Source: an uncultured Acidimicrobiales bacterium (GTDB taxonomy: Bacteria; Actinomycetota; Acidimicrobiia; Acidimicrobiales; SHLQ01). From it: a stretch of 64,000 nt of DNA. The position numbers and the translations under genes are program-made. The stretch covers positions 1 through 64,000 of the forward strand of contig CALHTF010000003.1 in NCBI GenBank assembly GCA_938038815.1, in the 5' to 3' direction. Each line of letters starts with the position of its first letter. Within the stretch, counting starts at the first letter, position 1. Positions 1 through 64,000 of this stretch are shown piece after piece. The notes beneath the pieces were generated by a model, which did not search any database, had not been told where the DNA came from, and was given only the letters and a program-made list of their open reading frames with translations.

Positions 1-1
1 C

Positions 2-325
2 AACCTGCTGACCTGTGAGACCGAAGGGCTCGCGGTCGGTGAAGAGATCGTGGTCACCATCGTCACCCGGACCGTCAACCAGGTAAACGAAGTGACCAAC
101 ACCGCCACGGTGAGCGCCGATGCGCTTCAAGGTGGAACCGGCCAGTCGAGTGCGTTCGAGGCAGCAGCCAGCGAAGTGGTAACCCGCCCGCCGACCCCGC
201 CGTCACGCCGCCCGCTCGCCTTCAGCGGTGCCAGCAGCCTCATGATGGCTGCGGTAGCACTGGTGTTGGTGGCGTTCGGTGCACTCCTCATCCTCGGTAG
301 CCGCCGCCGTCGCAACGAGGCGTAA
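2..325 (+). CDS. C-terminal fragment of a surface protein (DUF11-like repeat end, Pro-rich linker, TM helix, RRRR tail), truncated at window edge
   Basis: Frame is open from the window start; ends VNEVTNTATVSAD...LAFSGASSLMMAAVALVLVAFGALLILGSRRRRNEA, a hydrophobic helix plus positive tail typical of a cell-surface anchor. Confidence 0.7.
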   Translation, partial: NLLTCETEGLAVGEEIVVTIVTRTVNQVNEVTNTATVSADALQGGTGQSSAFEAAASEVVTRPPTPPSRRPLAFSGASSLMMAAVALVLVAFGALLILGSRRRRNEA

Positions 326-431
326 ACCAGGCTGATCCAGGTAGTGGCGTACGTTCGCTACACCGGTGATCCCACGGGACCCCTGCCAACCTGTCGTGCT
401 ATTTCGGTAGTTTCCGGCGAAACTTCTTAAG

Positions 432-1808
432 GTGCCGACGGCGCCCACCGATGTCATTCGTATGTTCTCCTGCAAACTCGACGACACCGGGACCACCCGC
501 GACGATCGATCCCGCGTACTCCTTGCTGGCCTCCTCGCCGTGCTGGTCATCGTTACCCTAATAGCCACCAACGGTTCTCCAAGCCCGACCGCATCAGACC
601 CGGCACAAGACGACTCCGTTGAACCACGCGCCGAAGTTCTTGGTACCTCCGAGGACCGCCCGGCCCTCACCCGAGAGTCCGGCCTTCCCACCAACGCTCG
701 CGGACCTCGATGGTGGCCAGAGAACCTCGACAAGCCAACGAAGTATGGATTCATTCGGCCGGTCATAGGCAAAAACGTCGGCCACCGGGTAAGCAACCTC
801 ACCGACATCAGCGGCCTGCGCAACGACGGTCCCCACGGATTGACGATCGATGCCAATTTCATCACCCAAAATCGCCAGAAACCATGGATCACGAGCGAGG
901 GCGGCCGCACGGTCATCAAGGGCGTTTCAACCAAGGGCGTTTGCCTGAACATCACGACCACGATCACGCTTCGAGACTCGTCGATATCTTGTCCGACTCG
1001 AACCCAAAGTGACCGGTGGGGATACGTCGGACGCGACAACCACGCTCCGGGGATCAACATTCTCGCTCCCGATGTCACCATCGAGTACACGACTGTCGTG
1101 TGCACCGGCTACGACAACGAGATCTGCTCTCGCACGATCTGGGGCGGCAAGAACTCCCTGATCCAATTCAACGACCTGTCGGGTGCGGCGGGGATTGTCG
1201 AACTCACTTCCAACACTCGAGTCGAATACAACTACATGCACGGACTGGCCTTCGGCGCTGACCGCCGCCAGACCAACGCCAACAATAACGGCGGCATTAC
1301 CCACAACAACGTGATCAACAGTCTCGGTTACCCGGGCGGCACCGTCGTCGGTAACTACATCGAGGCCACCTATGGGCGAGTATCGGCCAATCCGCAGTGG
1401 CACCGCACGACCCAGTACCTGTACATCTTCGATGACGGCATCATCGAAGTAGGCGACCCGCTGAACGGATTCGTGTTCGCCCACTACCCCATCCTCGGCA
1501 GCGGCGAGGGCTACGTCGCTCGCCACAACTACATCGAATCCGCAGGGAGAGCGATGCTGTGCCAGCCATCCAACACCGCAACGGGCTGCGCGTCCGACAT
1601 GAGCTACAACGCGTTCGCCAAGGACAAATTCGGCGATTTCCGCCAGCAGCCGATGTTCCGGTCGACCAAACAACATGGGTCGTTCAGCGGCGAGTGCAAC
1701 TTTAAGCTCTCGGGCCCGAGTGACCTCTCGCCGAAGATCCTCGGAAAGAACATCTTCGACAACGGCGGTACCCATGGCACCGACGACTGCCGCCTCCCGA
1801 CGGGTTAG
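432..1808 (+). CDS. Secreted/anchored right-handed beta-helix-like protein (paralog A)
   Basis: N-terminal hydrophobic segment LLAGLLAVLVIVTLIA; Asn-rich short-strand pattern (NILAPDVTIEYTTVVC, YNYMHG, THNNVINSLG, GNYIEATYG, RHNYIES); strong similarity to ORF 3254-4546. Confidence 0.75.
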   Translation: MPTAPTDVIRMFSCKLDDTGTTRDDRSRVLLAGLLAVLVIVTLIATNGSPSPTASDPAQDDSVEPRAEVLGTSEDRPALTRESGLPTNARGPRWWPENLDKPTKYGFIRPVIGKNVGHRVSNLTDISGLRNDGPHGLTIDANFITQNRQKPWITSEGGRTVIKGVSTKGVCLNITTTITLRDSSISCPTRTQSDRWGYVGRDNHAPGINILAPDVTIEYTTVVCTGYDNEICSRTIWGGKNSLIQFNDLSGAAGIVELTSNTRVEYNYMHGLAFGADRRQTNANNNGGITHNNVINSLGYPGGTVVGNYIEATYGRVSANPQWHRTTQYLYIFDDGIIEVGDPLNGFVFAHYPILGSGEGYVARHNYIESAGRAMLCQPSNTATGCASDMSYNAFAKDKFGDFRQQPMFRSTKQHGSFSGECNFKLSGPSDLSPKILGKNIFDNGGTHGTDDCRLPTG

Positions 1809-1824
1809 GCCACAAGAGGAACGG

Positions 1825-3249
1825 TTACCGCCCCAGGCGCGTACGTAACGCGGCTACGCCGGTTCGGGCGTCGCCCCGAGCGAGCTTCGAGAGGTTGTCG
1901 GCCACGGTCTTGACCCGGCTCGACCGTGTCGCAGGGTTGAACGGCACCTTAAGCAGGCCCTCGTCACAGAGCGCGATCGAGCGCTTTTGCACCTCGCGAC
2001 CTTGTGCATGATCGGGATCATCGGGTTCCCACGTCATAACCTCAACCAGTTCGCTGGTGTCGGCAAGCTGCACCGACCGGGGCTGCAATAAGCCAATTCC
2101 CTGTTCGATTCCGCCCAACCAGCCGGCGCCGCGTTGATCCACATAGAGGCGGTCGCGCCAGCCAATCGTCGAGGGCTGATCGAGCCGAAACTGGCGCCAT
2201 TCGTGCATCGCCGGGATCACGAAGGACTTGGTGAGTGGGAGCAGACGGAAAGCTCGCGAGATCAGTCGCTCGAATTCGTCCTTGCCGGGCATCGTCGCGG
2301 TATCGGGACCGGGAAATAGTGCGTCCCACGTGCCGGATCCAATCTCAAACATCGCACCACGAACCAGGATGTCGTCGTCGGTGAACACGTCGAACATGCC
2401 ACGCGCCAGGAATCGTCGATCCGCATCGCGGATTGCACCCCCGGTGTGTTCGTCCCAGCGTGCGAGTGCCGATCTTTCGTTTCGGGTCGGACCGATCGGG
2501 TGGTGGCGGACCCCGGCGTCGTGGGACAAGCGGGCCGCCGTCTCGGTGTCCGCACCAGCCGGACTGGCCTCGGACTGGGTGTAGGTCTCAAAGTCGACGC
2601 CCTCCGCGAGGGCGGCGGCAAAGATCATTCTCGAGTCGTAGCCCGCGGTGAGCGCAATTTTCAGGTTGCCGAGTTCACTGGCCCGTCGAAGCTGAGCCTG
2701 CAGACCTTTCTGAAGCACCAACGCACGATCATCGAGCGAGCCACCGTTTGACCGGAGTCGGTTCGATTCATCGTGAGCTACCTCACCGGACCGAAGGGTC
2801 AGCTGTTGGTCTCGAATGAGGCGTCGCACCCCTGTGAAACCGCTCAGCGGAGGCACGATCCAGTTCGGGCGGTAGTCGCCAACCCGCAGGTTGCTCCGGG
2901 GAGCATTGACAGCATCGGCCACAAGCGGGGCGCTTGATCCGAGCGCGATGGTGTCGCCATTGGACGCCCAGTAAAGACTCAGCAGTCCCATCGCCGATTG
3001 CCGAGCAACCGGCCAGACCGACGCCCATCGACCCCCCTGTCGGCGAGCTTGGTCAAGACTCGCGCCGTCGTGAAAGAGCGGAAGGTCCCCGACGAACACG
3101 CCGTCGTCAGATTCGACCACCGTGAGCGCCGGGTCGTGGTGCAAAAACCAGCCCGGCTCCAGTTCTCGAGTCGCGTACCAAGAAACCGGTGCATTCTCGG
3201 TGGAGGCAACAAGGAATTGCCGGGCATGAAGTTGGCGCATGAGGGTCAT
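1825..3249 (-). CDS. Asparagine-synthase-related protein with a degenerate glutaminase half
   Basis: ATP-PPi loop-like motif KIALTAGYDSRMIFAAAL; start set at MTLMRQLHARQF, 4 nt after the upstream gene's stop; no Cys2, so the class-II amidotransferase site is missing. Confidence 0.65.
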   Translation of the reverse strand: MTLMRQLHARQFLVASTENAPVSWYATRELEPGWFLHHDPALTVVESDDGVFVGDLPLFHDGASLDQARRQGGRWASVWPVARQSAMGLLSLYWASNGDTIALGSSAPLVADAVNAPRSNLRVGDYRPNWIVPPLSGFTGVRRLIRDQQLTLRSGEVAHDESNRLRSNGGSLDDRALVLQKGLQAQLRRASELGNLKIALTAGYDSRMIFAAALAEGVDFETYTQSEASPAGADTETAARLSHDAGVRHHPIGPTRNERSALARWDEHTGGAIRDADRRFLARGMFDVFTDDDILVRGAMFEIGSGTWDALFPGPDTATMPGKDEFERLISRAFRLLPLTKSFVIPAMHEWRQFRLDQPSTIGWRDRLYVDQRGAGWLGGIEQGIGLLQPRSVQLADTSELVEVMTWEPDDPDHAQGREVQKRSIALCDEGLLKVPFNPATRSSRVKTVADNLSKLARGDARTGVAALRTRLGR

Positions 3250-3253
3250 TTCA

Positions 3254-4546
3254 CTAGAAACAGTCGGCTGTTCCGTGAGAGCCGCCGTTGTCGAAGATAT
3301 CACCCGGCAGCACCTCCGGAGTCGGGTCAAGCGAATCGTCGAGCGTGAAGTTGCAGCGGCCGCCAAAGGTCCCGTTGTCTCTCGTTGAGCGGAACATCGG
3401 CTGTTGGCGGAAGTCGCCGAAGCGGTCTTTGGCGAAGGCGTTGAAGCTCATGTCGGCGGCACACCCGGTTGCGCTATCTGATGGTTGGCACGACATCGCT
3501 CTCGCTGCGGATTCGATGTAGTTGTGGCGAGCGACGTAGCCCTCGCCGCTTCCGAGGATGGGGTAGTGGGCGAACACGAATCCGTTCAACGGATCGCCGA
3601 CCTCGATGATGCCACCGTCGAAAATGTTGAGGTACTGGGTGGTTCGATGGTTGTCCGGATCGGCCGATACTCGGCCATAGGTGGCCTCGATGTAGTTACC
3701 AATAACCGACGCCCCGGTATGGCCGAGGCTGTTGATGACGTTGTTGTGGGTAATGCCGCCGTTGTTGTTGGCGTTGGTCTGGCGGCGGTCAGCACCGAAG
3801 GCCAGTCCGTGCATGTGGTTGTACTCAACGAGACTGTCCTGCCCCAGTTCAACAATGCCCGCCGCTCCGGAAAGATCGTTGAAGCGAATCACCGAACCCG
3901 TGCCAGCCCAAACGGTCCGCGAGCAGATTTCGTCGTCGGTGCCGGTGCACGTGACCGTCGAGTGCTCGATGATGACATCGGGCGCAAGAATGTTCACCGC
4001 GGGCGCATGGTTATCGCGTCCGACATACCCCCAGCGGTCGCTTTGGCTTCGCGTCGGGCACGAAACCAGCGAATCTCGAAGCGTGACCGTGGTGGTGATG
4101 TTGAGGCATACCCCGACCGCCGAGACCGAGTGGATCACGGTGCGGTCCGCCTCCTGAGTTATCCATTCGGCCGACGAATGTTGGTTGAGAAAGTTGTCAT
4201 CGATCGTCAGCCCGGACGCACCATCGTTCACCAGACCGGCGATATCGGTAAGCGCTTCAACGCGGTGGCCGACCGTGACCCCCTTGACCGGTCGCACAAA
4301 CCCGTAGTCGGGTGGTTCCTGCGGCACCTCCGGTTCGACCGAAACACCGACGGTGGTGACAACGGTGCCCACCGATTCTTCACCCAAGGTCGCCACGGTG
4401 GTCGAGGTAACCGCCGGTTTTTGCGCCTGGTCAGACCCCTCGATCGCCGATCCCGGAATCGTGCCTACCGCCAGGACAACCAATCCGAAAACGAGCGACA
4501 CCACATAGGGCCACGGGGTTTTTCGGAAGGGGATCACCTTCACCAC
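3254..4546 (-). CDS. Secreted/anchored right-handed beta-helix-like protein (paralog B)
   Basis: Near-identical blocks with 432-1808: FGADRRQTNANNNGGITHNNVINSLG, GIIEVGDPLNGFVFAHYPILGSGEGYVARHNYIES; N-terminal TM VVSLVFGLVVLAVGTI. Confidence 0.75.
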   Translation of the reverse strand: MVKVIPFRKTPWPYVVSLVFGLVVLAVGTIPGSAIEGSDQAQKPAVTSTTVATLGEESVGTVVTTVGVSVEPEVPQEPPDYGFVRPVKGVTVGHRVEALTDIAGLVNDGASGLTIDDNFLNQHSSAEWITQEADRTVIHSVSAVGVCLNITTTVTLRDSLVSCPTRSQSDRWGYVGRDNHAPAVNILAPDVIIEHSTVTCTGTDDEICSRTVWAGTGSVIRFNDLSGAAGIVELGQDSLVEYNHMHGLAFGADRRQTNANNNGGITHNNVINSLGHTGASVIGNYIEATYGRVSADPDNHRTTQYLNIFDGGIIEVGDPLNGFVFAHYPILGSGEGYVARHNYIESAARAMSCQPSDSATGCAADMSFNAFAKDRFGDFRQQPMFRSTRDNGTFGGRCNFTLDDSLDPTPEVLPGDIFDNGGSHGTADCF

Positions 4547-4589
4547 ATTACAACGTACCTAGAGGTATTTCCGCCGCCCCGGCTGAGGG

Positions 4590-5588
4590 CTACAGCCGCA
4601 CGCTCGATTCGGCGCCTTGGTCGATTCTGCTGGGGCCGTCGCTGTGGAGGCGGTGCCATCCGGCGGCGGCAATCATTGCGGCGTTGTCGGTACACATTGC
4701 TCGGCTGGGGAGGAAGGCTTGAAGGCCGTCTTCGGTGCAGGCGTCGAGAACCGCTTCGCGTAGCCGACTGTTAGCCGCTACTCCACCACCGATTGCAAGG
4801 CCGGTTGCGCCGACCTGCTTCACCGCTCGGCGGGCTTTGGCGACGAGCACGTCGGCCACCGCCTCTTGGAACGAGGCGGCAACGTCGGCCGCGTCGACGT
4901 CGGGGTTCTTGCGCACGTGGTTGACCACCGAGGTCTTGAGCCCACTGAACGAGAAGTCGAGGCCATCGTTGCGCATCGCCCGGGGGAACGAGATCGCTTC
5001 GGGATCGCCTTCCATCGCGAGCGCGTCGATCGCGGGGCCGCCCGGGTAGCCGAGGCCGAGGTAGCGGGCGACCTTGTCGAAGGCTTCGCCGGCCGCATCG
5101 TCGAGGGTCGAGCCGAGCACGTCGTAGTCGCCATGGCCCTTCATATGAATCAGCTGGGTATGTCCGCCCGAGACGAGCAGTACGACCAGTGGGAGTTCGA
5201 GTTCGGGTTCCTCGAGGAACGATGCGTACAGATGACCTTCGAGGTGGTTGACCGCCACGTAGGGAACATCCCACACCAACGAAAGGGCCTTGGCCGCACT
5301 GACGCCGACCAACAACGAGCCGATCAGCCCCGGCCCATAGGTGGCGGCAACCGCGTCGACCTCTTCGTTCTCGATCCCGGCCTCGACCACCGCTTGGGCG
5401 ACCACCGGGGTGAGTAGTTCGACGTGGGCCCGACTCGCGATCTCGGGCACTACTCCGCCGTAACGGGCGTGGATGTCGATCTGGCTGCTGACAACCGACG
5501 ACCGGATGGTTTTGCCGGCGACCACGATCGCGGCTGCCGTTTCGTCGCACGAGGTCTCGATACCGAGGATGTTTTCGAAGTTAGCCAC
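4590..5588 (-). CDS. tsaD: tRNA N6-adenosine threonylcarbamoyltransferase TsaD
   Basis: ILGIETSCDETAAAIV, MKGHGDYDVLGSTLDDAAGEAFDKVAR; GTG start at 5588 with GGAGGA upstream. Confidence 0.93.
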   Translation of the reverse strand: MANFENILGIETSCDETAAAIVVAGKTIRSSVVSSQIDIHARYGGVVPEIASRAHVELLTPVVAQAVVEAGIENEEVDAVAATYGPGLIGSLLVGVSAAKALSLVWDVPYVAVNHLEGHLYASFLEEPELELPLVVLLVSGGHTQLIHMKGHGDYDVLGSTLDDAAGEAFDKVARYLGLGYPGGPAIDALAMEGDPEAISFPRAMRNDGLDFSFSGLKTSVVNHVRKNPDVDAADVAASFQEAVADVLVAKARRAVKQVGATGLAIGGGVAANSRLREAVLDACTEDGLQAFLPSRAMCTDNAAMIAAAGWHRLHSDGPSRIDQGAESSVRL

Positions 5589-6201
5589 GGGGTCCTCCGA
5601 GGAGCGCTTGGGCCGCAGTGGTGAGTTTGGGAGTTGGGATGCCAGCGGCCAGCGTGGCGATCTTGGCCCGGTATTCGGGCTGGTCGACATCGACGGCCCA
5701 CATGACGACGGCATCTTCTTTGGTGTCGGCGTAGTAGCTCTTGCGCATGCCGGCCGGCACGAACCCGAAGCGTCGGTACAGATCTTGGGCTTTGGTGTTA
5801 CTGACCCGAACCTCGAGGGTGAGGGCAGTGACGTCCAGCCCGTGGGCCCGGTTGATCAAGGCGAGCAGGAGTCCGGTCGCAATGCCCCGGCCTTGGGCTG
5901 CGGGATCGACCGCAACGGTGGTGATGTGTCCTTCGTCGACTGCGGTCAGCAGGCCAGCATGGCCAACGACGCGGCCTCGATCGAGCGCCACGATGTGGGT
6001 CCGGTCTTCGAGGGTCATCTCTTGTTGCAGCAATGCCATCGACCACGGCTTCTTGTACACCATCGTGTCGATGCGCTGCACCGACTTGAGATGCTTGCGG
6101 CTGAGCAGGTCGACGGTGATCTCGACCGGCGGGCGTTGGGCTTTGCGAATCTGGCCGACCGCTGGGCGGGTTGGCGATTCGGCTGGCGGGAGAGCGCTCA
6201 T
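5581..6201 (-). CDS. rimI: Ribosomal-protein-alanine N-acetyltransferase RimI-like (GNAT)
   Basis: VDPAAQGRGIATGLLLALINRA acetyl-CoA motif, LEVRVSNTKAQDLYRRFGFVPAGMRKSYY; overlaps tsaD start. Confidence 0.88.
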   Translation of the reverse strand: MSALPPAESPTRPAVGQIRKAQRPPVEITVDLLSRKHLKSVQRIDTMVYKKPWSMALLQQEMTLEDRTHIVALDRGRVVGHAGLLTAVDEGHITTVAVDPAAQGRGIATGLLLALINRAHGLDVTALTLEVRVSNTKAQDLYRRFGFVPAGMRKSYYADTKEDAVVMWAVDVDQPEYRAKIATLAAGIPTPKLTTAAQALLGGPRG

Positions 6202-6899
6202 GACGGAGTCTCCCGCTTGATCCAGTTGATCTCCGCGTCGGGCTTGCGCAGGTACATCGGCTTGAGTTCCCACGGCTGCACCCACTCTTCGCGCATGGCT
6301 TGGGCATGGGCGAGCTGTACGAGCGATCCGGCGGTGGGGTGAGCTAAACCTTGATCGGCGATTTCGGTCCCTTTGAGTTCGCCAAAGATCTCGGCGTACC
6401 GCAGCGCACCGTCGCCCACCATCAGGCATTCTTCGCCGCGAGCCTGAAGTTCGCTAGCCAGTTCTTCGGGAGTTCCGACCCGGGGTTCGCTCACCCGTTG
6501 CACACCGCCGGGTACATGGCGGTACAGGGCGTAGAAGACTTCGCCTCGTCGGGCATCGATCGTGGCGGCGATGAGTCGGGGCGAGAACCGTACCGGGAAC
6601 GCCAAGAGGTCAAGGCTCGAAACGCCGATCATGGGCACACCCACCGCGTGGGCAAGCGACATGGCGGTCGAGATGCCGACCCGGAGACCGGTGAACAGGC
6701 CGGGTCCAAGATCGACGGCCACCACCGAAACCTCTTCCAGTTCGATCCGGGCTTGGCGACGAACGAAATCGATCTGGGGCGCCAGGTTCTCCACGTGGCG
6801 ACGGCCTTTGGCCGAGTGGGCCGAAGCCAACACGCCTTCGTGACCGCCGATCGCACAACCGACCTGCGCCGTCGCCGACTCGATACCGAGGATCAACAT
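6198..6899 (-). CDS. tsaB: t6A biosynthesis protein TsaB
   Basis: MLILGIESATAQVGCAIGG...VAVDLGPGLFTGLRVGISTAMSLAHAVGVPMIGVSSLD. Confidence 0.9.
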   Translation of the reverse strand: MLILGIESATAQVGCAIGGHEGVLASAHSAKGRRHVENLAPQIDFVRRQARIELEEVSVVAVDLGPGLFTGLRVGISTAMSLAHAVGVPMIGVSSLDLLAFPVRFSPRLIAATIDARRGEVFYALYRHVPGGVQRVSEPRVGTPEELASELQARGEECLMVGDGALRYAEIFGELKGTEIADQGLAHPTAGSLVQLAHAQAMREEWVQPWELKPMYLRKPDAEINWIKRETPS

Positions 6900-7381
6900 G
6901 CGGGGGCGACCTTCTCGAGGGCGGCGGCGAGACCGGGCTCGCGGGCTGCCCAGGCGGTTCCGACCGACGAAAACCCGAGTACCCGTTCGTCGTCGCCTTC
7001 GCCGAATCCAATCCGGAGTTCGAGGTAGTTGGCGGGGAGCATCGGCACGATGGCGTCGCCCCACTCGATGATGGTGACCGCGTTGTCGTCGAGCAGTTCG
7101 TCGATGCCTAGCCCGATCACTTCTTCGAGTTGGTCGAGCCGGTACACATCGAGGTGGTGGATGCCGAGGTTCTCGCCTTGGTAGTTCTGGGCGAGCGTAA
7201 AGGTCGGGCTCGTGATGGGGTCGGTCACGCCGAGTTGGGCGCCAAACCCTTTCACAAAGGCGGTTTTACCGGCCCCAAGATCGCCGAGCAGCAGCACGAG
7301 GTCGCCGGCCTGAACAAGGTCGGCCAGCGCGGCAGCGACCGCTTGGGTCTGCTCTACACCGGTGGTTGCTACTCGGATCAC
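6893..7381 (-). CDS. tsaE: t6A biosynthesis ATPase TsaE
   Basis: LLGDLGAGKTAFVKGFGAQLG Walker A, SPTFTLAQNY, HHLDVYRL, IIEWGD; GTG start at 7381. Confidence 0.9.
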   Translation of the reverse strand: MIRVATTGVEQTQAVAAALADLVQAGDLVLLLGDLGAGKTAFVKGFGAQLGVTDPITSPTFTLAQNYQGENLGIHHLDVYRLDQLEEVIGLGIDELLDDNAVTIIEWGDAIVPMLPANYLELRIGFGEGDDERVLGFSSVGTAWAAREPGLAAALEKVAPAC

Positions 7382-7459
7382 AGGCCTAAGGATATCCGAG
7401 CAGTGGCCAACCTCACCGAGCCGCCCACCCCTCATTTCGTACCCCACCCCCCGAAATTT

Positions 7460-7494
7460 TTGCAGTTGAACCGCGCAGCGCGGCTCAACTGCAA
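7460..7494. terminator. 17-bp near-perfect inverted repeat abutting the stop of the P1 peptidase gene
   Basis: ttgcagttgaaccgcgc-a-gcgcggctcaactgcaa, one mismatch; lies between 7381 and 7495; A/T-rich flank but no clean T run. Confidence 0.55.
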
Positions 7495-8403
7495 TCAGAA
7501 ACCTTTGGGGTGGGTTGGGGGGAGCCGACGGATGGCCGATTCGGTGGCGACGATTGCCGCAGTACGCACCACATCGAGGTCGACATCGCCGGCCGGCAGT
7601 GTTCCGGTTGCTGCGGCCACCACTGCATCGCCATCGCTGCGCAGATGCGGCGGGAAAAGCGCTCGGGCGAACCCGTCGTGGGCGCCTTGGGCCACCAGCA
7701 GACACTCGGTCTTGGTCAAGGTTGCGTTGGTGGCCACCACACCGATCGTCGTGTTTTCGAACGGCCGGTTCTCCGGCCACGAGTCAAAGGAGCCATCAGC
7801 GATCGATTGGCCGATCGACCCATCGTCGACATGGCCAGCGGCGTTCACGCCGTAGAGAACCGACACCACCAAGTCACCCACCCGCACGGTCGAGGCAACC
7901 ACTCCCCCGGGCACGGCCTCCTCGGCACCCCACTTGCCCATCGTTGCGCCGGCTCCAGCGCCGACCGGCCCAGTGGCAAACGAACTGGTGGCCGCTTCGG
8001 CGGCGGCTCGTCCGTCGGCGGCGGTCGGGCGGACCGAACCGTCGCCGACTCCCAGGTCGAACAACGACATCCCAATCACGATCGGCACCCGGCCTGAGGC
8101 GGTCGGGAAACCAATGTCGTGTTCGGCGCAGTGGGCAACCACGCCGTCGGCGGCGGCGAGCCCGTAAGCCGAGCCTCCCGACAGGACAACCGCGTGGATG
8201 TTCTCGACCAGACGGTCGACACCGAGCAAACCAAACTCTCGAGTGGCGGGAGCCCCGCCTCGAATCTCGCCCGATGCCACGGTGCCTTCAGGGAAGAGCA
8301 TCACGGTGCAGCCGGTTCGAGCTGCGGCGTCGGTGTAGTGCCCAACCAGCACGCCGTCGACCCCAGCGTCGGCGATCCCGGATTCGGTTGGCTCTTCGGT
8401 CAT
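7495..8403 (-). CDS. P1 family (S58/DmpA-like) peptidase
   Basis: GVLVGHYTDAAARTGCTVMLFPEGTVASGEIRGGAPATREF, AVVLSGGSAYGLAAADGV, VVATNATLTKTE. Confidence 0.85.
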   Translation of the reverse strand: MTEEPTESGIADAGVDGVLVGHYTDAAARTGCTVMLFPEGTVASGEIRGGAPATREFGLLGVDRLVENIHAVVLSGGSAYGLAAADGVVAHCAEHDIGFPTASGRVPIVIGMSLFDLGVGDGSVRPTAADGRAAAEAATSSFATGPVGAGAGATMGKWGAEEAVPGGVVASTVRVGDLVVSVLYGVNAAGHVDDGSIGQSIADGSFDSWPENRPFENTTIGVVATNATLTKTECLLVAQGAHDGFARALFPPHLRSDGDAVVAAATGTLPAGDVDLDVVRTAAIVATESAIRRLPPTHPKGF

Positions 8404-9494
8404 GCCCGCAGGTTACCGAGGGCCGTGTCGTAGTCGGTAACGAGGGTTGCCCAGTCGTACCGGCGTAGGTCGTTGCTCAGTCCGACCGTGCGTTGCCGAT
8501 AGTGGTCGAGGTTGTCGAGAACGTCGCGAAGTCGATCCACAAACCCGCCTTCGTCGTACAACACCACGTCGTGGAATTGTTCGGGCACGATCTCGGGGTA
8601 ACTGAGCCGATTGGGCAGCACGCCGATCGCGCCAGCAACCATGGCCTCCACCATGGCGATGCCAAAGAACTCGTGGTGCACGGCACTGACGACGATGTCC
8701 GATGTCGCCAACAAGGCCACATACGCCTGACGATCGAGAAACCCATGGTGGATCACCCGGTCGCCGAGCCGTTCGATCGCCTCGTGAAACTCCCGAGGGT
8801 CGACCCGTTCGTTCTCCCCTGCGAGCGCGAACCGAAAGTCGTAACCGGCGGCAGCCAGCTGGTCGAGCGCACCGAAGACGGCTCGGGGGTTCTTGTCGTG
8901 GTCCCATCGATGCGACCACAAGATGAGGGGCGGCCCATCGGTGGTTCGGGGCTGGTCACCAATGTCACCCAGCGTTACCCCGACCGGCAGCACCGACGAC
9001 TTTTCCCGCACCGAATCCAGCAGATGTATATGGCCGGCGTCGGGGGCTCGCTTGAGGAGCGTGGCGAGTTCGCCGAAGAGTTCGTCGAGGTGGAACTGCG
9101 AGTTGAAGAACACGTGGTCGGCCGCCACCATCGACACCCAGTTCACCAACGACAGCGCTTCGTCGGGTTGTTGCGACGGGCCGAGCGGGTATGACAGTTG
9201 GTTCTCGTGCATGTACAAGGCAACCGCTGGGTCGCCGACCACTCGACGGGTGAGCCCGAGATACGCAGGAAGGTTGACGAAGTCGCTCACCAACAACACG
9301 TCGGGCTGACCAACCTTGGCAACCACGTCGGCGGTGATCTCGGCGAGGGTTACCGCGGCACCCCGCAAACGCCAGCGCCAGAAGTTCGGATCGTGCGCCA
9401 CCACATGCACCTCGTGTTGGCTGTGCTCGACGAGGCCGTCGGCCCACGATCGGTGCGAGCCGCCGTAGTACGGCTCCACCACAAACACCCTCAC
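8400..9494 (-). CDS. Glycosyltransferase with DUF3524-like N-terminus (tRNA-queuosine alpha-mannosyltransferase-like)
   Basis: VRVFVVEPYYGGSHRSWADGLVEHSQHEVHVVAHDPNFWRWRLRGAA, ALYMHENQLSYPLGPS, then GT-B half (ILWSHRWDHDKNPRAVFGAL, HEFFGIAMVEAM); GTG start overlaps nnr stop. Confidence 0.75.
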   Translation of the reverse strand: MRVFVVEPYYGGSHRSWADGLVEHSQHEVHVVAHDPNFWRWRLRGAAVTLAEITADVVAKVGQPDVLLVSDFVNLPAYLGLTRRVVGDPAVALYMHENQLSYPLGPSQQPDEALSLVNWVSMVAADHVFFNSQFHLDELFGELATLLKRAPDAGHIHLLDSVREKSSVLPVGVTLGDIGDQPRTTDGPPLILWSHRWDHDKNPRAVFGALDQLAAAGYDFRFALAGENERVDPREFHEAIERLGDRVIHHGFLDRQAYVALLATSDIVVSAVHHEFFGIAMVEAMVAGAIGVLPNRLSYPEIVPEQFHDVVLYDEGGFVDRLRDVLDNLDHYRQRTVGLSNDLRRYDWATLVTDYDTALGNLRA

Positions 9495-10876
9495 GACGAC
9501 GCTCGAAGGTCGACCATGGCCTGAGCCACGAGGTGCGGCAGGTCGCTTGCCGTGAGGGTTGGTGCCAAGGTCCCCGCATGGCCATGCACAAAGGCCCCGC
9601 ACGCTGCGGCCGGCCCGAGCTCCATCCCTTGGGCAGCCAACGCACCGATCAGGCCGGCGAGTACGTCGCCCGATCCCGCGGTTGCCAACCGTTGATCGCC
9701 GGCGGTCGAGAGGTACACCGGGCCACCAGGTAAGGCGATCACCGTCGTTGGGCCCTTCAGCAAAACCACCACTCCAAGGGAGTCGGCGAGCCGTTGGGCG
9801 GACCCAATCCGGTCCGAGCCCGGCGGCGCTCCGGTCAGGCGGGCGAACTCACCGTCGTGAGGGGTAAGCACAATCGGACCCGTCCGTTCGCCCAGCACCT
9901 GCGACCCGTTGCTGCGGAGATGTTCGCCAAGGTGCCACAGCGCATCGGCATCGAGCACCACGGGTTGACTCGACCGCCCAATCAGATCGATCAACGCGGA
10001 GGTGAGCGACGGCGACCGGCCAAGACCTGACCCAACGACCAACGCCGCAAAGCGATCGAGGTCGGGGGTTGCGAGGTCGGCCCCGACCGGCGCCAGAACA
10101 ACTTCGGGTAAGCCGGTCATGACCGGGTCATCTCCCAGCACGCTAAGCCGCACATATCCGGCGCCGGCTTGGGCTGCAGCCTGTGCCGCCAACTGAGCGG
10201 CACCTCGCATCCCGGGCGCGCCACCGATCACCCAACACGCCGACTCCCATTTGTGGGCCGCAACCGGGCGGTCGGGCAACCACGAAACAACATCGGAGCG
10301 CTCGACCAGGTAGGCGACCGGATCCACACCATCGATCGGTACGCCAATATCGACCAATCGCAGGTCGCCCGAAGCCGATCGGGCGGGCTCGAACAGTTGG
10401 CCAACTTTGTACCCCGCAAGCACCAAGGTTCGGTCGGCCCGGTTCGGCGACCCGACGGCTGCACCGTCTAGGCCCGAGTATCCTGACGGAATATCGACCG
10501 CCAGCACCGGAACCCCGGGCGGAAATGGTGCGGCTTCGTACTCCCGGCTGATACCGGTTCCGAAGGCGGCGTCGATCACCAAGTCGAGTCGCCGGTTCGA
10601 TCCTGCCTGCACCGCAACACCCGGGACAACCACCGTTACCGCAACACCACGACGGTCGAGGTGGGCGGCCGCGGCGCGCCCGTCGGCACCGTTAGTTCCC
10701 GGACCAGCAACTACCACCACTCGTCGGCCGTATGTTCCGCCCATCATCTGTATGGCGGCCAGGGCAATGTGGCGTCCGACGCGATCGACTATGTGGTCCA
10801 GTGGTTCGTCGAGTCCGGCATCGATCTGCCGCATCTGCTCAGGCGTGACAAGCGGTTGCATGCACTCCTCAGTCAA
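9491..10876 (-). CDS. Bifunctional NAD(P)HX epimerase/dehydratase
   Basis: VVVVAGPGTNGADGRAAAAHL (epimerase half); VVLDADALWHL, LTPHDGEFARLTG, TAGSGDVLAGLIGALAAQG (dehydratase half). Confidence 0.88.
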   Translation of the reverse strand: MTEECMQPLVTPEQMRQIDAGLDEPLDHIVDRVGRHIALAAIQMMGGTYGRRVVVVAGPGTNGADGRAAAAHLDRRGVAVTVVVPGVAVQAGSNRRLDLVIDAAFGTGISREYEAAPFPPGVPVLAVDIPSGYSGLDGAAVGSPNRADRTLVLAGYKVGQLFEPARSASGDLRLVDIGVPIDGVDPVAYLVERSDVVSWLPDRPVAAHKWESACWVIGGAPGMRGAAQLAAQAAAQAGAGYVRLSVLGDDPVMTGLPEVVLAPVGADLATPDLDRFAALVVGSGLGRSPSLTSALIDLIGRSSQPVVLDADALWHLGEHLRSNGSQVLGERTGPIVLTPHDGEFARLTGAPPGSDRIGSAQRLADSLGVVVLLKGPTTVIALPGGPVYLSTAGDQRLATAGSGDVLAGLIGALAAQGMELGPAAACGAFVHGHAGTLAPTLTASDLPHLVAQAMVDLRASS

Positions 10877-10880
10877 GCAC

Positions 10881-11246
10881 CTACAGCGCGACGGCGATCG
10901 CTTGGGCGGTCTGGGAAGTGTGGCTCATCGTCAGGAGCCACTTGCTTACCCCGATCAGGTTGGCGAGTTGCGCGGCGCCGCCGTGCAACGCGACCGATGG
11001 CTTACCCGATTCTTCGCGCAACACCTCGATATCGGCGAAGTTGATGTCGCCAATGCCGACTCCCATGGCTTTCATGACGGCCTCTTTGGCCGCGAACCGC
11101 ACGGCGTACCGTTCGGTCGGATCGTTGGCTGACTCGGCATACGCCCGCTCGCCCTCCCGAAAGAGCTTTTCTTTGAGGCCAGGTGTGCGCTCGAGGGTTT
11201 CGCGAAACCTCGGAACATCGACCAAGTCGTTACCGATACCAATCAT
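10881..11246 (-). CDS. acpS: Holo-[acyl-carrier-protein] synthase
   Basis: MIGIGNDLVDVPRFRETLERTPGLKEKLF...RYAVRFAAKEAVMKAMG. Confidence 0.92.
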   Translation of the reverse strand: MIGIGNDLVDVPRFRETLERTPGLKEKLFREGERAYAESANDPTERYAVRFAAKEAVMKAMGVGIGDINFADIEVLREESGKPSVALHGGAAQLANLIGVSKWLLTMSHTSQTAQAIAVAL

Positions 11247-11680
11247 GGGAGTACCTCTCCGTCAGCGACCGGTCGTACCCGCAACAAGAGCCCACCGTCA
11301 TCGCTATCTTGCTTTTGCCACAGCCAAACCTGGTTGGTCGACCGAATGATGCCGCGTTCTTCGACAACCTCGACCCCGGTGCGGTCGAGTTCGTCGTAGT
11401 CGTCGCCCGCCATGCTCGCCCGGCCATCGACACACAACACGTCGCCGTCCTGGTCGAGCAGCCGGAAACAGATCTGGAACACGCCGTTGCTGCCCTCGAG
11501 GTAGTAGCCGCCGACCGTGCGGGTGAATCCGTCGGCGTCGACGATGGGACCGCTCGCTTCTTCGATTTCCTCGGCGAACAGACCCGCGTCCTCGCCAGGT
11601 CCACCGTCAGCAGACGAACAGCCCAGCAACGCCAAAGCGAGCATCAGACCGAAGCCAACTCGACGGATCAGAAGCGCCAA
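11243..11680 (-). CDS. Small lipoprotein of unknown function
   Basis: Lipobox LALALLGC after a hydrophobic N-terminus; no recognised domain. Confidence 0.55.
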   Translation of the reverse strand: MALLIRRVGFGLMLALALLGCSSADGGPGEDAGLFAEEIEEASGPIVDADGFTRTVGGYYLEGSNGVFQICFRLLDQDGDVLCVDGRASMAGDDYDELDRTGVEVVEERGIIRSTNQVWLWQKQDSDDGGLLLRVRPVADGEVLP

Positions 11681-14600
11681 CGTTCGGCCAGCTTCGCGAC
11701 GTCGAGGGTCAGCAGTTCCGAAATTGGCTGGTTGGCCAGGAGATCTTCGCGGAAGGTCGGTTCGGTTTCGGTAACCGCGTCTCGAATAGCCGAGAACCGG
11801 TTGCGGTAGCCCTGGAGCACACCCCGTGCGGTGCTGGCATCAAGGTGATCCTTGAGTCGAACGTGCAACAAGGTCAGGCCGACGGTGTTGTCGTCTTTGA
11901 TCTCGGGCACGATCACCATCTGGCGATCATCACGACGGCCAACCGAAACCAACAAGCGCTTCTCGGTCGCAACACGGTGCTTGGTACCACGAAGGGTTGG
12001 ATCGCGATCGGTTCGCGACGGAATGCTGAGGCTGATGCCACCCCGGTCGATGATCACGGCGGTGCCGTCGCTGTCGCCATCGGTCATCTCGATGCGGTAG
12101 CGGGTGAAGCCCACAACCTCTTCGACCGCAGGGTCGAGGTCGGCAAGGGTTCGAAGGGCCTTGTAGGTGAGTTGGTCGCGGGGAGCGCCAGCGTCGAGCA
12201 CGGCTTGGGCCAAAGCAACCTGCAGCAGGGTTTCGTCGGTGCGGGAGATACCCACGGTCACCGTCTTCGCCTGGTGCTTGATGGCATCGATCGGGCGGGT
12301 GAGTTCTTCGATCGCCAGCGACAACGTACTCACCAGGTCTTCGATCGCCACGGCTGGGGTCCCGGCCTTACCGAACTCGAGCTGGTACGACTCGATCGAC
12401 AGCTGGCCAGTGGCGTACCGAAACTGCGACGCAAGACGCGCTGCGGTGCTCGGTTCGATGTTGCCGTTGAGATTGCCGGTGCGAAGCTGATCAAAGTAGG
12501 TGTCAGCGAGCGGCTTGAGCTGAGGCTTCAGGTACTCGATGAGGTCTTCGCGCTCCTCGGCAGGCACCGCTGCAGCTTGCTCGATGGCGCTGCGAGCTTC
12601 GCGCAGCGGTTGAGCAAACGAGTCGATGGTGCGAGCTGATTCGTATCCGAACAGGTGACCCGCCATCGCGCTGAGGACAAAAGCCAAGCGAGGATGAACC
12701 TCGGGAACGTGAATAACGTCGAGGGCCGCGTTGAACCGCGACTCCCCTTCGTTGGCGATCACGATTGGCGCCGCCTTGTGCGCACGGTAAATCGCCACCT
12801 CTTTGGCCACGTCGTCGGCCGTACTACCGACCAGACCAGCGGCACAGACCAAGATCATTGGTTCGGCCGAGAGGTCGATGTGCTTTTTGTCTTCGGTTAC
12901 GTCGACGGCGATCGACTTGTAGCAAAGCTCGGAGAGTTTGATTCGCAGCTCACGAGCGGAGATGTGATTCGGGCCGTTACCGACGACCGCCCAGTACTTT
13001 CGGCTCGGCGCGTGACGACGGGTGGTCTCGGCGATGGTCTCTTGGATCTTGAGGACCCCTTCCATCGCTTCGGGCAGACGGCGCAACTCGGCCAGCAGTT
13101 CGCTGCGGCTCTGGTCGTCGCCGTTGCCGGTGAGTTCGGACACCTTCAATGCCAGCAACACACCAGCGGCGATCTGGGCGTAGAACGCCTTGGTCGACGC
13201 AACACTCATCTCGACGTCGCGACCGTCGGAGGTGTACAGAACGCCGTCGGCCTTGTCGGTGAGGTCGCTGTTACGACGGTTCACGATGGCGATCACCGCT
13301 GCTCCCCGACCACGGATGACGTCGACGGTGCGGTTGGTATCGGTGGTGGTTCCCGACTGGCTGATCGCGATGGCCAGCGTGTCGGACATATCGTTGCGCA
13401 ATCCAAAGCCGGAGAGTTCGGTGGCCGGGAGCGCATCCACATGGATCGGCGACTCGGCGAGTTCGTCGGCCAGGATCGTGGCGAGGCTCTCGCCCGCGAC
13501 CGCGGCCGTTCCCTGGCCAATCACCAAGATCTCGCGAATCGAACCGGTGCTCAGCCGTTCGACGATGTCGGTCGGGATCGTATCGGTGCCCAGCTGCACG
13601 GCAAGTTGTTTGCCACGGTCGGCGATCTTGCCGCGAAGGGTCTTGCGAAACGACTTCGGGGCTTCGGTGATTTCCTTAAGCAGGTAGTGCCGGTAGTTAC
13701 CACGGTCGATATCACGGGTGGTGATCTGGGCGGTCACCACGTCGTCTTCGGTCACCGGAAGGTCGGTACCGTCATAGGCCTTGCGAACAATGCCTTCGAT
13801 GGTTCCGGCCGCTGCTGCGTTGAGATCGATGATCTGGCCGCGGCTGGCGTTGGGGTTCGAGGGGTTACCCGGGGTCTCGCCATCCATGCGCAGGTAGCGG
13901 GAGGTCTCTTCGACCACGCCATACGGCTCGCTGGCGATGATGAAGCTATCTTCGGCCAACCCGACGTACAGCGCTTGGCCGCTGCCGCGCAGTGCAAGCT
14001 GCAGGTGGTCGGCGGCTTCGGCGGAGTTGCTGGCGATCGCCACCGATCCTTCGAGTCCGGCGACGGTGCGCCGGAATGCTTCAGTCACGTCGTGGTCGGC
14101 GAGGTAGTTCGACATGAGGGTCGGAATGACCTTGGCGTCGGTGGTGATCTCTTCGTCGATCGACAAGCCTTCGGCGGCGATCACATCGGCAAAGTTGTCG
14201 ACGTCGCCGTTGAGTACCGCGGTGCAGTACGGGCCTTGGCGATCGTCGACCTGCTCGCTGTTCAGCGGGTGAGCGTTGGGTTCAGAGACAATGCCGACGC
14301 TCGCCCAGCGGGTGTGGCCGAGCACGACGGTTTGGGCCGTCTCGTTGTCGATCGCTTGGCGCAACAGGTCGTCGGCCGCGATCGCCGATCGGATGAAGCT
14401 GGTGTTGTCGCCGAGTTCGCCGATCTCGGCGGCCATTTTGTACACGAAGCTGAGCTTGTTCCCGACCACCCGAACCGCGGCGTTGGTGAACAACTTGTTA
14501 TGGGTGCGTTCCTCAAGGGCGGCGATTACCGCCGCAGAATCCAGATCGAGGCCATGGTTACGAACCAGCAGATGGAGCCCCGCGGAGTCACGGCCTCGGA

Positions 14601-15096
14601 CCTCAAGGCGGTCGAGGGCCGACAAGGCCTGTTGAACGGCGGTCATCGTCTCGATGGCCGACAGCTTGGCCTCGGGGCCAGACAGCTTCTCGACCTCAAC
14701 CGCGGTACGGAGCCGGTCGCGTTCGATTCCCCACGCGTGGTCCTTGACCAAGATGAAGGCTTCGTTGACCCGTTCGAGGTCGGCGTCGAACTGGCCCTCG
14801 TTGAGGCGAATCTCCAGCAGGTCGATCTGGTCGCTGACCGATGTCGACAACGCCGTTACCTCGGTGACCAGGTCGGGGCTACCAAGCATGGCTCGTACCC
14901 CGGGAACACCCCGCAGCAAATCGTTGCATTGGCCAAGTGACTCGGCGACCGCTACCAGTCGGTCCGCCAGGCCGGTCGATTCGTCGGCCAAAGCAAGTAA
15001 CTCTTGTTGCGCCAGGCGTAGCGGAGCGAGGACTTCTTGGTTTGCGGGTACAGAGCGCTCAGAACGGCGCTGGACAACTGCGATTATTCCGCACAT
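11668..15096 (-). CDS. glmS: Enlarged glutamine--fructose-6-phosphate aminotransferase (GlmS-like, 1142 aa)
   Basis: MCGIIAVV N-terminal Cys; LDRLEVRGRDSAGLHLL; GHTRWASVGIVSEPNAHPL; CTAVLNGDVDN; SIS motifs AIAISQSGTTTDTNRT and VASTKAFYAQ; adjacent glmM. Confidence 0.88.
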   Translation of the reverse strand: MCGIIAVVQRRSERSVPANQEVLAPLRLAQQELLALADESTGLADRLVAVAESLGQCNDLLRGVPGVRAMLGSPDLVTEVTALSTSVSDQIDLLEIRLNEGQFDADLERVNEAFILVKDHAWGIERDRLRTAVEVEKLSGPEAKLSAIETMTAVQQALSALDRLEVRGRDSAGLHLLVRNHGLDLDSAAVIAALEERTHNKLFTNAAVRVVGNKLSFVYKMAAEIGELGDNTSFIRSAIAADDLLRQAIDNETAQTVVLGHTRWASVGIVSEPNAHPLNSEQVDDRQGPYCTAVLNGDVDNFADVIAAEGLSIDEEITTDAKVIPTLMSNYLADHDVTEAFRRTVAGLEGSVAIASNSAEAADHLQLALRGSGQALYVGLAEDSFIIASEPYGVVEETSRYLRMDGETPGNPSNPNASRGQIIDLNAAAAGTIEGIVRKAYDGTDLPVTEDDVVTAQITTRDIDRGNYRHYLLKEITEAPKSFRKTLRGKIADRGKQLAVQLGTDTIPTDIVERLSTGSIREILVIGQGTAAVAGESLATILADELAESPIHVDALPATELSGFGLRNDMSDTLAIAISQSGTTTDTNRTVDVIRGRGAAVIAIVNRRNSDLTDKADGVLYTSDGRDVEMSVASTKAFYAQIAAGVLLALKVSELTGNGDDQSRSELLAELRRLPEAMEGVLKIQETIAETTRRHAPSRKYWAVVGNGPNHISARELRIKLSELCYKSIAVDVTEDKKHIDLSAEPMILVCAAGLVGSTADDVAKEVAIYRAHKAAPIVIANEGESRFNAALDVIHVPEVHPRLAFVLSAMAGHLFGYESARTIDSFAQPLREARSAIEQAAAVPAEEREDLIEYLKPQLKPLADTYFDQLRTGNLNGNIEPSTAARLASQFRYATGQLSIESYQLEFGKAGTPAVAIEDLVSTLSLAIEELTRPIDAIKHQAKTVTVGISRTDETLLQVALAQAVLDAGAPRDQLTYKALRTLADLDPAVEEVVGFTRYRIEMTDGDSDGTAVIIDRGGISLSIPSRTDRDPTLRGTKHRVATEKRLLVSVGRRDDRQMVIVPEIKDDNTVGLTLLHVRLKDHLDASTARGVLQGYRNRFSAIRDAVTETEPTFREDLLANQPISELLTLDVAKLAERWRF

Positions 15097-15217
15097 ACGT
15101 GTGGTTTTCCTTCGGAAGTGACTTCGTTACCATCGGCCCACGACGACCTTAGCTTACGACTTGCCGCACAAACTTTTGCCTCGCGGCACCTCGAGGTCGC
15201 CACCCTCCGGTGCCACC

Positions 15218-16558
15218 TCAGGTCAGCGCTTCAACCGCTTTCACCAGCTGGTCAGCCGACTGCTGCGCCCGCTCGGTGGTAGCCGCTTCAACCATGACGC
15301 GAATCAACGGTTCGGTCCCCGATTCACGGATCAGAACTCGACCATCGTCGCCGAACTCGGCTTCGACCTCGGCGATCGCCGGTGCGAGTTTGTCGTGCAG
15401 ATCGGCAATCTTCTCGGCGACCCGAATGTTCTCGAGTACTTGGGGGAAGCGAGTCATTACGCCTGAGGCGAGTGCAGCAAAGGACGTGCCGCTTCGCCGG
15501 AACAGATCGGTGACCATGAGCGAGGTCAACAAGCCATCGCCGGTCGTTGCCCAGTCGCGGAAAATGACGTGGCCCGATTGTTCTCCGCCAAGGCCAAAGC
15601 CACCGGCATCGAGCGCTTCGAGTACGTACCGGTCGCCGACCTTGGTATCTACGACGGTGATTCCCGCGGCGGTCATCGCTCGGCGGAAACCCAGATTCGA
15701 CATCACGGTCACGACAACGGTGTTGTGGGCGAGCATGTCCCGGTCGGCCATGTCGGCCGCACACATGGCGATCAGCTGATCGCCATCGACGATCTCGCCG
15801 GTGCCATCGACTGCGAGGACCCGATCGGCGTCGCCATCGTAGCCAAACCCGAGGTCCGCCCCGTGTTCCACCACCGCGGCTTGCAAGCTTTCGAGATGGG
15901 TCGAGCCACAGCCGCGGTTGATGTTTTGGCCATCAGGTTCGGTAGCGAGAGCTACAACGTCGGCGCCGAGGCTGGCAAACACGGTTGGGGCCACGGCCGA
16001 GTTCGAGCCATTTGCGCAGTCGAGCACCACCTTGGTGCCCGCGAACTGTCGCCCTTCGGTTGCCTTGACGACCGCTTCCACGTAGCGCCGAAGCTCGGCG
16101 GTCGAGTCGGCGCCACTCGGACCGGCGGCTAAGACAGTGGCCAACGAATCGGCGACCGTACCCGAGTCAAGCAAGGCGTCGAGTTCGCCTTGAATCTGAT
16201 CCTGCACATCGTCGTTGAGCTTGAGGCCCCCAGCAGCAAACAACTTGATGCCGTTGTCCTGATAAGGGTTGTGCGACGCCGAGATCATGGCGCCGGGCAC
16301 GTTGTCGGCGGCCGACAACCACGCCACGGCAGGAGTCGGCACGACGCCGAGCAGACCAATCGTTGCGCCAGCCGAAGCGAAGCCGGCACCCAACGCCGCC
16401 TCGAAGTCCGGACCCGATTCGCGGGTATCGCGCCCGATCAGAAAACGGTCGCCACCCAAAACCGTGGCGGCGGCCACACCCAGGGCGTACACAAACTCGG
16501 TGGTGAGCTTTGTGTATGCCTCGGCGCGCACGCCATCAGTACCGAACCGAAGACTCAT
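15218..16558 (-). CDS. glmM: Phosphoglucosamine mutase
   Basis: MSLRFGTDGVRAEA, AMISASHNPYQDNGIKLF, DGDADRVLAVDGTGEIVDGD, LGGEQSGHVIF, RESGTEPLIRVM. Confidence 0.95.
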   Translation of the reverse strand: MSLRFGTDGVRAEAYTKLTTEFVYALGVAAATVLGGDRFLIGRDTRESGPDFEAALGAGFASAGATIGLLGVVPTPAVAWLSAADNVPGAMISASHNPYQDNGIKLFAAGGLKLNDDVQDQIQGELDALLDSGTVADSLATVLAAGPSGADSTAELRRYVEAVVKATEGRQFAGTKVVLDCANGSNSAVAPTVFASLGADVVALATEPDGQNINRGCGSTHLESLQAAVVEHGADLGFGYDGDADRVLAVDGTGEIVDGDQLIAMCAADMADRDMLAHNTVVVTVMSNLGFRRAMTAAGITVVDTKVGDRYVLEALDAGGFGLGGEQSGHVIFRDWATTGDGLLTSLMVTDLFRRSGTSFAALASGVMTRFPQVLENIRVAEKIADLHDKLAPAIAEVEAEFGDDGRVLIRESGTEPLIRVMVEAATTERAQQSADQLVKAVEALT

Positions 16559-16627
16559 AGAGTCTCCAATCGGCGGAAGTGGGGTCTAGACAAGTTACGA
16601 ACCGGGGAAGTCCGAACGAGGAGCGAA

Positions 16628-17020
16628 TTAACGCTTCGAGTACTGCGGAGCCTTTCGGGCCTTCTTGAGACCGTACTTCTTGCTTTCCTTCTTCCGTGGA
16701 TCACGGGTGAGAAAGCCGGCCCGCTTCAGCGGTTCGCGAAGCTCGCTGTCGAGGCCAACAAGACCACGAGCGATTCCCAGACGCACTGCGCCAGCTTGGC
16801 CACTCGGGCCGCCGCCGTGAGCGGTGACATCGATGTCGTAGCTTCCTTCGGTCTCGGTGACCTGGAAGGGCTCCATGACATGCATCCGGTGCGAAGCGTT
16901 CGGGAAGAAGTCCTCGATCGCCCGTCCGTTGACGGTTACGGTGCCGCTTCCGCTACGGAAACGAACACGAGCTACTGCGCGCTTGCGGCGACCGGTTGAC
17001 TGAATGAGTGGTGTCGTCAT
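16628..17020 (-). CDS. rpsI: 30S ribosomal protein S9
   Basis: [26 protein letters not shown]...[17 protein letters not shown]. Confidence 0.97.
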
Positions 17021-17039
17021 GAAAGTGATTCCTTGAGCT

Positions 17040-17495
17040 TCAGTCGCTCACGCGAGCCCGGGCGTGTTCGAACACGATGGGCGTTGGGTTCTGTGATTCG
17101 TGCGGGTGCGTCGGGCCGGCGTAGACCTTCAGCTTGTTGATCTGGGCGTTGGCCAAACGGGTCTTGGGCAGCATGCCTTTGACGGTTTTGCGGACCGCTT
17201 CGGCCGGCTGGTCGGCCAAGAAGTCAGCGTAGGTGCGTGACTTGATGCCGCCGGGGAAACCCGAGTGGCGGTAGACCATCTTGCGCTCGGCCTTGTTCGA
17301 GGTAAGAACAACCTTGTCGGCGTTGATGATGATCACGTGATCGCCGGTGTCGAGGTTGGGCGTGTAGGTGGGTTTGTGCTTGCCACGAAGGATGGTGGCA
17401 ACCTCGGTAGCGATGCGGCCAAGGACCATGCCTTCGGCATCGACAACGTGCCACGCACGCTGAATTTCTCCGGCTTTTGGTGTGTAGGTGGACAC
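17040..17495 (-). CDS. rplM: 50S ribosomal protein L13
   Basis: [65 protein letters not shown] start at 17495. Confidence 0.96.
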
Positions 17496-17759
17496 AGCGA
17501 CTCTCGCAGTAGGGGTTGGCGTACAGGTCTCGCATACAAATGGAGCCGGCAACGCCGACTCCGCGAAACGTACAGAACGTAAGGGGGTAACGATATGGCC
17601 GAAACAGGCCAATCGCAAAGCCGCGCACCAACAACCCCAACAGGAATTTTCGGGCCGCGGAAGCCCAGTTTTGGCCTCACCGAGCCCAAAACCCACCGCT
17701 CGGGACCCCAAAACCGCTCGCAGTAGGCCATCTACCGGCGCAAATGAGCCGTTTGGCCA

Positions 17760-20225
17760 ATGAAAACCCGCTCGATTCGGTGGGACTCTGGGCCTCCGCC
17801 CGATTCTCCCCTCACAAGGATTACCGTGTCCCCCCACCTTCGTTTTGTTGCTTTGCGCTCTCTGGTAACCGTTAGTCTCGTCGCTGCCTTGCTGAGCCTC
17901 GGCGCGGTTGCTGCACCCACCGCTGGTGCCGCCGAACTCGATGTTCCGCACACCACGCTCGTGCCGGAGGTCCCTCGCATCGACTTCCCCCAAATTCTTG
18001 ACGGCGACGTGTATGCGGTTGAACAGATCGGCAACTGGATCGTGTCTGGTGGCGACTTCACCCAGATCGAACTCTCCGACGGCACCATCGTCGACCAGCC
18101 GTACCTGGTGGCCTTCGATATCGACACCGGTGAGTTGGTTACGAGCTTCGCCCCGGTCCTCGACGGCCAAGTCTTCGCCATCGCCGAAGGCAACCCCGGT
18201 GAGATTTACCTCGGCGGAGCGTTCAACCGAGTCAACGACAAAGCTCGCCGCAAGCTGGTCAAGCTCCACAGCGACGGCAACGTTGTTTCGGGTTGGGTAG
18301 CCCACGCGAGTTCAGCAGTGCACGACATCGACATCACCGATACGGGCCGACTCTTCGTTGGCGGATCGTTCAAGAAGCTCGACGGCGCCGACGTTGAAGT
18401 CGTCGGCGAGGTCGACCCAACCAACGGTCAGGTCATCGCCGACTTCTCTTTCGACTTTGAGGGTGAAGGTGGCTGGTTCTCGGGCGGTCAGTCGACTCGC
18501 CACGTCGAGGCGTTGCCCGGCGGCAACGAACTGCTCGTCGTGCACTCGGCCGAATCGATCGACGGCAACCTGCGCAAGGCAGCTGCGATCTTTGACATCT
18601 CTGACCAACAAAACCCTGTCCTGAGCAACTACTCGATCAACGCCTTCTTCGAGGGGGCTCGGTACGGAGCACTTCCGACCAACGGCGACCTCTCCCCCGA
18701 CGGCTCGTTCTTCGCTATCAGCACCAGCATCGGCGACAACCCGCCGTGGCACGACATGATCCTCACCTTCCCGACCGGTGACCAGCCCGACACGATGCCG
18801 ATGTGGACCCACGCCATGCGCGACTCGGTCTTCGCGGTCGGCGTCTCCAACAACGCCGTGTACGCCGGAGGCCACTTCTGCCACGTCGACGACGGCCCAG
18901 GCGAAACCGTCGAAGGAAACTTCACCGACGTCCGGTGCAGTGGCATCTTCCGCTCCGACGGTATCTATCGCTGGCAGATCGCAGCGCTCGACGTCGCCGA
19001 CGGCACCCCGCTCAACTGGGATCCAGGCTCGAGCGCCGGACGAGGCGTCCAAGAACTCACCGTTACCGACCGAGGCCTGCTCGTCGGCCACGACGGCGTG
19101 CGCCTCGGCGGCCGCAACGTTGGCCGCACCGGGTTCTTCGACTTCGGCGCCGCATCGCTCGACAACCAAGCACCGGTTGTTGGCATCGAGACGCCGACGG
19201 CGGGCGAGGTTGTCGAGAGCCCGTTCACCGTCAGCGGCACCACCTCGGACAACCAGCGAGTTCTGTCGGTCAAGGTTCGCCTCCAGAGCAACACCACCGG
19301 CCAGTGGCTCCAGGGCGACGCCACGTTGGGCGCCACCGCCTATGACTTCACCGTCCCGGTGAACACGCACCCGGGTGTTGTTACTCCGTGGAGCATCGAC
19401 ATCGTCGCTCCCGACGACCAGTTCCGAGTCGAGGCTCGGGCCATCGACTCGGCCGGGCTGGTCTCAAACCAACCGCAGTTCAGCTTTGGTGTTGGCATGA
19501 TTCCCCACCCGACCTGCGTCGCCTCGGTCACCGCCGATGGCGCCGTGGCGTTGACCTGGACCGCCCTCGACGGCGAAGACACGTACTCGGTTCGACGCGA
19601 TGGCAACTTCTTGGCCAGCACCGGTCAGACCTCCTACACCGACACTGCGCCGATTGCCGGCGCCACGCACGACTACCTCATCCGAAGCTTCGATGGCGGC
19701 GTCACCACCGACCTGGACTGTGGCTCGGTCACCATCGATGCCGAACCTGCACCGACCTGCACCCTGGCCCTTGAGGCCGACGGTTCGGTGCGAGCCGAGT
19801 GGACCGCAGTTCCCGGCGAGGACACCTACATCATCCGCCGTAACGGTGCGTTCTACGGAGCGGTAATCAACCAGCTCACCTACACCGACACCGAGCCGGC
19901 CGAGGGCACGAACACCTACGTCATCCGCTCGACTCAGGGCGGCGTGCAGACCAACACCGAGTGCGGCGAGATCACCATCGATCCCCCAGCCGCCCCGACC
20001 TGCACCCTTACCGCCCAGGCCGATGGCACCGTCTTGATCTCGTGGTCCGCGCTCGAGGGCGAAGACAAATACTTCGTTCGCCGAGACGGCAACTTTGTCG
20101 CTGCGGTGCTGAACAACACCAGCTACGTCGACGCACCCGAACCCGGCACCTCCAGCTACGTGATCCGCAGCTTCCGTCAGGGGGTCGGCCAGACCGATGT
20201 CGACTGTGGAGCCATCACGCTCTAA
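17760..20225 (+). CDS. Large secreted protein: N-terminal propeller-like repeats plus Ig-like and three FN3-like C-terminal repeats
   Basis: Signal-like LRSLVTVSLVAALLSLGAVAAPTAGAAE; propeller-like repeats (GGDFTQIE, GGAFNRVND, GGSFKKLDG, GGHFCHVDD); three PTC..DG...GED.Y.VRR.G repeats at the C-terminus; true start may be internal. Confidence 0.65.
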   Translation: MKTRSIRWDSGPPPDSPLTRITVSPHLRFVALRSLVTVSLVAALLSLGAVAAPTAGAAELDVPHTTLVPEVPRIDFPQILDGDVYAVEQIGNWIVSGGDFTQIELSDGTIVDQPYLVAFDIDTGELVTSFAPVLDGQVFAIAEGNPGEIYLGGAFNRVNDKARRKLVKLHSDGNVVSGWVAHASSAVHDIDITDTGRLFVGGSFKKLDGADVEVVGEVDPTNGQVIADFSFDFEGEGGWFSGGQSTRHVEALPGGNELLVVHSAESIDGNLRKAAAIFDISDQQNPVLSNYSINAFFEGARYGALPTNGDLSPDGSFFAISTSIGDNPPWHDMILTFPTGDQPDTMPMWTHAMRDSVFAVGVSNNAVYAGGHFCHVDDGPGETVEGNFTDVRCSGIFRSDGIYRWQIAALDVADGTPLNWDPGSSAGRGVQELTVTDRGLLVGHDGVRLGGRNVGRTGFFDFGAASLDNQAPVVGIETPTAGEVVESPFTVSGTTSDNQRVLSVKVRLQSNTTGQWLQGDATLGATAYDFTVPVNTHPGVVTPWSIDIVAPDDQFRVEARAIDSAGLVSNQPQFSFGVGMIPHPTCVASVTADGAVALTWTALDGEDTYSVRRDGNFLASTGQTSYTDTAPIAGATHDYLIRSFDGGVTTDLDCGSVTIDAEPAPTCTLALEADGSVRAEWTAVPGEDTYIIRRNGAFYGAVINQLTYTDTEPAEGTNTYVIRSTQGGVQTNTECGEITIDPPAAPTCTLTAQADGTVLISWSALEGEDKYFVRRDGNFVAAVLNNTSYVDAPEPGTSSYVIRSFRQGVGQTDVDCGAITL
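19509..20222 (+). repeat. Three in-frame tandem 81-codon (243 nt) repeats
   Basis: Units start at 19509, 19752 and 19995 with PTC[V/T]...DG.V...W.A..GED.Y.[V/I]RR.G..[YF]; exact 243-nt spacing. Confidence 0.75.
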
Positions 20226-21079
20226 CGATCGGCGGCGTCGGGTTCGTCGTAACCCACGTGCCACAACGTGAGCCCTTGAGGCGGCGCAACCTGACCGGCC
20301 TTGGTGCGGTCCTTGGCGTCGAGCATCGTCTTGACGTCGGCGACGGTGAACTTTCCGTGACCGACATCAACCATCGTGCCGACGATCGCTCGAACCATCT
20401 GCTGGCAGAACGACGACGCCGAGATTTCAAACAGCAGCGTGCCTTCGTCCTCGACCGACCACTGCGCGGAAAGTAGTCGGCGTACTCGTGACTTAATCTC
20501 GCCCTCGGCGTTGGTTTGTTTCCGACAGAAGCTGGTGAAGTCGTGCTCGCCGAGCAACGGGGTGATCGCCGCCTGCATCGCCCGCAGGTCGAGCGGCTTA
20601 GGCACCAGCCAGGTCGCCCCGTGTAGGAACGGATTGGGAACGTCTTGGTTCAAGATCCGGTAGCGATAGCTTCTCGACGTCGCGCCGAAGCGAGCATCGA
20701 AGTCGGGAGCGGCCTCAGCAATTGCGCGGATCACGATGTGCGGGCGACACATCTTGTTCAGCGACTTCGCCAGCGCGACCAGGTCGGTCCCGCGGCGAAC
20801 GTCGCAGCTGACCACCTGGCCCCAACCGTGCACCCCACGGTCGGTGCGCCCGGCGCATACCAACGTCAGTTCGTGCCCGAGAACCTTCTCGGCGGCGAGA
20901 CGGATCGTGCCCGCCACGGTCGTCACGCCAACGTTCTCAGCAAATCCCCGGAATGGTGCGCCGTCGTAAGCAACCAGCATCCGCACGCGGGTGAGTTCAC
21001 CGGGGGTCTCGGCGAAGTTGACGTGCGGATCAAACAAACTCACCCCGCCAGTGTCGCTACCGGGTGCCGCGACCGACAA
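20222..21079 (-). CDS. truA: tRNA pseudouridine synthase A
   Basis: RMLVAYDGAPFRGFAENVGVTTVAG, CAGRTDRGVHGWGQVVSCD, FEISASSFCQQMVRAIVGTMVDVG. Confidence 0.93.
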   Translation of the reverse strand: MSVAAPGSDTGGVSLFDPHVNFAETPGELTRVRMLVAYDGAPFRGFAENVGVTTVAGTIRLAAEKVLGHELTLVCAGRTDRGVHGWGQVVSCDVRRGTDLVALAKSLNKMCRPHIVIRAIAEAAPDFDARFGATSRSYRYRILNQDVPNPFLHGATWLVPKPLDLRAMQAAITPLLGEHDFTSFCRKQTNAEGEIKSRVRRLLSAQWSVEDEGTLLFEISASSFCQQMVRAIVGTMVDVGHGKFTVADVKTMLDAKDRTKAGQVAPPQGLTLWHVGYDEPDAADR

Positions 21080-21098
21080 GCCCGCCTAGCGCCAACCG

Positions 21099-22007
21099 CT
21101 AGATCGGTTCGATGGGCGGCACCGTTCCGCAGAAGTACAACGGTCCACCACCAAAGGCAGGGGTGCGTTTGACGCACAGATCGAGCGGTTCGGTGTTGTC
21201 GGCCACCGCAAGGAAGTGAATCATTCCCAGACCCGGGATCGGACCATCACCAAAGATGGAACTGCTCTCGCCAATGTGAAGCCACAGGTCATCGGTGGTA
21301 TCGGCCGTGAGCGTCCAGTAGGTGACGCCGTTAGACACCGTCGACCCAACCGAGCACTCGATCGGGCCGGGAACCACCCCACAGGTCGTCTGTGGGCCAT
21401 CGATTGACGTCGCCACGTTCATGGTCAACGGCACCGTGTTGGTGTGGGGTTGGGTGAAGTACATGGTGCCCAAGCCGCCGCCGAACGGGCCGTCGGCACT
21501 GCCTTCGTAGACGCCGTTGATCCACAGGTGGTGAGGTTCGGTCGAATTGATAAGGACCGACCAGTAGAAGTTAATGCCTATACCGGGTGCCCAGTTGCCC
21601 ACCGAGCAATCGATGGGTTCGTCGTCGCAGTTCGATGTGGTCTCGGCGTCGCACGATTCGGTGGTGGACGTGCTGCCAATAACCGTGTCATTCCCGTCGC
21701 CGCCGATGATCGTGACGAGTTCGCCAGCACCGGTAGCGATCACGTCGTTCACGCAGATCGTGTCGTCGCCACTGCCGGCATCGACGGTGACTGGACCGTT
21801 GGCGATAACGATCACATCGTTACCTTCGGTGGCGGTGTAACTCGATCCACCGGCGGGATCTTCCGCGGCGTCAAAGCCGTAGCCGTGGGTCGCAGCAACG
21901 CCGGCGCACTCGGTCAGGGCCGCCGAGTTCGAAAGGGTCGACGGGTCGTACTCACAGGCCGAACCCACCAAAGCCAACAAGATCAACCGAACAAAGAAAC
22001 GCCGCAT
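21099..22007 (-). CDS. Secreted lipoprotein with short RTX-like (GGxGxD) motif
   Basis: Lipobox-like LLALVGSAC; DAGSGDDTICVND, IIGGDGNDTVIGS. Confidence 0.55.
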   Translation of the reverse strand: MRRFFVRLILLALVGSACEYDPSTLSNSAALTECAGVAATHGYGFDAAEDPAGGSSYTATEGNDVIVIANGPVTVDAGSGDDTICVNDVIATGAGELVTIIGGDGNDTVIGSTSTTESCDAETTSNCDDEPIDCSVGNWAPGIGINFYWSVLINSTEPHHLWINGVYEGSADGPFGGGLGTMYFTQPHTNTVPLTMNVATSIDGPQTTCGVVPGPIECSVGSTVSNGVTYWTLTADTTDDLWLHIGESSSIFGDGPIPGLGMIHFLAVADNTEPLDLCVKRTPAFGGGPLYFCGTVPPIEPI

Positions 22008-22048
22008 GAACCAAACGCTACTCGCGGGCCCCGGTGGACCAAAACGTA

Positions 22049-22079
22049 CAAACCCCCTGGCCAGCGGCCAGAGGGTTTG
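22049..22079 (-). terminator. Hairpin downstream of rplQ (alpha operon terminator candidate)
   Basis: caaaccccctggcc-agc-ggccagagggtttg, one mismatch; minus-strand flank has TTTT. Confidence 0.6.
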
Positions 22080-22108
22080 TCACTTGCGTTTTTCCTTGCG
22101 CCGAAGCT

Positions 22109-22462
22109 CTAGACCAATTCGATCCGAGCCATTGGCGCCTTGTCGCCGGGGCGAGGCCCGAGCTTCAAGATGCGGGTGTAACCACCCGGCCGGTCGGCGT
22201 ATCGGGGACCGATCTCATCAAAGAGTTTCGATGCCATTTCGCGGTCACCGAGAAACTTCACGACCTGGCGATGGTTATGAACATCACCCTTCTTGGCCTT
22301 GGTGATCATCTTCTCGGCGATCGGCCGCATTGCCTTGGCTTTTGCCTCGGTGGTGACGATTCCTTCAGCGGCGATGAGCGACGCTACAAGGTTGGCCATC
22401 ATCGATTTTTGATGGGCTGAGCTGCCGCCGAAGCGGCGGCCTTTCTTTGGACGTGCTGGCAT
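22109..22462 (-). CDS. rplQ: 50S ribosomal protein L17
   Basis: MPARPKKGRRFGGSSAHQKSMMANLVASLIAAEGIVTTEAKAKAMRPIAEKMIT. Confidence 0.97.
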   Translation of the reverse strand: MPARPKKGRRFGGSSAHQKSMMANLVASLIAAEGIVTTEAKAKAMRPIAEKMITKAKKGDVHNHRQVVKFLGDREMASKLFDEIGPRYADRPGGYTRILKLGPRPGDKAPMARIELV

Positions 22463-22465
22463 GAA

Positions 22466-23404
22466 TCAATCCCTCGACCGAAGTGAGAGGCCACGCTCGT
22501 CAAGCTTGACGATGACTTCGTCGAGCGACTTCTGACCAAAGTTGGTAATGGCAAGCAGGTCGTCCTCGGTCTTTTCGAGGAGTTCACCCACGCTGTTGAC
22601 CTGGGCCCGCTTGAGGCAGTTTCGGGGACGCTCGGAGAGTTCGAGGTCCTCGATCGGCAGATCAAGATCGGGCGAACCGGCAGGAGCCTGAGCAACCTCA
22701 CCAAGTTCGAGACCCTGAGGCTCGTCGCTCATCTCTTCGACAAGCTGCACGAGCGTGCGCAAGGTTGCGCCAGCCGAAGCCAAGGCTTCTTGGGGGCTGA
22801 TCGATCCATCGGTCTGGATTTCGAGGGTCAACAGATCAAAGTCCGACGACTGCTCGACCCGGGTCGGCTCAACGCTGACCGCAACGCGACGCACCGGCGA
22901 GAAGATCGCATCGATCGGGATAACACCGATCGTGGGGTTCTCGATCGCCCGTTGCGACGAAACGTAGCCCCGGCCGCGGTCGACGGTGAGGTCGATGGCC
23001 AGGCGGCCCTTGGAGTTCAAGGTGGCGATCGGCAGATCCGGATTCAGGATCTCGATGTCGCTGTGCTCGGCGATGTCGCCCGCGGTGACATCAGCAGCAC
23101 CACGTACGTCAAGACGCAGGGTCACCGGCTCATCGGAGTGGCTGCGGACAACGACGTCCTTGAGCGCCAAGATGATGTCGGTAACGTCTTCGGTGACGCC
23201 CGCGATCGTGTCGAACTCATGCAGTGCATCGTCGAAACGGACCTGGGTGATTGCCGAACCCGGTACCGACGACAAGAGCGTGCGGCGGAGCGAGTTACCA
23301 ATGGTGTAGCCGAAGCCGGGTTCGAGTGGGCCCACTGCAAATGACTGCAGGTTGCCCGACTCTTCGCCAACCGCTTCGACCGTCGGACGCTGAATCGTCA
23401 GCAT
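22466..23404 (-). CDS. rpoA: DNA-directed RNA polymerase subunit alpha
   Basis: FAVGPLEPGFGYTIGNSLRRTLLSSVPGSAITQVRFD...LKRAQVNSVGELLEKTEDDLLAITNFGQKSLDEV. Confidence 0.98.
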   Translation of the reverse strand: MLTIQRPTVEAVGEESGNLQSFAVGPLEPGFGYTIGNSLRRTLLSSVPGSAITQVRFDDALHEFDTIAGVTEDVTDIILALKDVVVRSHSDEPVTLRLDVRGAADVTAGDIAEHSDIEILNPDLPIATLNSKGRLAIDLTVDRGRGYVSSQRAIENPTIGVIPIDAIFSPVRRVAVSVEPTRVEQSSDFDLLTLEIQTDGSISPQEALASAGATLRTLVQLVEEMSDEPQGLELGEVAQAPAGSPDLDLPIEDLELSERPRNCLKRAQVNSVGELLEKTEDDLLAITNFGQKSLDEVIVKLDERGLSLRSRD

Positions 23405-23514
23405 GTTTTCTCCTCGGAACTTCGAAGTCGATCCCCGAAATGGGGGGTGTTACTGGATAGGGAAATGACAGCGCGGAGCTGCCGGACACTCTTGGCCAAA
23501 GCCAAGAAGCGATT

Positions 23515-24132
23515 TTACTTGGAGTAGAGCTCGACGATGAGCTGTTCGCGCACCGGTACGTCGATGTGCTCGCGCAAGGGAAGGTCTCGGATGGTGGCCG
23601 AGAAGCCGTTATCGCCCATGTCGATCCAGGCCGGAGCTTGGCGGTCGAGCACGTCGATGTTCCACTGGATCATCACCATCTCGCGAGACTTGGTCTTGAG
23701 CGTGACGACATCGTCTTTGCGGACCCGGTAGCTGGGCACGTTTACCCGGCGACCGTTGACCTCGATGTGGCCGTGGCTGGTGATCTGGCGGGCCTGCGGG
23801 CGAGTTGCTGCCCAGCCAGCGCGGTACACGACGTTGTCGAGGCGAAGCTCGAGGTACCGAAGCATGTTCTCGCCGGTCACGCCTTCGCGACGGTTGGCCT
23901 CTTCGTAGATGTTGCGGAACTGACGCTCGGTCAGGCCGTAGCTAAAACGAGCCTTTTGTTTTTCTTGAAGCTGAAGCAAGTATTCGCTGACGTTGCCCCG
24001 GCGACGGGTACGACCGTGCTCACCTGGCGGGTAGGGGCGCTTGTCCAGTGCGGCGTTCTCGCCCTTGGTTCCCCAGATGTTGGTGCCAAGACGACGCGAA
24101 ACACGTGCCTTTGGTCCGATGTAACGAGACAT
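23515..24132 (-). CDS. rpsD: 30S ribosomal protein S4
   Basis: MSRYIGPKARVSRRLGTNIWG...RLDNVVYRAGWAATRPQARQITSHGHIEVNG. Confidence 0.97.
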   Translation of the reverse strand: MSRYIGPKARVSRRLGTNIWGTKGENAALDKRPYPPGEHGRTRRRGNVSEYLLQLQEKQKARFSYGLTERQFRNIYEEANRREGVTGENMLRYLELRLDNVVYRAGWAATRPQARQITSHGHIEVNGRRVNVPSYRVRKDDVVTLKTKSREMVMIQWNIDVLDRQAPAWIDMGDNGFSATIRDLPLREHIDVPVREQLIVELYSK

Positions 24133-24135
24133 AAA

Positions 24136-24534
24136 TCAAACCCTCCGACGCTTGGGCGGGCGGCAGCCGTTGTGCGGAATCGGGGTCACATCTTTGATGC
24201 CCGTGACCTCGATGCCGGTGTTCTGAATAGAGCGGATTGCGGTTTCGCGGCCCGAACCAGGGCCCTTGACCTGGACGTCAACTTTGCGCACCCCGTGTTC
24301 CATGGCGTCGCGTGCGGCCTTTTCGGCGGCGAGCTGCGCAGCGTAGGGGGTCGACTTACGCGATCCCTTGAAACCAACGTTGCCGGCCGATGCCCACGAC
24401 AACACGTTGCCCTGCTGATCGGTGATGGCGATGATCGTGTTGTTGAACGAACTCTTGATGTGAGCCACACCGTGGCTGACGTTCTTGCGTTCCTTCTTGC
24501 GGGGCCGACGGCCTCCCGCTGATGGCTTCGCCAC
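24136..24534 (-). CDS. rpsK: 30S ribosomal protein S11
   Basis: [50 protein letters not shown]. Confidence 0.98.
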
Positions 24535-24911
24535 TACTTCACAACCTTCTTCTTGCCGGCCACAGTCTTCTTTGGGCCCTTACGGGTACGAGCGTTGGTG
24601 TGGGTGCGTTGACCCCGCACCGGAAGACCACGGCGATGCCGCAGGCCTTGGTAGCAACCAATTTCCATCTTGCGCTTGATGTCTTGGCTCACTTCGCGCC
24701 GCAGGTCGCCCTCGACCTTGAGGTGCTCTTCAATCCACGCACGGATCTTGACGATCTCGTCGTCGGTGAGGTCCTTGACCCGGGTCGTCTTGTCGATCCC
24801 GGACTCGGTCAAGATGTCGTTCGACGTCTTGCGGCCGATGCCGTAGATGTAAGTGAGGGAGATCTCCACCCGCTTTTCGCGAGGGATATCAACACCGGAA
24901 ATACGTGCCAT
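24534..24911 (-). CDS. rpsM: 30S ribosomal protein S13
   Basis: [26 protein letters not shown]...[37 protein letters not shown]. Confidence 0.98.
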
Positions 24912-24921
24912 GTTGGTTCTT

Positions 24922-25035
24922 TCAGCCTTGCCGTTGCTTGTGGCGTGGGTTGGTGCAGATAACGCGGACGCGTCCGTGGCGACGGATCACCTTGCAGTTA
25001 TCGCAGATTTTTTTGACGCTTGGTCGTACCTTCAT
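24922..25035 (-). CDS. rpmJ: 50S ribosomal protein L36 (absent from the supplied ORF track because it is short)
   Basis: Manual translation [37 protein letters not shown] between infA and rpsM; Zn-binding C..C..C..H form. Confidence 0.96.
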
Positions 25036-25126
25036 CGCACGGCCTTCTGTGAGAAATTACGGACGAACCAACCTGCTTGGTTGGTTCGGGGCGGACTAGT
25101 GAACCAGTCCTGGGACTTCGTTTGAC

Positions 25127-25351
25127 TTACTTGTACCGGTAGGTGATCCGGCCACGCTGTAGGTCATAGGGGGTCAGCTCAACTTGGACACGATCTCCAG
25201 GCAGGATGCGAATGTAGTGCATCCGCATCTTTCCAGATATGTGGGCCAATACTTCGTGGCCGTTTTCAAGCTCGACCCGGAACATTGCGTTGGGCAATGA
25301 TTCGGTAACCGAACCTTCGAGAACGATCGCATCTTCCTTGGGCTTTGGCAG
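25127..25351 (-). CDS. infA: Translation initiation factor IF-1, apparently with a CTG start
   Basis: [80 protein letters not shown] lies 8 nt before CTG; ORF track start 25396 would add a non-conserved [15 protein letters not shown]. Confidence 0.85.
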
Positions 25352-25587
25352 TGTGCCAACCTCCTGGTGGTAACAATAAGTAGGGCCAACCGGCAACGAA
25401 GTGCGCGGTTGGGCCAGCGATTCAATCTACAGCCCCTAAGAGGCCTCACCAACTCGCGCGCCACTTTGCAGCGGTTACAGCATGATTGCGGTTTTTCGCC
25501 CTTTTGCCCCACCAGCCCCAAACGGCGATGAAGTAGTCGACCATGTGAGCACGTGTTCATGAGGTATCTAGTGGTACGTTACGTCCA

Positions 25588-26361
25588 ATGAGCACCAACG
25601 CCGAGCGTTCAAATGACCAGCCAGCGGTCGACAAAGCGGAGATGACGATCGACGAAGTCGCCCGCGATGCGGAGATCCCTGTCTCAACCGTGCGGATGTA
25701 TCAGAACAAGGGCTTGTTGCACCCTCCCGAAAAACGGGGGCGGGTCGGGTACTACGGCCCCAACCATCGCGATCGATTGCGCCTCATCGCTCACCTGCAG
25801 GATCGCGGCTTCTCCCTGGCCGCTATCAAGGATTCGCTGGACTCGTGGCAACAAGGTAGATCGCTGAATCACCTGCTCGGCGTCGGCGATATCGCCCCGG
25901 AGATGGAACGCGAATCTGTCGACCTATCGGCCGCAGACATGGCCGAGCACTTCGCCGGGATCGAACTCACCCAAGGCGACCTCCAACGAGCAGCATCACT
26001 TGGACTCCTCGAACTGAACGGCTCGGGAGTGACCGTTTCGAATCGAGCACTTCTCGGTGTCGGGCCCGAGGTTGCCCGACTCGGCGTGCCGCTCGCCCGC
26101 ATCCTCGACGAGTACGAAGCGTTGCATGGTTCGGTCGCCCAAATCGCCGAGCGGTTCCGCCAAGTTTTTGACGAAAACATGTGGCAGCCATTCGTCGAGC
26201 GAGGGATGCCGGCTGAGGAGATCGGCGAGATAACCAGCAGCGCGGCAAAACTCACCGAGCTAGCCACCGCGGTGATCACCGCCGAACTCCATCAACGATT
26301 CGCGGAATTCACCGAGAGCTACGTCGAGTCGGCAACCAACTCATCGGCGCAGCCACGATGA
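25588..26361 (+). CDS. MerR-family transcriptional regulator
   Basis: MTIDEVARDAEIPVSTVRMYQNKGLLHPPEKRGRVGYYGPNHRDRLRLIAHLQDRGFSLAAIKDSL. Confidence 0.88.
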   Translation: MSTNAERSNDQPAVDKAEMTIDEVARDAEIPVSTVRMYQNKGLLHPPEKRGRVGYYGPNHRDRLRLIAHLQDRGFSLAAIKDSLDSWQQGRSLNHLLGVGDIAPEMERESVDLSAADMAEHFAGIELTQGDLQRAASLGLLELNGSGVTVSNRALLGVGPEVARLGVPLARILDEYEALHGSVAQIAERFRQVFDENMWQPFVERGMPAEEIGEITSSAAKLTELATAVITAELHQRFAEFTESYVESATNSSAQPR

Positions 26362-26476
26362 AGCCTGTTCGTTCTCTGCACAAGACCTACACAACTGGCC
26401 CAGAACTTCTTCACCAAGGCCGATTCGCCATCCGTACTCTTGGACAGTGCCGCCACATCAGCTACAGGAGTCTTGA

Positions 26477-27154
26477 GTGCCAGCTCGCATCTTGATCATC
26501 GAAGACGAAGAAGACATTGCCAACGCCGTGGCCGACCGGCTTCGCAGCGAAGGGCACGCGGTGTACTTGGCCCACGACGGCGAGGCGGGTGTCGAATCGT
26601 TCCGGTCGATCAAACCCGACCTGGTAGTGCTCGACCTGATGTTGCCAAAGTTGTCGGGCCACGAGGTGTGCAAGAAGATCCAAGCCGAGACCCGCACGCC
26701 GGTACTCATGCTCACCGCCCTCGGCGATGAAACCGATGTCTTGGTCGGGCTCAAGCTCGGCGCCGACGACTACATGACCAAGCCGTTCAGCCCACGCGAA
26801 CTCGCCGCTCGGGTCGACGCCATCTTGCGACGGGTCAACAACGACGCCGAACGCCGAGGCGCCATCTCGACCTGTGGTCTCGAGATCGATATCGACACCC
26901 GCCGGGTCATGGGCGCCGACGGCGAAATCCATCTCACCCCAACCGAGTTCGATCTGCTCGTCGGACTCGCCAAGGCCGATGGCACCGTCCTTAGCCGCGA
27001 GGACCTGCTCACCTCGGTGTGGGGGTACCCCGACGGTTCGGGCGCCCGCACGGTCGACAGCCACATCCGCTCGCTACGTCGCAAGCTGGGCGACGGTGTC
27101 GTCCGCACTGTTCATGGCGTCGGCTACGCAATAGGCGACGAGCCCGCGGCGTGA
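26477..27154 (+). CDS. OmpR-family response regulator
   Basis: RILIIEDEEDIANAVADRL, DLVVLDLMLPKLSGHEV, GADDYMTKPFSPREL, C-terminal winged helix ARTVDSHIRSLRRKLGDGVVRTVHGVGYAI. Confidence 0.93.
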   Translation: MPARILIIEDEEDIANAVADRLRSEGHAVYLAHDGEAGVESFRSIKPDLVVLDLMLPKLSGHEVCKKIQAETRTPVLMLTALGDETDVLVGLKLGADDYMTKPFSPRELAARVDAILRRVNNDAERRGAISTCGLEIDIDTRRVMGADGEIHLTPTEFDLLVGLAKADGTVLSREDLLTSVWGYPDGSGARTVDSHIRSLRRKLGDGVVRTVHGVGYAIGDEPAA

Positions 27155-28197
27155 CCGCTCCGCGCACACCATCCCACGAGCGCCGACGTTGGTCGTCGCC
27201 GCTGTCGGGCGTGCGGTCGCTCAAGGTGCGGTTCAGCATCATCATCGTCGCGGCGGTCGTCATCGCCTTTTTGTTGACCTGGCTCGGATTCGGACTCGAC
27301 TGGCCGTTCTGGGTACGCCCGATCGTGGCGGTCGGACTCGCCCTCGCCATGGTGCAGGTGTTGGCCCATGGCGCAACCTCGCCACTGCGCGCCATGATGT
27401 CGGCCACCGAGGCCATGGGACAAGGCGACTACAGCCAGCGGGTCACCGCCACCTCGGCCGACGAGGTTGGCCGACTCGCCGAAGCGTTTAACTCGATGGC
27501 CGGCGAACTCAGCGCCGTCGACCAGCAACGCCGCGACCTGGTGGCCAATGTCAGCCACGAGCTTCGGACCCCAATCGCGGCCTTGCGGGTCAACCTTGAG
27601 AACATGGTCGACGGGGTCACCGAACCCAACCAAGAATCGCTCGGCGTCATGTTGCGCCAAACCGAACGGCTGGGTCGTCTCGTGACCCAACTGCTCGACC
27701 TCGCCCGCCTCGAAAGCGGCGACTCACCGCTCGACTCCGCCAACTTTGGCGTGCTCGGCTTAGCGAACCGGGTCGCCGAAGAACTCTCGATGGCCGACCC
27801 CAAACCTCACATCGAGATCGAGGTTCCGCCCGGGCTCGACGTGTACGGCGACGCCGAACGGCTCCACCAGGTGCTCGCCAACCTCACCGAGAACGCCGTG
27901 CGGTACTCACCGCCGGGTCAACCGGTCCGCATCACGGCTCGCCGGTTCGGCGGCGGCGTCGAACTCGGCGTCGCCGACTCCGGTCCGGGAATTCCAGCCG
28001 AAGACCGAGCGCGTGTCTTCGACCGATTCGAACGAGTCGACGAACACCGGTCGACCCAAAAGGGCGGCGCCGGGCTCGGGTTAGCGATCGTCAAGTGGAT
28101 CATCGATCTGCACGGCGGCACGATCGAGGCCACCGACAACGCGCCCGGAGCAAAGATGGTCGTCCGGTTGCCGGACGGGCCAAACGAGAAGTCTTAG
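27151..28197 (+). CDS. Sensor histidine kinase (HAMP, HisKA, HATPase_c)
   Basis: GTG start overlaps RR stop; two TM helices; LVANVSHELRTPIAALRVNLENM; NLTENAVRYSP; VADSGPGIP; GGAGLGLAIVKWIIDLHGG. Confidence 0.92.
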   Translation: MTAPRTPSHERRRWSSPLSGVRSLKVRFSIIIVAAVVIAFLLTWLGFGLDWPFWVRPIVAVGLALAMVQVLAHGATSPLRAMMSATEAMGQGDYSQRVTATSADEVGRLAEAFNSMAGELSAVDQQRRDLVANVSHELRTPIAALRVNLENMVDGVTEPNQESLGVMLRQTERLGRLVTQLLDLARLESGDSPLDSANFGVLGLANRVAEELSMADPKPHIEIEVPPGLDVYGDAERLHQVLANLTENAVRYSPPGQPVRITARRFGGGVELGVADSGPGIPAEDRARVFDRFERVDEHRSTQKGGAGLGLAIVKWIIDLHGGTIEATDNAPGAKMVVRLPDGPNEKS

Positions 28198-28754
28198 GCG
28201 AGCGGGTCGACGACTGCACGAAGCCGGGTGAATACCTCGGCCTCGGTGCCCACGCCGTCGACGACCGACAGGATGTTCTTGGCTTCAAACCACGCCAGCA
28301 GCGGCGACGTCTGTGATTCGTAGAGTTCGAGGCGGCGGGCGATACCTTCGGCGGTATCGTCGGCGCGGCCGCGCTCCATCATGCGTTCGGTGACGATGTC
28401 GACCGGGACGTCAAGGTTGATGGCCAAATCGAGGCCGCCCTCACCGAGCATTGCTTCGAGCTCTTCGGCCTGATCAGGAGTACGCGGGTAGCCGTCGAGC
28501 AGCACACCATTGGCGACGATGTCGTCTTTGAGGAGCCGCTCGCCCACGATGCCGTGCATAATTTCGTCCGGCACCAGATCACCGCGATCCATGAGTTCGC
28601 CAGCGGCTTTACCGAGCTCAGTGCCCTCTTCGCGGGCCGCTCGCAGCATGTCGCCCGTCGAAACGTGCACACAGCCGTACTGACCAACCAAGTGACCGCA
28701 CTGAGTTCCCTTACCGGAACCCTGACGGCCAAGAATCACCATTCGAAGAGCCAT
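28194..28754 (-). CDS. adk: Adenylate kinase
   Basis: MRMVILGRQGSGKGTQCGHLVGQYGCVHVSTGDMLRAA...LLDGYPRTPDQAEEL; short (LID-less type) form. Confidence 0.93.
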   Translation of the reverse strand: MALRMVILGRQGSGKGTQCGHLVGQYGCVHVSTGDMLRAAREEGTELGKAAGELMDRGDLVPDEIMHGIVGERLLKDDIVANGVLLDGYPRTPDQAEELEAMLGEGGLDLAINLDVPVDIVTERMMERGRADDTAEGIARRLELYESQTSPLLAWFEAKNILSVVDGVGTEAEVFTRLRAVVDPLA

Positions 28755-28757
28755 TGG

Positions 28758-30086
28758 TTACTTGAGGAATCCCTCGTAGTTACGCATGGTGAGCTGGCTA
28801 TCGATCTGGCGCATAGTTTCCAGAGCTACACCAGCAGCGATCAAAATGGAAATGCCGATGAAGCCAAAGCCACCGCCGCCACCACTGTGGCCGCCGGCTG
28901 AACTCCAACCAGCGAGCTGAACAATCAGCGACGGAAGCAGCGCTACCGCGAGGATGAACAGGGCGCCCGGCAAGGTAATACGAGACAAGACCTTGGCGAG
29001 ATAACGCTCGGTCTGTGGTCCCGGGCGGATGCCGGGGATGAAGCCACCCTGCTTACGGATCGTGTCGGCCTGTTTGGCCGGATCGAAGGTGATGGCGGTG
29101 TAGAAATAGGCAAAGCCAACGATGAGCAGGCCAAAGATCAGGTAGTACCACGGGCTGGTGGTCTGGCTCAGTTCGTCGTTCACGAAGTTGCGGAACCCTT
29201 CCCACGGAATGGTTACCGCGAGCAGCTGGGGCAAGTAGAGCACCGAGCTCGCAAAGATGATCGGGATAACACCCGACTGGTTGACCTTGAGCGGGATGTA
29301 GGTGTTCTGGCCACCGAACATGCGTCGGCCAACAACCTTCTTGGCGAACTGCACCGGGATACGGCGCTGACCCTGCTCGACGTACACGATGGCGACGATC
29401 AGCCCCAAGATCATGGCGATGAACAGAATCAGCGGAACAACGCCGTTCTCTTCGTACACCGCAACACCTTGGAACGGGAACGAGGCGATAACCGAAGCAA
29501 AGATGATCAGCGACATGCCGTTGCCGATACCCCGCTGGGTGATGAGCTCGCCCATCCACATCAACAGCGCCGTGCCGGCGGTGAGGGTGAGGACCACGAT
29601 CGAAACGGTGACCGGGCGGAAGTCAGGCAACAGGTCGATGCCGGTTCCGCCGGTGTTGGTGATGCTGTTCGACGGGTTGTGGAACAAGAACGCAAAGCTG
29701 GTCGACTGAATGACCGCAATAGCGATTGTCATGTACCGAGTCCACTGGGTGATCTTGCGCTGACCAACCGCACCTTGTTGCTGCCACTGCTCGATCTTGG
29801 GAATAACCACGCCCAAGATCTGCATGATGATCGAGGCGGTGATGTAGGGCATGATGCCGAGCGCAAACACCGCGAACTGGGTGAGCGCCGAACCCGAGAA
29901 CAAACTCAAGATGGCCAAGATGCCACCCTCCGACGCGTTCTCGCGCAACAGTTGCACCGCGTTGAAGTCGATGTACGGCGCCGGGATAAACGACCCGAGT
30001 CGGTAGATGGCCAATATGAAGATGGTGAACAGGATCTTGTTACGAAGATCCGCCACCCGGAACATATTTGGAATGTTGGCGAGCAC
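28758..30086 (-). CDS. secY: Preprotein translocase subunit SecY
   Basis: MLANIPNMFRVADLRNKILFTIFILAIYRLGSFIPAP; multi-TM; YVEQGQRRIPVQFAKKVVGRRMFGGQNTYIPLKVNQSGVIPIIFASS. Confidence 0.97.
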   Translation of the reverse strand: MLANIPNMFRVADLRNKILFTIFILAIYRLGSFIPAPYIDFNAVQLLRENASEGGILAILSLFSGSALTQFAVFALGIMPYITASIIMQILGVVIPKIEQWQQQGAVGQRKITQWTRYMTIAIAVIQSTSFAFLFHNPSNSITNTGGTGIDLLPDFRPVTVSIVVLTLTAGTALLMWMGELITQRGIGNGMSLIIFASVIASFPFQGVAVYEENGVVPLILFIAMILGLIVAIVYVEQGQRRIPVQFAKKVVGRRMFGGQNTYIPLKVNQSGVIPIIFASSVLYLPQLLAVTIPWEGFRNFVNDELSQTTSPWYYLIFGLLIVGFAYFYTAITFDPAKQADTIRKQGGFIPGIRPGPQTERYLAKVLSRITLPGALFILAVALLPSLIVQLAGWSSAGGHSGGGGGFGFIGISILIAAGVALETMRQIDSQLTMRNYEGFLK

Positions 30087-30197
30087 CGTTTGTACCTCGG
30101 TCGCTGAAGAATCGCTAGAAAGTGTCAGTTGGAGTGTGGGAGCAAAGAAATTCCCACCCGCAGAACGAAACCATATCGGGTCGAGGACCCTTTGCGT

Positions 30198-30686
30198 CTA
30201 GCGGTTGGTAAGTGCGTTGCCCTGAGCTGGTGGGCGACGATCGCCGTGTGGCTTGGCGACCAGTTCGGTCGTTCCGCCCGCAGCCTTGATAGCTTCCTCG
30301 GCGCTCTTGGAAAAGGCGTGGGCCTTCACCGTGACCGCACGGCTGATTTCGCCGCGGCCGAGCACCTTGACCAGGTTGTTCTTGCCAACCAGGCCCTTGG
30401 CGAGCAAGGCCTCAGGGGTTACCTCGTCAAGCTCGCAGTCTTGAATCGTGTCGAGGTTGATCGCCTGATACTCGATCCGGAAGGGGTTGTTGAAGCCCCG
30501 CAGTTTCGGAACGCGCTGCGCGAGTGGCATCTGGCCACCCTCGAAACCGACGCGAACGGTATTGCGAGCCCGCTGGCCTTTGCTACCGCGGCCTGCGGTC
30601 TTGCCGCCCTTGCCACCAATACCACGACCGACGCGCTTGCGACGTTTGGTTGAACCCTCTGCGGGCTTGAGATCATGAACCTTCAT
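30198..30686 (-). CDS. rplO: 50S ribosomal protein L15
   Basis: [43 protein letters not shown]; start inside the longer ORF. Confidence 0.96.
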
Positions 30687-30690
30687 GTGA

Positions 30691-30870
30691 TCAAACTTCC
30701 TCGACCTGGACCAGATGCGGAACCCGGGCAATCATGCCCCGGATCTCTGGCTTGTCTTCGTGAGTGCGGCTTTTGCCGATACGGCCTAGACCAAGCGCCC
30801 GGAGATTTCCCCGCTGCTTCGGCTTGGTGCCGATGGCGCTGCGAATTTGGGTGACTTTGATCTGTGGCAT
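30691..30870 (-). CDS. rpmD: 50S ribosomal protein L30 (not in the ORF track)
   Basis: Manual translation [59 protein letters not shown] between rpsE and rplO. Confidence 0.95.
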
Positions 30871-31488
30871 TTACTTCGCTCCAGAATCTGCGCTCGCGCG
30901 CTCGCTGTCGCGGTAGGCCGCAAGGAGGCCAGCCGGCATGAATTCTTCGGCATCGAGGCCACGAAGGGCCGCGATCTCATCGGGACGCTTGAGCTCGCGC
31001 AGACCATTGATGGTCGCCCGGGCAACGTTGATGTGGTTCGGCGAACCAAGCGACTTGCAAAGCACGTCGTGGATGCCAGCCTCTTCCAAGATGATACGAG
31101 CCGCACCACCGGCGATAACACCGGTACCAGGAGCAGCAGGCTTGAGCAGCACGCGACCGGCGCCCATCTCACCAATGATTGGGTGCACGATGGTCGAACC
31201 TGCGAGGGCAACATCAAAGACGTTGCGCTTGGCTTCTTCGGTGCCCTTCTGGATAGCCAGCGGGACCTCTTTGGCCTTGCCGTAGCCCAGGCCGACTCGG
31301 CCGTGGCCGTCGCCGATCACCACAAGAGCGGTGAACGAAAAGCGTCGACCACCCTTGACTACCTTGGCAACCCGGTTGATGTTGATGACCCGAGAGTCCC
31401 GCAAGATGCCAGGTCCACTTGGACGCTCGCGCTCTTCGCGGTCGTTGCGGCCGCGGCCACCTCGGTCGTTGTTTCGGTTGTCGCTCAT
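30871..31488 (-). CDS. rpsE: 30S ribosomal protein S5
   Basis: [50 protein letters not shown]. Confidence 0.97.
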
Positions 31489-31850
31489 TAGAACTCCAGT
31501 CCACCTTCGCGGGCAGCATCGGCGAGTGCAGCGACTCGTCCGTGATAGCGGTATCCACCGCGGTCAAATACAACTTTGTCGATTCCGGCGGTCTTGGCGC
31601 GCTCGGCGAGCAAGGTGCCGACCTCAGCTGCTGCTGCGGCACTGCTGGTCGAGGTCTCTTTGACATCGGCGAGGGTGTTCGCCGACGCAATCGTCACACC
31701 GGCGTAGTCGTCGATGATCTGGGCAGAGATGTGCTTGTTCGAGCGGTAGACCGAAAGGCGCGGACGGCTTTCGGTACCACGGACCTTCTTGCGGACCCGG
31801 CGATGCCGGCGCAAGCGTCCTTCACGACGAGTTTTGGCTTTGTCAGTCAT
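31488..31850 (-). CDS. rplR: 50S ribosomal protein L18
   Basis: [44 protein letters not shown]. Confidence 0.97.
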
Positions 31851-31861
31851 GGATATGCCTG

Positions 31862-32401
31862 TTACTTCGCGGCCTTGCCGGCCTTGCGGATGATGTGTTC
31901 GTCTACGTACTTGATGCCCTTGCCCTTGTAAGGCTCTGGCTTGCGCAGCGACCGAATGTCGGCGGCGGTTTGGCCCACCGCTTGCTTGTCGATGCCTTTG
32001 ACGATGATCTGGGTTGGTTCGGGAACGTCGAACTCGACGCCCTCGGGAGCCTTGACGTCGACGGTGTGACTAAAGCCAAGACTGAGCTCGAGGCCGTCTT
32101 TGCCTTTGGCTTTTGCCCGGTAACCAACACCGACGATCTGCAGTTCCTTCTGGTAACCCTCGGTTACACCCTGGATCATGTTGGCGAGCAGCGTGCGAGA
32201 CAGACCGTGGAAGGCCCGGTTCTCGCGTTCTTCGTCGGGACGCTCAACCTGGAGGGTGTCGCCGTCTTGGGAGACGGTGATTCCACCGGGAAGATCCATC
32301 TCGAGTTCGCCCTTTGAACCCTTGATCTTTACGTGCTGGCCAGAGATCGATACATCGACTCCGCTCGGCACGGTGATTGGTTCTTTTCCGATACGTGACA
32401 T
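31862..32401 (-). CDS. rplF: 50S ribosomal protein L6
   Basis: [33 protein letters not shown]...[22 protein letters not shown]. Confidence 0.97.
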
Positions 32402-32411
32402 AGCAGCGCTC

Positions 32412-32816
32412 CTACCAGATGAAGCACAGGATCTCGCCGCCCAGGCGACGCTTGCGCGCTTCCCGGTCGGTCATAAGACCCTTGCTGGTGGACAAAATGG
32501 CGACGCCGAGGCCACCAAGAACACGAGGCGTGGTCTTGGACTTGCTGTACACCCGAAGGCCTGGCTTGGAAACCCGCTCGATGCCCGAGATAACTCGTGC
32601 CCGGTCCGGGGAGTACTTCATGTCGATCTTGAGGGTCTTGCCCGGACGATCGGTGTTTTCTTCAACTTCGAAGCTGGTGATGTAGCCCTCAGACTTCAGC
32701 ACCGAGGCAAGAGCCTCTTTTTGCTTCGAAGAAGGCATGGCAACATCGTCGTGCATCGCAACGTTGGCGTTACGAATCCGAGTCAGCATGTCGGCGATTG
32801 GATCGGTCATTGTCAT
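32412..32816 (-). CDS. rpsH: 30S ribosomal protein S8
   Basis: [44 protein letters not shown]...[27 protein letters not shown]. Confidence 0.97.
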
Positions 32817-32831
32817 GGTTGTACCGCTCCC

Positions 32832-33017
32832 CTACCAGCTGGCCTTGGTGATGCCAGGAATCTCACCGGCGTGAGCGAGGTCACGCAGGCAAACACGGCA
32901 AAGACCAAACTTGCGGTATACCGAGCGCGGACGACCGCACTTGCGGCACCGGGTGTAACCCCGGACCTTAAACTTGGGTGTCTTTTGTTGCTTGTTGATG
33001 AGAGCTTTCTTGGCCAT
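32832..33017 (-). CDS. rpsZ: 30S ribosomal protein S14 type Z (zinc form)
   Basis: [61 protein letters not shown]. Confidence 0.96.
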
Positions 33018-33586
33018 TACTGGTTCTCCTCCCGCTGGAACGGGAACTTGAAGGACTCGAGCAACGCCCGACCCTCTTCGTCGCTTCTTGCAGTGGTGAC
33101 GATGGTGATATCCATTCCCCGGGTGTTGTCGACCTTGTCGTAGTCGATCTCCGGGAAGATGAGCTGTTCGGTTACACCGAAGGTGTAGTTGCCGTTGCCG
33201 TCGAACGACTTTGGGGGCAGACCCCGGAAGTCACGGATACGAGGCACGGCGAGTGAGATCAAACGATCGAGGAACTCATACATGCGATCGCCCCGGAGGG
33301 TGACCTTGGCTCCAATGGGCTGACCTTCACGAAGCTTGAAGCCGGCGATCGACTTCTTGGCTTTGGTGATCACCGGCTTTTGGCCGGTGATGGTTGCGAG
33401 GTCGGCAACGGCTCCGTCGAGCAACTTGGCCTGGGAGACCGCGTCGCCCACACCCATGTTGACCACGATCTTTTCGAGTCGCGGTACTTCCATGATGTTG
33501 CCCAAGCCCAAGTTCTGTTGGATCTCGGTCTTGAGTTCGTCGTTGTACTTGACCCGCAAACGAGGCGGGAATGTGGTCTCAGCCAT
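33017..33586 (-). CDS. rplE: 50S ribosomal protein L5
   Basis: [44 protein letters not shown]...[27 protein letters not shown]; start MAETTF overlaps rplX stop. Confidence 0.96.
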
Positions 33587-33893
33587 CGATATCGGCTCCG
33601 GTGCGCTTGCAGATGCGGACTTTGCTGCCATCGGTGGCTACTCGGTAACCAATCCGGGTTGGCTTGCCATCGGAAGGACTCAAGATGGCGACGTTCGAGA
33701 CGTCCATCGGCATGTCCTTGTCGATGATGCCGCCCTGTTGAATTTGCTGGGTCGGCTTTTGGTGCTTCTTAGCGATGTTTGCGCCTTCGACAATGACGGT
33801 GCCTTTGTCGGGGAACGCAAACATAACTTCGCCCTCATGGCCCCGGTCTTTGCCCGAGAGCACGCGGACTTTGTCGCCCTTCTTGATCTTCAT
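33579..33893 (-). CDS. rplX: 50S ribosomal protein L24
   Basis: [50 protein letters not shown]. Confidence 0.96.
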
Positions 33894-33894
33894 C

Positions 33895-34263
33895 TCAGAG
33901 CACCTCCGGTGCCAGCGAAACAATGCGCATGAACTTCTTGTCGCGAAGCTCACGGCCGACCGGACCAAAGATGCGGGTTCCCCGCGGTTGGTTCTGGTCG
34001 TTGATGAGAACTGCGGCGTTCTCATCGAAACGGATGTAGGAACCGTCTGGACGACGCTTTTCCTTCTTGGTCCGGACGACGACGCACTTGACGACCTCGC
34101 CCTTTTTTACCGCAGCACCAGGTATCGCTGACTTCACGGTGGCGACGAAGACGTCGCCGACCGAGGCGTAGCGGCGCTTGGAGCCACCGAGGACTTTGAT
34201 GCAGAGGACTTCTTTGGCACCGGAGTTGTCGGCGACGCGAAGTCGGCTTTCTTGTTGAATCAT
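33895..34263 (-). CDS. rplN: 50S ribosomal protein L14
   Basis: [44 protein letters not shown]. Confidence 0.97.
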
Positions 34264-34278
34264 GTTCTTCGTCCTGCC

Positions 34279-34560
34279 CTAACGAGCCCGCTCGAGAATT
34301 TCAAGAATGCGCCAGCGCTTCTTCTTCGACAGCGGGCGGGTTTCTTGGACCCGGACCCGGTCGCCGACGTTGAGGGTGTTCTCTTCGTCGTGAACGTAAA
34401 GCTTGGTGGTGCGCTGCATGGTCTTGGCGTAACGACGGTGTCGAACCCGGTCGACCGACGCAACGACGGCGGTCTTGTCCATGCCGTTGGAGACCACGAG
34501 TCCCTCGCGTACTTTGCGCGGGTTCTCACGAGTCTCGGTTTCGGTAGCTGCTTCGGGCAT
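34279..34560 (-). CDS. rpsQ: 30S ribosomal protein S17
   Basis: GLVVSNGMDKTAVVASVDRVRHRRYAKTMQRTTKLYVHDEENTLNVGDRVRVQETRPLSKKKRW. Confidence 0.97.
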   Translation of the reverse strand: MPEAATETETRENPRKVREGLVVSNGMDKTAVVASVDRVRHRRYAKTMQRTTKLYVHDEENTLNVGDRVRVQETRPLSKKKRWRILEILERAR

Positions 34561-34778
34561 TACTGACTCCCCTCAAGTGCTTCGGCTGCGGCGATCTCGC
34601 GGGTGCGAAGTTCGGTGAGCACACGAGCTACTTGACGTTTCGCCACCTTGATGCTGGCGTAGTTGTCGAGCTGTCCGGTGACGTTTTGGAAACGCAGGTT
34701 GAACAGTTCTTCTTTGGATTCGTTGAGACGTTCGAGCAGGTCGGTGTCGGCCATCTCGGTCAATTTCTTCTCGGCCAT
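34560..34778 (-). CDS. rpmC: 50S ribosomal protein L29
   Basis: DLLERLNESKEELFNLRFQNVTGQLDNYASIKVAKRQVARVLTELRTREI. Confidence 0.96.
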   Translation of the reverse strand: MAEKKLTEMADTDLLERLNESKEELFNLRFQNVTGQLDNYASIKVAKRQVARVLTELRTREIAAAEALEGSQ

Positions 34779-35194
34779 TAGAAGCCCTCCTCACGGACAA
34801 CAAAGCGAGCCTTGATCGGCAGCTTCTGGATGGCCCGGTCGATGGCTTCACGAGCTACTTGCTCGTCGCCGTAGGAGAGTTCGAACAGAACTCGTCCGGG
34901 CTTGACGACTGCGACCCAGCGTTCCGGGTTGCCCTTTCCCGAACCCATGCGGGTTTCGGCCGGCTTCTCGGTGACGGGCTTGTCGGGGAATACGTTGATC
35001 CACACCTTTCCGCCACGCTTGATGTGACGGGTCATCGCGATACGGGCGGCTTCGATCTGGCGGGCGGTGATCCACCCGGGCTCGAGCGCCATGATTCCGT
35101 ATTCACCAAACGACACCTCGTTGGCGCCCTTGGTCATGCCACGGGTACGGCCCCGGTGATGTTTGCGGTGTGCAACCTTCTTCGGCATCAACAT
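34778..35194 (-). CDS. rplP: 50S ribosomal protein L16
   Basis: [64 protein letters not shown]. Confidence 0.97.
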
Positions 35195-35205
35195 GTCAGG
35201 TCTCC

Positions 35206-36113
<908 letters not shown>

Positions 36114-36114
<1 letters not shown>

Positions 36115-37055
36115 TAGGCGTCATCCTCTTCGTCGGACTTTTGTGCTCCACCAGGAGCTTCGAACCCAGCAGCTTCAGCGGCTGCCGCAGTGGCAAACCA
36201 AACCTCGGCGACCGTTGCGTCGTAGTAACGCGTGTCGGGTTCGTGGTACTTCATCGAGTTGGTGTTTCCCTTGATGGGGAAACCCTCGGGCATGGCGTCG
36301 CCGTCGAGCGGACCATGGCTTCCGTCGCCGTAGGGGGCGGCGTCATCCGCGGCTTGTTCGGCGGGCTCTTCGCTGGCTTGTTCAGCAGCGGGCTCGTCGG
36401 CGGCGGCTTCCTCGGCGGGAGCCTCAGCAGCTTCTTCGGCTGGGGCTTCGGCGTCGTCGGTTGCCTCAGCAGCTACTGCGGCTGCGCCTGCAGCGGCGGC
36501 ACCGGCCGCCGCCTCGTCACCATGATCATGGTCGTGATCATGGTCGTGATCGTGGTCGTGCGCTGCCTCTTCCTTGGCGGCTTCGGCGTCCCGGCTCTTT
36601 TGTACCCGGTCACGGCGAGAAGCCGCAGCGGTCGAGCGTGAGCTGGTGCCCTTGGCAGCTTCGCTGGTCCGGATGACCTCAAGCTCTTCAGGCGAGTAGC
36701 GGCTCACGATGATCGTGATGTGACAGGTGCGCTTGCGGATGCGGGTAGCGCGGCCACGAGCCCGAGGGCGCCAGCGCTTGAGCGTGGGGCCTTCGTCGGC
36801 GTAGCAAGCCGAGATGTACAGCTCTTCGGCGTCGAGACCGTCGTTGTTCTCGGCGTTCGCAACGGCTGAATCCAGGCACTTGGCGATTGGTTCGGCGATG
36901 CCGCGGTCGGAGAATTCAAGGATTTCCGATGCCCGAGCGTAGGACTCGTTGCGGATGAGGTTCAGGACTTCGCGAGCCTTGTAGGCCGAAGCACGAACGT
37001 ACTTGACCTGGGCCTTGGTGCCCGGCCGTTCGTTGGTCTTGGTTCCAAACGCCAT
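36114..37055 (-). CDS. rplV: 50S ribosomal protein L22 with ~190-aa C-terminal extension (His-Asp repeat, Ala/Glu linker, terminal module)
   Basis: Core [109 protein letters not shown], then [16 protein letters not shown]... and [47 protein letters not shown]. Confidence 0.95.
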
Positions 37056-37333
37056 TATCGACGCACTCCGCGTTCTTGGCCAGCATGGAAACGGAAGGTA
37101 CGAGTGGGTGCGAATTCGCCCAGCTTGTGACCAACCATTGCTTCGGTGATGTACACCGGAACATGCTTGCGACCGTCATGAACAGCCAAGGTGTGGCCGA
37201 TCATTTCGGGGATGATGGTCGAACGACGCGACCAGGTCTTTACGACCTGCTTGCTGCCGGCTTCGTTGAGCGCATCGACCTTCTTGAGAAGGTGATCGTC
37301 GACGAACGGACCCTTTTTGAGACTTCTTGGCAT
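37055..37333 (-). CDS. rpsS: 30S ribosomal protein S19
   Basis: [74 protein letters not shown]. Confidence 0.98.
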
Positions 37334-37338
37334 AACTA

Positions 37339-38175
37339 CTACCTCCGCGATCCGCGGGTACGGCGACGACGAACAATCATCTTCTGCGACGCCTTCTTCT
37401 GGTTACGAGTACGCATTTCGGGCTTACCCCAAGGCGACACTGGGTGACGACCACCTGAGGTCTTACCTTCACCACCACCGTGGGGGTGATCGACCGGGTT
37501 CATGGCAACACCACGGGTCTGAGGCTTGATGCCCCGCCAGCGGTTACGACCGGCCTTACCAATCTTGATGAGCTCGTGCTCGGAGTTACCGACCTCGCCA
37601 ACGGTGGCGATGCAGTCGATCGGAACCCGACGCATTTCGGTACTTGGCAGACGCAAGGTGGCGAACTCGCCTTCCTTGGCAACCAGCTGCACGCTGGCAC
37701 CCGCGGTGCGAGCCATCTTGCCGCCGCCACCGGGCTGCAGTTCAACGTTGTGAATAACGGTACCGACCGGGATGTAGCGGACCGGCAACGCGTTACCGGG
37801 GCGAATTTCCGCTCCTTGGCCGTTCATCAGCTTGTCGCCGACCTCAACACCAGCCGGGGCCAGGACGTAGGCCTTTTCGCCGTCATGGTAGTGAAGCAAC
37901 AAGATGCGACAGCTGCGGTTCGGGTCGTACTCGATGGCCGCAACGGTGGCGGGGACGCCATTCTTGTTGCGACGAAAGTCGATCTGGCGGTACTTCTGCT
38001 TGTGACCGCCACCCTTGTGACGAGCGGTTTTGCGACCAAGGTTGTTTCGGCCACCGGTCTGGTGGTTTGCCTTGGTGAGCGAACGCTCGGGCGTTGTCTT
38101 GGTGATCTCGGAGAAGTCCGAAACCGTCTGGAACCGGCGACCCGGGCTGGTGGGCTTGCGTTTGCGGAGAGCCAT
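37339..38175 (-). CDS. rplB: 50S ribosomal protein L2
   Basis: [21 protein letters not shown]...[37 protein letters not shown]. Confidence 0.98.
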
Positions 38176-38177
38176 GT

Positions 38178-38468
38178 TTAGACCTCGAACAATTCGATTG
38201 AGTCACCCTCGGCGAGGGTGATGATGGCCCGTTTTTGATCCGGGCGTGAGCCATAGGAGAAGTTGCGGCGGTTGCGCTTGCGCTTTCCCTTGCGGTTCAG
38301 CGTGTTCACCTTGAGCACCTTGACGTCAAAGATCGACTCAACGGCTTGCTTGATCTCGGGCTTGCTGGACTCAGAAGCCACAACGAAGGTGTAGACGTTG
38401 TTCTCGATGAGCGAGTAGCTCTTCTCTGAGACAACTGGCCGGATGATTACGTCGCGTGGATCGTTCAT
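38178..38468 (-). CDS. rplW: 50S ribosomal protein L23
   Basis: [58 protein letters not shown]. Confidence 0.97.
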
Positions 38469-39088
38469 TAGGCGCCCTCTCCGGTGGGCAGGGTGTTCTT
38501 GGAGAACACAACCCAGTCCGAAACCAACACATCGTATGCGTTGAGTTCGCCGGGCGAAATAACGTGCACCTTTGGCAGGTTGCGCAGGCTCAACCAGGTG
38601 TTCTGGTCGTCTTTGTCGGCAACGGCCAAGACGCGACCCTCAACACCGAGAGCGCTGAGCAAGGCCACGCCGTTCTTGGTCTTGGGTGCATCGAACGGCC
38701 ATTGCTCGAGCACGATGATCTTGTGTTCACTCGCCCGGTCCGACAGGGCCGAACGCAGCGCCAGGTTGACCATCTTCTTTGGGGTCTTTTGCTTATACGA
38801 GCGGGGCTTGGGGCCAAGGGCCACACCACCACCACGCCATTGCGGCGAACGGGTCGAACCCTGACGGGCCCGGCCGGTGCCTTTCTGACGCCACGGCTTT
38901 GCGCCACCACCCGCAACCTCGGCCCGAGTCTTGGTGCTCTGGGTTCCAGAGCGCCGGGCGGCGAGCTGTGCGGTAACGACCTGGTGCATGACCGGGCCGT
39001 TGGGCTCAATGGCGAAAATGTGGTCAGGAACGTCGACCGAACCGGAGTCTTTGCCGGCAGCTGTCTTCATGGTGAGCGATGCCATCAT
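38468..39088 (-). CDS. rplD: 50S ribosomal protein L4
   Basis: [63 protein letters not shown]. Confidence 0.97.
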
Positions 39089-39771
39089 GAACCCTTAATT
39101 GCGTTGCGGACGACAACAGTGCCGCCCTTGGGGCCAGGTACGGCACCACGGATAAGAAGCAGATCGCGCTCGAAATCGGTTCCGACAACCTCAAGGTTGA
39201 GGGTCGTGACCTTTTCGCCACCCATGCGTCCGGGCATCTTCTTGCCTTTGAACACTCGGGCGGGGGTTGCGCACTGGCCGACGGCGCCGGGCTTGCGGTG
39301 CACCTTGTGGGCACCGTGGCTGGCTCGCTGGCCTTTGAAGTTGTGGCGCTTCATTGCACCGGCAAAGCCCTTACCTTTGCTGACGGCGGTGACATCGATG
39401 CGGTCGCCATCGGCGAACAGCTTGTTGTCATCTTCACCTTCAGCGCCGGCGGAACCAACGGAGATCTCTTGGCCGACTTCGTATTCGCTTACGTCGTCGA
39501 GGCGCAGCTCAAGGAGCTTCTCGCCTGGCGCAACGCCGGCTTTTTCGAAGTGACCAGCGGTCGGCATGTTCAGTTTGTTGGGGTTGACCTCACCAAACGT
39601 GACCTGCAGCGCACTGTATCCATCGGTGTCGGGACGCTTGATCTGAACAACCCGCAGCGGCGCGACCGACAATACGGTCACCGGTACCACCTGGTTGTTC
39701 TCATCCCAGAGCTGGGTCATGCCGACCTTGCGGCCCACAATCGCTCTACTTGTGGAAGTACTTTTCGTCAT
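39085..39771 (-). CDS. rplC: 50S ribosomal protein L3
   Basis: RAIVGRKVGMTQLWDENNQVVPVTVLSVAPLRVVQIK...GKGFAGAMKRHNFKGQRASHGAHKVHRKPGAVGQCATPARVFKGKKMPGRMGG; start at internal ATG. Confidence 0.96.
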   Translation of the reverse strand: MTKSTSTSRAIVGRKVGMTQLWDENNQVVPVTVLSVAPLRVVQIKRPDTDGYSALQVTFGEVNPNKLNMPTAGHFEKAGVAPGEKLLELRLDDVSEYEVGQEISVGSAGAEGEDDNKLFADGDRIDVTAVSKGKGFAGAMKRHNFKGQRASHGAHKVHRKPGAVGQCATPARVFKGKKMPGRMGGEKVTTLNLEVVGTDFERDLLLIRGAVPGPKGGTVVVRNAIKGS

Positions 39772-39797
39772 CGCGAACTTTCGGTGTTTCACGCGAA

Positions 39798-39842
39798 CGC
39801 TCCGCTTGGGCAATTACTTCAAAAAGAAGGCCCAGCGGAGCG
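39798..39842 (-). promoter_or_regulatory. Long hairpin in the rplC (S10 operon) 5' leader
   Basis: Minus strand CGCTCCGCTGGGC-CTTC-TTTTT-GAAG-TAATT-GCCCAAGCGGAGCG: outer 13-14 bp stem with one bulge plus nested 4-bp stem, ~27 nt upstream of the rplC ATG. Confidence 0.5.
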
Positions 39843-40132
39843 AAGATTCGGTTGTGCCAATTGGTTCCCTGCCGTCTTGCAGCAACAGGCCTTACTGGAC
39901 TTCGGTTTTGTAACGCTTTTTCGGTAATGCAGTTCTACGCCAAGCAAAACGCACTCGGCACAGGAGGGTCAGCCTATAGGTGGCACATACCCCTAGCCAA
40001 CCCGCGCGCCAGGTATCACTGAGGTATTTCTCGACCCTCCAAAGACTCCTCCAAAGACTATTGCTTCGGTATCCCCCGTGGGGCGCGTTGACGAACGCTA
40101 GCGTTGGTCGAAATCCCCTGGAGCACTCGCCT

Positions 40133-41245
40133 ATGACCGAGCATTTTGACCCCGGCGACGCGGCCGTCGGTGAGGTCGTACCGAGCACCGACCGAGATGC
40201 CATGCCCGCGTGGGTTCCTCGGGCGCTTTTGCTGTTTTTCCTTGGCATTGCGGCGTTGTACTACGGCCGGGGCGTACTCGAGTCGCTGCGGTCGTTCTTC
40301 ATCATCTTGTTGATTTCGGCGTTCGTGAGCTTCGCCATCGAGCCGGGCGTGAACAAGCTCGAAGCCATGGGCCTGCGACGCGGGTTCGGCACTGGCTTGA
40401 TGTTCCTGCTCATCACCGGCGGGGTGGCCGGGTTCGGTTTCGCCATCGGTACCGCGCTTGCCGAACAGATCAGCGATTTTGTCGACGCCGCACCCGACAC
40501 CATCGACCGCCTCGAGGCGTGGCTGATAAAGAACGTCAACGAAGACATCACCCTCGAGGCGACCCGCGATCGGTTCCTCGATGGCGGCGATCTCGGTGCC
40601 CGACTTACCGACGCGGCCGGCAACCTGGCCTCGTTTGGAACCACGGTGCTCAACACCCTGCTCCAAGTGTTCACCATTGCGCTGTTCACGTTCTACCTGG
40701 TGGCCGAGGGTCCTCGGTTCCGCCGCCTTATCTGCTCGTTGCTCGCCCCCGAACGCCAACGAGTGGTGCTGCAGGTTTGGGACCTCGCCATCGAAAAGAC
40801 CGGCGGTTACATCGTGTCGAGAGCCATCCTTGCGTTGGTCTCCACCCTGTTTCACTGGGGGGCCTTCGAAGTGCTCAACGTGCCCTACCCGCTCCCGATG
40901 GCGCTATGGGTTGGCGTGGTGAGCCAATTCATCCCGGTGGTCGGTACGTACCTCGCTGGCGCCTTACCGGTGATCTTGGCCCTCATCGACGACCTCCAAG
41001 TCGGCATCTGGACCATCGTGGTCATCATCATCTACCAGCAGCTCGAGAACTACGTGTTTGCGCCTCGGATCACCGCGCAGACCATGGAGATCCACGTGGC
41101 GGTCGCCTTTGGCTCGGTGCTGATCGGCGCCGCCATCCTCGGACCGGTCGGGGCGCTGCTGTCGCTACCGTTCGCGGCGACCGTGCAGGCCTTTATCAGC
41201 ACCTACATCGAACGCCACGAACTGGTAGAAGAAGCTACCGCCTGA
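40133..41245 (+). CDS. AI-2E family transporter (PerM/YdiK-like membrane protein)
   Basis: ALYYGRGVLESLRSFFIILLISAFVSFAIEPGVNKL...YPLPMALWVGVVSQFIPVVGTYLAGALPVILALIDD...ENYVFAPRITAQTMEIHVAVAFGSVLIGAAILGPVGALLSLPFAATVQAFI; start at MTEHFD. Confidence 0.85.
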   Translation: MTEHFDPGDAAVGEVVPSTDRDAMPAWVPRALLLFFLGIAALYYGRGVLESLRSFFIILLISAFVSFAIEPGVNKLEAMGLRRGFGTGLMFLLITGGVAGFGFAIGTALAEQISDFVDAAPDTIDRLEAWLIKNVNEDITLEATRDRFLDGGDLGARLTDAAGNLASFGTTVLNTLLQVFTIALFTFYLVAEGPRFRRLICSLLAPERQRVVLQVWDLAIEKTGGYIVSRAILALVSTLFHWGAFEVLNVPYPLPMALWVGVVSQFIPVVGTYLAGALPVILALIDDLQVGIWTIVVIIIYQQLENYVFAPRITAQTMEIHVAVAFGSVLIGAAILGPVGALLSLPFAATVQAFISTYIERHELVEEATA

Positions 41246-44200
41246 ACCAGGTGGTTTCGGGAGGTGGATTCCGGTTGCCGGCGGCATCCCACGATGCAAC
41301 GTCGGCCCGGTACAGGGTGCCCGACGCAACGGGCACCGACAACGAGAACGTGTCCGATGTGCCGCTGCTTGAGCTCACCACGTTCCAGCGCACCGCCGAC
41401 TGCCACGACGAGGTGGTTTCGTTCCAATAGGCGCCTGTGGACTGGTTCTGGACCTTCACCACGATCCGGTCGAGGGCCCGATCGTCGGTCCCAAAGCCGA
41501 CCAAGGTGCCCGGCGAACCGAGCAACGCAGGCGATGTAGAGGTCGTCGACGCCAGCGCACCACTCCAGCCCGCCTGGGGTCGAACCGTGTCGGGCAGCCC
41601 CGACCGCTCAAAGTAGGTGCGGCCCACGGGTCGCAAGAAGTTCGCGCTGGCGTCGGAAACCGCGACGAGGGCACGGTACGAACCGGTCGACTCGGGAGGA
41701 GCGAACGTCGTCGACCAGTCGAGCGATGGCGACGGCGTCGAGGGTCGGGCCACGAGCGACCAGTACGGCTGGGGCTGCCAGGACTGCGAAGCGAAGTTCC
41801 AGAACATCGTGCTGTCGAGGTTTTCGATCCGCACCAACACTCGGCCAACCGCTACGTTGTCGTTCGCCGTACCGCCCAACTGCACCGTCGAGCTCACCTG
41901 AGCGGGCGACGATGGCGTGGCGGCGGCAAAGGGCGAGTCGAACTCGAGGGTCGGCGCCACGGTGTCGGCGGCTCGGTTGAAATAGGTTCGGAACCCAACG
42001 CTCGCATTGCCCGATGCGTCGTAGGCAACGGCCACCGCCGTGTACGAACCGGTTGTTTCTGGCGGTGCAAAGTCCCACGAGAACTCGAGACTGGCCGACG
42101 GCGTAGCGGGGAACGCGGCCAGCGATGACACGGGAGCGCTTTCCCACTGGTCCGTCTGGGCGTTCCAGTACAGGCCGGTGGCCCGGTCACGCACCCGGAT
42201 GTACACATGCGAAACGCCTTGGTTGTCAGCGGCGCTACCCGTCAGCACGGTCGGTGAACTCACGGCCGCGGGTGCGGTGGGCGACGTCCCGACGAACCGG
42301 TCGCTCAGGGTCAGGGTTGGAGCCAAGGTGTCGGCACCGCTCACAACGTCGAACCAGGTAGCGACGGCGGGGGTTCGTTTGTTGCCGGCCGAGTCGGTGA
42401 CCGAGACCAGCGCTTTGAAACTGCCGGGCGCCGGAGGGGTAAAGCTCTCGGAGAAGTAGGTGAACGTCGTACCCGCAGCCGGTCGGTCGATCAGGTTCCA
42501 GAACGGTGCGGTCTGCCACGAGGCGGTGCCCATGTTCCAGCTGGTGTCGTCGGCCAGGTTCTGGATTCTCATCGTCACCCGGTCGATCGACGCGTTGTCG
42601 CCCGCGATGCCGGTGAGGACCGCGGTGCCGCTAAAGCTGGCCGGCGAACTTGCCGTGGCCCCATTGAGGGCGCCGCCGAAACCAACGTTTGGATCGACAA
42701 GGTCGGGACACGACGCGCCGCCCGTCGGTGCGTAGCGAGCCCGAACGGTCTGGTCGACGGTCGGAACCGTGTAGTCGCGAACTCGGGGTCCGCCAATGTT
42801 CCAGCTACTAAAGCCCAGCTCGCGAACATCGTCACACACCGGCGTTTCCGCCTCGAGGGAGTGTTTGAACCCTTGCACCGTGTCGAGCACAAACGGGCTG
42901 GTACGGGTGACGCCATCGATCACCACATTGGTAACCGCTGCCTTGTCGGTATCGACGGTGATCGCTCGCTTTACCGGTTCGATCTCGACCGTCTTTTGGG
43001 TTTGGGTTCCCGAACTATCGGTGACGGTAAGCGTCACGAGGTAACTGGTATCGCCAGCAAAGTCGTGACCGGTCGTCGGGATGGTGAAGCTGCGGTTCGG
43101 ACCCGCGAGGCCGGTAACCGCTGGGTGAACGTGGTTGTCGTGCACGAGCGAGACATCCCACTGGTAACTCGACGCGTCGAGCAGGCCGTCGTCGGTCGCC
43201 GTGCCGCTCATCGTTATCGACTGCCCGGCGACAAACGTCGACTGATGGGCCGGCGAAGTGATGGTCACGGTCGGCGCGACACCTGCCGTGATCTGAATCG
43301 GAGCCGAGAAGGTTGTCTTGCCACCAGCGGTGACCTTGAGCTGGGCGGTGTACACCCCGGCCGAGGTGTAGGTGTGCGAGGCGTTGCGCGAGCCCGAGGT
43401 CGAACCGTCGCCGAAGTCCCACTGGTAGGAAATCTGGTCGCCATCGGCATCGGTTGCGTTGCCCGAGAACGAAACGGTCAGTGGTGTGGTCCCCGAGGTG
43501 ACATTGGCCGATGCCTGGGTAATGACCGGGGGCGAGTCGGTTCCGCCCAAGTAGCGGACACGACGAAGCTCACTCGTGTTTCCGTTGTACGAGAAGTGCA
43601 TGTAGTAGATGTGGCCGTCTGGTCCGGCACCGATCCACACCGGTTGATGACCCGGAACGCTTTTCAACACCCGGTCCTGGGCAACCGAACCGTTGTTGTT
43701 GAAGGTTGCGTAACGGATCTCTCGTTGCGCGAAGTCGCCGTAGATGTAGGCACCGTTCAGCGAGCCGGGCAGTGCCGACGACCGGAACACCTCACCGCCG
43801 GTAATCGACGCGTTCTGACAGCACGCACCCGCTGGGTCATGTGAGTAGTAGCTGATCGGCGCCGTGACACCCGCCGGGCAGGTCGGACCGCTCTTGGGTC
43901 CGTTGAGCGGACCCTCACACGTGGGCCAGCCGTAGTTCTTGCCCGCCTGGCCAAGGTTGATCTCTTCATACGCGGTCGGCGCATCGTTGCCACCCACGTC
44001 GCCAATGAAGTACCGACCGGTCGGCAGGTCGAAGCTGGTGCGGAACGGGTTGCGGAGTCCGTACGCCCAAATCTCGTCGATGTTTGGACCACCGCCGTCG
44101 TAGAACGGGTTCGAGGTCGGTACCGACCCGTCGGTGTTGATCCGCAGGATCTTGCCGAACACGTTCGACAGGTTCGCCGAGTTGGAGGCCTGAAACCCGT

Positions 44201-44744
44201 CGCCGACCGACAGGTAGAAGCGGCCGTCGGGCCCAAAATTGAGCGACCCGCCGATGTGGTAGGGCCCAAAGGTGCTGTGGAGCGGCCCGGGGTTGGCCCA
44301 GATCACCGTCTTGGTCGCCTTGTCGTTCGCCGACCCGGTGAAGGTGTATCGCGAGATCGTGAGCCGCGAATTGTCGTCGGAGTGATAGGTGTAGAACCGC
44401 TTGTTCGAGGCGAAGTTCGGATCGACGACCAGGTCCATCAGGCCGCGTTCACCGGTCGAATCGATGTCGTCGAGGTCGAAGTAGGTGTACTGGCTCCCGT
44501 TGGCCGGGTCGACCACGTACAGCCGCCCCCACTTGCCACCGACGATCGCTCGACCATCGGGCATCCAGTCGAGCGAGAGCCCATGGGCAAACCCGCCAAC
44601 GACAAACTCGTTGGCGAAATCGGACTGGCTTTGGGCACCCGCGGGCGCCAGGCCAGGCGACGACGTGTTGACCGGGAGTCCAACCGTCACAACCGCCACG
44701 ACCAAGACCGACACAACCGCCCGCCATATGACCGTCTTTTTCAC
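41235..44744 (-). CDS. Giant secreted protein: glucose/sorbosone-dehydrogenase-like propeller + PKD domain + Ig-like repeats
   Basis: Signal WRAVVSVLVVAVVTVGLPV; LSLDWMPDGRAIVGGKWGRLYVVD, GERGLMDLVVDPNFASNKRFYTYHS, PDGRFYLSVGDG, YGLRNPFRTSFD; PKD YQWDFGDGSTSGSRNASHTYTSAGVYTAQL; then ~120-130 aa repeats. Confidence 0.8.
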   Translation of the reverse strand: MKKTVIWRAVVSVLVVAVVTVGLPVNTSSPGLAPAGAQSQSDFANEFVVGGFAHGLSLDWMPDGRAIVGGKWGRLYVVDPANGSQYTYFDLDDIDSTGERGLMDLVVDPNFASNKRFYTYHSDDNSRLTISRYTFTGSANDKATKTVIWANPGPLHSTFGPYHIGGSLNFGPDGRFYLSVGDGFQASNSANLSNVFGKILRINTDGSVPTSNPFYDGGGPNIDEIWAYGLRNPFRTSFDLPTGRYFIGDVGGNDAPTAYEEINLGQAGKNYGWPTCEGPLNGPKSGPTCPAGVTAPISYYSHDPAGACCQNASITGGEVFRSSALPGSLNGAYIYGDFAQREIRYATFNNNGSVAQDRVLKSVPGHQPVWIGAGPDGHIYYMHFSYNGNTSELRRVRYLGGTDSPPVITQASANVTSGTTPLTVSFSGNATDADGDQISYQWDFGDGSTSGSRNASHTYTSAGVYTAQLKVTAGGKTTFSAPIQITAGVAPTVTITSPAHQSTFVAGQSITMSGTATDDGLLDASSYQWDVSLVHDNHVHPAVTGLAGPNRSFTIPTTGHDFAGDTSYLVTLTVTDSSGTQTQKTVEIEPVKRAITVDTDKAAVTNVVIDGVTRTSPFVLDTVQGFKHSLEAETPVCDDVRELGFSSWNIGGPRVRDYTVPTVDQTVRARYAPTGGASCPDLVDPNVGFGGALNGATASSPASFSGTAVLTGIAGDNASIDRVTMRIQNLADDTSWNMGTASWQTAPFWNLIDRPAAGTTFTYFSESFTPPAPGSFKALVSVTDSAGNKRTPAVATWFDVVSGADTLAPTLTLSDRFVGTSPTAPAAVSSPTVLTGSAADNQGVSHVYIRVRDRATGLYWNAQTDQWESAPVSSLAAFPATPSASLEFSWDFAPPETTGSYTAVAVAYDASGNASVGFRTYFNRAADTVAPTLEFDSPFAAATPSSPAQVSSTVQLGGTANDNVAVGRVLVRIENLDSTMFWNFASQSWQPQPYWSLVARPSTPSPSLDWSTTFAPPESTGSYRALVAVSDASANFLRPVGRTYFERSGLPDTVRPQAGWSGALASTTSTSPALLGSPGTLVGFGTDDRALDRIVVKVQNQSTGAYWNETTSSWQSAVRWNVVSSSSGTSDTFSLSVPVASGTLYRADVASWDAAGNRNPPPETTWFRR

Positions 44745-44932
44745 ATCGAAAGTAGTGAAACCCACCGAAAGCCCCTCTGTTGTACGAATAGGAGACAATC
44801 GGCGCAAAGCCCACGAAGTAAACGTCGACCGCCAAAAGGGGCCGAAAGACTCAAAGGCATACCGGGGGATACAGATCCTCGGCCGTTGCGGAGTACCCCC
44901 TCGCGAGGGCGTGCCCTAGAGTTAGGCCTGTT

Positions 44933-47857
44933 ATGTCATGGGGGAAAACAGATGGTTTCGCGCTGCGGGTTCTCGGACCCGTAGCCACCGCGTCGAGCGA
45001 CGACGCCGGCGGCCTGACCCCCCTTCGTGGCCAGCAGGGCGAAGTACTTAGCGTCCTCGCTTCGGCCTACCCAGACCCGGTACGAACCGACGCAATCGTT
45101 ACCGCCATCTGGTCCGTCGACGCCGACCTCAAGGCCCGACGCATCGGACTGGGCGTGGTGATCCACCGGTTGCGGGACCGACTCGGCGCAAACCGCGACA
45201 GCATCGTGAACGAAGCCGGCGCCTACCGGCTCAGCTTGGCGCCTGAGCAACTCGATCATCTGAGGTTCATCGCCGAGGTCGACCGCGCCGAGCGAGAGCT
45301 TGGCAACAACAGCTCGGCCGCCGCCGACCGGCTCACCACCGCGCTTTCGCTGTGGCGGGGCGACTGCTTCGAGCCTTTTTCGGGCAACCCGCTCGTAGCC
45401 ACCACAGCCCAGTATCTAGGCGAGCGGCGTCGAGAAGCTCAAGAGACGCTTCTCGAGGCGTTACTGAATGCCGGCCGGCACGACGACGCCGCCATTTGGG
45501 CCACGCAGTTCGTCGAGACCGAGCCGTACCGCGAGCGCCGCTGGGAACTGTTGATGCTCGCGTTGTACCGGTCGGGTCGCCAGGCCGAGGCGTTGCACGC
45601 AGCGAAGCGGGTCAACGACTTGTTGATCGAGAACCTCGGGGTGTCGGCCGGCCCAGCGATCCAAAAGCTCGAAGTCGACATCTTGAACCAGTCGTCGTCG
45701 CTCGACGGCCCATCGCACCAACCCCAACAGGTTGGATTCGGACAGTTCGTCCGGTCGCTCAATACCACGAGTCGCAAAAATCCCCGGGCCAGCAACCGGT
45801 TTGTGGGGCGCGAGCACGAGCTGCGGAGTTTGGCGGCGGCGCTCGAAACGGAACGCATCGTGACCCTCGTTGGGCCGCCGGGCTCGGGAAAGTCGAGGCT
45901 CGCAATCCAGCATGCGAGCGGCTCCACTGACGAAGAGGTCATATGGATCGACCTCGCCACACTCAACGAAGACTCCTTGTTGCCCGACCTTGTTCGCAAG
46001 CTCGGTGTCATGGCCGGCGAAGACCCAGCGGCGGCGATCTGCAACGCGCTAGACCAGCAGCCAACCCTGCTGGTATTCGATAACGCCGAACGACTTCGTG
46101 GGCCGGTCGGCGAACTCGCCGAAGGTTTGTCGAGCAACTGCCCGAACCTGGTGATCCTCGCCACGAGCCAGATGGCACTCGCGACCTCGAACGAGGTCAC
46201 CATGACCGTCGGGCCGCTCGAAGCCAGCGAAGCACGGCGCCTGCTGCTGACCCGGGCGTTCGGTGCCGACGAGGCCCCCGACCTGCCGGTCGACGACCTC
46301 GATCAGTTGATCGAACAACTCGACGCCATGCCGCTCCACCTCGAGTTGGTTGCCGCCTCGCTGCGCACCACGCCACCGGAGGTGTTGGCCACCCAGCTTC
46401 GGACCTCGTTGGAGGTTGCGAGTTCGCCGAACTACGCCGACGCCCGCCACCGTTCGCTCGACAACACGTTGAACCAGACCCTCGAGCTTCTCCCGAGCGA
46501 CGCTCAGCAACTGTACGAAGTTCTCGGCGTGTTCAACGGCTCGTTCACTCTGGCCGACGTAGGCCAACTCACTGGCCAACCAATCAGCGAGCTCCGGGCT
46601 TCGATGACGAACCTCGCCGAACACTTCTTGGTAACGGTCGGCCGCGAGGCACCAAGCGCCTACCGTCAACCGGCGTCGATGCGAACCCATGCGCGAGGTC
46701 GACTCGCTGACCAGGGCCGACTCGAACAGCTCCAAGAGCTACACGCCAGCCAGTACTTCGACTTGTTGCAAAGCGCCCGCTCCGAGCTTCGCTCGGGTGG
46801 CGAAGAAGCAATGGTTGCCCGGCTGCGCCCGAGCAACGACCAGCTTCGTACCGCCCACCAGTGGTTCCTCGAACGCAAGGACGCTGCCCGATCGGCCACC
46901 TTTGCGATCAACATGTGGGAGTACAGCTTTCTTCGCCAGAACTTCGATCAATACTCCTGGCCTTCCGAGGCGCTCGACCTACCCGGGGTAGACAGCTTGG
47001 CGAACTACCCCGAACTCCTCGGTGTTGCGGCCATGAGCGCTTGGGCCCGCAACGACTATGTCGCGTCGACCAAGTTCGCGAACCAGGCCGAACGAGAAGC
47101 CGAAGCACAAAATGTTCCGGTCCCGATCGCCGCGTTGCGGGCGCTATTCAACGTTGCGGCCCAGACTGCCCGCTACGACGCCGCGGCTGAGTACTTGGAA
47201 AAAACCGTCATCGAGTGTCATGTCCAAAAGGACGACCACGAGTCCTTCCTCACCCACGTCACCTTGGCGCTTGGTCACGTCCAGCTCGGTGACCCGGTAT
47301 CGGCGAAGCGATGCGCTGAACATGGCCTCGAGTTGGCCGAGGCGAGCGGGAGCCCGTCAAACGTCGGCTGGGCGAACTTTGCCCAGGGGACCGTGGTTCT
47401 TGGCACCGACCCGGACCAAGCCGCTCGAATGTTCTCGGCCAGCAGCCGGCTCGCCCGGCTCGTCGACAACCAATGGGTCCATGGCATGGCCTCGACCAGT
47501 TTGGTCACCTGCTTGCGTCACCAAGGTCGAACCCAGCAGGCGATCCGTCTACTCGGCGAAGTGCTCGACGTTTGGGGCCGAGCGCAAAATGTCAGCCAGG
47601 TCGCGCGCGCTGGCCAAGAGTTGGTCGTGTTGCTTCACATCACGGGCGAACGTTCCGATGCTGCAACCGCACTCGCTCACGTCGATCTGCTCGACCAGGT
47701 GCACCCGCTGTTGCCCGACGATCAACAGATTTTCGACGAGCTACGCGGCGATCTGCAGAGCGCCGATGTTTCGGTCGAGCGCTTGCCCGTGAGCGAACTG
47801 GCGGCCGTCCTCGGCGACTTGTTGCCGCCGGTCGTCGACGCCATCGATATTGGCTAG
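44933..47857 (+). CDS. BTAD (AfsR/SARP-like) transcriptional regulator with P-loop NTPase and helical repeat region
   Basis: BTAD-like RFIAEVDRAERELGNNSSAAADRLTTALSLWRG...RREAQETLLEALLNAGRHDDAA; NTPase RFVGREHELRSLAAALETERIVTLVGPPGSGKSRLAIQHA; C-terminal helical/TPR-like. Confidence 0.82.
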   Translation: MSWGKTDGFALRVLGPVATASSDDAGGLTPLRGQQGEVLSVLASAYPDPVRTDAIVTAIWSVDADLKARRIGLGVVIHRLRDRLGANRDSIVNEAGAYRLSLAPEQLDHLRFIAEVDRAERELGNNSSAAADRLTTALSLWRGDCFEPFSGNPLVATTAQYLGERRREAQETLLEALLNAGRHDDAAIWATQFVETEPYRERRWELLMLALYRSGRQAEALHAAKRVNDLLIENLGVSAGPAIQKLEVDILNQSSSLDGPSHQPQQVGFGQFVRSLNTTSRKNPRASNRFVGREHELRSLAAALETERIVTLVGPPGSGKSRLAIQHASGSTDEEVIWIDLATLNEDSLLPDLVRKLGVMAGEDPAAAICNALDQQPTLLVFDNAERLRGPVGELAEGLSSNCPNLVILATSQMALATSNEVTMTVGPLEASEARRLLLTRAFGADEAPDLPVDDLDQLIEQLDAMPLHLELVAASLRTTPPEVLATQLRTSLEVASSPNYADARHRSLDNTLNQTLELLPSDAQQLYEVLGVFNGSFTLADVGQLTGQPISELRASMTNLAEHFLVTVGREAPSAYRQPASMRTHARGRLADQGRLEQLQELHASQYFDLLQSARSELRSGGEEAMVARLRPSNDQLRTAHQWFLERKDAARSATFAINMWEYSFLRQNFDQYSWPSEALDLPGVDSLANYPELLGVAAMSAWARNDYVASTKFANQAEREAEAQNVPVPIAALRALFNVAAQTARYDAAAEYLEKTVIECHVQKDDHESFLTHVTLALGHVQLGDPVSAKRCAEHGLELAEASGSPSNVGWANFAQGTVVLGTDPDQAARMFSASSRLARLVDNQWVHGMASTSLVTCLRHQGRTQQAIRLLGEVLDVWGRAQNVSQVARAGQELVVLLHITGERSDAATALAHVDLLDQVHPLLPDDQQIFDELRGDLQSADVSVERLPVSELAAVLGDLLPPVVDAIDIG

Positions 47858-50280
47858 CCAATAGGCCATAGGTCGGTGGCCACCAGACCAACCGCTGGTC
47901 GGGTGTCGCGCGACTCGGCGAGGTTCTTTGGGCGACGGTATGGCCGGCCCGCTCCTTCCTCGTAGAAGGGCTTGAGGCAAATGTTGCCCATCCACTGCAC
48001 CAACGTGCGCGTCGGCACGGCGGTCAACCGATTTCCGAGGAGCCCTTTGAGAACCTTCGCGACCGCCGCCGAGCGTCGCCGACCCCGACCCTGACCAACC
48101 AGAAGCAGGCGGGTAACCCGGTCGTCCCCAATGGCGTGCATCAAGCCCGGAGCGAGCCAATCGAGCGGACGAGGAAACCCGTCGCTCATACCCTCGACCA
48201 GCGCCTCGGTAAGTCGTACACCGTCGAGCGACCGGTGATGATGCCGACGACGAATCGTGTCGGCCAGAGCTTTTGCTTCAACGTAAGTCAAGGGAACGCG
48301 ACCAGTTGGACCCTCGGTGGTGAGCGCATCGAGCGGAGCTCCGAGGAGATGCCCAATGCCGAGCCAGAACCGGGTGTAGGTGTCGCGTTCGGTATCGGTC
48401 GGGGCAAGACCGAGATCGTCGAGCATCTCGAGTACTGGCACCGCAAAGCTGAGGGCCGTACCAAGAACGTCCTCTTGGTTCACCGGCCAGCCAAACTCCT
48501 CGGTATCCCAGCCGTTGTTCAGGAGCTGCCCAGCGACGAGAGCATGGATGCCGCGGACGCCTCGGATCGACCGGTAGGCAGCGCCTCCGACCTCGAGGGT
48601 GCCGTCATGCCAGCCGTCGTCGGCTCCCAGTAGGTCTTGCACGAACTGTGCTGTCTCGCCCGAGCGCCGGAACGGGTCGCGAGCGAGATCCGATGCAGCG
48701 CCCAACACCTTGACCCCCTCGGCCGCGGCGAATCCGTCGACCAACGAGCGGAACAACAGCCCGAGAAACAGCAAGGTGCTCGAACGCGAGAAAAGATCTC
48801 GAGCGGCCCGGCACGTGGGCGGGTCGAGCAACCCACCGGGCGCCGAGATCGCCGCCAACCGCTCGGCAATATCGGCATCGAGCTCAGAGAAGAAGGTGTC
48901 GGAGTCCTCGCTGGCGGCCAGCGAGGAGAACGACAAGTTTCGGGCACCAGGAACCATTGGATGACTTGCCCGACCTCGAAGGGTTTCGAGCGTCTCGGCC
49001 AGCTCTGGGTCGACCGCACCCGGTTGGGGTTCGGGCAACCCCATCGTCGACAGCCGATGTTCGAGTAACCGCTCGAAGCCCTTCTTCATCGGTGGTCGGT
49101 TCATCACGCCGTTCTCGTCGAACCACACGGGCGACCGCTGAGCACTAGCGAACAACCCGAGGATGTACGCCATGCGATCAGACAGGGCGTTCCAGCTTTT
49201 CGCCGGCTGGCCATCGACCTCGAACTGTTCGAACAACATCGACAACATGTCGGTGGAAGAGCAGGCGTACACGTCGTCTTCGTCGACTACACAGCGCTCG
49301 ACCTCGATCTGCACGTCGGTCCGAGGAAGCGGCTGGCCGACCTTTACCCGGTGCCCGGGCAAATCGACGGTGACAAAATGCTTGGTCGCTGTTTTGATCC
49401 ACCACTGTTCAAGACGTAACCGGAAGTCGCCCGGTGGTTGATTCCGCCACTGCCGGCGGGTCTGGAATGGGCGCCACGCGGTGGTAAGCGTGCGCAGCCA
49501 CGAACGGAAGCCAACGCTGATCGCCAACGATAAGAGCTTTTGTTCGTGAACCGCCAGCAACGAGTTACCGAGCAGAATCGACCGGCTTCGTTCTTCGGCC
49601 GACGTTGCGGTCAATGCGTCGGTGTAGGCCCGAAAGCCGCGCACCAGCAACTCGTTGTAGTCGTGGCGGTCTGGATGCAATCGAGGATCGGTGGTCGCCT
49701 CCCAAAAGCTCGAAGCGCCCGCGCCTGGGCGACCCGGCGGGGCCACCAACCGGTGACGCAACTGCTGCTCGCACTCCTGCCAAGCCTCCTCGATGGCGGC
49801 GACGCGCTCGTCGCCGTCGGTTGTTTGCGCGGCGGGCCCAACGGTGGCCAAGAACACAGTGTGGGCTCGGCCAACATCGGCAAAGACGTCGCGGTTGCCA
49901 TCGCCAAACGCCCGAGCGATCATCCGGCCGAGCACCGGGATCGGCAGGCGTAGGTAACCGCCAATCGAACTACTCGCCCACTGTCCGATCGTTACCCACG
50001 TCGCGTCGTTGGTCCCCAAGAGTTCGGCCATCGCAACCGCCAGATCGCCGTAGCATTCGGTGATCAGGTCGTTGCGAAGTTGCACCGACATCGGGGTGAA
50101 CGCGACCCCATCGAGACGGTCGCGGGTCGTGGCTCGACTCCTGAGGTCGGGGCACCAGTCGGGCTGGTGGGGTTCGCAACTAACGGAGGAGCCCGGATGG
50201 ACATCCAGTGGTGTATTGACCGGCTCTCGCTTGAGATCCGGCCCCCGAACATCCGGGGCTCTTCCGTCAGTTGCATTCAC
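47854..50280 (-). CDS. Large protein with C-terminal DUF2236/MpaB (rubber-oxygenase-like) domain and an unassigned N-terminal half
   Basis: C-terminal DPFRRSGETAQFVQDLLG...SIRGVRGIHALVAGQLLNNGWDTEEFGWPVNQEDVLGTALSFAVPVLEMLDDLGLAPTDTERDTYTRFWLGIGHLLGAP fits the DUF2236 pattern; exact start uncertain. Confidence 0.6.
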   Translation of the reverse strand: MNATDGRAPDVRGPDLKREPVNTPLDVHPGSSVSCEPHQPDWCPDLRSRATTRDRLDGVAFTPMSVQLRNDLITECYGDLAVAMAELLGTNDATWVTIGQWASSSIGGYLRLPIPVLGRMIARAFGDGNRDVFADVGRAHTVFLATVGPAAQTTDGDERVAAIEEAWQECEQQLRHRLVAPPGRPGAGASSFWEATTDPRLHPDRHDYNELLVRGFRAYTDALTATSAEERSRSILLGNSLLAVHEQKLLSLAISVGFRSWLRTLTTAWRPFQTRRQWRNQPPGDFRLRLEQWWIKTATKHFVTVDLPGHRVKVGQPLPRTDVQIEVERCVVDEDDVYACSSTDMLSMLFEQFEVDGQPAKSWNALSDRMAYILGLFASAQRSPVWFDENGVMNRPPMKKGFERLLEHRLSTMGLPEPQPGAVDPELAETLETLRGRASHPMVPGARNLSFSSLAASEDSDTFFSELDADIAERLAAISAPGGLLDPPTCRAARDLFSRSSTLLFLGLLFRSLVDGFAAAEGVKVLGAASDLARDPFRRSGETAQFVQDLLGADDGWHDGTLEVGGAAYRSIRGVRGIHALVAGQLLNNGWDTEEFGWPVNQEDVLGTALSFAVPVLEMLDDLGLAPTDTERDTYTRFWLGIGHLLGAPLDALTTEGPTGRVPLTYVEAKALADTIRRRHHHRSLDGVRLTEALVEGMSDGFPRPLDWLAPGLMHAIGDDRVTRLLLVGQGRGRRRSAAVAKVLKGLLGNRLTAVPTRTLVQWMGNICLKPFYEEGAGRPYRRPKNLAESRDTRPAVGLVATDLWPIG

Positions 50281-50513
50281 TAGGAATCCGCCGATTTCCT
50301 AGAGTGGGTCCGCCGCCCTCGGGTGAGATCGCAGGTTGAAGCTTCAACGATGGGGGCGCTAACGATTCATGGGTCCTGCAAATTCCCACCATGAGCAATG
50401 TTGGCAATCCTTCATTAACGGTCAATTAACACGCACCAAAAGTTATCCACAGACCGTGAAGCGCAACGATATTTCACCTGGTGAGCGAAAGAATGGTCAC
50501 CACCAAAACGACC

Positions 50514-50542
50514 CGTGGCCCGGGCGTTGAGCCCGGGCCACG
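50514..50542 (-). terminator. Perfect 12-bp stem hairpin after rpsJ (str operon terminator candidate)
   Basis: cgtggcccgggc-gttga-gcccgggccacg; minus-strand downstream flank contains TTTT. Confidence 0.7.
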
Positions 50543-50578
50543 TGGTGTACAACTGATTTTTCGACCGAAGTCGATGTG

Positions 50579-50893
50579 CTACTGGATCTTGATCTCGATA
50601 TCGACACCGGCCGGCAGGTCGAGACGCTGAAGCGAATCTACCGTCTTTGCCGACGGGCCAATGATGTCGAGCAACCGCTTGTGGACCCGCATTTCAAAGT
50701 GCTCTCGCGAGTCTTTGTACTTATGCGGTGAGCGGATAACCGTGTAGCGATGCTTCTCGGTTGGCAGCGGGATTGGTCCGCGTACGTCTGCCTGAGTGCG
50801 TTTGACCGTTTCGACGATCTTCTTCGTCGACTGGTCGATGACCTCGTGGTCATAGGCCTTCAGTCGGATACGGATTTTCTGTGATGCTGCCAT
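50579..50893 (-). CDS. rpsJ: 30S ribosomal protein S10
   Basis: [73 protein letters not shown]. Confidence 0.98.
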
Positions 50894-50906
50894 TGGTACC
50901 AGTCTG

Positions 50907-52097
50907 CTACTTAATGATCTTGGTTACCGAACCGGCGCCGACAGTACGGCCACCTTCACGGATAGCAAAGCGAAGACCTTCGTCCATGGCGATCGGGTTG
51001 ATGAGCTCAACCGTCATCTCGGTGTTGTCACCGGGAACGCACATTTCAACACCGTCGGGCAACGTGATGGTGCCGGTGATGTCGGTGGTACGGAAGTAGA
51101 ACTGCGGACGGTAGTTGGAGAAGAACGGCTTGTGACGGCCACCTTCTTCCTTGGTCAGCACGTACACCTGAGCTTCGAAGTCGGTGTGCGGAGTGATCGA
51201 GCCAGGAGCGGCAAGAACCTGTCCACGCTGGACGTCTTCTTTGTCGATACCACGAAGCAGGGCGCCGATGTTGTCGCCAGCTTGACCCTCGTCGAGGAGC
51301 TTGCGGAACATTTCAACACCAGTACAGGTGGTGGTCTGGGTGTCACGGATACCGATGATTTCGATTTCGTCGCCGGTGTTGACCTTGCCCTGTTCGACCT
51401 TACCGGTGACAACAGTTCCACGACCGGTGATCGAGAACACGTCTTCGATCGGCATAAGGAAGGGCTTGTCGAGCTCGCGCTCGGGCTCGGGGATGTAGGT
51501 GTCGACCTCGGCCATAAGCGCCTGGATCTGAGCAGCAGCGTCGGCGTCGCCTTCGAGGGCCTTCAGGGCCGAAACCTTGATGACCGGGGTGTCGTCGCCC
51601 GGGAAGTCGTACTCGTCGAGGAGTTCGCGTACTTCCATTTCGACGAGCTCAAGGAGCTCTTCGTCGTCGACAACGTCGCACTTGTTGAGCGCAACGACGA
51701 TCTTCGGAACACCAACCTGGCGAGCGAGCAGAACGTGCTCACGGGTCTGGGGCATCGGGCCGTCAGCAGCCGACACAACAAGGATCGCACCGTCGACCTG
51801 AGCCGCACCGGTGATCATGTTCTTGATGTAGTCAGCGTGACCGGGCATATCGACGTGCGCATAGTGGCGGTTGTCGGTTTCGTACTCGACGTGCGAAACG
51901 TTGATCGTGATACCACGCTCACGCTCTTCGGGCGCCTTGTCGATGTTTTCGAACTCGGTAAATGAAGTCGAGTTCGGGTTTGCGTCCGACAGGACTTTGG
52001 TGATTGCTGCGGTAAGCGTCGTCTTGCCGTGGTCGATGTGACCCATCGTTCCCACGTTGACGTGGGGCTTGTTCCGCTCGAACGTCTCTTTTGCCAT
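50907..52097 (-). CDS. tuf: Elongation factor Tu
   Basis: [36 protein letters not shown]...[49 protein letters not shown]. Confidence 0.99.
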
Positions 52098-52287
52098 CTT
52101 GGTCTTCCTTGAACCGTCTATTTCGTACTCGGGGTGAGTCTTCTTCTGTGGGATCGCCGCATTTACGACGACACTATTTCTTGCTGTATTGCTGTATTGC
52201 TTTTCTGCTCTCGGCTACGTGTCGCAGCACAAGATATTGGTACGCGTTTATCTGCGCCGACGAGTCGGGCAGCTAACACGCTAGTAA

Positions 52288-54387
52288 CTATTCGCCGCGA
52301 ACCCGCGCCACGATTTCTTCTTGGACCGAACCCGGGGTGGGCTGATACGAATCGAACTGCATGGTGTAGGTGGCTCGACCCTGGGTGCGCGAACGCAGGT
52401 CGGTCGAGTAGCCAAACATTTCACTCAGCGGAACTTGGGCCATAACAACCTGGTTGAGACCACGCTGTTCGGTGCCTTGCACCTGACCACGGCGGCTGTT
52501 GAGGTCGCCCACAACATCGCCCAGATAGTCGTCAGGAGTAACCACTTCAACGGCCATGACCGGCTCGAGCAGCACAGGCTTTGCCTTACGCATTGCCTCT
52601 TTGAACCACATGGTGCCGGCGATCTTGAACGCCATGTCCGAGGAGTCAACATCGTGGGTCTTACCATCGACGAGGGTGACCTTCATGTCGACGGTTGGGT
52701 AACCGGCGAGCACACCAGAGGTCATGGCCTCCTTGACACCGTTGTCGACGGCGGGGATGTATTCCTTGGGAATGTTTCCGCCCTTGATCTTGTCGGAGAA
52801 TTCGTAACCGCCACCGGGGCCGGTCGGCTCCAGGGTTGCGGTGATGACGGCGAACTGACCCGAACCACCCGACTGCTTCTTGTGGGTGTAGGTGTGGCCG
52901 TCGACGGTCTCTTTGATGGTCTCGCGGTACGCAACCTGCGGGCGACCAACGTTGGCCTCGACCTTGAACTCACGCATCATGCGGTCGACAAGCACTTCGA
53001 GGTGAAGCTCGCCCATACCCGAAATGATGGTCTGCGCGGTCTCTTCGTTGGTTTCGACCTGGAAGGTCGGATCCTCTTCAGAGAGCGCGCCGAGCGCCTT
53101 GGAGAGTTTGTCTTGGTCGCCCTTGGACTTGGGCTCAACCGCAACCTGGATAACCGGATCCGGGAAGTCGAGCGATTCGAGGGTGATCTGGGCTTTGGTG
53201 TCGCACAGCGAGTCGCCGGTACGGGTGTTCTTGAAACCAATACCCGCAGCGATGTCGCCGGCGCGGACATCGTCGATGTCTTCGCGGCTGTTGGCGTGCA
53301 TCTCGAGCAAGCGGCCGATGCGCTCTTTGGCCGTGGTGCGGGTGTTGGTTACCTGGCCCCCCTTTTCGAGCGAACCGGAGTAGACCCGGAAGAAGGTGAG
53401 CTTGCCCACGTGAGGGTCGGTTGCAACCTTGAACGCCAGGGCCGAGAACGGAGCCTTGGGGTCGGCGGGACGAGTGATCTCTTCGCCGGTCTTGGGGTCG
53501 GTACCCGCAGTGTCGGGCAGGTCGAGCGGCGACGGCAGGTAGTCGATGACCGCATCGAGCAGGGGCTGCACGCCCTTGTTCTTGAAGGCGGTGCCGTTGA
53601 GGATCGGAACGATCTCGTTGGCGATGCAGGCCTTGCGGATACCGGCTTTGAGCTGCTCTTCGGGGATGTCGTCGGTCTCGAGGTAGACCTCCATGAGGTC
53701 ATCGTCGGTCTCGGCGATCGCTTCGAGAAGCTTCACCCGGTACTCGTTGGCTTGGTCGGCGTAGTCGTCAGGAATGTCCTGCTCTTCGTACGTTGCACCG
53801 AGGTCTTTTTCGTCGGTGGTCGGCGGCCAGACAAGCGCCTTCATCTTCACGAGGTCGATGAGGCCCTGGTACTGCGCTTCGGCGCCGATCGGTAGCTGAA
53901 GAACCGCCACGCTCTTGGTGAGGCGGTCAAGGATCGTGTCGAGCACGAAGAAGAAGTCGGCGCCGGTACGGTCCATCTTGTTGACGAAGCACATGCGGGG
54001 TACGCCGTACCGGTCGGCCTGGCGCCACACTGTTTCGGTCTGGGGCTCTACGCCGGCCACACCGTCGAATACCGCAACGGCACCGTCGAGCACGCGCAGC
54101 GAGCGCTCTACCTCAACGGTGAAGTCGACGTGACCAGGGGTATCGATGATGTTGATGCGGTGGTTGTTCCAGACACACGCAGTAGCAGCCGAGGTAATGG
54201 TGATACCACGCTCTTGCTCTTGTTCCATCCAGTCCATGGTGGCGGCGCCATCGTGAACTTCACCGATCTTGTACGAGCGGCCCGTGTAGTAAAGGATGCG
54301 TTCGGTGGTGGTGGTCTTGCCCGCGTCGATATGGGCCATGATGCCGATATTGCGGGTCTTTTTTAGGGGTAGGCGCTCTACAGCCAT
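52288..54387 (-). CDS. fusA: Elongation factor G
   Basis: [62 protein letters not shown]; start MAVERLPL. Confidence 0.98.
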
Positions 54388-54499
54388 GCGGAGGATCCTT
54401 GACGCTTCATTCGTTGGGTGGGTGTCAGTTGTAAAGAACAATCGAGCGGTTCACCCAGACGCACGAACGCGACCGGAAAAATCACTCCAGTTAATGCTA

Positions 54500-54552
54500 C
54501 GGGGCAATACGCCCCGTTGTGCGCACCAACCCCCAAATTGGGTTTCGGTGCG
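54500..54552 (-). promoter_or_regulatory. Two adjacent hairpins in the rpsG-fusA spacer
   Basis: cggggc-aatac-gccccg (54500-54516) and cgcaccaaccccc/gggtttcggtgcg (54522-54552). Confidence 0.45.
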
Positions 54553-54562
54553 AGAGGGGGAA

Positions 54563-55036
54563 TTACCAGCGGTAGTGAGCGAATGCCTTGTTGGATTCGG
54601 CCATCTTGTGCAGGTCTTCTTTGCGCTTCATCGAAGCACCGATGCCATTGGAAGCATCCATGATCTCGTTGGCGAGTCGCTCAGCCATCGTGCGTTCGCG
54701 GCGCTGCCGAGAGAACTCGACCAACCAGCGGATCGCCAGGGTGGTTGCCCGACGAGGACGAACCTCGACCGGAACCTGGTAGGTGGCACCGCCGACTCGA
54801 CGACTACGAACCTCGAGCTGAGGCCGGATGTTGTCGATGGCCCGCTTGAGCGTGGCGACCGGCTCGTCTGAGCCGGTCTTCTCGGCGACCATTTCGAGCG
54901 CATCGTAAACAATGCGCTCGGCGAGCGAACGCTTGCCGCTCTGAAGAATCTTGTTCACGATCTGGGTGACCAGAACGGAGTGGTAGACCGGATCGGCCGG
55001 AAGTTCGCGACGTGGTGCGGGACCTTTACGAGGCAT
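54563..55036 (-). CDS. rpsG: 30S ribosomal protein S7
   Basis: [50 protein letters not shown]. Confidence 0.98.
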
Positions 55037-55041
55037 GAGTC

Positions 55042-55410
55042 CTAATCCTTCTTTGCGCCGTAGCGGCTACGAGCTTGCTTACGGTCGCGAACACCCGAGG
55101 TGTCGAGCGTTCCGCGGATGACTTTGTACCGCACACCAGGAAGGTCCTTCACACGACCGCCACGCACCAACACAATGGAGTGCTCTTGGAGGTTGTGACC
55201 TTCGCCGGGGATGTAGGCGGTTACTTCGATACCACTGGTCAGCCGGACACGACAGACCTTACGCAGCGCAGAGTTCGGCTTCTTGGGGGTGGTGGTATAC
55301 ACGCGGGTGCATACGCCACGACGCTGAGGAGCGCCCTTGAGGGCCGGGGTCGTTTCTTTACGACGCTTAGAGGTACGGCCCTTACGGACCAGCTGCTGAA
55401 TGGTTGGCAC
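55042..55410 (-). CDS. rpsL: 30S ribosomal protein S12
   Basis: [78 protein letters not shown]. Confidence 0.99.
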
Positions 55411-55575
55411 GAACTTCGAATCCTTGAAGAGTCTGGAAATGCAGAACTAGTGGTCTTGGGGGCATGCGAAGCTAGATCACCGCACGCTGGACCAATGGAC
55501 GAGTCTAAGCGTGTGCAAGTCCCGCGCCAATGCGCGGCGGAGGTTTTCTGGGCTCTGTAACTTTTCTCCGCCTAC

Positions 55576-55796
55576 GGCTCCGGCGCTTCGCTATCTACCC
55601 CCACCGACGCCCCTCGCCCTCCGCGAGCTCCGGGCTCTTCGGCCGCTTGTGTTGGTTCTCGGGGGCGAGTTACGCAGTAACTCGGTAAGGGCTTGGGCCG
55701 CCCTGGCGGTCCAAACCGACCGGCTCCGGCGCTTCGCTATGTCCCTCTACCTGTGCCCCTCGCCCTACGCGAGCTCCGGGCTCTTTAGGCGCTTGT
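55576..55796. repeat. Pair of ~75-bp imperfect direct repeats with a palindrome between them
   Basis: ggctccggcgcttcgctat...cccctcgccct[c/a]cgcgagctccgggctctt...gcttgt at ~55576-55650 and ~55722-55796; cgagttac-gca-gtaactcg at 55666-55684. Confidence 0.6.
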
Positions 55797-56040
55797 CCGA
55801 ATTTTCGCGTGGAACCCGCGCTGAGCGGGTTAAGCGCGATCAGAAAACGAAAAGTGCCGCAGAGGAGACCGAGTCGGCGGTGGCCGATCGGCAGTGTTCG
55901 GATTCCGCTGTCTCAGCGCGAGCGAAGCGAGCCACCGAACTGGTACCGCCCCGAAGGGGTGGCGGAGGAGAATGCCGATCGGGTGCCGACGGTTCGGTTT
56001 CCGGTCGTTCGGAGCCAGATCCTCCTATTCCGGTTCCCGC

Positions 56041-56985
56041 TTATTCGCGGTACCGATCAACCAACCGGTCCCCGATTTCCGCCAACGCCTCAACCACCTC
56101 GACCGGACCATCGACCTCCAACCCGCTGGCTAGCCCGGCTACCTGGGAGGCCAAGACCTGGGGCGAATACGACGACAGCTTTACGGGGTGCCGCCCGTCT
56201 TGTGCCGGGTCGCCGACCTCGAGCTGGTTGCCGAGAATGTGGCGCAAAACCGACAATGTCCACGGCTCGGCCAACCCGGTGGCGGTCAGCAGCCGAGAGT
56301 TGTCGTCGAACGCAACGGTGATCTTGTTCCACGCTTCCTGAAGGTCGAACCCGTTGGGGCGGACGGCCGGGTCGTCGGTGATCACCGCACTGGTTACGCG
56401 GTCGACTCGGAAAACCCGTTCCCCAGCCGCCGTGTCGCCGATCAGGTACCAAACCGAGGCCTTCACCACGAGACCTAACGGATGAACCCGGCGAGTGCTC
56501 GGACCTTTCTTCGGTGTGTTGTACCCGAGTTCGATCTGCTTTCGTTCGATGACGGCTTTTTGTAGATCGTCGAGGAACAGGGGAGTGGTGCCGCCGGTGC
56601 CGCTCCACCGGGTTGGGTCGACAACCACCGCATCGACCGCTGCGGCAGCATCGGCTCGGAACGGTTCGGGAACTGCTTGCACGAGTTTGCGCAGCGCTTG
56701 TTTCAGGCCATCGGACGTCGGAGCCGACGACCCGACGGCCAAAAACAGGGCCCGGGCCTCGTCGGCTTGCAGTCCGGTGAGGTCGGTACGGGCCCCACCC
56801 ACGAGTGTCCACCCACCATTGCGACCTGCTTGTGAATAGACGGGAACGCCAGCCATCGCCAGCGCCTCGAGATCGCGGCGGGCGGTCTTGACCGAGACTT
56901 CGAGTTCTTCGGCGACCTCAGCCGCGGTCACCCGACCTTTCGCCTGGAGTAATAGCAGGGTGGCCACAAGTCGGTCGGCTCGCAT
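56041..56985 (-). CDS. HTH/WYL-domain transcriptional regulator
   Basis: MRADRLVATLLLLQAKGRVTAAEVAEELEVSVKTARRDLEALAMAGVPVYSQAGRNGGWTLVGG; WYL-like VHPLGLVVKASVWYLIGDTAAGERVFRVDRV. Confidence 0.87.
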   Translation of the reverse strand: MRADRLVATLLLLQAKGRVTAAEVAEELEVSVKTARRDLEALAMAGVPVYSQAGRNGGWTLVGGARTDLTGLQADEARALFLAVGSSAPTSDGLKQALRKLVQAVPEPFRADAAAAVDAVVVDPTRWSGTGGTTPLFLDDLQKAVIERKQIELGYNTPKKGPSTRRVHPLGLVVKASVWYLIGDTAAGERVFRVDRVTSAVITDDPAVRPNGFDLQEAWNKITVAFDDNSRLLTATGLAEPWTLSVLRHILGNQLEVGDPAQDGRHPVKLSSYSPQVLASQVAGLASGLEVDGPVEVVEALAEIGDRLVDRYRE

Positions 56986-57134
56986 GGGAACCAGCATGGC
57001 ATCCAAAAGTGGTCAACCTGTGTCCAGTTCGTGGACTGGCCCGTCCGATTCCGAGCCGAGAGCGCCTAGCTGCAACACTGTCGAAGCAACCAAAGACATC
57101 GCAACGCACTTGCGAAGAACGCTAGGAGTTCTCA

Positions 57135-58067
57135 ATGGAGAAGATCAACGAAGGCCGCGTCGCGGTAGTGACCGGTGCCGGCCGAGGAATTGGTCGCGAG
57201 CACGCCCTTTTGCTCGCCCAAACCGGTGCCAAGGTTGTGGTGAACGACCTCGGTGGTTCGACCGACGGTGAAGGCAACGACGCATCGCCCGCCGAGCAGG
57301 TTGTCGAAGAGATCAAGGCCATGGGCGGCGAAGCGGTCGTGAACGGCGGCAACGTTGCTGTAGTGGCCGACGCCGACGCCATGATCCAGCAGGCCATCGA
57401 CACCTTTGGTGGTATCGACATCCTCATCAACAACGCCGGCATCCTTCGCGACCGCATGGTGTTTTCGATGAGCGAAAGCGACTGGGACGCCGTCATCAAC
57501 GTGCACCTCAAGGGCACCTTTGCCCCGACCCGCGCCGCCGCCGTCTACTGGCGCGAGCGCTCCAAGGCCGGCGAAACCAACGACGCCCGCGTGATCAACA
57601 CCACGTCGCCATCGGGCATCTACGGCAACATTGGCCAGAGCAACTACGGCGCCGCGAAGGCCGGCATCGCCGCCTTTACCCACATCACCGCCCAAGAGCT
57701 CACCCGCTACGGCGTTACCTGTAACTCGCTTGCTCCGGCAGCGTTCACCCGCATGACCGCCGACCTGCCCGGATTCTCGGGCATGGACGAAGAGACCCAG
57801 GAGAAGATGGGTCCCCGTTGGATCGCCAACGTCGCTACCTGGCTCGCCAGCCCGGCCGCTTCGGGCGTGACCGGTCGTTGCTTCGACGTGGTCGGCGACC
57901 GCATCGGTATCGCCGAAGGTTGGGTCCTTGGCCCGCAGGCGACCCAGACCGAAGACCCCGACGGCTTGGGCGATGTCATCGCTGGTCTGATGGGTGAAGC
58001 CAAGCTCAACGCCAACATGTTCGGTGTGCCCGAGGAAGGCCCCGGTCGTCCGAGCAAGAGCATCTAA
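57135..58067 (+). CDS. SDR-family oxidoreductase (acyl-CoA-metabolism-type dehydrogenase)
   Basis: VAVVTGAGRGIGREHALLLAQTGAKVVVNDLGGSTDGEG, INNAGILRDRMVFSMSESDWD, SNYGAAKAGIAAFT. Confidence 0.88.
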   Translation: MEKINEGRVAVVTGAGRGIGREHALLLAQTGAKVVVNDLGGSTDGEGNDASPAEQVVEEIKAMGGEAVVNGGNVAVVADADAMIQQAIDTFGGIDILINNAGILRDRMVFSMSESDWDAVINVHLKGTFAPTRAAAVYWRERSKAGETNDARVINTTSPSGIYGNIGQSNYGAAKAGIAAFTHITAQELTRYGVTCNSLAPAAFTRMTADLPGFSGMDEETQEKMGPRWIANVATWLASPAASGVTGRCFDVVGDRIGIAEGWVLGPQATQTEDPDGLGDVIAGLMGEAKLNANMFGVPEEGPGRPSKSI

Positions 58068-58076
58068 GATGAGCTG

Positions 58077-58838
58077 ATGTCGAACGATCGATCCCGCAGT
58101 CCCTTCGACCGGATTGCCGATCGTTACGACGAAACTCGTGGTGGAGTTCGACGGGGCCGGCAGTTTGCTGGCTCCGTCGATTCCTTTTTGGCGAGCCCGT
58201 CGGTTATCGCCGACCTGGGCGTGGGCACTGCGGCGGTTGCCGAACCGCTCACCGACCTGGGGCACACCGTGGTTGGGGTCGATCTCAGCTCGGCGATGCT
58301 CGACCAGGCTTCGGAGCGTATCCCTGGCCGACTGCTGGTCGGCGATGTCCAAACCCTGCCTCTCGATACCGACTCGGTCGACGCCGCACTTGCGGTTTGG
58401 CTGCTGCAGTTAGTCGGCGATTTCGATGCGCTGATGCACGAGATCGCTCGAGTTGTGCGGCCCGGCGGTTTGTTCTTCCACGTATCGTCAACGCCTCGGA
58501 TTGAGCCCAACGACATCACCGACCTCACCTTGAAGATGTCGGCGTTGTTGGGTCGGGGGTGGGACCGGTCGTCGACGCTGGCGTCGCGGCTCATGCCGTA
58601 CGGGTTTGTGTTCCAGACCGAGATCGCTATGGCCCACGACGATGTGAAGAAGTCGCCGAACCAACAGGCCGACTGGATCGAGTCGAAAGTGGCCTCGATG
58701 TTCTGGGATCTCGACCCCGCCGACTGGGATGCCTATGTGCAACCCACCGTCGACGCCCTACGAGCCCTACCGAAACCCGACAAGGCTCGCCGCTGTACCG
58801 AGAGCCACCTTCTGTCGCTTTACCGCCGCCGCGAGTAA
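58077..58838 (+). CDS. Class I SAM-dependent methyltransferase
   Basis: IADRYDETRGG, VIADLGVGTAAVAEPLTDLGHTVVGVDLSSAMLDQA, RVVRPGGLFFHVSS. Confidence 0.82.
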   Translation: MSNDRSRSPFDRIADRYDETRGGVRRGRQFAGSVDSFLASPSVIADLGVGTAAVAEPLTDLGHTVVGVDLSSAMLDQASERIPGRLLVGDVQTLPLDTDSVDAALAVWLLQLVGDFDALMHEIARVVRPGGLFFHVSSTPRIEPNDITDLTLKMSALLGRGWDRSSTLASRLMPYGFVFQTEIAMAHDDVKKSPNQQADWIESKVASMFWDLDPADWDAYVQPTVDALRALPKPDKARRCTESHLLSLYRRRE

Positions 58839-58870
58839 CTTCGGGCTGAGAAGCAACCGGGGGAGTAGCC

Positions 58871-59707
58871 ATGCCAATAACGCACCTTGCGGCCACGGCC
58901 AGCATCGATGAAGTTTCCGAAGTGCTCGCCCGCGACGGGTGTGTGGTGATCGATGAGTTGGTGTCGCCCGAAGCCATCGACTCGGTGATGGCCGAGATGC
59001 AGCCGCACATCGACGCCAACGGTTTCGGCCCCGAGGCCTTTACCGGGCTCAACACCAAACGCACTGGAGCGTTGGTTGCCCGATCCGAAACCGCTCGCCA
59101 ACTCGTCAGCCACCCGTTGGTGGTGGGGGTCACGGGCAAACATCTCGAACACGCCACCACGTTTCACCTGCATCTGACCCAAATCATTTCGATCGGGCCC
59201 GACTCGCCGTCCCAACCCGTTCATCGCGACCAGTGGGCGTTCGACTTCTTCCCGTTTCCCGACGACTACGAAGTGCAGTGCAACACGCTGTGGGCGGGCA
59301 CTGATTTCACCGAAGCAAACGGGGCGACCCGGGTGGTCGTAGGCAGCAATCACCATGAGGACCGACTCAAGTACGAGCACGCCGACACCGAACCGGCCGA
59401 GATGACCAAAGGGTCGGTGCTGCTCTACACCGGGTCGGTGTACCACGGCGGGGGCGAGAACTCGACCGATCAGGTGCGTACCGGTATCAACATCACCTAT
59501 GCGGTTTCGTGGCTGCGCCAGGAAGAGAACCAGTACCTGTCGGTTCCGCCCGAGGTGGTGCCCACCCTCGACGACGAGTTGTTGAAACTCATGGGTTGGG
59601 ATCGCGGAGCGTATGCGTTGGGGTACGTCGACGACATGCGTCATCCGCTCGAAACGGTTCGGGGCGAAAACTTCGAGCGTACGTTTGGTGAGGTGCCCCA
59701 GCGCTGA
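58871..59707 (+). CDS. Phytanoyl-CoA dioxygenase (PhyH)-like protein
   Basis: LARDGCVVIDELVSPEAIDSVMAEMQPHI, HRDQWAF (HxD), NGATRVVVGSNHHEDR, GSVLLYTGSVYHGGGENSTDQVRTGINITYAVSWLRQEENQYL. Confidence 0.85.
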   Translation: MPITHLAATASIDEVSEVLARDGCVVIDELVSPEAIDSVMAEMQPHIDANGFGPEAFTGLNTKRTGALVARSETARQLVSHPLVVGVTGKHLEHATTFHLHLTQIISIGPDSPSQPVHRDQWAFDFFPFPDDYEVQCNTLWAGTDFTEANGATRVVVGSNHHEDRLKYEHADTEPAEMTKGSVLLYTGSVYHGGGENSTDQVRTGINITYAVSWLRQEENQYLSVPPEVVPTLDDELLKLMGWDRGAYALGYVDDMRHPLETVRGENFERTFGEVPQR

Positions 59708-59786
59708 GTCCGCTCGGTTGCTACATCTCGACGGTTTTTCGCCGACGGGAACGAGGTACAAGTAATTCGCCTCGAGGAGTTCCCCC

Positions 59787-60065
59787 ATGTTGAAGCGTCG
59801 CAAGTCCAAGAACGGCAAAGTAAAGGTCACCTTTGCGTTGCCTCTCGACCAGACCCCCGACCCGGTATCGGTCGCTGGTGATTTCAACGGCTGGAACCCC
59901 CTCGCCACCCCACTGATCAAGCGCAACAACGGCACTCGTAGCGCCGCGGTCGAACTGGCGGCGGGCGAGGTTGTCGAGTTCCGGTACCTCGCCGATGGTG
60001 GCCACTGGTTCAACGAAGACGAAGCTGGCACGACCGGTGAAGGAAACTCTCAGATCGCGGCGTAA
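59787..60065 (+). CDS. Stand-alone isoamylase-early-set/CBM48-like domain protein (92 aa)
   Basis: KVKVTFALPLDQTPDPVSVAGDFNGWNPLATPLIKRNNGTRSAAVELAAGEVVEFRYLADGGHWFNED. Confidence 0.75.
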   Translation: MLKRRKSKNGKVKVTFALPLDQTPDPVSVAGDFNGWNPLATPLIKRNNGTRSAAVELAAGEVVEFRYLADGGHWFNEDEAGTTGEGNSQIAA

Positions 60066-60130
60066 CCCCGAGACCTAGCGTTCTCGGTCAGCGTTGGTGC
60101 GCGAGGTGTCCACCCAAATAAGGTCGCGCC

Positions 60131-61246
60131 ATGGGGAACCAACAGGCTAGCGATCAACAAAGGTATCGAGTTGTGGTGTGGGGCACCGGCAACGTGGGGC
60201 GACCTGCGCTGCGCGCCGTGCTTGCCCACGACCAACTCGAACTCGCAGGTGTGGTCGTGTCGCACCCGGCAAAGGTCGGGGTCGACGCCGGGAAGTTGTG
60301 CGGACTCGACCCGGTGGGCGTGGCCGCGACCAACGACAACCAGATCGCCTTTGCCGACGACATCGATTGTGTGGTGTACGCCGCCACCGCCGATACCAGG
60401 ATCGAAGAGGCTACCGGTGAGCTACTCGGCCTTCTCGGCGCGGGCCGCAACGTGGTGTCGACATCGTTTTACCCGCTCCTGCACCCGGCTCACACCCATC
60501 CGATCTTGCTTCCGTTGGTCGACGACGTGACCACCGCCGGTAACACCTCGGTGTTCGTCTCGGGAATCGACCCGGGTTGGGTCATGGATATCTTGCCGGT
60601 CTTTCTCAGCGGCGTGTGTGCCGACATCACCGAGATCCGCGCCCAAGAGGTCTTCAACTACGCCTACTACGACCAACCCGAAATCGTTCGGGAGGTCGTT
60701 GGGTTTGGCACCTCGATGGACGAAACCCCACCGATGCTGCTCGATGTTGCGCTTCTCACCGTGTGGGCGCCGATGCTGCGGGTGGTGGCCGACGGACTTG
60801 GGCTCGAGCTCGACGACATCACCACCGAAGTCGAGCGTCGACCACTCACCGAGACCGTCGAGGTCGACGGCATGGGCACCTTTGAGGCTGGCACCCAGGG
60901 AGCGTTCCGGTTCGAGGTTCAGGGTTGGGTCGATGGCCAGAAGCTGTTGGTGGTCGAACACATCACCCGCATCGACGACCGGTGCGCCCCCGATTGGCCG
61001 AGTTCGCCCGAGAAGGGCGGCGTGCATCGGGTCAAGATTGCGGGTCGGCCGAACCTCGAGGTGACCGTGCACGGCAACGAAGAGGGCGAACCAGCGGCGG
61101 CCGGTGGCGGCAACGCAACGGCGGCGAACCGGATCGTGAACGCGATTCCCGCGGTGGTGGCCGCTGCGCCGGGCATTGTTTCGCCCCTCGATCTGCCGGC
61201 CATCGATGGTCGGCACCAAATCCGAAAGGCTGCTCCCAACCAATGA
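60131..61246 (+). CDS. Dihydrodipicolinate-reductase-like NAD(P)H-dependent dehydrogenase
   Basis: YRVVVWGTGNVGRPALRAVLAHDQLELAGVVVSHPAKVGVDAGKLCGLDPVGV, NTSVFVSGIDPGWVMDILPVFL. Confidence 0.78.
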   Translation: MGNQQASDQQRYRVVVWGTGNVGRPALRAVLAHDQLELAGVVVSHPAKVGVDAGKLCGLDPVGVAATNDNQIAFADDIDCVVYAATADTRIEEATGELLGLLGAGRNVVSTSFYPLLHPAHTHPILLPLVDDVTTAGNTSVFVSGIDPGWVMDILPVFLSGVCADITEIRAQEVFNYAYYDQPEIVREVVGFGTSMDETPPMLLDVALLTVWAPMLRVVADGLGLELDDITTEVERRPLTETVEVDGMGTFEAGTQGAFRFEVQGWVDGQKLLVVEHITRIDDRCAPDWPSSPEKGGVHRVKIAGRPNLEVTVHGNEEGEPAAAGGGNATAANRIVNAIPAVVAAAPGIVSPLDLPAIDGRHQIRKAAPNQ

Positions 61247-61917
61247 CATTCTTTACCAAAGAGTCGGCAAAGTTCTGGCGAGCGTTGGCCAAGAACAACT
61301 CCAAAGACTGGTTCGACGCCAACCGTAAGGACTACGAGAAGCATCTGAAAGCGCCGTACAACGCGCTTGCCGAAGCGCTGGTCGACCAGGTCAAAGAGGT
61401 CGAGCCCGAGTACCAGATCGGCCCCAAGCAGGCCACGTACCGGATCAACCGCGACGTGCGGTTCTCCAAGGATAAGACCCCATACAAGACCGAGCTCGGT
61501 ATCACGGTGGGACGCAACCACAAACACGATCCGGCGTACCCGGCCTACACCGTGCGAATCGGCGTGAATGGGCTCGCCGTTGCCGGTGGGCTGTACATGC
61601 CCGAACCCGAACTGCGCGACCACGTCCGCCGTTACGTGGCCGCAAACCACAAGGCGTTGGCCAAGGTCGAGGCACCCAAGACCACGTTCGCCAAGGTCTT
61701 TGGTTCGGTCGGCGGCGAGGCCCACAAGCGCGCCCCGGCCGAGTTGAAAGAGGCCGCTGAGATCGAGCCTCGGGTCCTCAACAAGCAGTGGGTGTACTGG
61801 GCTGACTTCAATGACAAGAAACTCTTCACCGACCCGAAACTCGATCAGTTCATCCTCGACCAATGGGAAGCGGCTCGCCCGGTGATGGAGTTCTTGAAGA
61901 AGGCAGTCGTCGTCTAG
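61243..61917 (+). CDS. DUF2461-family protein
   Basis: MTFFTKESAKFWRALAKNNSKDWFDANRKDYEKHLKAPYNALAEALV...QATYRINRDVRFSKDKTPYKTELGITVG; ATGA overlap with the upstream gene. Confidence 0.82.
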   Translation: MTFFTKESAKFWRALAKNNSKDWFDANRKDYEKHLKAPYNALAEALVDQVKEVEPEYQIGPKQATYRINRDVRFSKDKTPYKTELGITVGRNHKHDPAYPAYTVRIGVNGLAVAGGLYMPEPELRDHVRRYVAANHKALAKVEAPKTTFAKVFGSVGGEAHKRAPAELKEAAEIEPRVLNKQWVYWADFNDKKLFTDPKLDQFILDQWEAARPVMEFLKKAVVV

Positions 61918-61946
61918 TCGACCTCGGGCGCCTCTACGCTGGCGAG

Positions 61947-62855
61947 GTGAACTGTACAACGTGTGGAACCCCCCTCGAGCACGACTCGGTGTTTTGCCCC
62001 AGCTGCGGAACGGTGCCCGGTGCCGAGCCAACCCAAACCTTGCCGGCCGTCGGCCCAGAGTTTGAACCGACCCAACACATTCCGGTAGCCGAGCCCGCCC
62101 CGGCGGCGCAGATACCCCAGCAACCGTCGGTTGCGCCGCCGCCTCAACCGTCGGTAACCCCTCGACCGACCGCGCCGAGTGGTCAACCGAGCCAGCCGGT
62201 GTTCGTGCCCGAGCGCCGATCGATGTTGCCGATAGTCGCTGGACTCCTCGTTCTCGCCAGCCTTGTCGTTCTCGGCTTTTTGTTGCGCGGCATTTTCTCC
62301 GGCGACGACCCCGATACCGATGCTCCGGTGACCACCGACGAGGTGCCGGCCGTTACCGAAGCGCCAGCTCTCGAGTCGACGGTCGCTCCGGTCGAAACCA
62401 CTGCGGCACCCACGTTGGTCGAGGCGGCCGCGGGTAGCCCGTACGAGGGCAACTGCTTTGCGGCGGTTGTTCCGCCGGGCTGGGAACTGGTGAACAACGA
62501 CGAAGAAGTTGGCTACGGGATGCGTACAACCTGGCGCCGCGGTGGCGATCTGTTGTTTGTCGACTCGTCGCCGATCTCTGATCCCAATGTCACGTCGCGC
62601 GACGCCGCGGCGGGCCAGCTTGCGCAGCGCTCGACGGCGACGTCGGAACTGATCGACGAAGGCAACGATGCTTGGGGGTACACCTACACCCGGTCGGGCG
62701 CCCCAGCGATTGCGATCTACAAGGTCACCAGTCGAGGATTTGGCGTGGTCGGTGCCAGCCAAAACAATGCTGACCAGACCATCGCCGACGCCCGAGCGCT
62801 CATCATGTCGATCGAGGCGACCAACCCGACGTGCGACACCGGGTTGACTGGCTAA
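61947..62855 (+). CDS. Zinc-ribbon membrane protein with Pro/Thr-rich linker
   Basis: VNCTTCGTPLEHDSVFCPSCGTVPG, TM LPIVAGLLVLASLVVLGFLLRGIF, extracellular C-terminal domain; GTG start. Confidence 0.6.
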   Translation: MNCTTCGTPLEHDSVFCPSCGTVPGAEPTQTLPAVGPEFEPTQHIPVAEPAPAAQIPQQPSVAPPPQPSVTPRPTAPSGQPSQPVFVPERRSMLPIVAGLLVLASLVVLGFLLRGIFSGDDPDTDAPVTTDEVPAVTEAPALESTVAPVETTAAPTLVEAAAGSPYEGNCFAAVVPPGWELVNNDEEVGYGMRTTWRRGGDLLFVDSSPISDPNVTSRDAAAGQLAQRSTATSELIDEGNDAWGYTYTRSGAPAIAIYKVTSRGFGVVGASQNNADQTIADARALIMSIEATNPTCDTGLTG

Positions 62856-63021
62856 CCGTCGGTCAGACCCGTCGCTGGGCAAAAATGTCGTGAAATCGTA
62901 ATGAAAATGTTTCAGTCTAGGGTGGGGTTGGACATTCCGGTGTGAAATAATTTCGTTACAGCGGGGGAACCGCTAATGAACTGCACCATGCTGCGAGTGG
63001 AACCCGGCATGATTTTGCAGC

Positions 63022-63064
63022 GAAACCGATCCTTGGCCGTCTAAGGCCGCTGGGGATCGGTTTC
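63022..63064 (+). terminator. Hairpin in a convergent intergenic region
   Basis: gaaaccgatcc ... ggatcggtttc, followed by ggttctttt; T-containing tail on plus strand. Confidence 0.5.
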
Positions 63065-63082
63065 GGTTCTTTTCGGGTCGAG

Positions 63083-64000
63083 TCAGTCTTTCTTCGCTCG
63101 GCTGGGGCTGACCCGAGGTGGTTCGTTTGGTTGCTTCGGGTACACCGGCGGCCACGGCGCATCCATAAGGCCATTGACCATGTCGGCGTCGTGCATCTCG
63201 AGCAGTGGAGCAAGGTCCTGCGGGTCGTTGTTCATGTCAGCCCACGCAGCCATCGATGCGTCGAGGCGTTCAGGAACCGACTCGATCGTGAGTTCGTCGT
63301 TGGTGACCTCATCGACTTCGTCCCAGCCGATCGGGGTCGACACTTGGGCCCCGACTCGAGCTCGTACCGCCCATGCGCCAAACACCGTCTTGTGTGGACA
63401 GTTCTGATTGAAGTCGACAAACACCCGCTCGCCCCGTTCCTCCTTCCACCATTGAGCGGTCAGCAGATCGGGGTGGCGTCGCTCGAGTTCGCGGGCGAAC
63501 GCGACCGCCCCAAACCTCACCTGGTAGCTGTCCCACTCGGGCCGAAGTCGCACATAGATGTGCAGGCCCTTCGAGCCGCTGGTCTTGACGTAGGAGGTGA
63601 TGTTCATTTCCTCAAAGAGCGCCCGCACCAGATGGGCGCCCTCGCGCACGTGGTCGAACGACACGCCGGGCTGGGGGTCGAGGTCGATCCGCAGCTCGTC
63701 GGCGATCTCTGGATTCGCCGCCGGATACGGCCACGGGTGGAAGGGGATGGTGCCCATGTTGACCGCCCAAGCAACGTGAGCGATATCGGCGACGACCATG
63801 GCGTTCGAGGTCGTGCCGTTCGGGGTCGAAACTTCGGTCGTGGTGAGCCAGTCGGGAGCGCCCTTGGGCGTGCGTTTCTGGAAGAACGACTTGCCGCTCG
63901 CCCCGTCGGGGAATCGCTGGAGCAGCACGGGCCGTCCGCCGTTGGCGTTCATGAACCCTTCGCTCACCGTCAGGTAGAAGTTGACGAGATCGAGTTTGGT
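63083..64000 (-). CDS. LigD-type polymerase/primase domain protein (5' end beyond window)
   Basis: Frame open to the edge (TKLDLVNFYLTVSEGFMNANGGRPVLLQRFPDG); DELRIDLDPQPGVSFDHVREGAHLVRALFEE, TSGSKGLHIYVRL. Confidence 0.85.
   Translation of the reverse strand, partial: TKLDLVNFYLTVSEGFMNANGGRPVLLQRFPDGASGKSFFQKRTPKGAPDWLTTTEVSTPNGTTSNAMVVADIAHVAWAVNMGTIPFHPWPYPAANPEIADELRIDLDPQPGVSFDHVREGAHLVRALFEEMNITSYVKTSGSKGLHIYVRLRPEWDSYQVRFGAVAFARELERRHPDLLTAQWWKEERGERVFVDFNQNCPHKTVFGAWAVRARVGAQVSTPIGWDEVDEVTNDELTIESVPERLDASMAAWADMNNDPQDLAPLLEMHDADMVNGLMDAPWPPVYPKQPNEPPRVSPSRAKKD

Follow-up and report, generated by a model that had tools for sequence, protein, structure and literature searches.

Twin secreted proteins and an asparagine-synthetase-like enzyme: probably an undescribed sugar-coat-modifying module adjoining a housekeeping gene in an uncultured Acidimicrobiales bacterium

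What is an asparagine-synthetase-like (AS-like) enzyme doing between two inverted genes for secreted, paralogous proteins? This arrangement is found in a 64,000-nucleotide stretch of DNA (the window) from an uncultured Acidimicrobiales bacterium; the AS-like gene is P0002 and the flanking genes are BH-A and BH-B (Table 1). AS-class enzymes are well known for the production of asparagine, uronamides, beta-lactams, lasso peptides and peptide C-terminal amides. The reading favoured here, at a probability of roughly 0.5, is that the trio serves as an accessory module for the modification of exopolysaccharide (EPS), with a chemistry and substrates that we infer.

Table 1. Coordinates of the trio and of the inverted repeat in the window
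Feature	Coordinates	Strand	Description	Basis
BH-A	432..1808	+	458 aa secreted/anchored beta-helix-like protein	ORF list, hydropathy, homologs in G277
Left arm of diverged inverted repeat	798..1789	+	Coding part of BH-A	Inverted-repeat pairs I1-I4
Likely gene-conversion tract	1464..1560	+	In BH-A	Permutation p 0.0009
AS-like gene (P0002)	1825..3249	-	474 aa, glutaminase-dead asparagine-synthetase/beta-lactam-synthetase type	PP-loop at residues 200-207
BH-B	3254..4546	-	430 aa, paralog of BH-A	ORF list, hydropathy
Right arm of diverged inverted repeat	3261..4252	-	Coding part of BH-B	Inverted-repeat pairs I1-I4

The inverted paralog pair

The initial annotation described a near-identical inverted pair; its ORF coordinates agree with the ORF list. 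At DNA level the inverted repeat consists of four block pairs, two of them long (529 nt at 82% and 321 nt at 75%) and two short (75 nt and 38 nt); over these 12 kb, inverted repeats expected by chance do not exceed 37 nt at best. The two proteins are 74-75% identical across 358 aa without a gap. They are therefore inverted paralogs as described, but "near-identical" is too strong: dS is 0.90 and the longest exact DNA run is 46 nt. The substitution rates (dN 0.18, dN/dS 0.2) indicate that both genes evolve under purifying selection. An assembly artefact does not account for the repeat, since one residue in four differs between the copies and the trio is also present in another genome. Within a tract of about 100 bp in BH-A, 29 of 30 codons, counted among identical residues, are the same as in BH-B; this tract is likely to be a product of gene conversion with BH-B.

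Hydropathy places an N-terminal membrane segment at about residues 29-47 in BH-A and 15-33 in BH-B, so that both are predicted to be exported, N-terminally anchored proteins; the helix-like domain of BH-A starts at about residue 100. The BH proteins share eight conserved cysteines in addition to the membrane segment, and the G277 copies have Thr-rich linkers. Neither Pfam nor NCBIfam has a family for any of P0001-P0003. A phmmer match of P0003 to YadA/invasin is weak and judged to be due to chance (local, low bit score, unrelated fold).

In the AlphaFold model of BH-B, a beta-helix is predicted for roughly residues 100-245 (30-170 in model numbering), built of successive short strands with pLDDT of 70-90 at model residues 20-90 and 25-68 at 90-170; the remainder is not folded confidently. 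Foldseek matches are mostly to carbohydrate-active helices (PL6 alginate lyase, AlgG epimerase, pectin methylesterase), but they are not significant (E at least 0.3). Given these non-significant matches and the poor quality of the model (pLDDT 47; 74 of 354 residues at 70 or above), enzyme activity is no more than a candidate role of the BH proteins. Like the secreted polysaccharide-active right-handed beta-helices of these three families, the BH proteins are predicted to be exported and to form a beta-helix in the first half of the domain; unlike them, they have no identifiable catalytic residues, and no significant sequence or fold match links the two.

The central AS-like gene

The P0002 ORF begins at an ATG at 3249, 4 nt past the BH-B stop and on the same strand, and ends 16 nt from the BH-A stop. 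The protein begins MTLMRQLHARQF and lacks the glutaminase Cys2 (MCG start); there is no Cys near the start and only one in the whole protein. Glutamine use by P0002 is consequently unlikely. The PP-loop reads LTAGYDSR and fits the [ST][GA]GxDS pattern. The position, loop and missing Cys2 are as initially annotated. No signal peptide is found in P0002. It is not an ordinary AsnB with a mis-called start: in-frame extension upstream to a TTG at 3366 gives no MCG start either, and the ordinary AsnB of this genome is a separate gene.

Pfam, including PF00733 (Asn_synthase), gives no match to P0002 even at E<=10, and NCBIfam models, lasso-cyclase models included, give none at E<=1. A phmmer match to angiopoietin-1 receptor is again weak and judged a chance hit (local, low bit score, unrelated fold). 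The family profile aligns with a real AsnB (hhalign 95%, E 3e-8), and a PDB profile search matches beta-lactam synthetase (1jgt) at E 1.8e-6. Foldseek of the AlphaFold model gives beta-lactam synthetase (2e-8), AsnB and carbapenam synthetase as top matches; all 16 matches at E<=0.001 are beta-lactam, carbapenam or asparagine synthetases or TsnB9. These profile and model comparisons assign P0002 to the AS superfamily fold, with a pseudo-glutaminase half and a PP-loop half, too diverged for Pfam.

The lysine motif RxKxGF of AsnB is missing in P0002 (PFNPATRSS) and in its AS-like relatives ([PR][FY]N in several), in a region where the alignment is uncertain; amide formation by P0002 would therefore require another residue. 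P0002 would catalyse ATP-dependent amide formation, or at least an adenylation step.

The best profile and structure matches of the AS-like family are beta-lactam synthetase (PDB 1JGT/1MBZ) and carbapenam synthetase (1Q15), which share its two-domain AS fold, dead glutaminase half and PP-loop half. P0002 differs from them in its low identity (~13%), in not keeping the C-terminal lysine motif and in the absence of an antibiotic cluster; the genomic setting is instead surface polysaccharide. With lasso cyclases of the McjC type, P0002 would share ATP-dependent amide formation by an AS-class protein without glutaminase. The earlier suggestion of a lasso-type peptide cyclase finds no support: none of the NCBIfam lasso-cyclase models matches, the gaps of 4, 16 and 43 nt are too small for a precursor, and no B protein or ABC exporter is seen.

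Recurrence and relatives of the trio

The trio recurs in G277, another genome of the same family, where all genes point one way. It lies there within an exopolysaccharide locus, flanked by Wzy_C and glycosyltransferase genes on one side and by Polysacc_synt flippase, glycosyltransferase, epimerase and WecG/TagA-type genes on the other. This recurrence, together with the separate ordinary AsnB, supports the initial proposal of a surface-protein module with a dedicated, glutaminase-dead AS-class enzyme. G395, a distant class member, has the exact layout of the window, with twin secreted paralogs and an AS-like gene in a polysaccharide locus; its contig also carries a further AS-like gene along with Wzz- and Wzy-like ones. 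The G395 AS-like protein scores 39.8 bits against PF00733 (cut-off 21 bits). Since hhalign detects no homology between the BH proteins of G000 and G277 and those of G395, the G395 trio is taken as analogous rather than homologous.

An untrimmed BH profile (A1) is positive in 53 of 345 class genomes; these were rejected as BH homologs, as nearly all are weak and match the N-terminal Thr/Pro-rich part, not the helix domain. Once the profile is trimmed (A3), the positives among the 345 are down to G277 and, weakly, a single helix in G203. The trio is absent from close relatives of the window genome, and no relatives of it are found in viral contigs, phages or plasmids; the G395 proteins likewise have none in plasmids. 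Position 1 of the window is the end of contig C3, and the only visible neighbours of the trio are tsaD and, left of BH-A, a surface protein of which the C-terminal 107 aa are present. Because the contig ends beside the trio, its EPS context is carried over from relatives.

An absence of any functional link, with AS-like and beta-helix genes as frequent cargo of variable surface-polysaccharide islands and chance neighbours here, is unlikely. The trio with homologous BH is found in two genomes only (the window genome and G277), and other AS-like loci lack BH; against this, spacings are 4 nt and -10 nt (overlap), two BH copies bracket one AS-like gene in both genomes, and G395 has the same layout with another secreted family.

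The initial annotation also raised an invertible cassette. In such a phase-variable locus, the two BH copies would recombine and so flip the AS-like gene. The inverted arms do surround this gene, the conversion-like tract shows that the copies can recombine, and gene orientation differs in G277. However, the arms differ by 18-25% (dS ~0.9; 46 nt as longest identical run), no recombinase is seen among the genes examined around the trio, and both genomes keep a BH gene ahead of the AS-like gene and on its strand, a linkage that inversion would alter. With the tandem orientation in G277, this idea becomes very improbable.

The AS-like family raises the question of catalysis. The glutaminase Cys is absent in all 12 AS-like proteins compared, P0002 included, the RxK lysine motif is lost in 10 of 10 aligned, and the closest relative of P0002, that of G273, no longer has even the PP-loop (SAGPHAR); P0002 could then be a pseudoenzyme with a regulatory or other non-catalytic role, such as binding of an EPS precursor, and the BH proteins alone would be effectors. 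This has a low probability, as G-x-D-[ST]-R of the PP-loop is kept in P0002, G277, G395, G326, G304, G023 and G194, which a pure scaffold need not do.

Further observations count against the EPS reading. P0002 groups with the G273 protein and not with that of the G277 trio (97/94 support; long branches); no EPS or BH genes adjoin the AS-like genes of G304 and G273; and G395 has two further copies of its secreted genes without an AS-like neighbour. In favour of it, three tandem AS-like genes of G326 lie beside sugar nucleotidyltransferase and flippase-like genes.

A proposed route for surface-sugar modification

The substrate could also be the BH proteins themselves, modified by a C-terminal or side-chain amide or isopeptide in the manner of RiPP precursors. 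The enzyme and both candidate substrates are tightly linked, and AS-like enzymes that act on ribosomal peptides are known (lasso cyclases, TsrC, ScdTA, PesC; PMC13060819). This is quite unlikely: the BH proteins are large, exported, Cys-rich domains whose modification would have to precede export, their C-termini are not of one type (..DCF, ..DCRLPTG, ..QGC, long tail), no leader- or precursor-like feature is seen, and some G395 copies stand apart from any AS-like gene. The polysaccharide-locus context of the relatives makes sugar acids, rather than peptides, the likely substrate.

For EPS modification, the cytoplasmic AS-like enzyme would adenylate the carboxylate of a nucleotide- or lipid-linked sugar acid (or of an amino-acid substituent) and couple this group to ammonia or an amine; the repeat unit would thereby become amidated or aminoacylated. 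This would be as with the WbpS/WbqG uronamides, but without glutamine. Wzx/Wzy would export the polymer carrying the modified unit, and outside the membrane the two anchored beta-helix proteins may act on it by binding, cleavage or epimerisation. With two diverged copies, two sites or bonds could be handled, with occasional gene conversion between the copies.

WbpS and WbqG, from O-antigen and T9SS linking-sugar loci, are AsnB-like amidotransferases that form uronamides (PMC7468200). The trio is similar in having an AsnB-class protein in Wzx/glycosyltransferase loci and a sugar amide as proposed outcome (PMC7468200); the Wzx/Wzy/glycosyltransferase setting is present at the G277 trio and supported at G395, while the window contig ends beside the trio. 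P0002 differs in lacking the glutaminase Cys and any NCBIfam match at E<=1. A literature search for the pairing of an AS-like protein with twin secreted beta-helix proteins found nothing.

A broader claim is more doubtful: that twin secreted paralogs bracketing a glutaminase-dead AS-like enzyme without the lysine motif form a recurrent, independently assembled surface-polysaccharide architecture of actinobacteria. It would mark an undescribed ATP-dependent modification (amide or other linkage), installed inside the cell, with two dedicated helix proteins acting on it outside.

If true, a polysaccharide-linked AS branch devoid of the usual lysine motif as well as the glutaminase Cys would point to novel chemistry on sugars of the bacterial surface. 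As candidate lyases, epimerases or binders, the twin helix proteins offer a concrete handle on it, and the twin-helix arrangement is a genomic signature open to survey.

Layout of the locus and the central enzyme

The window starts at the end of C3, a 73.8-kb contig of a 4.58-Mb genome in 168 contigs. Two paralogous exported proteins, BH-A and BH-B, flank the gene for P0002, an asparagine-synthetase-like (AS-like) protein; intergenic gaps from the contig end through tsaD are 106, 16, 4 and 43 nt.

Coordinates of features in the window
Feature	Position	Strand	Remark
Surface protein, last 107 aa	1-325	+	Weak DUF11 match, weak LPXTG-type anchor match; C-terminus DUF11-like, LAFSG anchor, hydrophobic segment, RRRR tail
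BH-A	432-1808	+	
AS-like gene (P0002)	1825-3249	-	
BH-B	3254-4546	-	
tsaD	4590 onwards	-	Housekeeping run beyond it
GlmS-like protein	11668-15096	-	1142 aa, about twice usual size; MCG start, ~240 extra residues, GATase_6 match 254-390, single SIS match 521-650
Long candidate ORF	38459-39550	+	No Pfam family at E<=1e-4
Long candidate ORF	57135-58352	-	No Pfam family at E<=1e-4
Long candidate ORF	60922-62031	-	No Pfam family at E<=1e-4

P0002 has no match in Pfam or NCBIfam. Three approaches agree in placing it in the asparagine synthetase/beta-lactam synthetase class: hhalign of a small P0002-family alignment against ordinary AsnB of these genomes (95%, E 3e-8); an hmmsearch of PDB sequences with a ten-sequence profile, in which the best match, beta-lactam synthetase (E 1.8e-6), covers the PP-loop and the last part of the pseudo-glutaminase half; and Foldseek of an AlphaFold model (pTM 0.61), whose 16 best matches comprise only beta-lactam, carbapenam and asparagine synthetases and TsnB9. 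Neither P0002 nor any of the 11 other AS-like relatives examined has the glutaminase Cys. The RxKxGF lysine motif of AsnB was not seen in P0002 or aligned relatives, the alignment being weak in that region. A pseudoenzyme is a rival reading; P0002 retains an intact PP-loop (LTAGYDSR). The ordinary AsnB of this genome is encoded separately, on contig C103; P0002 is therefore not an AsnB with a mis-called start.

The outer proteins

At their N-termini, BH-A and BH-B reach Kyte-Doolittle values of 2.6 and 2.1 over 19 residues, a strongly hydrophobic segment that is followed by a linker and a domain of ~350 aa. Four homologs (two from the window, two from G277, a genome of the same family) have in common eight Cys and numerous Asn, Asp, Arg and His positions; the Cys are as expected for an extracellular disulphide-bonded protein. 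Neither Pfam nor NCBIfam holds a fitting family. AlphaFold, run with four sequences (mean pLDDT 47), shows a parallel beta-helix that is limited to about the first half of the domain, and a beta-helix fold is likely. Foldseek gave no significant match; the top of the list is mostly carbohydrate-active helices (PL6 alginate lyase, E 0.3; AlgG epimerase; pectin methylesterase), and the proteins may act on polysaccharide.

The DNA of the two genes makes an inverted repeat of ~1 kb that far exceeds the background, and the helix domains are 74-75% identical. Their dN/dS (0.18/0.90, Nei-Gojobori) indicates purifying selection on both copies and a duplication that is not recent. At 1464-1560, 29 of 30 codons for identical residues are identical (permutation p 0.0009), which looks like gene conversion.

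Distribution and genomic setting

In a set of 297 genomes from the order, G277, of another genus, is the only one with both BH homologs, and there too they flank an AS-like gene; the trio recurs in a relative. Scanning the genomes of 84,980 species gave a single record, JAHDEJ010000019.1 (an Acidimicrobiales MAG), evidently the same G277 contig. BH genes are missing from G077, G219 and G239, which belong to the same genus as the window genome, and from at least ten other members of the family; after tsaD, G077 and G219 have unrelated metabolic genes in place of the trio. Beyond tsaD, G077 also encodes an SdrD_B-repeat protein whose LAFTG tail resembles the LAFSG tail at window 1-325.

The G277 trio is collinear (+ + +), the AS-like gene overlapping BH-2 by 10 nt. 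An invertible cassette, suggested in the initial annotation from the inverted repeat, is the least likely reading and is dropped, as is the lasso-peptide idea. The G277 trio lies among polysaccharide genes, in the order Wzy_C protein, glycosyltransferase, the trio (BH-1, AS-like gene, BH-2), Polysacc_synt flippase and glycosyltransferase, together with genes read from sequence as NAD-dependent epimerase and WecG/TagA-like. About 33 kb away on the same contig (C86) is an AS-class gene (L079:1489-3276) with MSGL in place of the MCGI start and an intact PP-loop.

BH copies are closer within genomes (75% in the window, 52% in G277) than across them (39-47%), indicating concerted evolution or separate duplications. 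The nearest sampled relative of P0002 is the lone AS-like protein of G273 rather than that of the G277 trio, on long branches; enzyme and helices may therefore have been re-paired, not inherited as a fixed unit.

An AS-like profile search found an analogous trio in G395, from another family of the class, where AS-like assignments rest on Pfam. The AS-like gene stands between two secreted paralogs, whose aligned domains are 62% identical, in exactly the window's layout: (+) paralog, 4 nt, stop end of the (-) AS-like gene, 22 nt, (-) paralog. No relationship to BH-A/B was detected, and from sequence the G395 paralogs are judged to be beta-helix proteins. The contig carries Wzz-like, Wzy-like, glycosyltransferase, sulfotransferase-like and nucleotidyltransferase genes (most names read from sequence), and a second AS-like gene (L119:8031-9785; ALSGGLDTR) shares a 4-nt overlap with the Wzy-like gene. 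G326 has a tandem array of three glutaminase-dead AS-like genes (L108:7939-12703) beside sugar nucleotidyltransferase and flippase-like genes.

A rival explanation is that AS-like and helix genes are co-located by chance in variable exopolysaccharide (EPS) islands. Two further G395 copies of its helix family have no AS-like neighbour, and the AS-like genes of G304 and G273 have no recognisable EPS or helix genes nearby; the trio itself recurs in G277 and its layout in G395. The G273 protein (L012:7396-9012) has an intact reading frame and a decayed PP-loop (SAGPHAR), and probably no longer binds ATP.

A possible function

P0002 has no signal peptide and would therefore be a cytoplasmic enzyme, with an activated carboxylate as its target. 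Given the polysaccharide setting and the precedent of WbpS/WbqG, AsnB-class proteins that convert sugar acids to amides (PMC7468200), its substrate may be a sugar acid or sugar-linked amino acid; a second precedent at the cell surface is peptidoglycan amidation of the AsnH type (PMC3885529). Since the glutaminase Cys is absent, the amine would come from free ammonia or be a dedicated amine. Outside the membrane, the helix proteins would process or bind the polymer as partners. Beyond fold and location, we infer each of these steps. Alternatively, the enzyme could modify the helix proteins themselves; some AS-like enzymes do act on ribosomal peptides (PMC13060819).

The original core idea, a surface module with a dedicated ATP-dependent enzyme, survives. 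Most surprising is the same layout with an unrelated secreted family, based on one extra genome (G395). The trio is a real, conserved and undescribed-looking arrangement of known kinds of parts.
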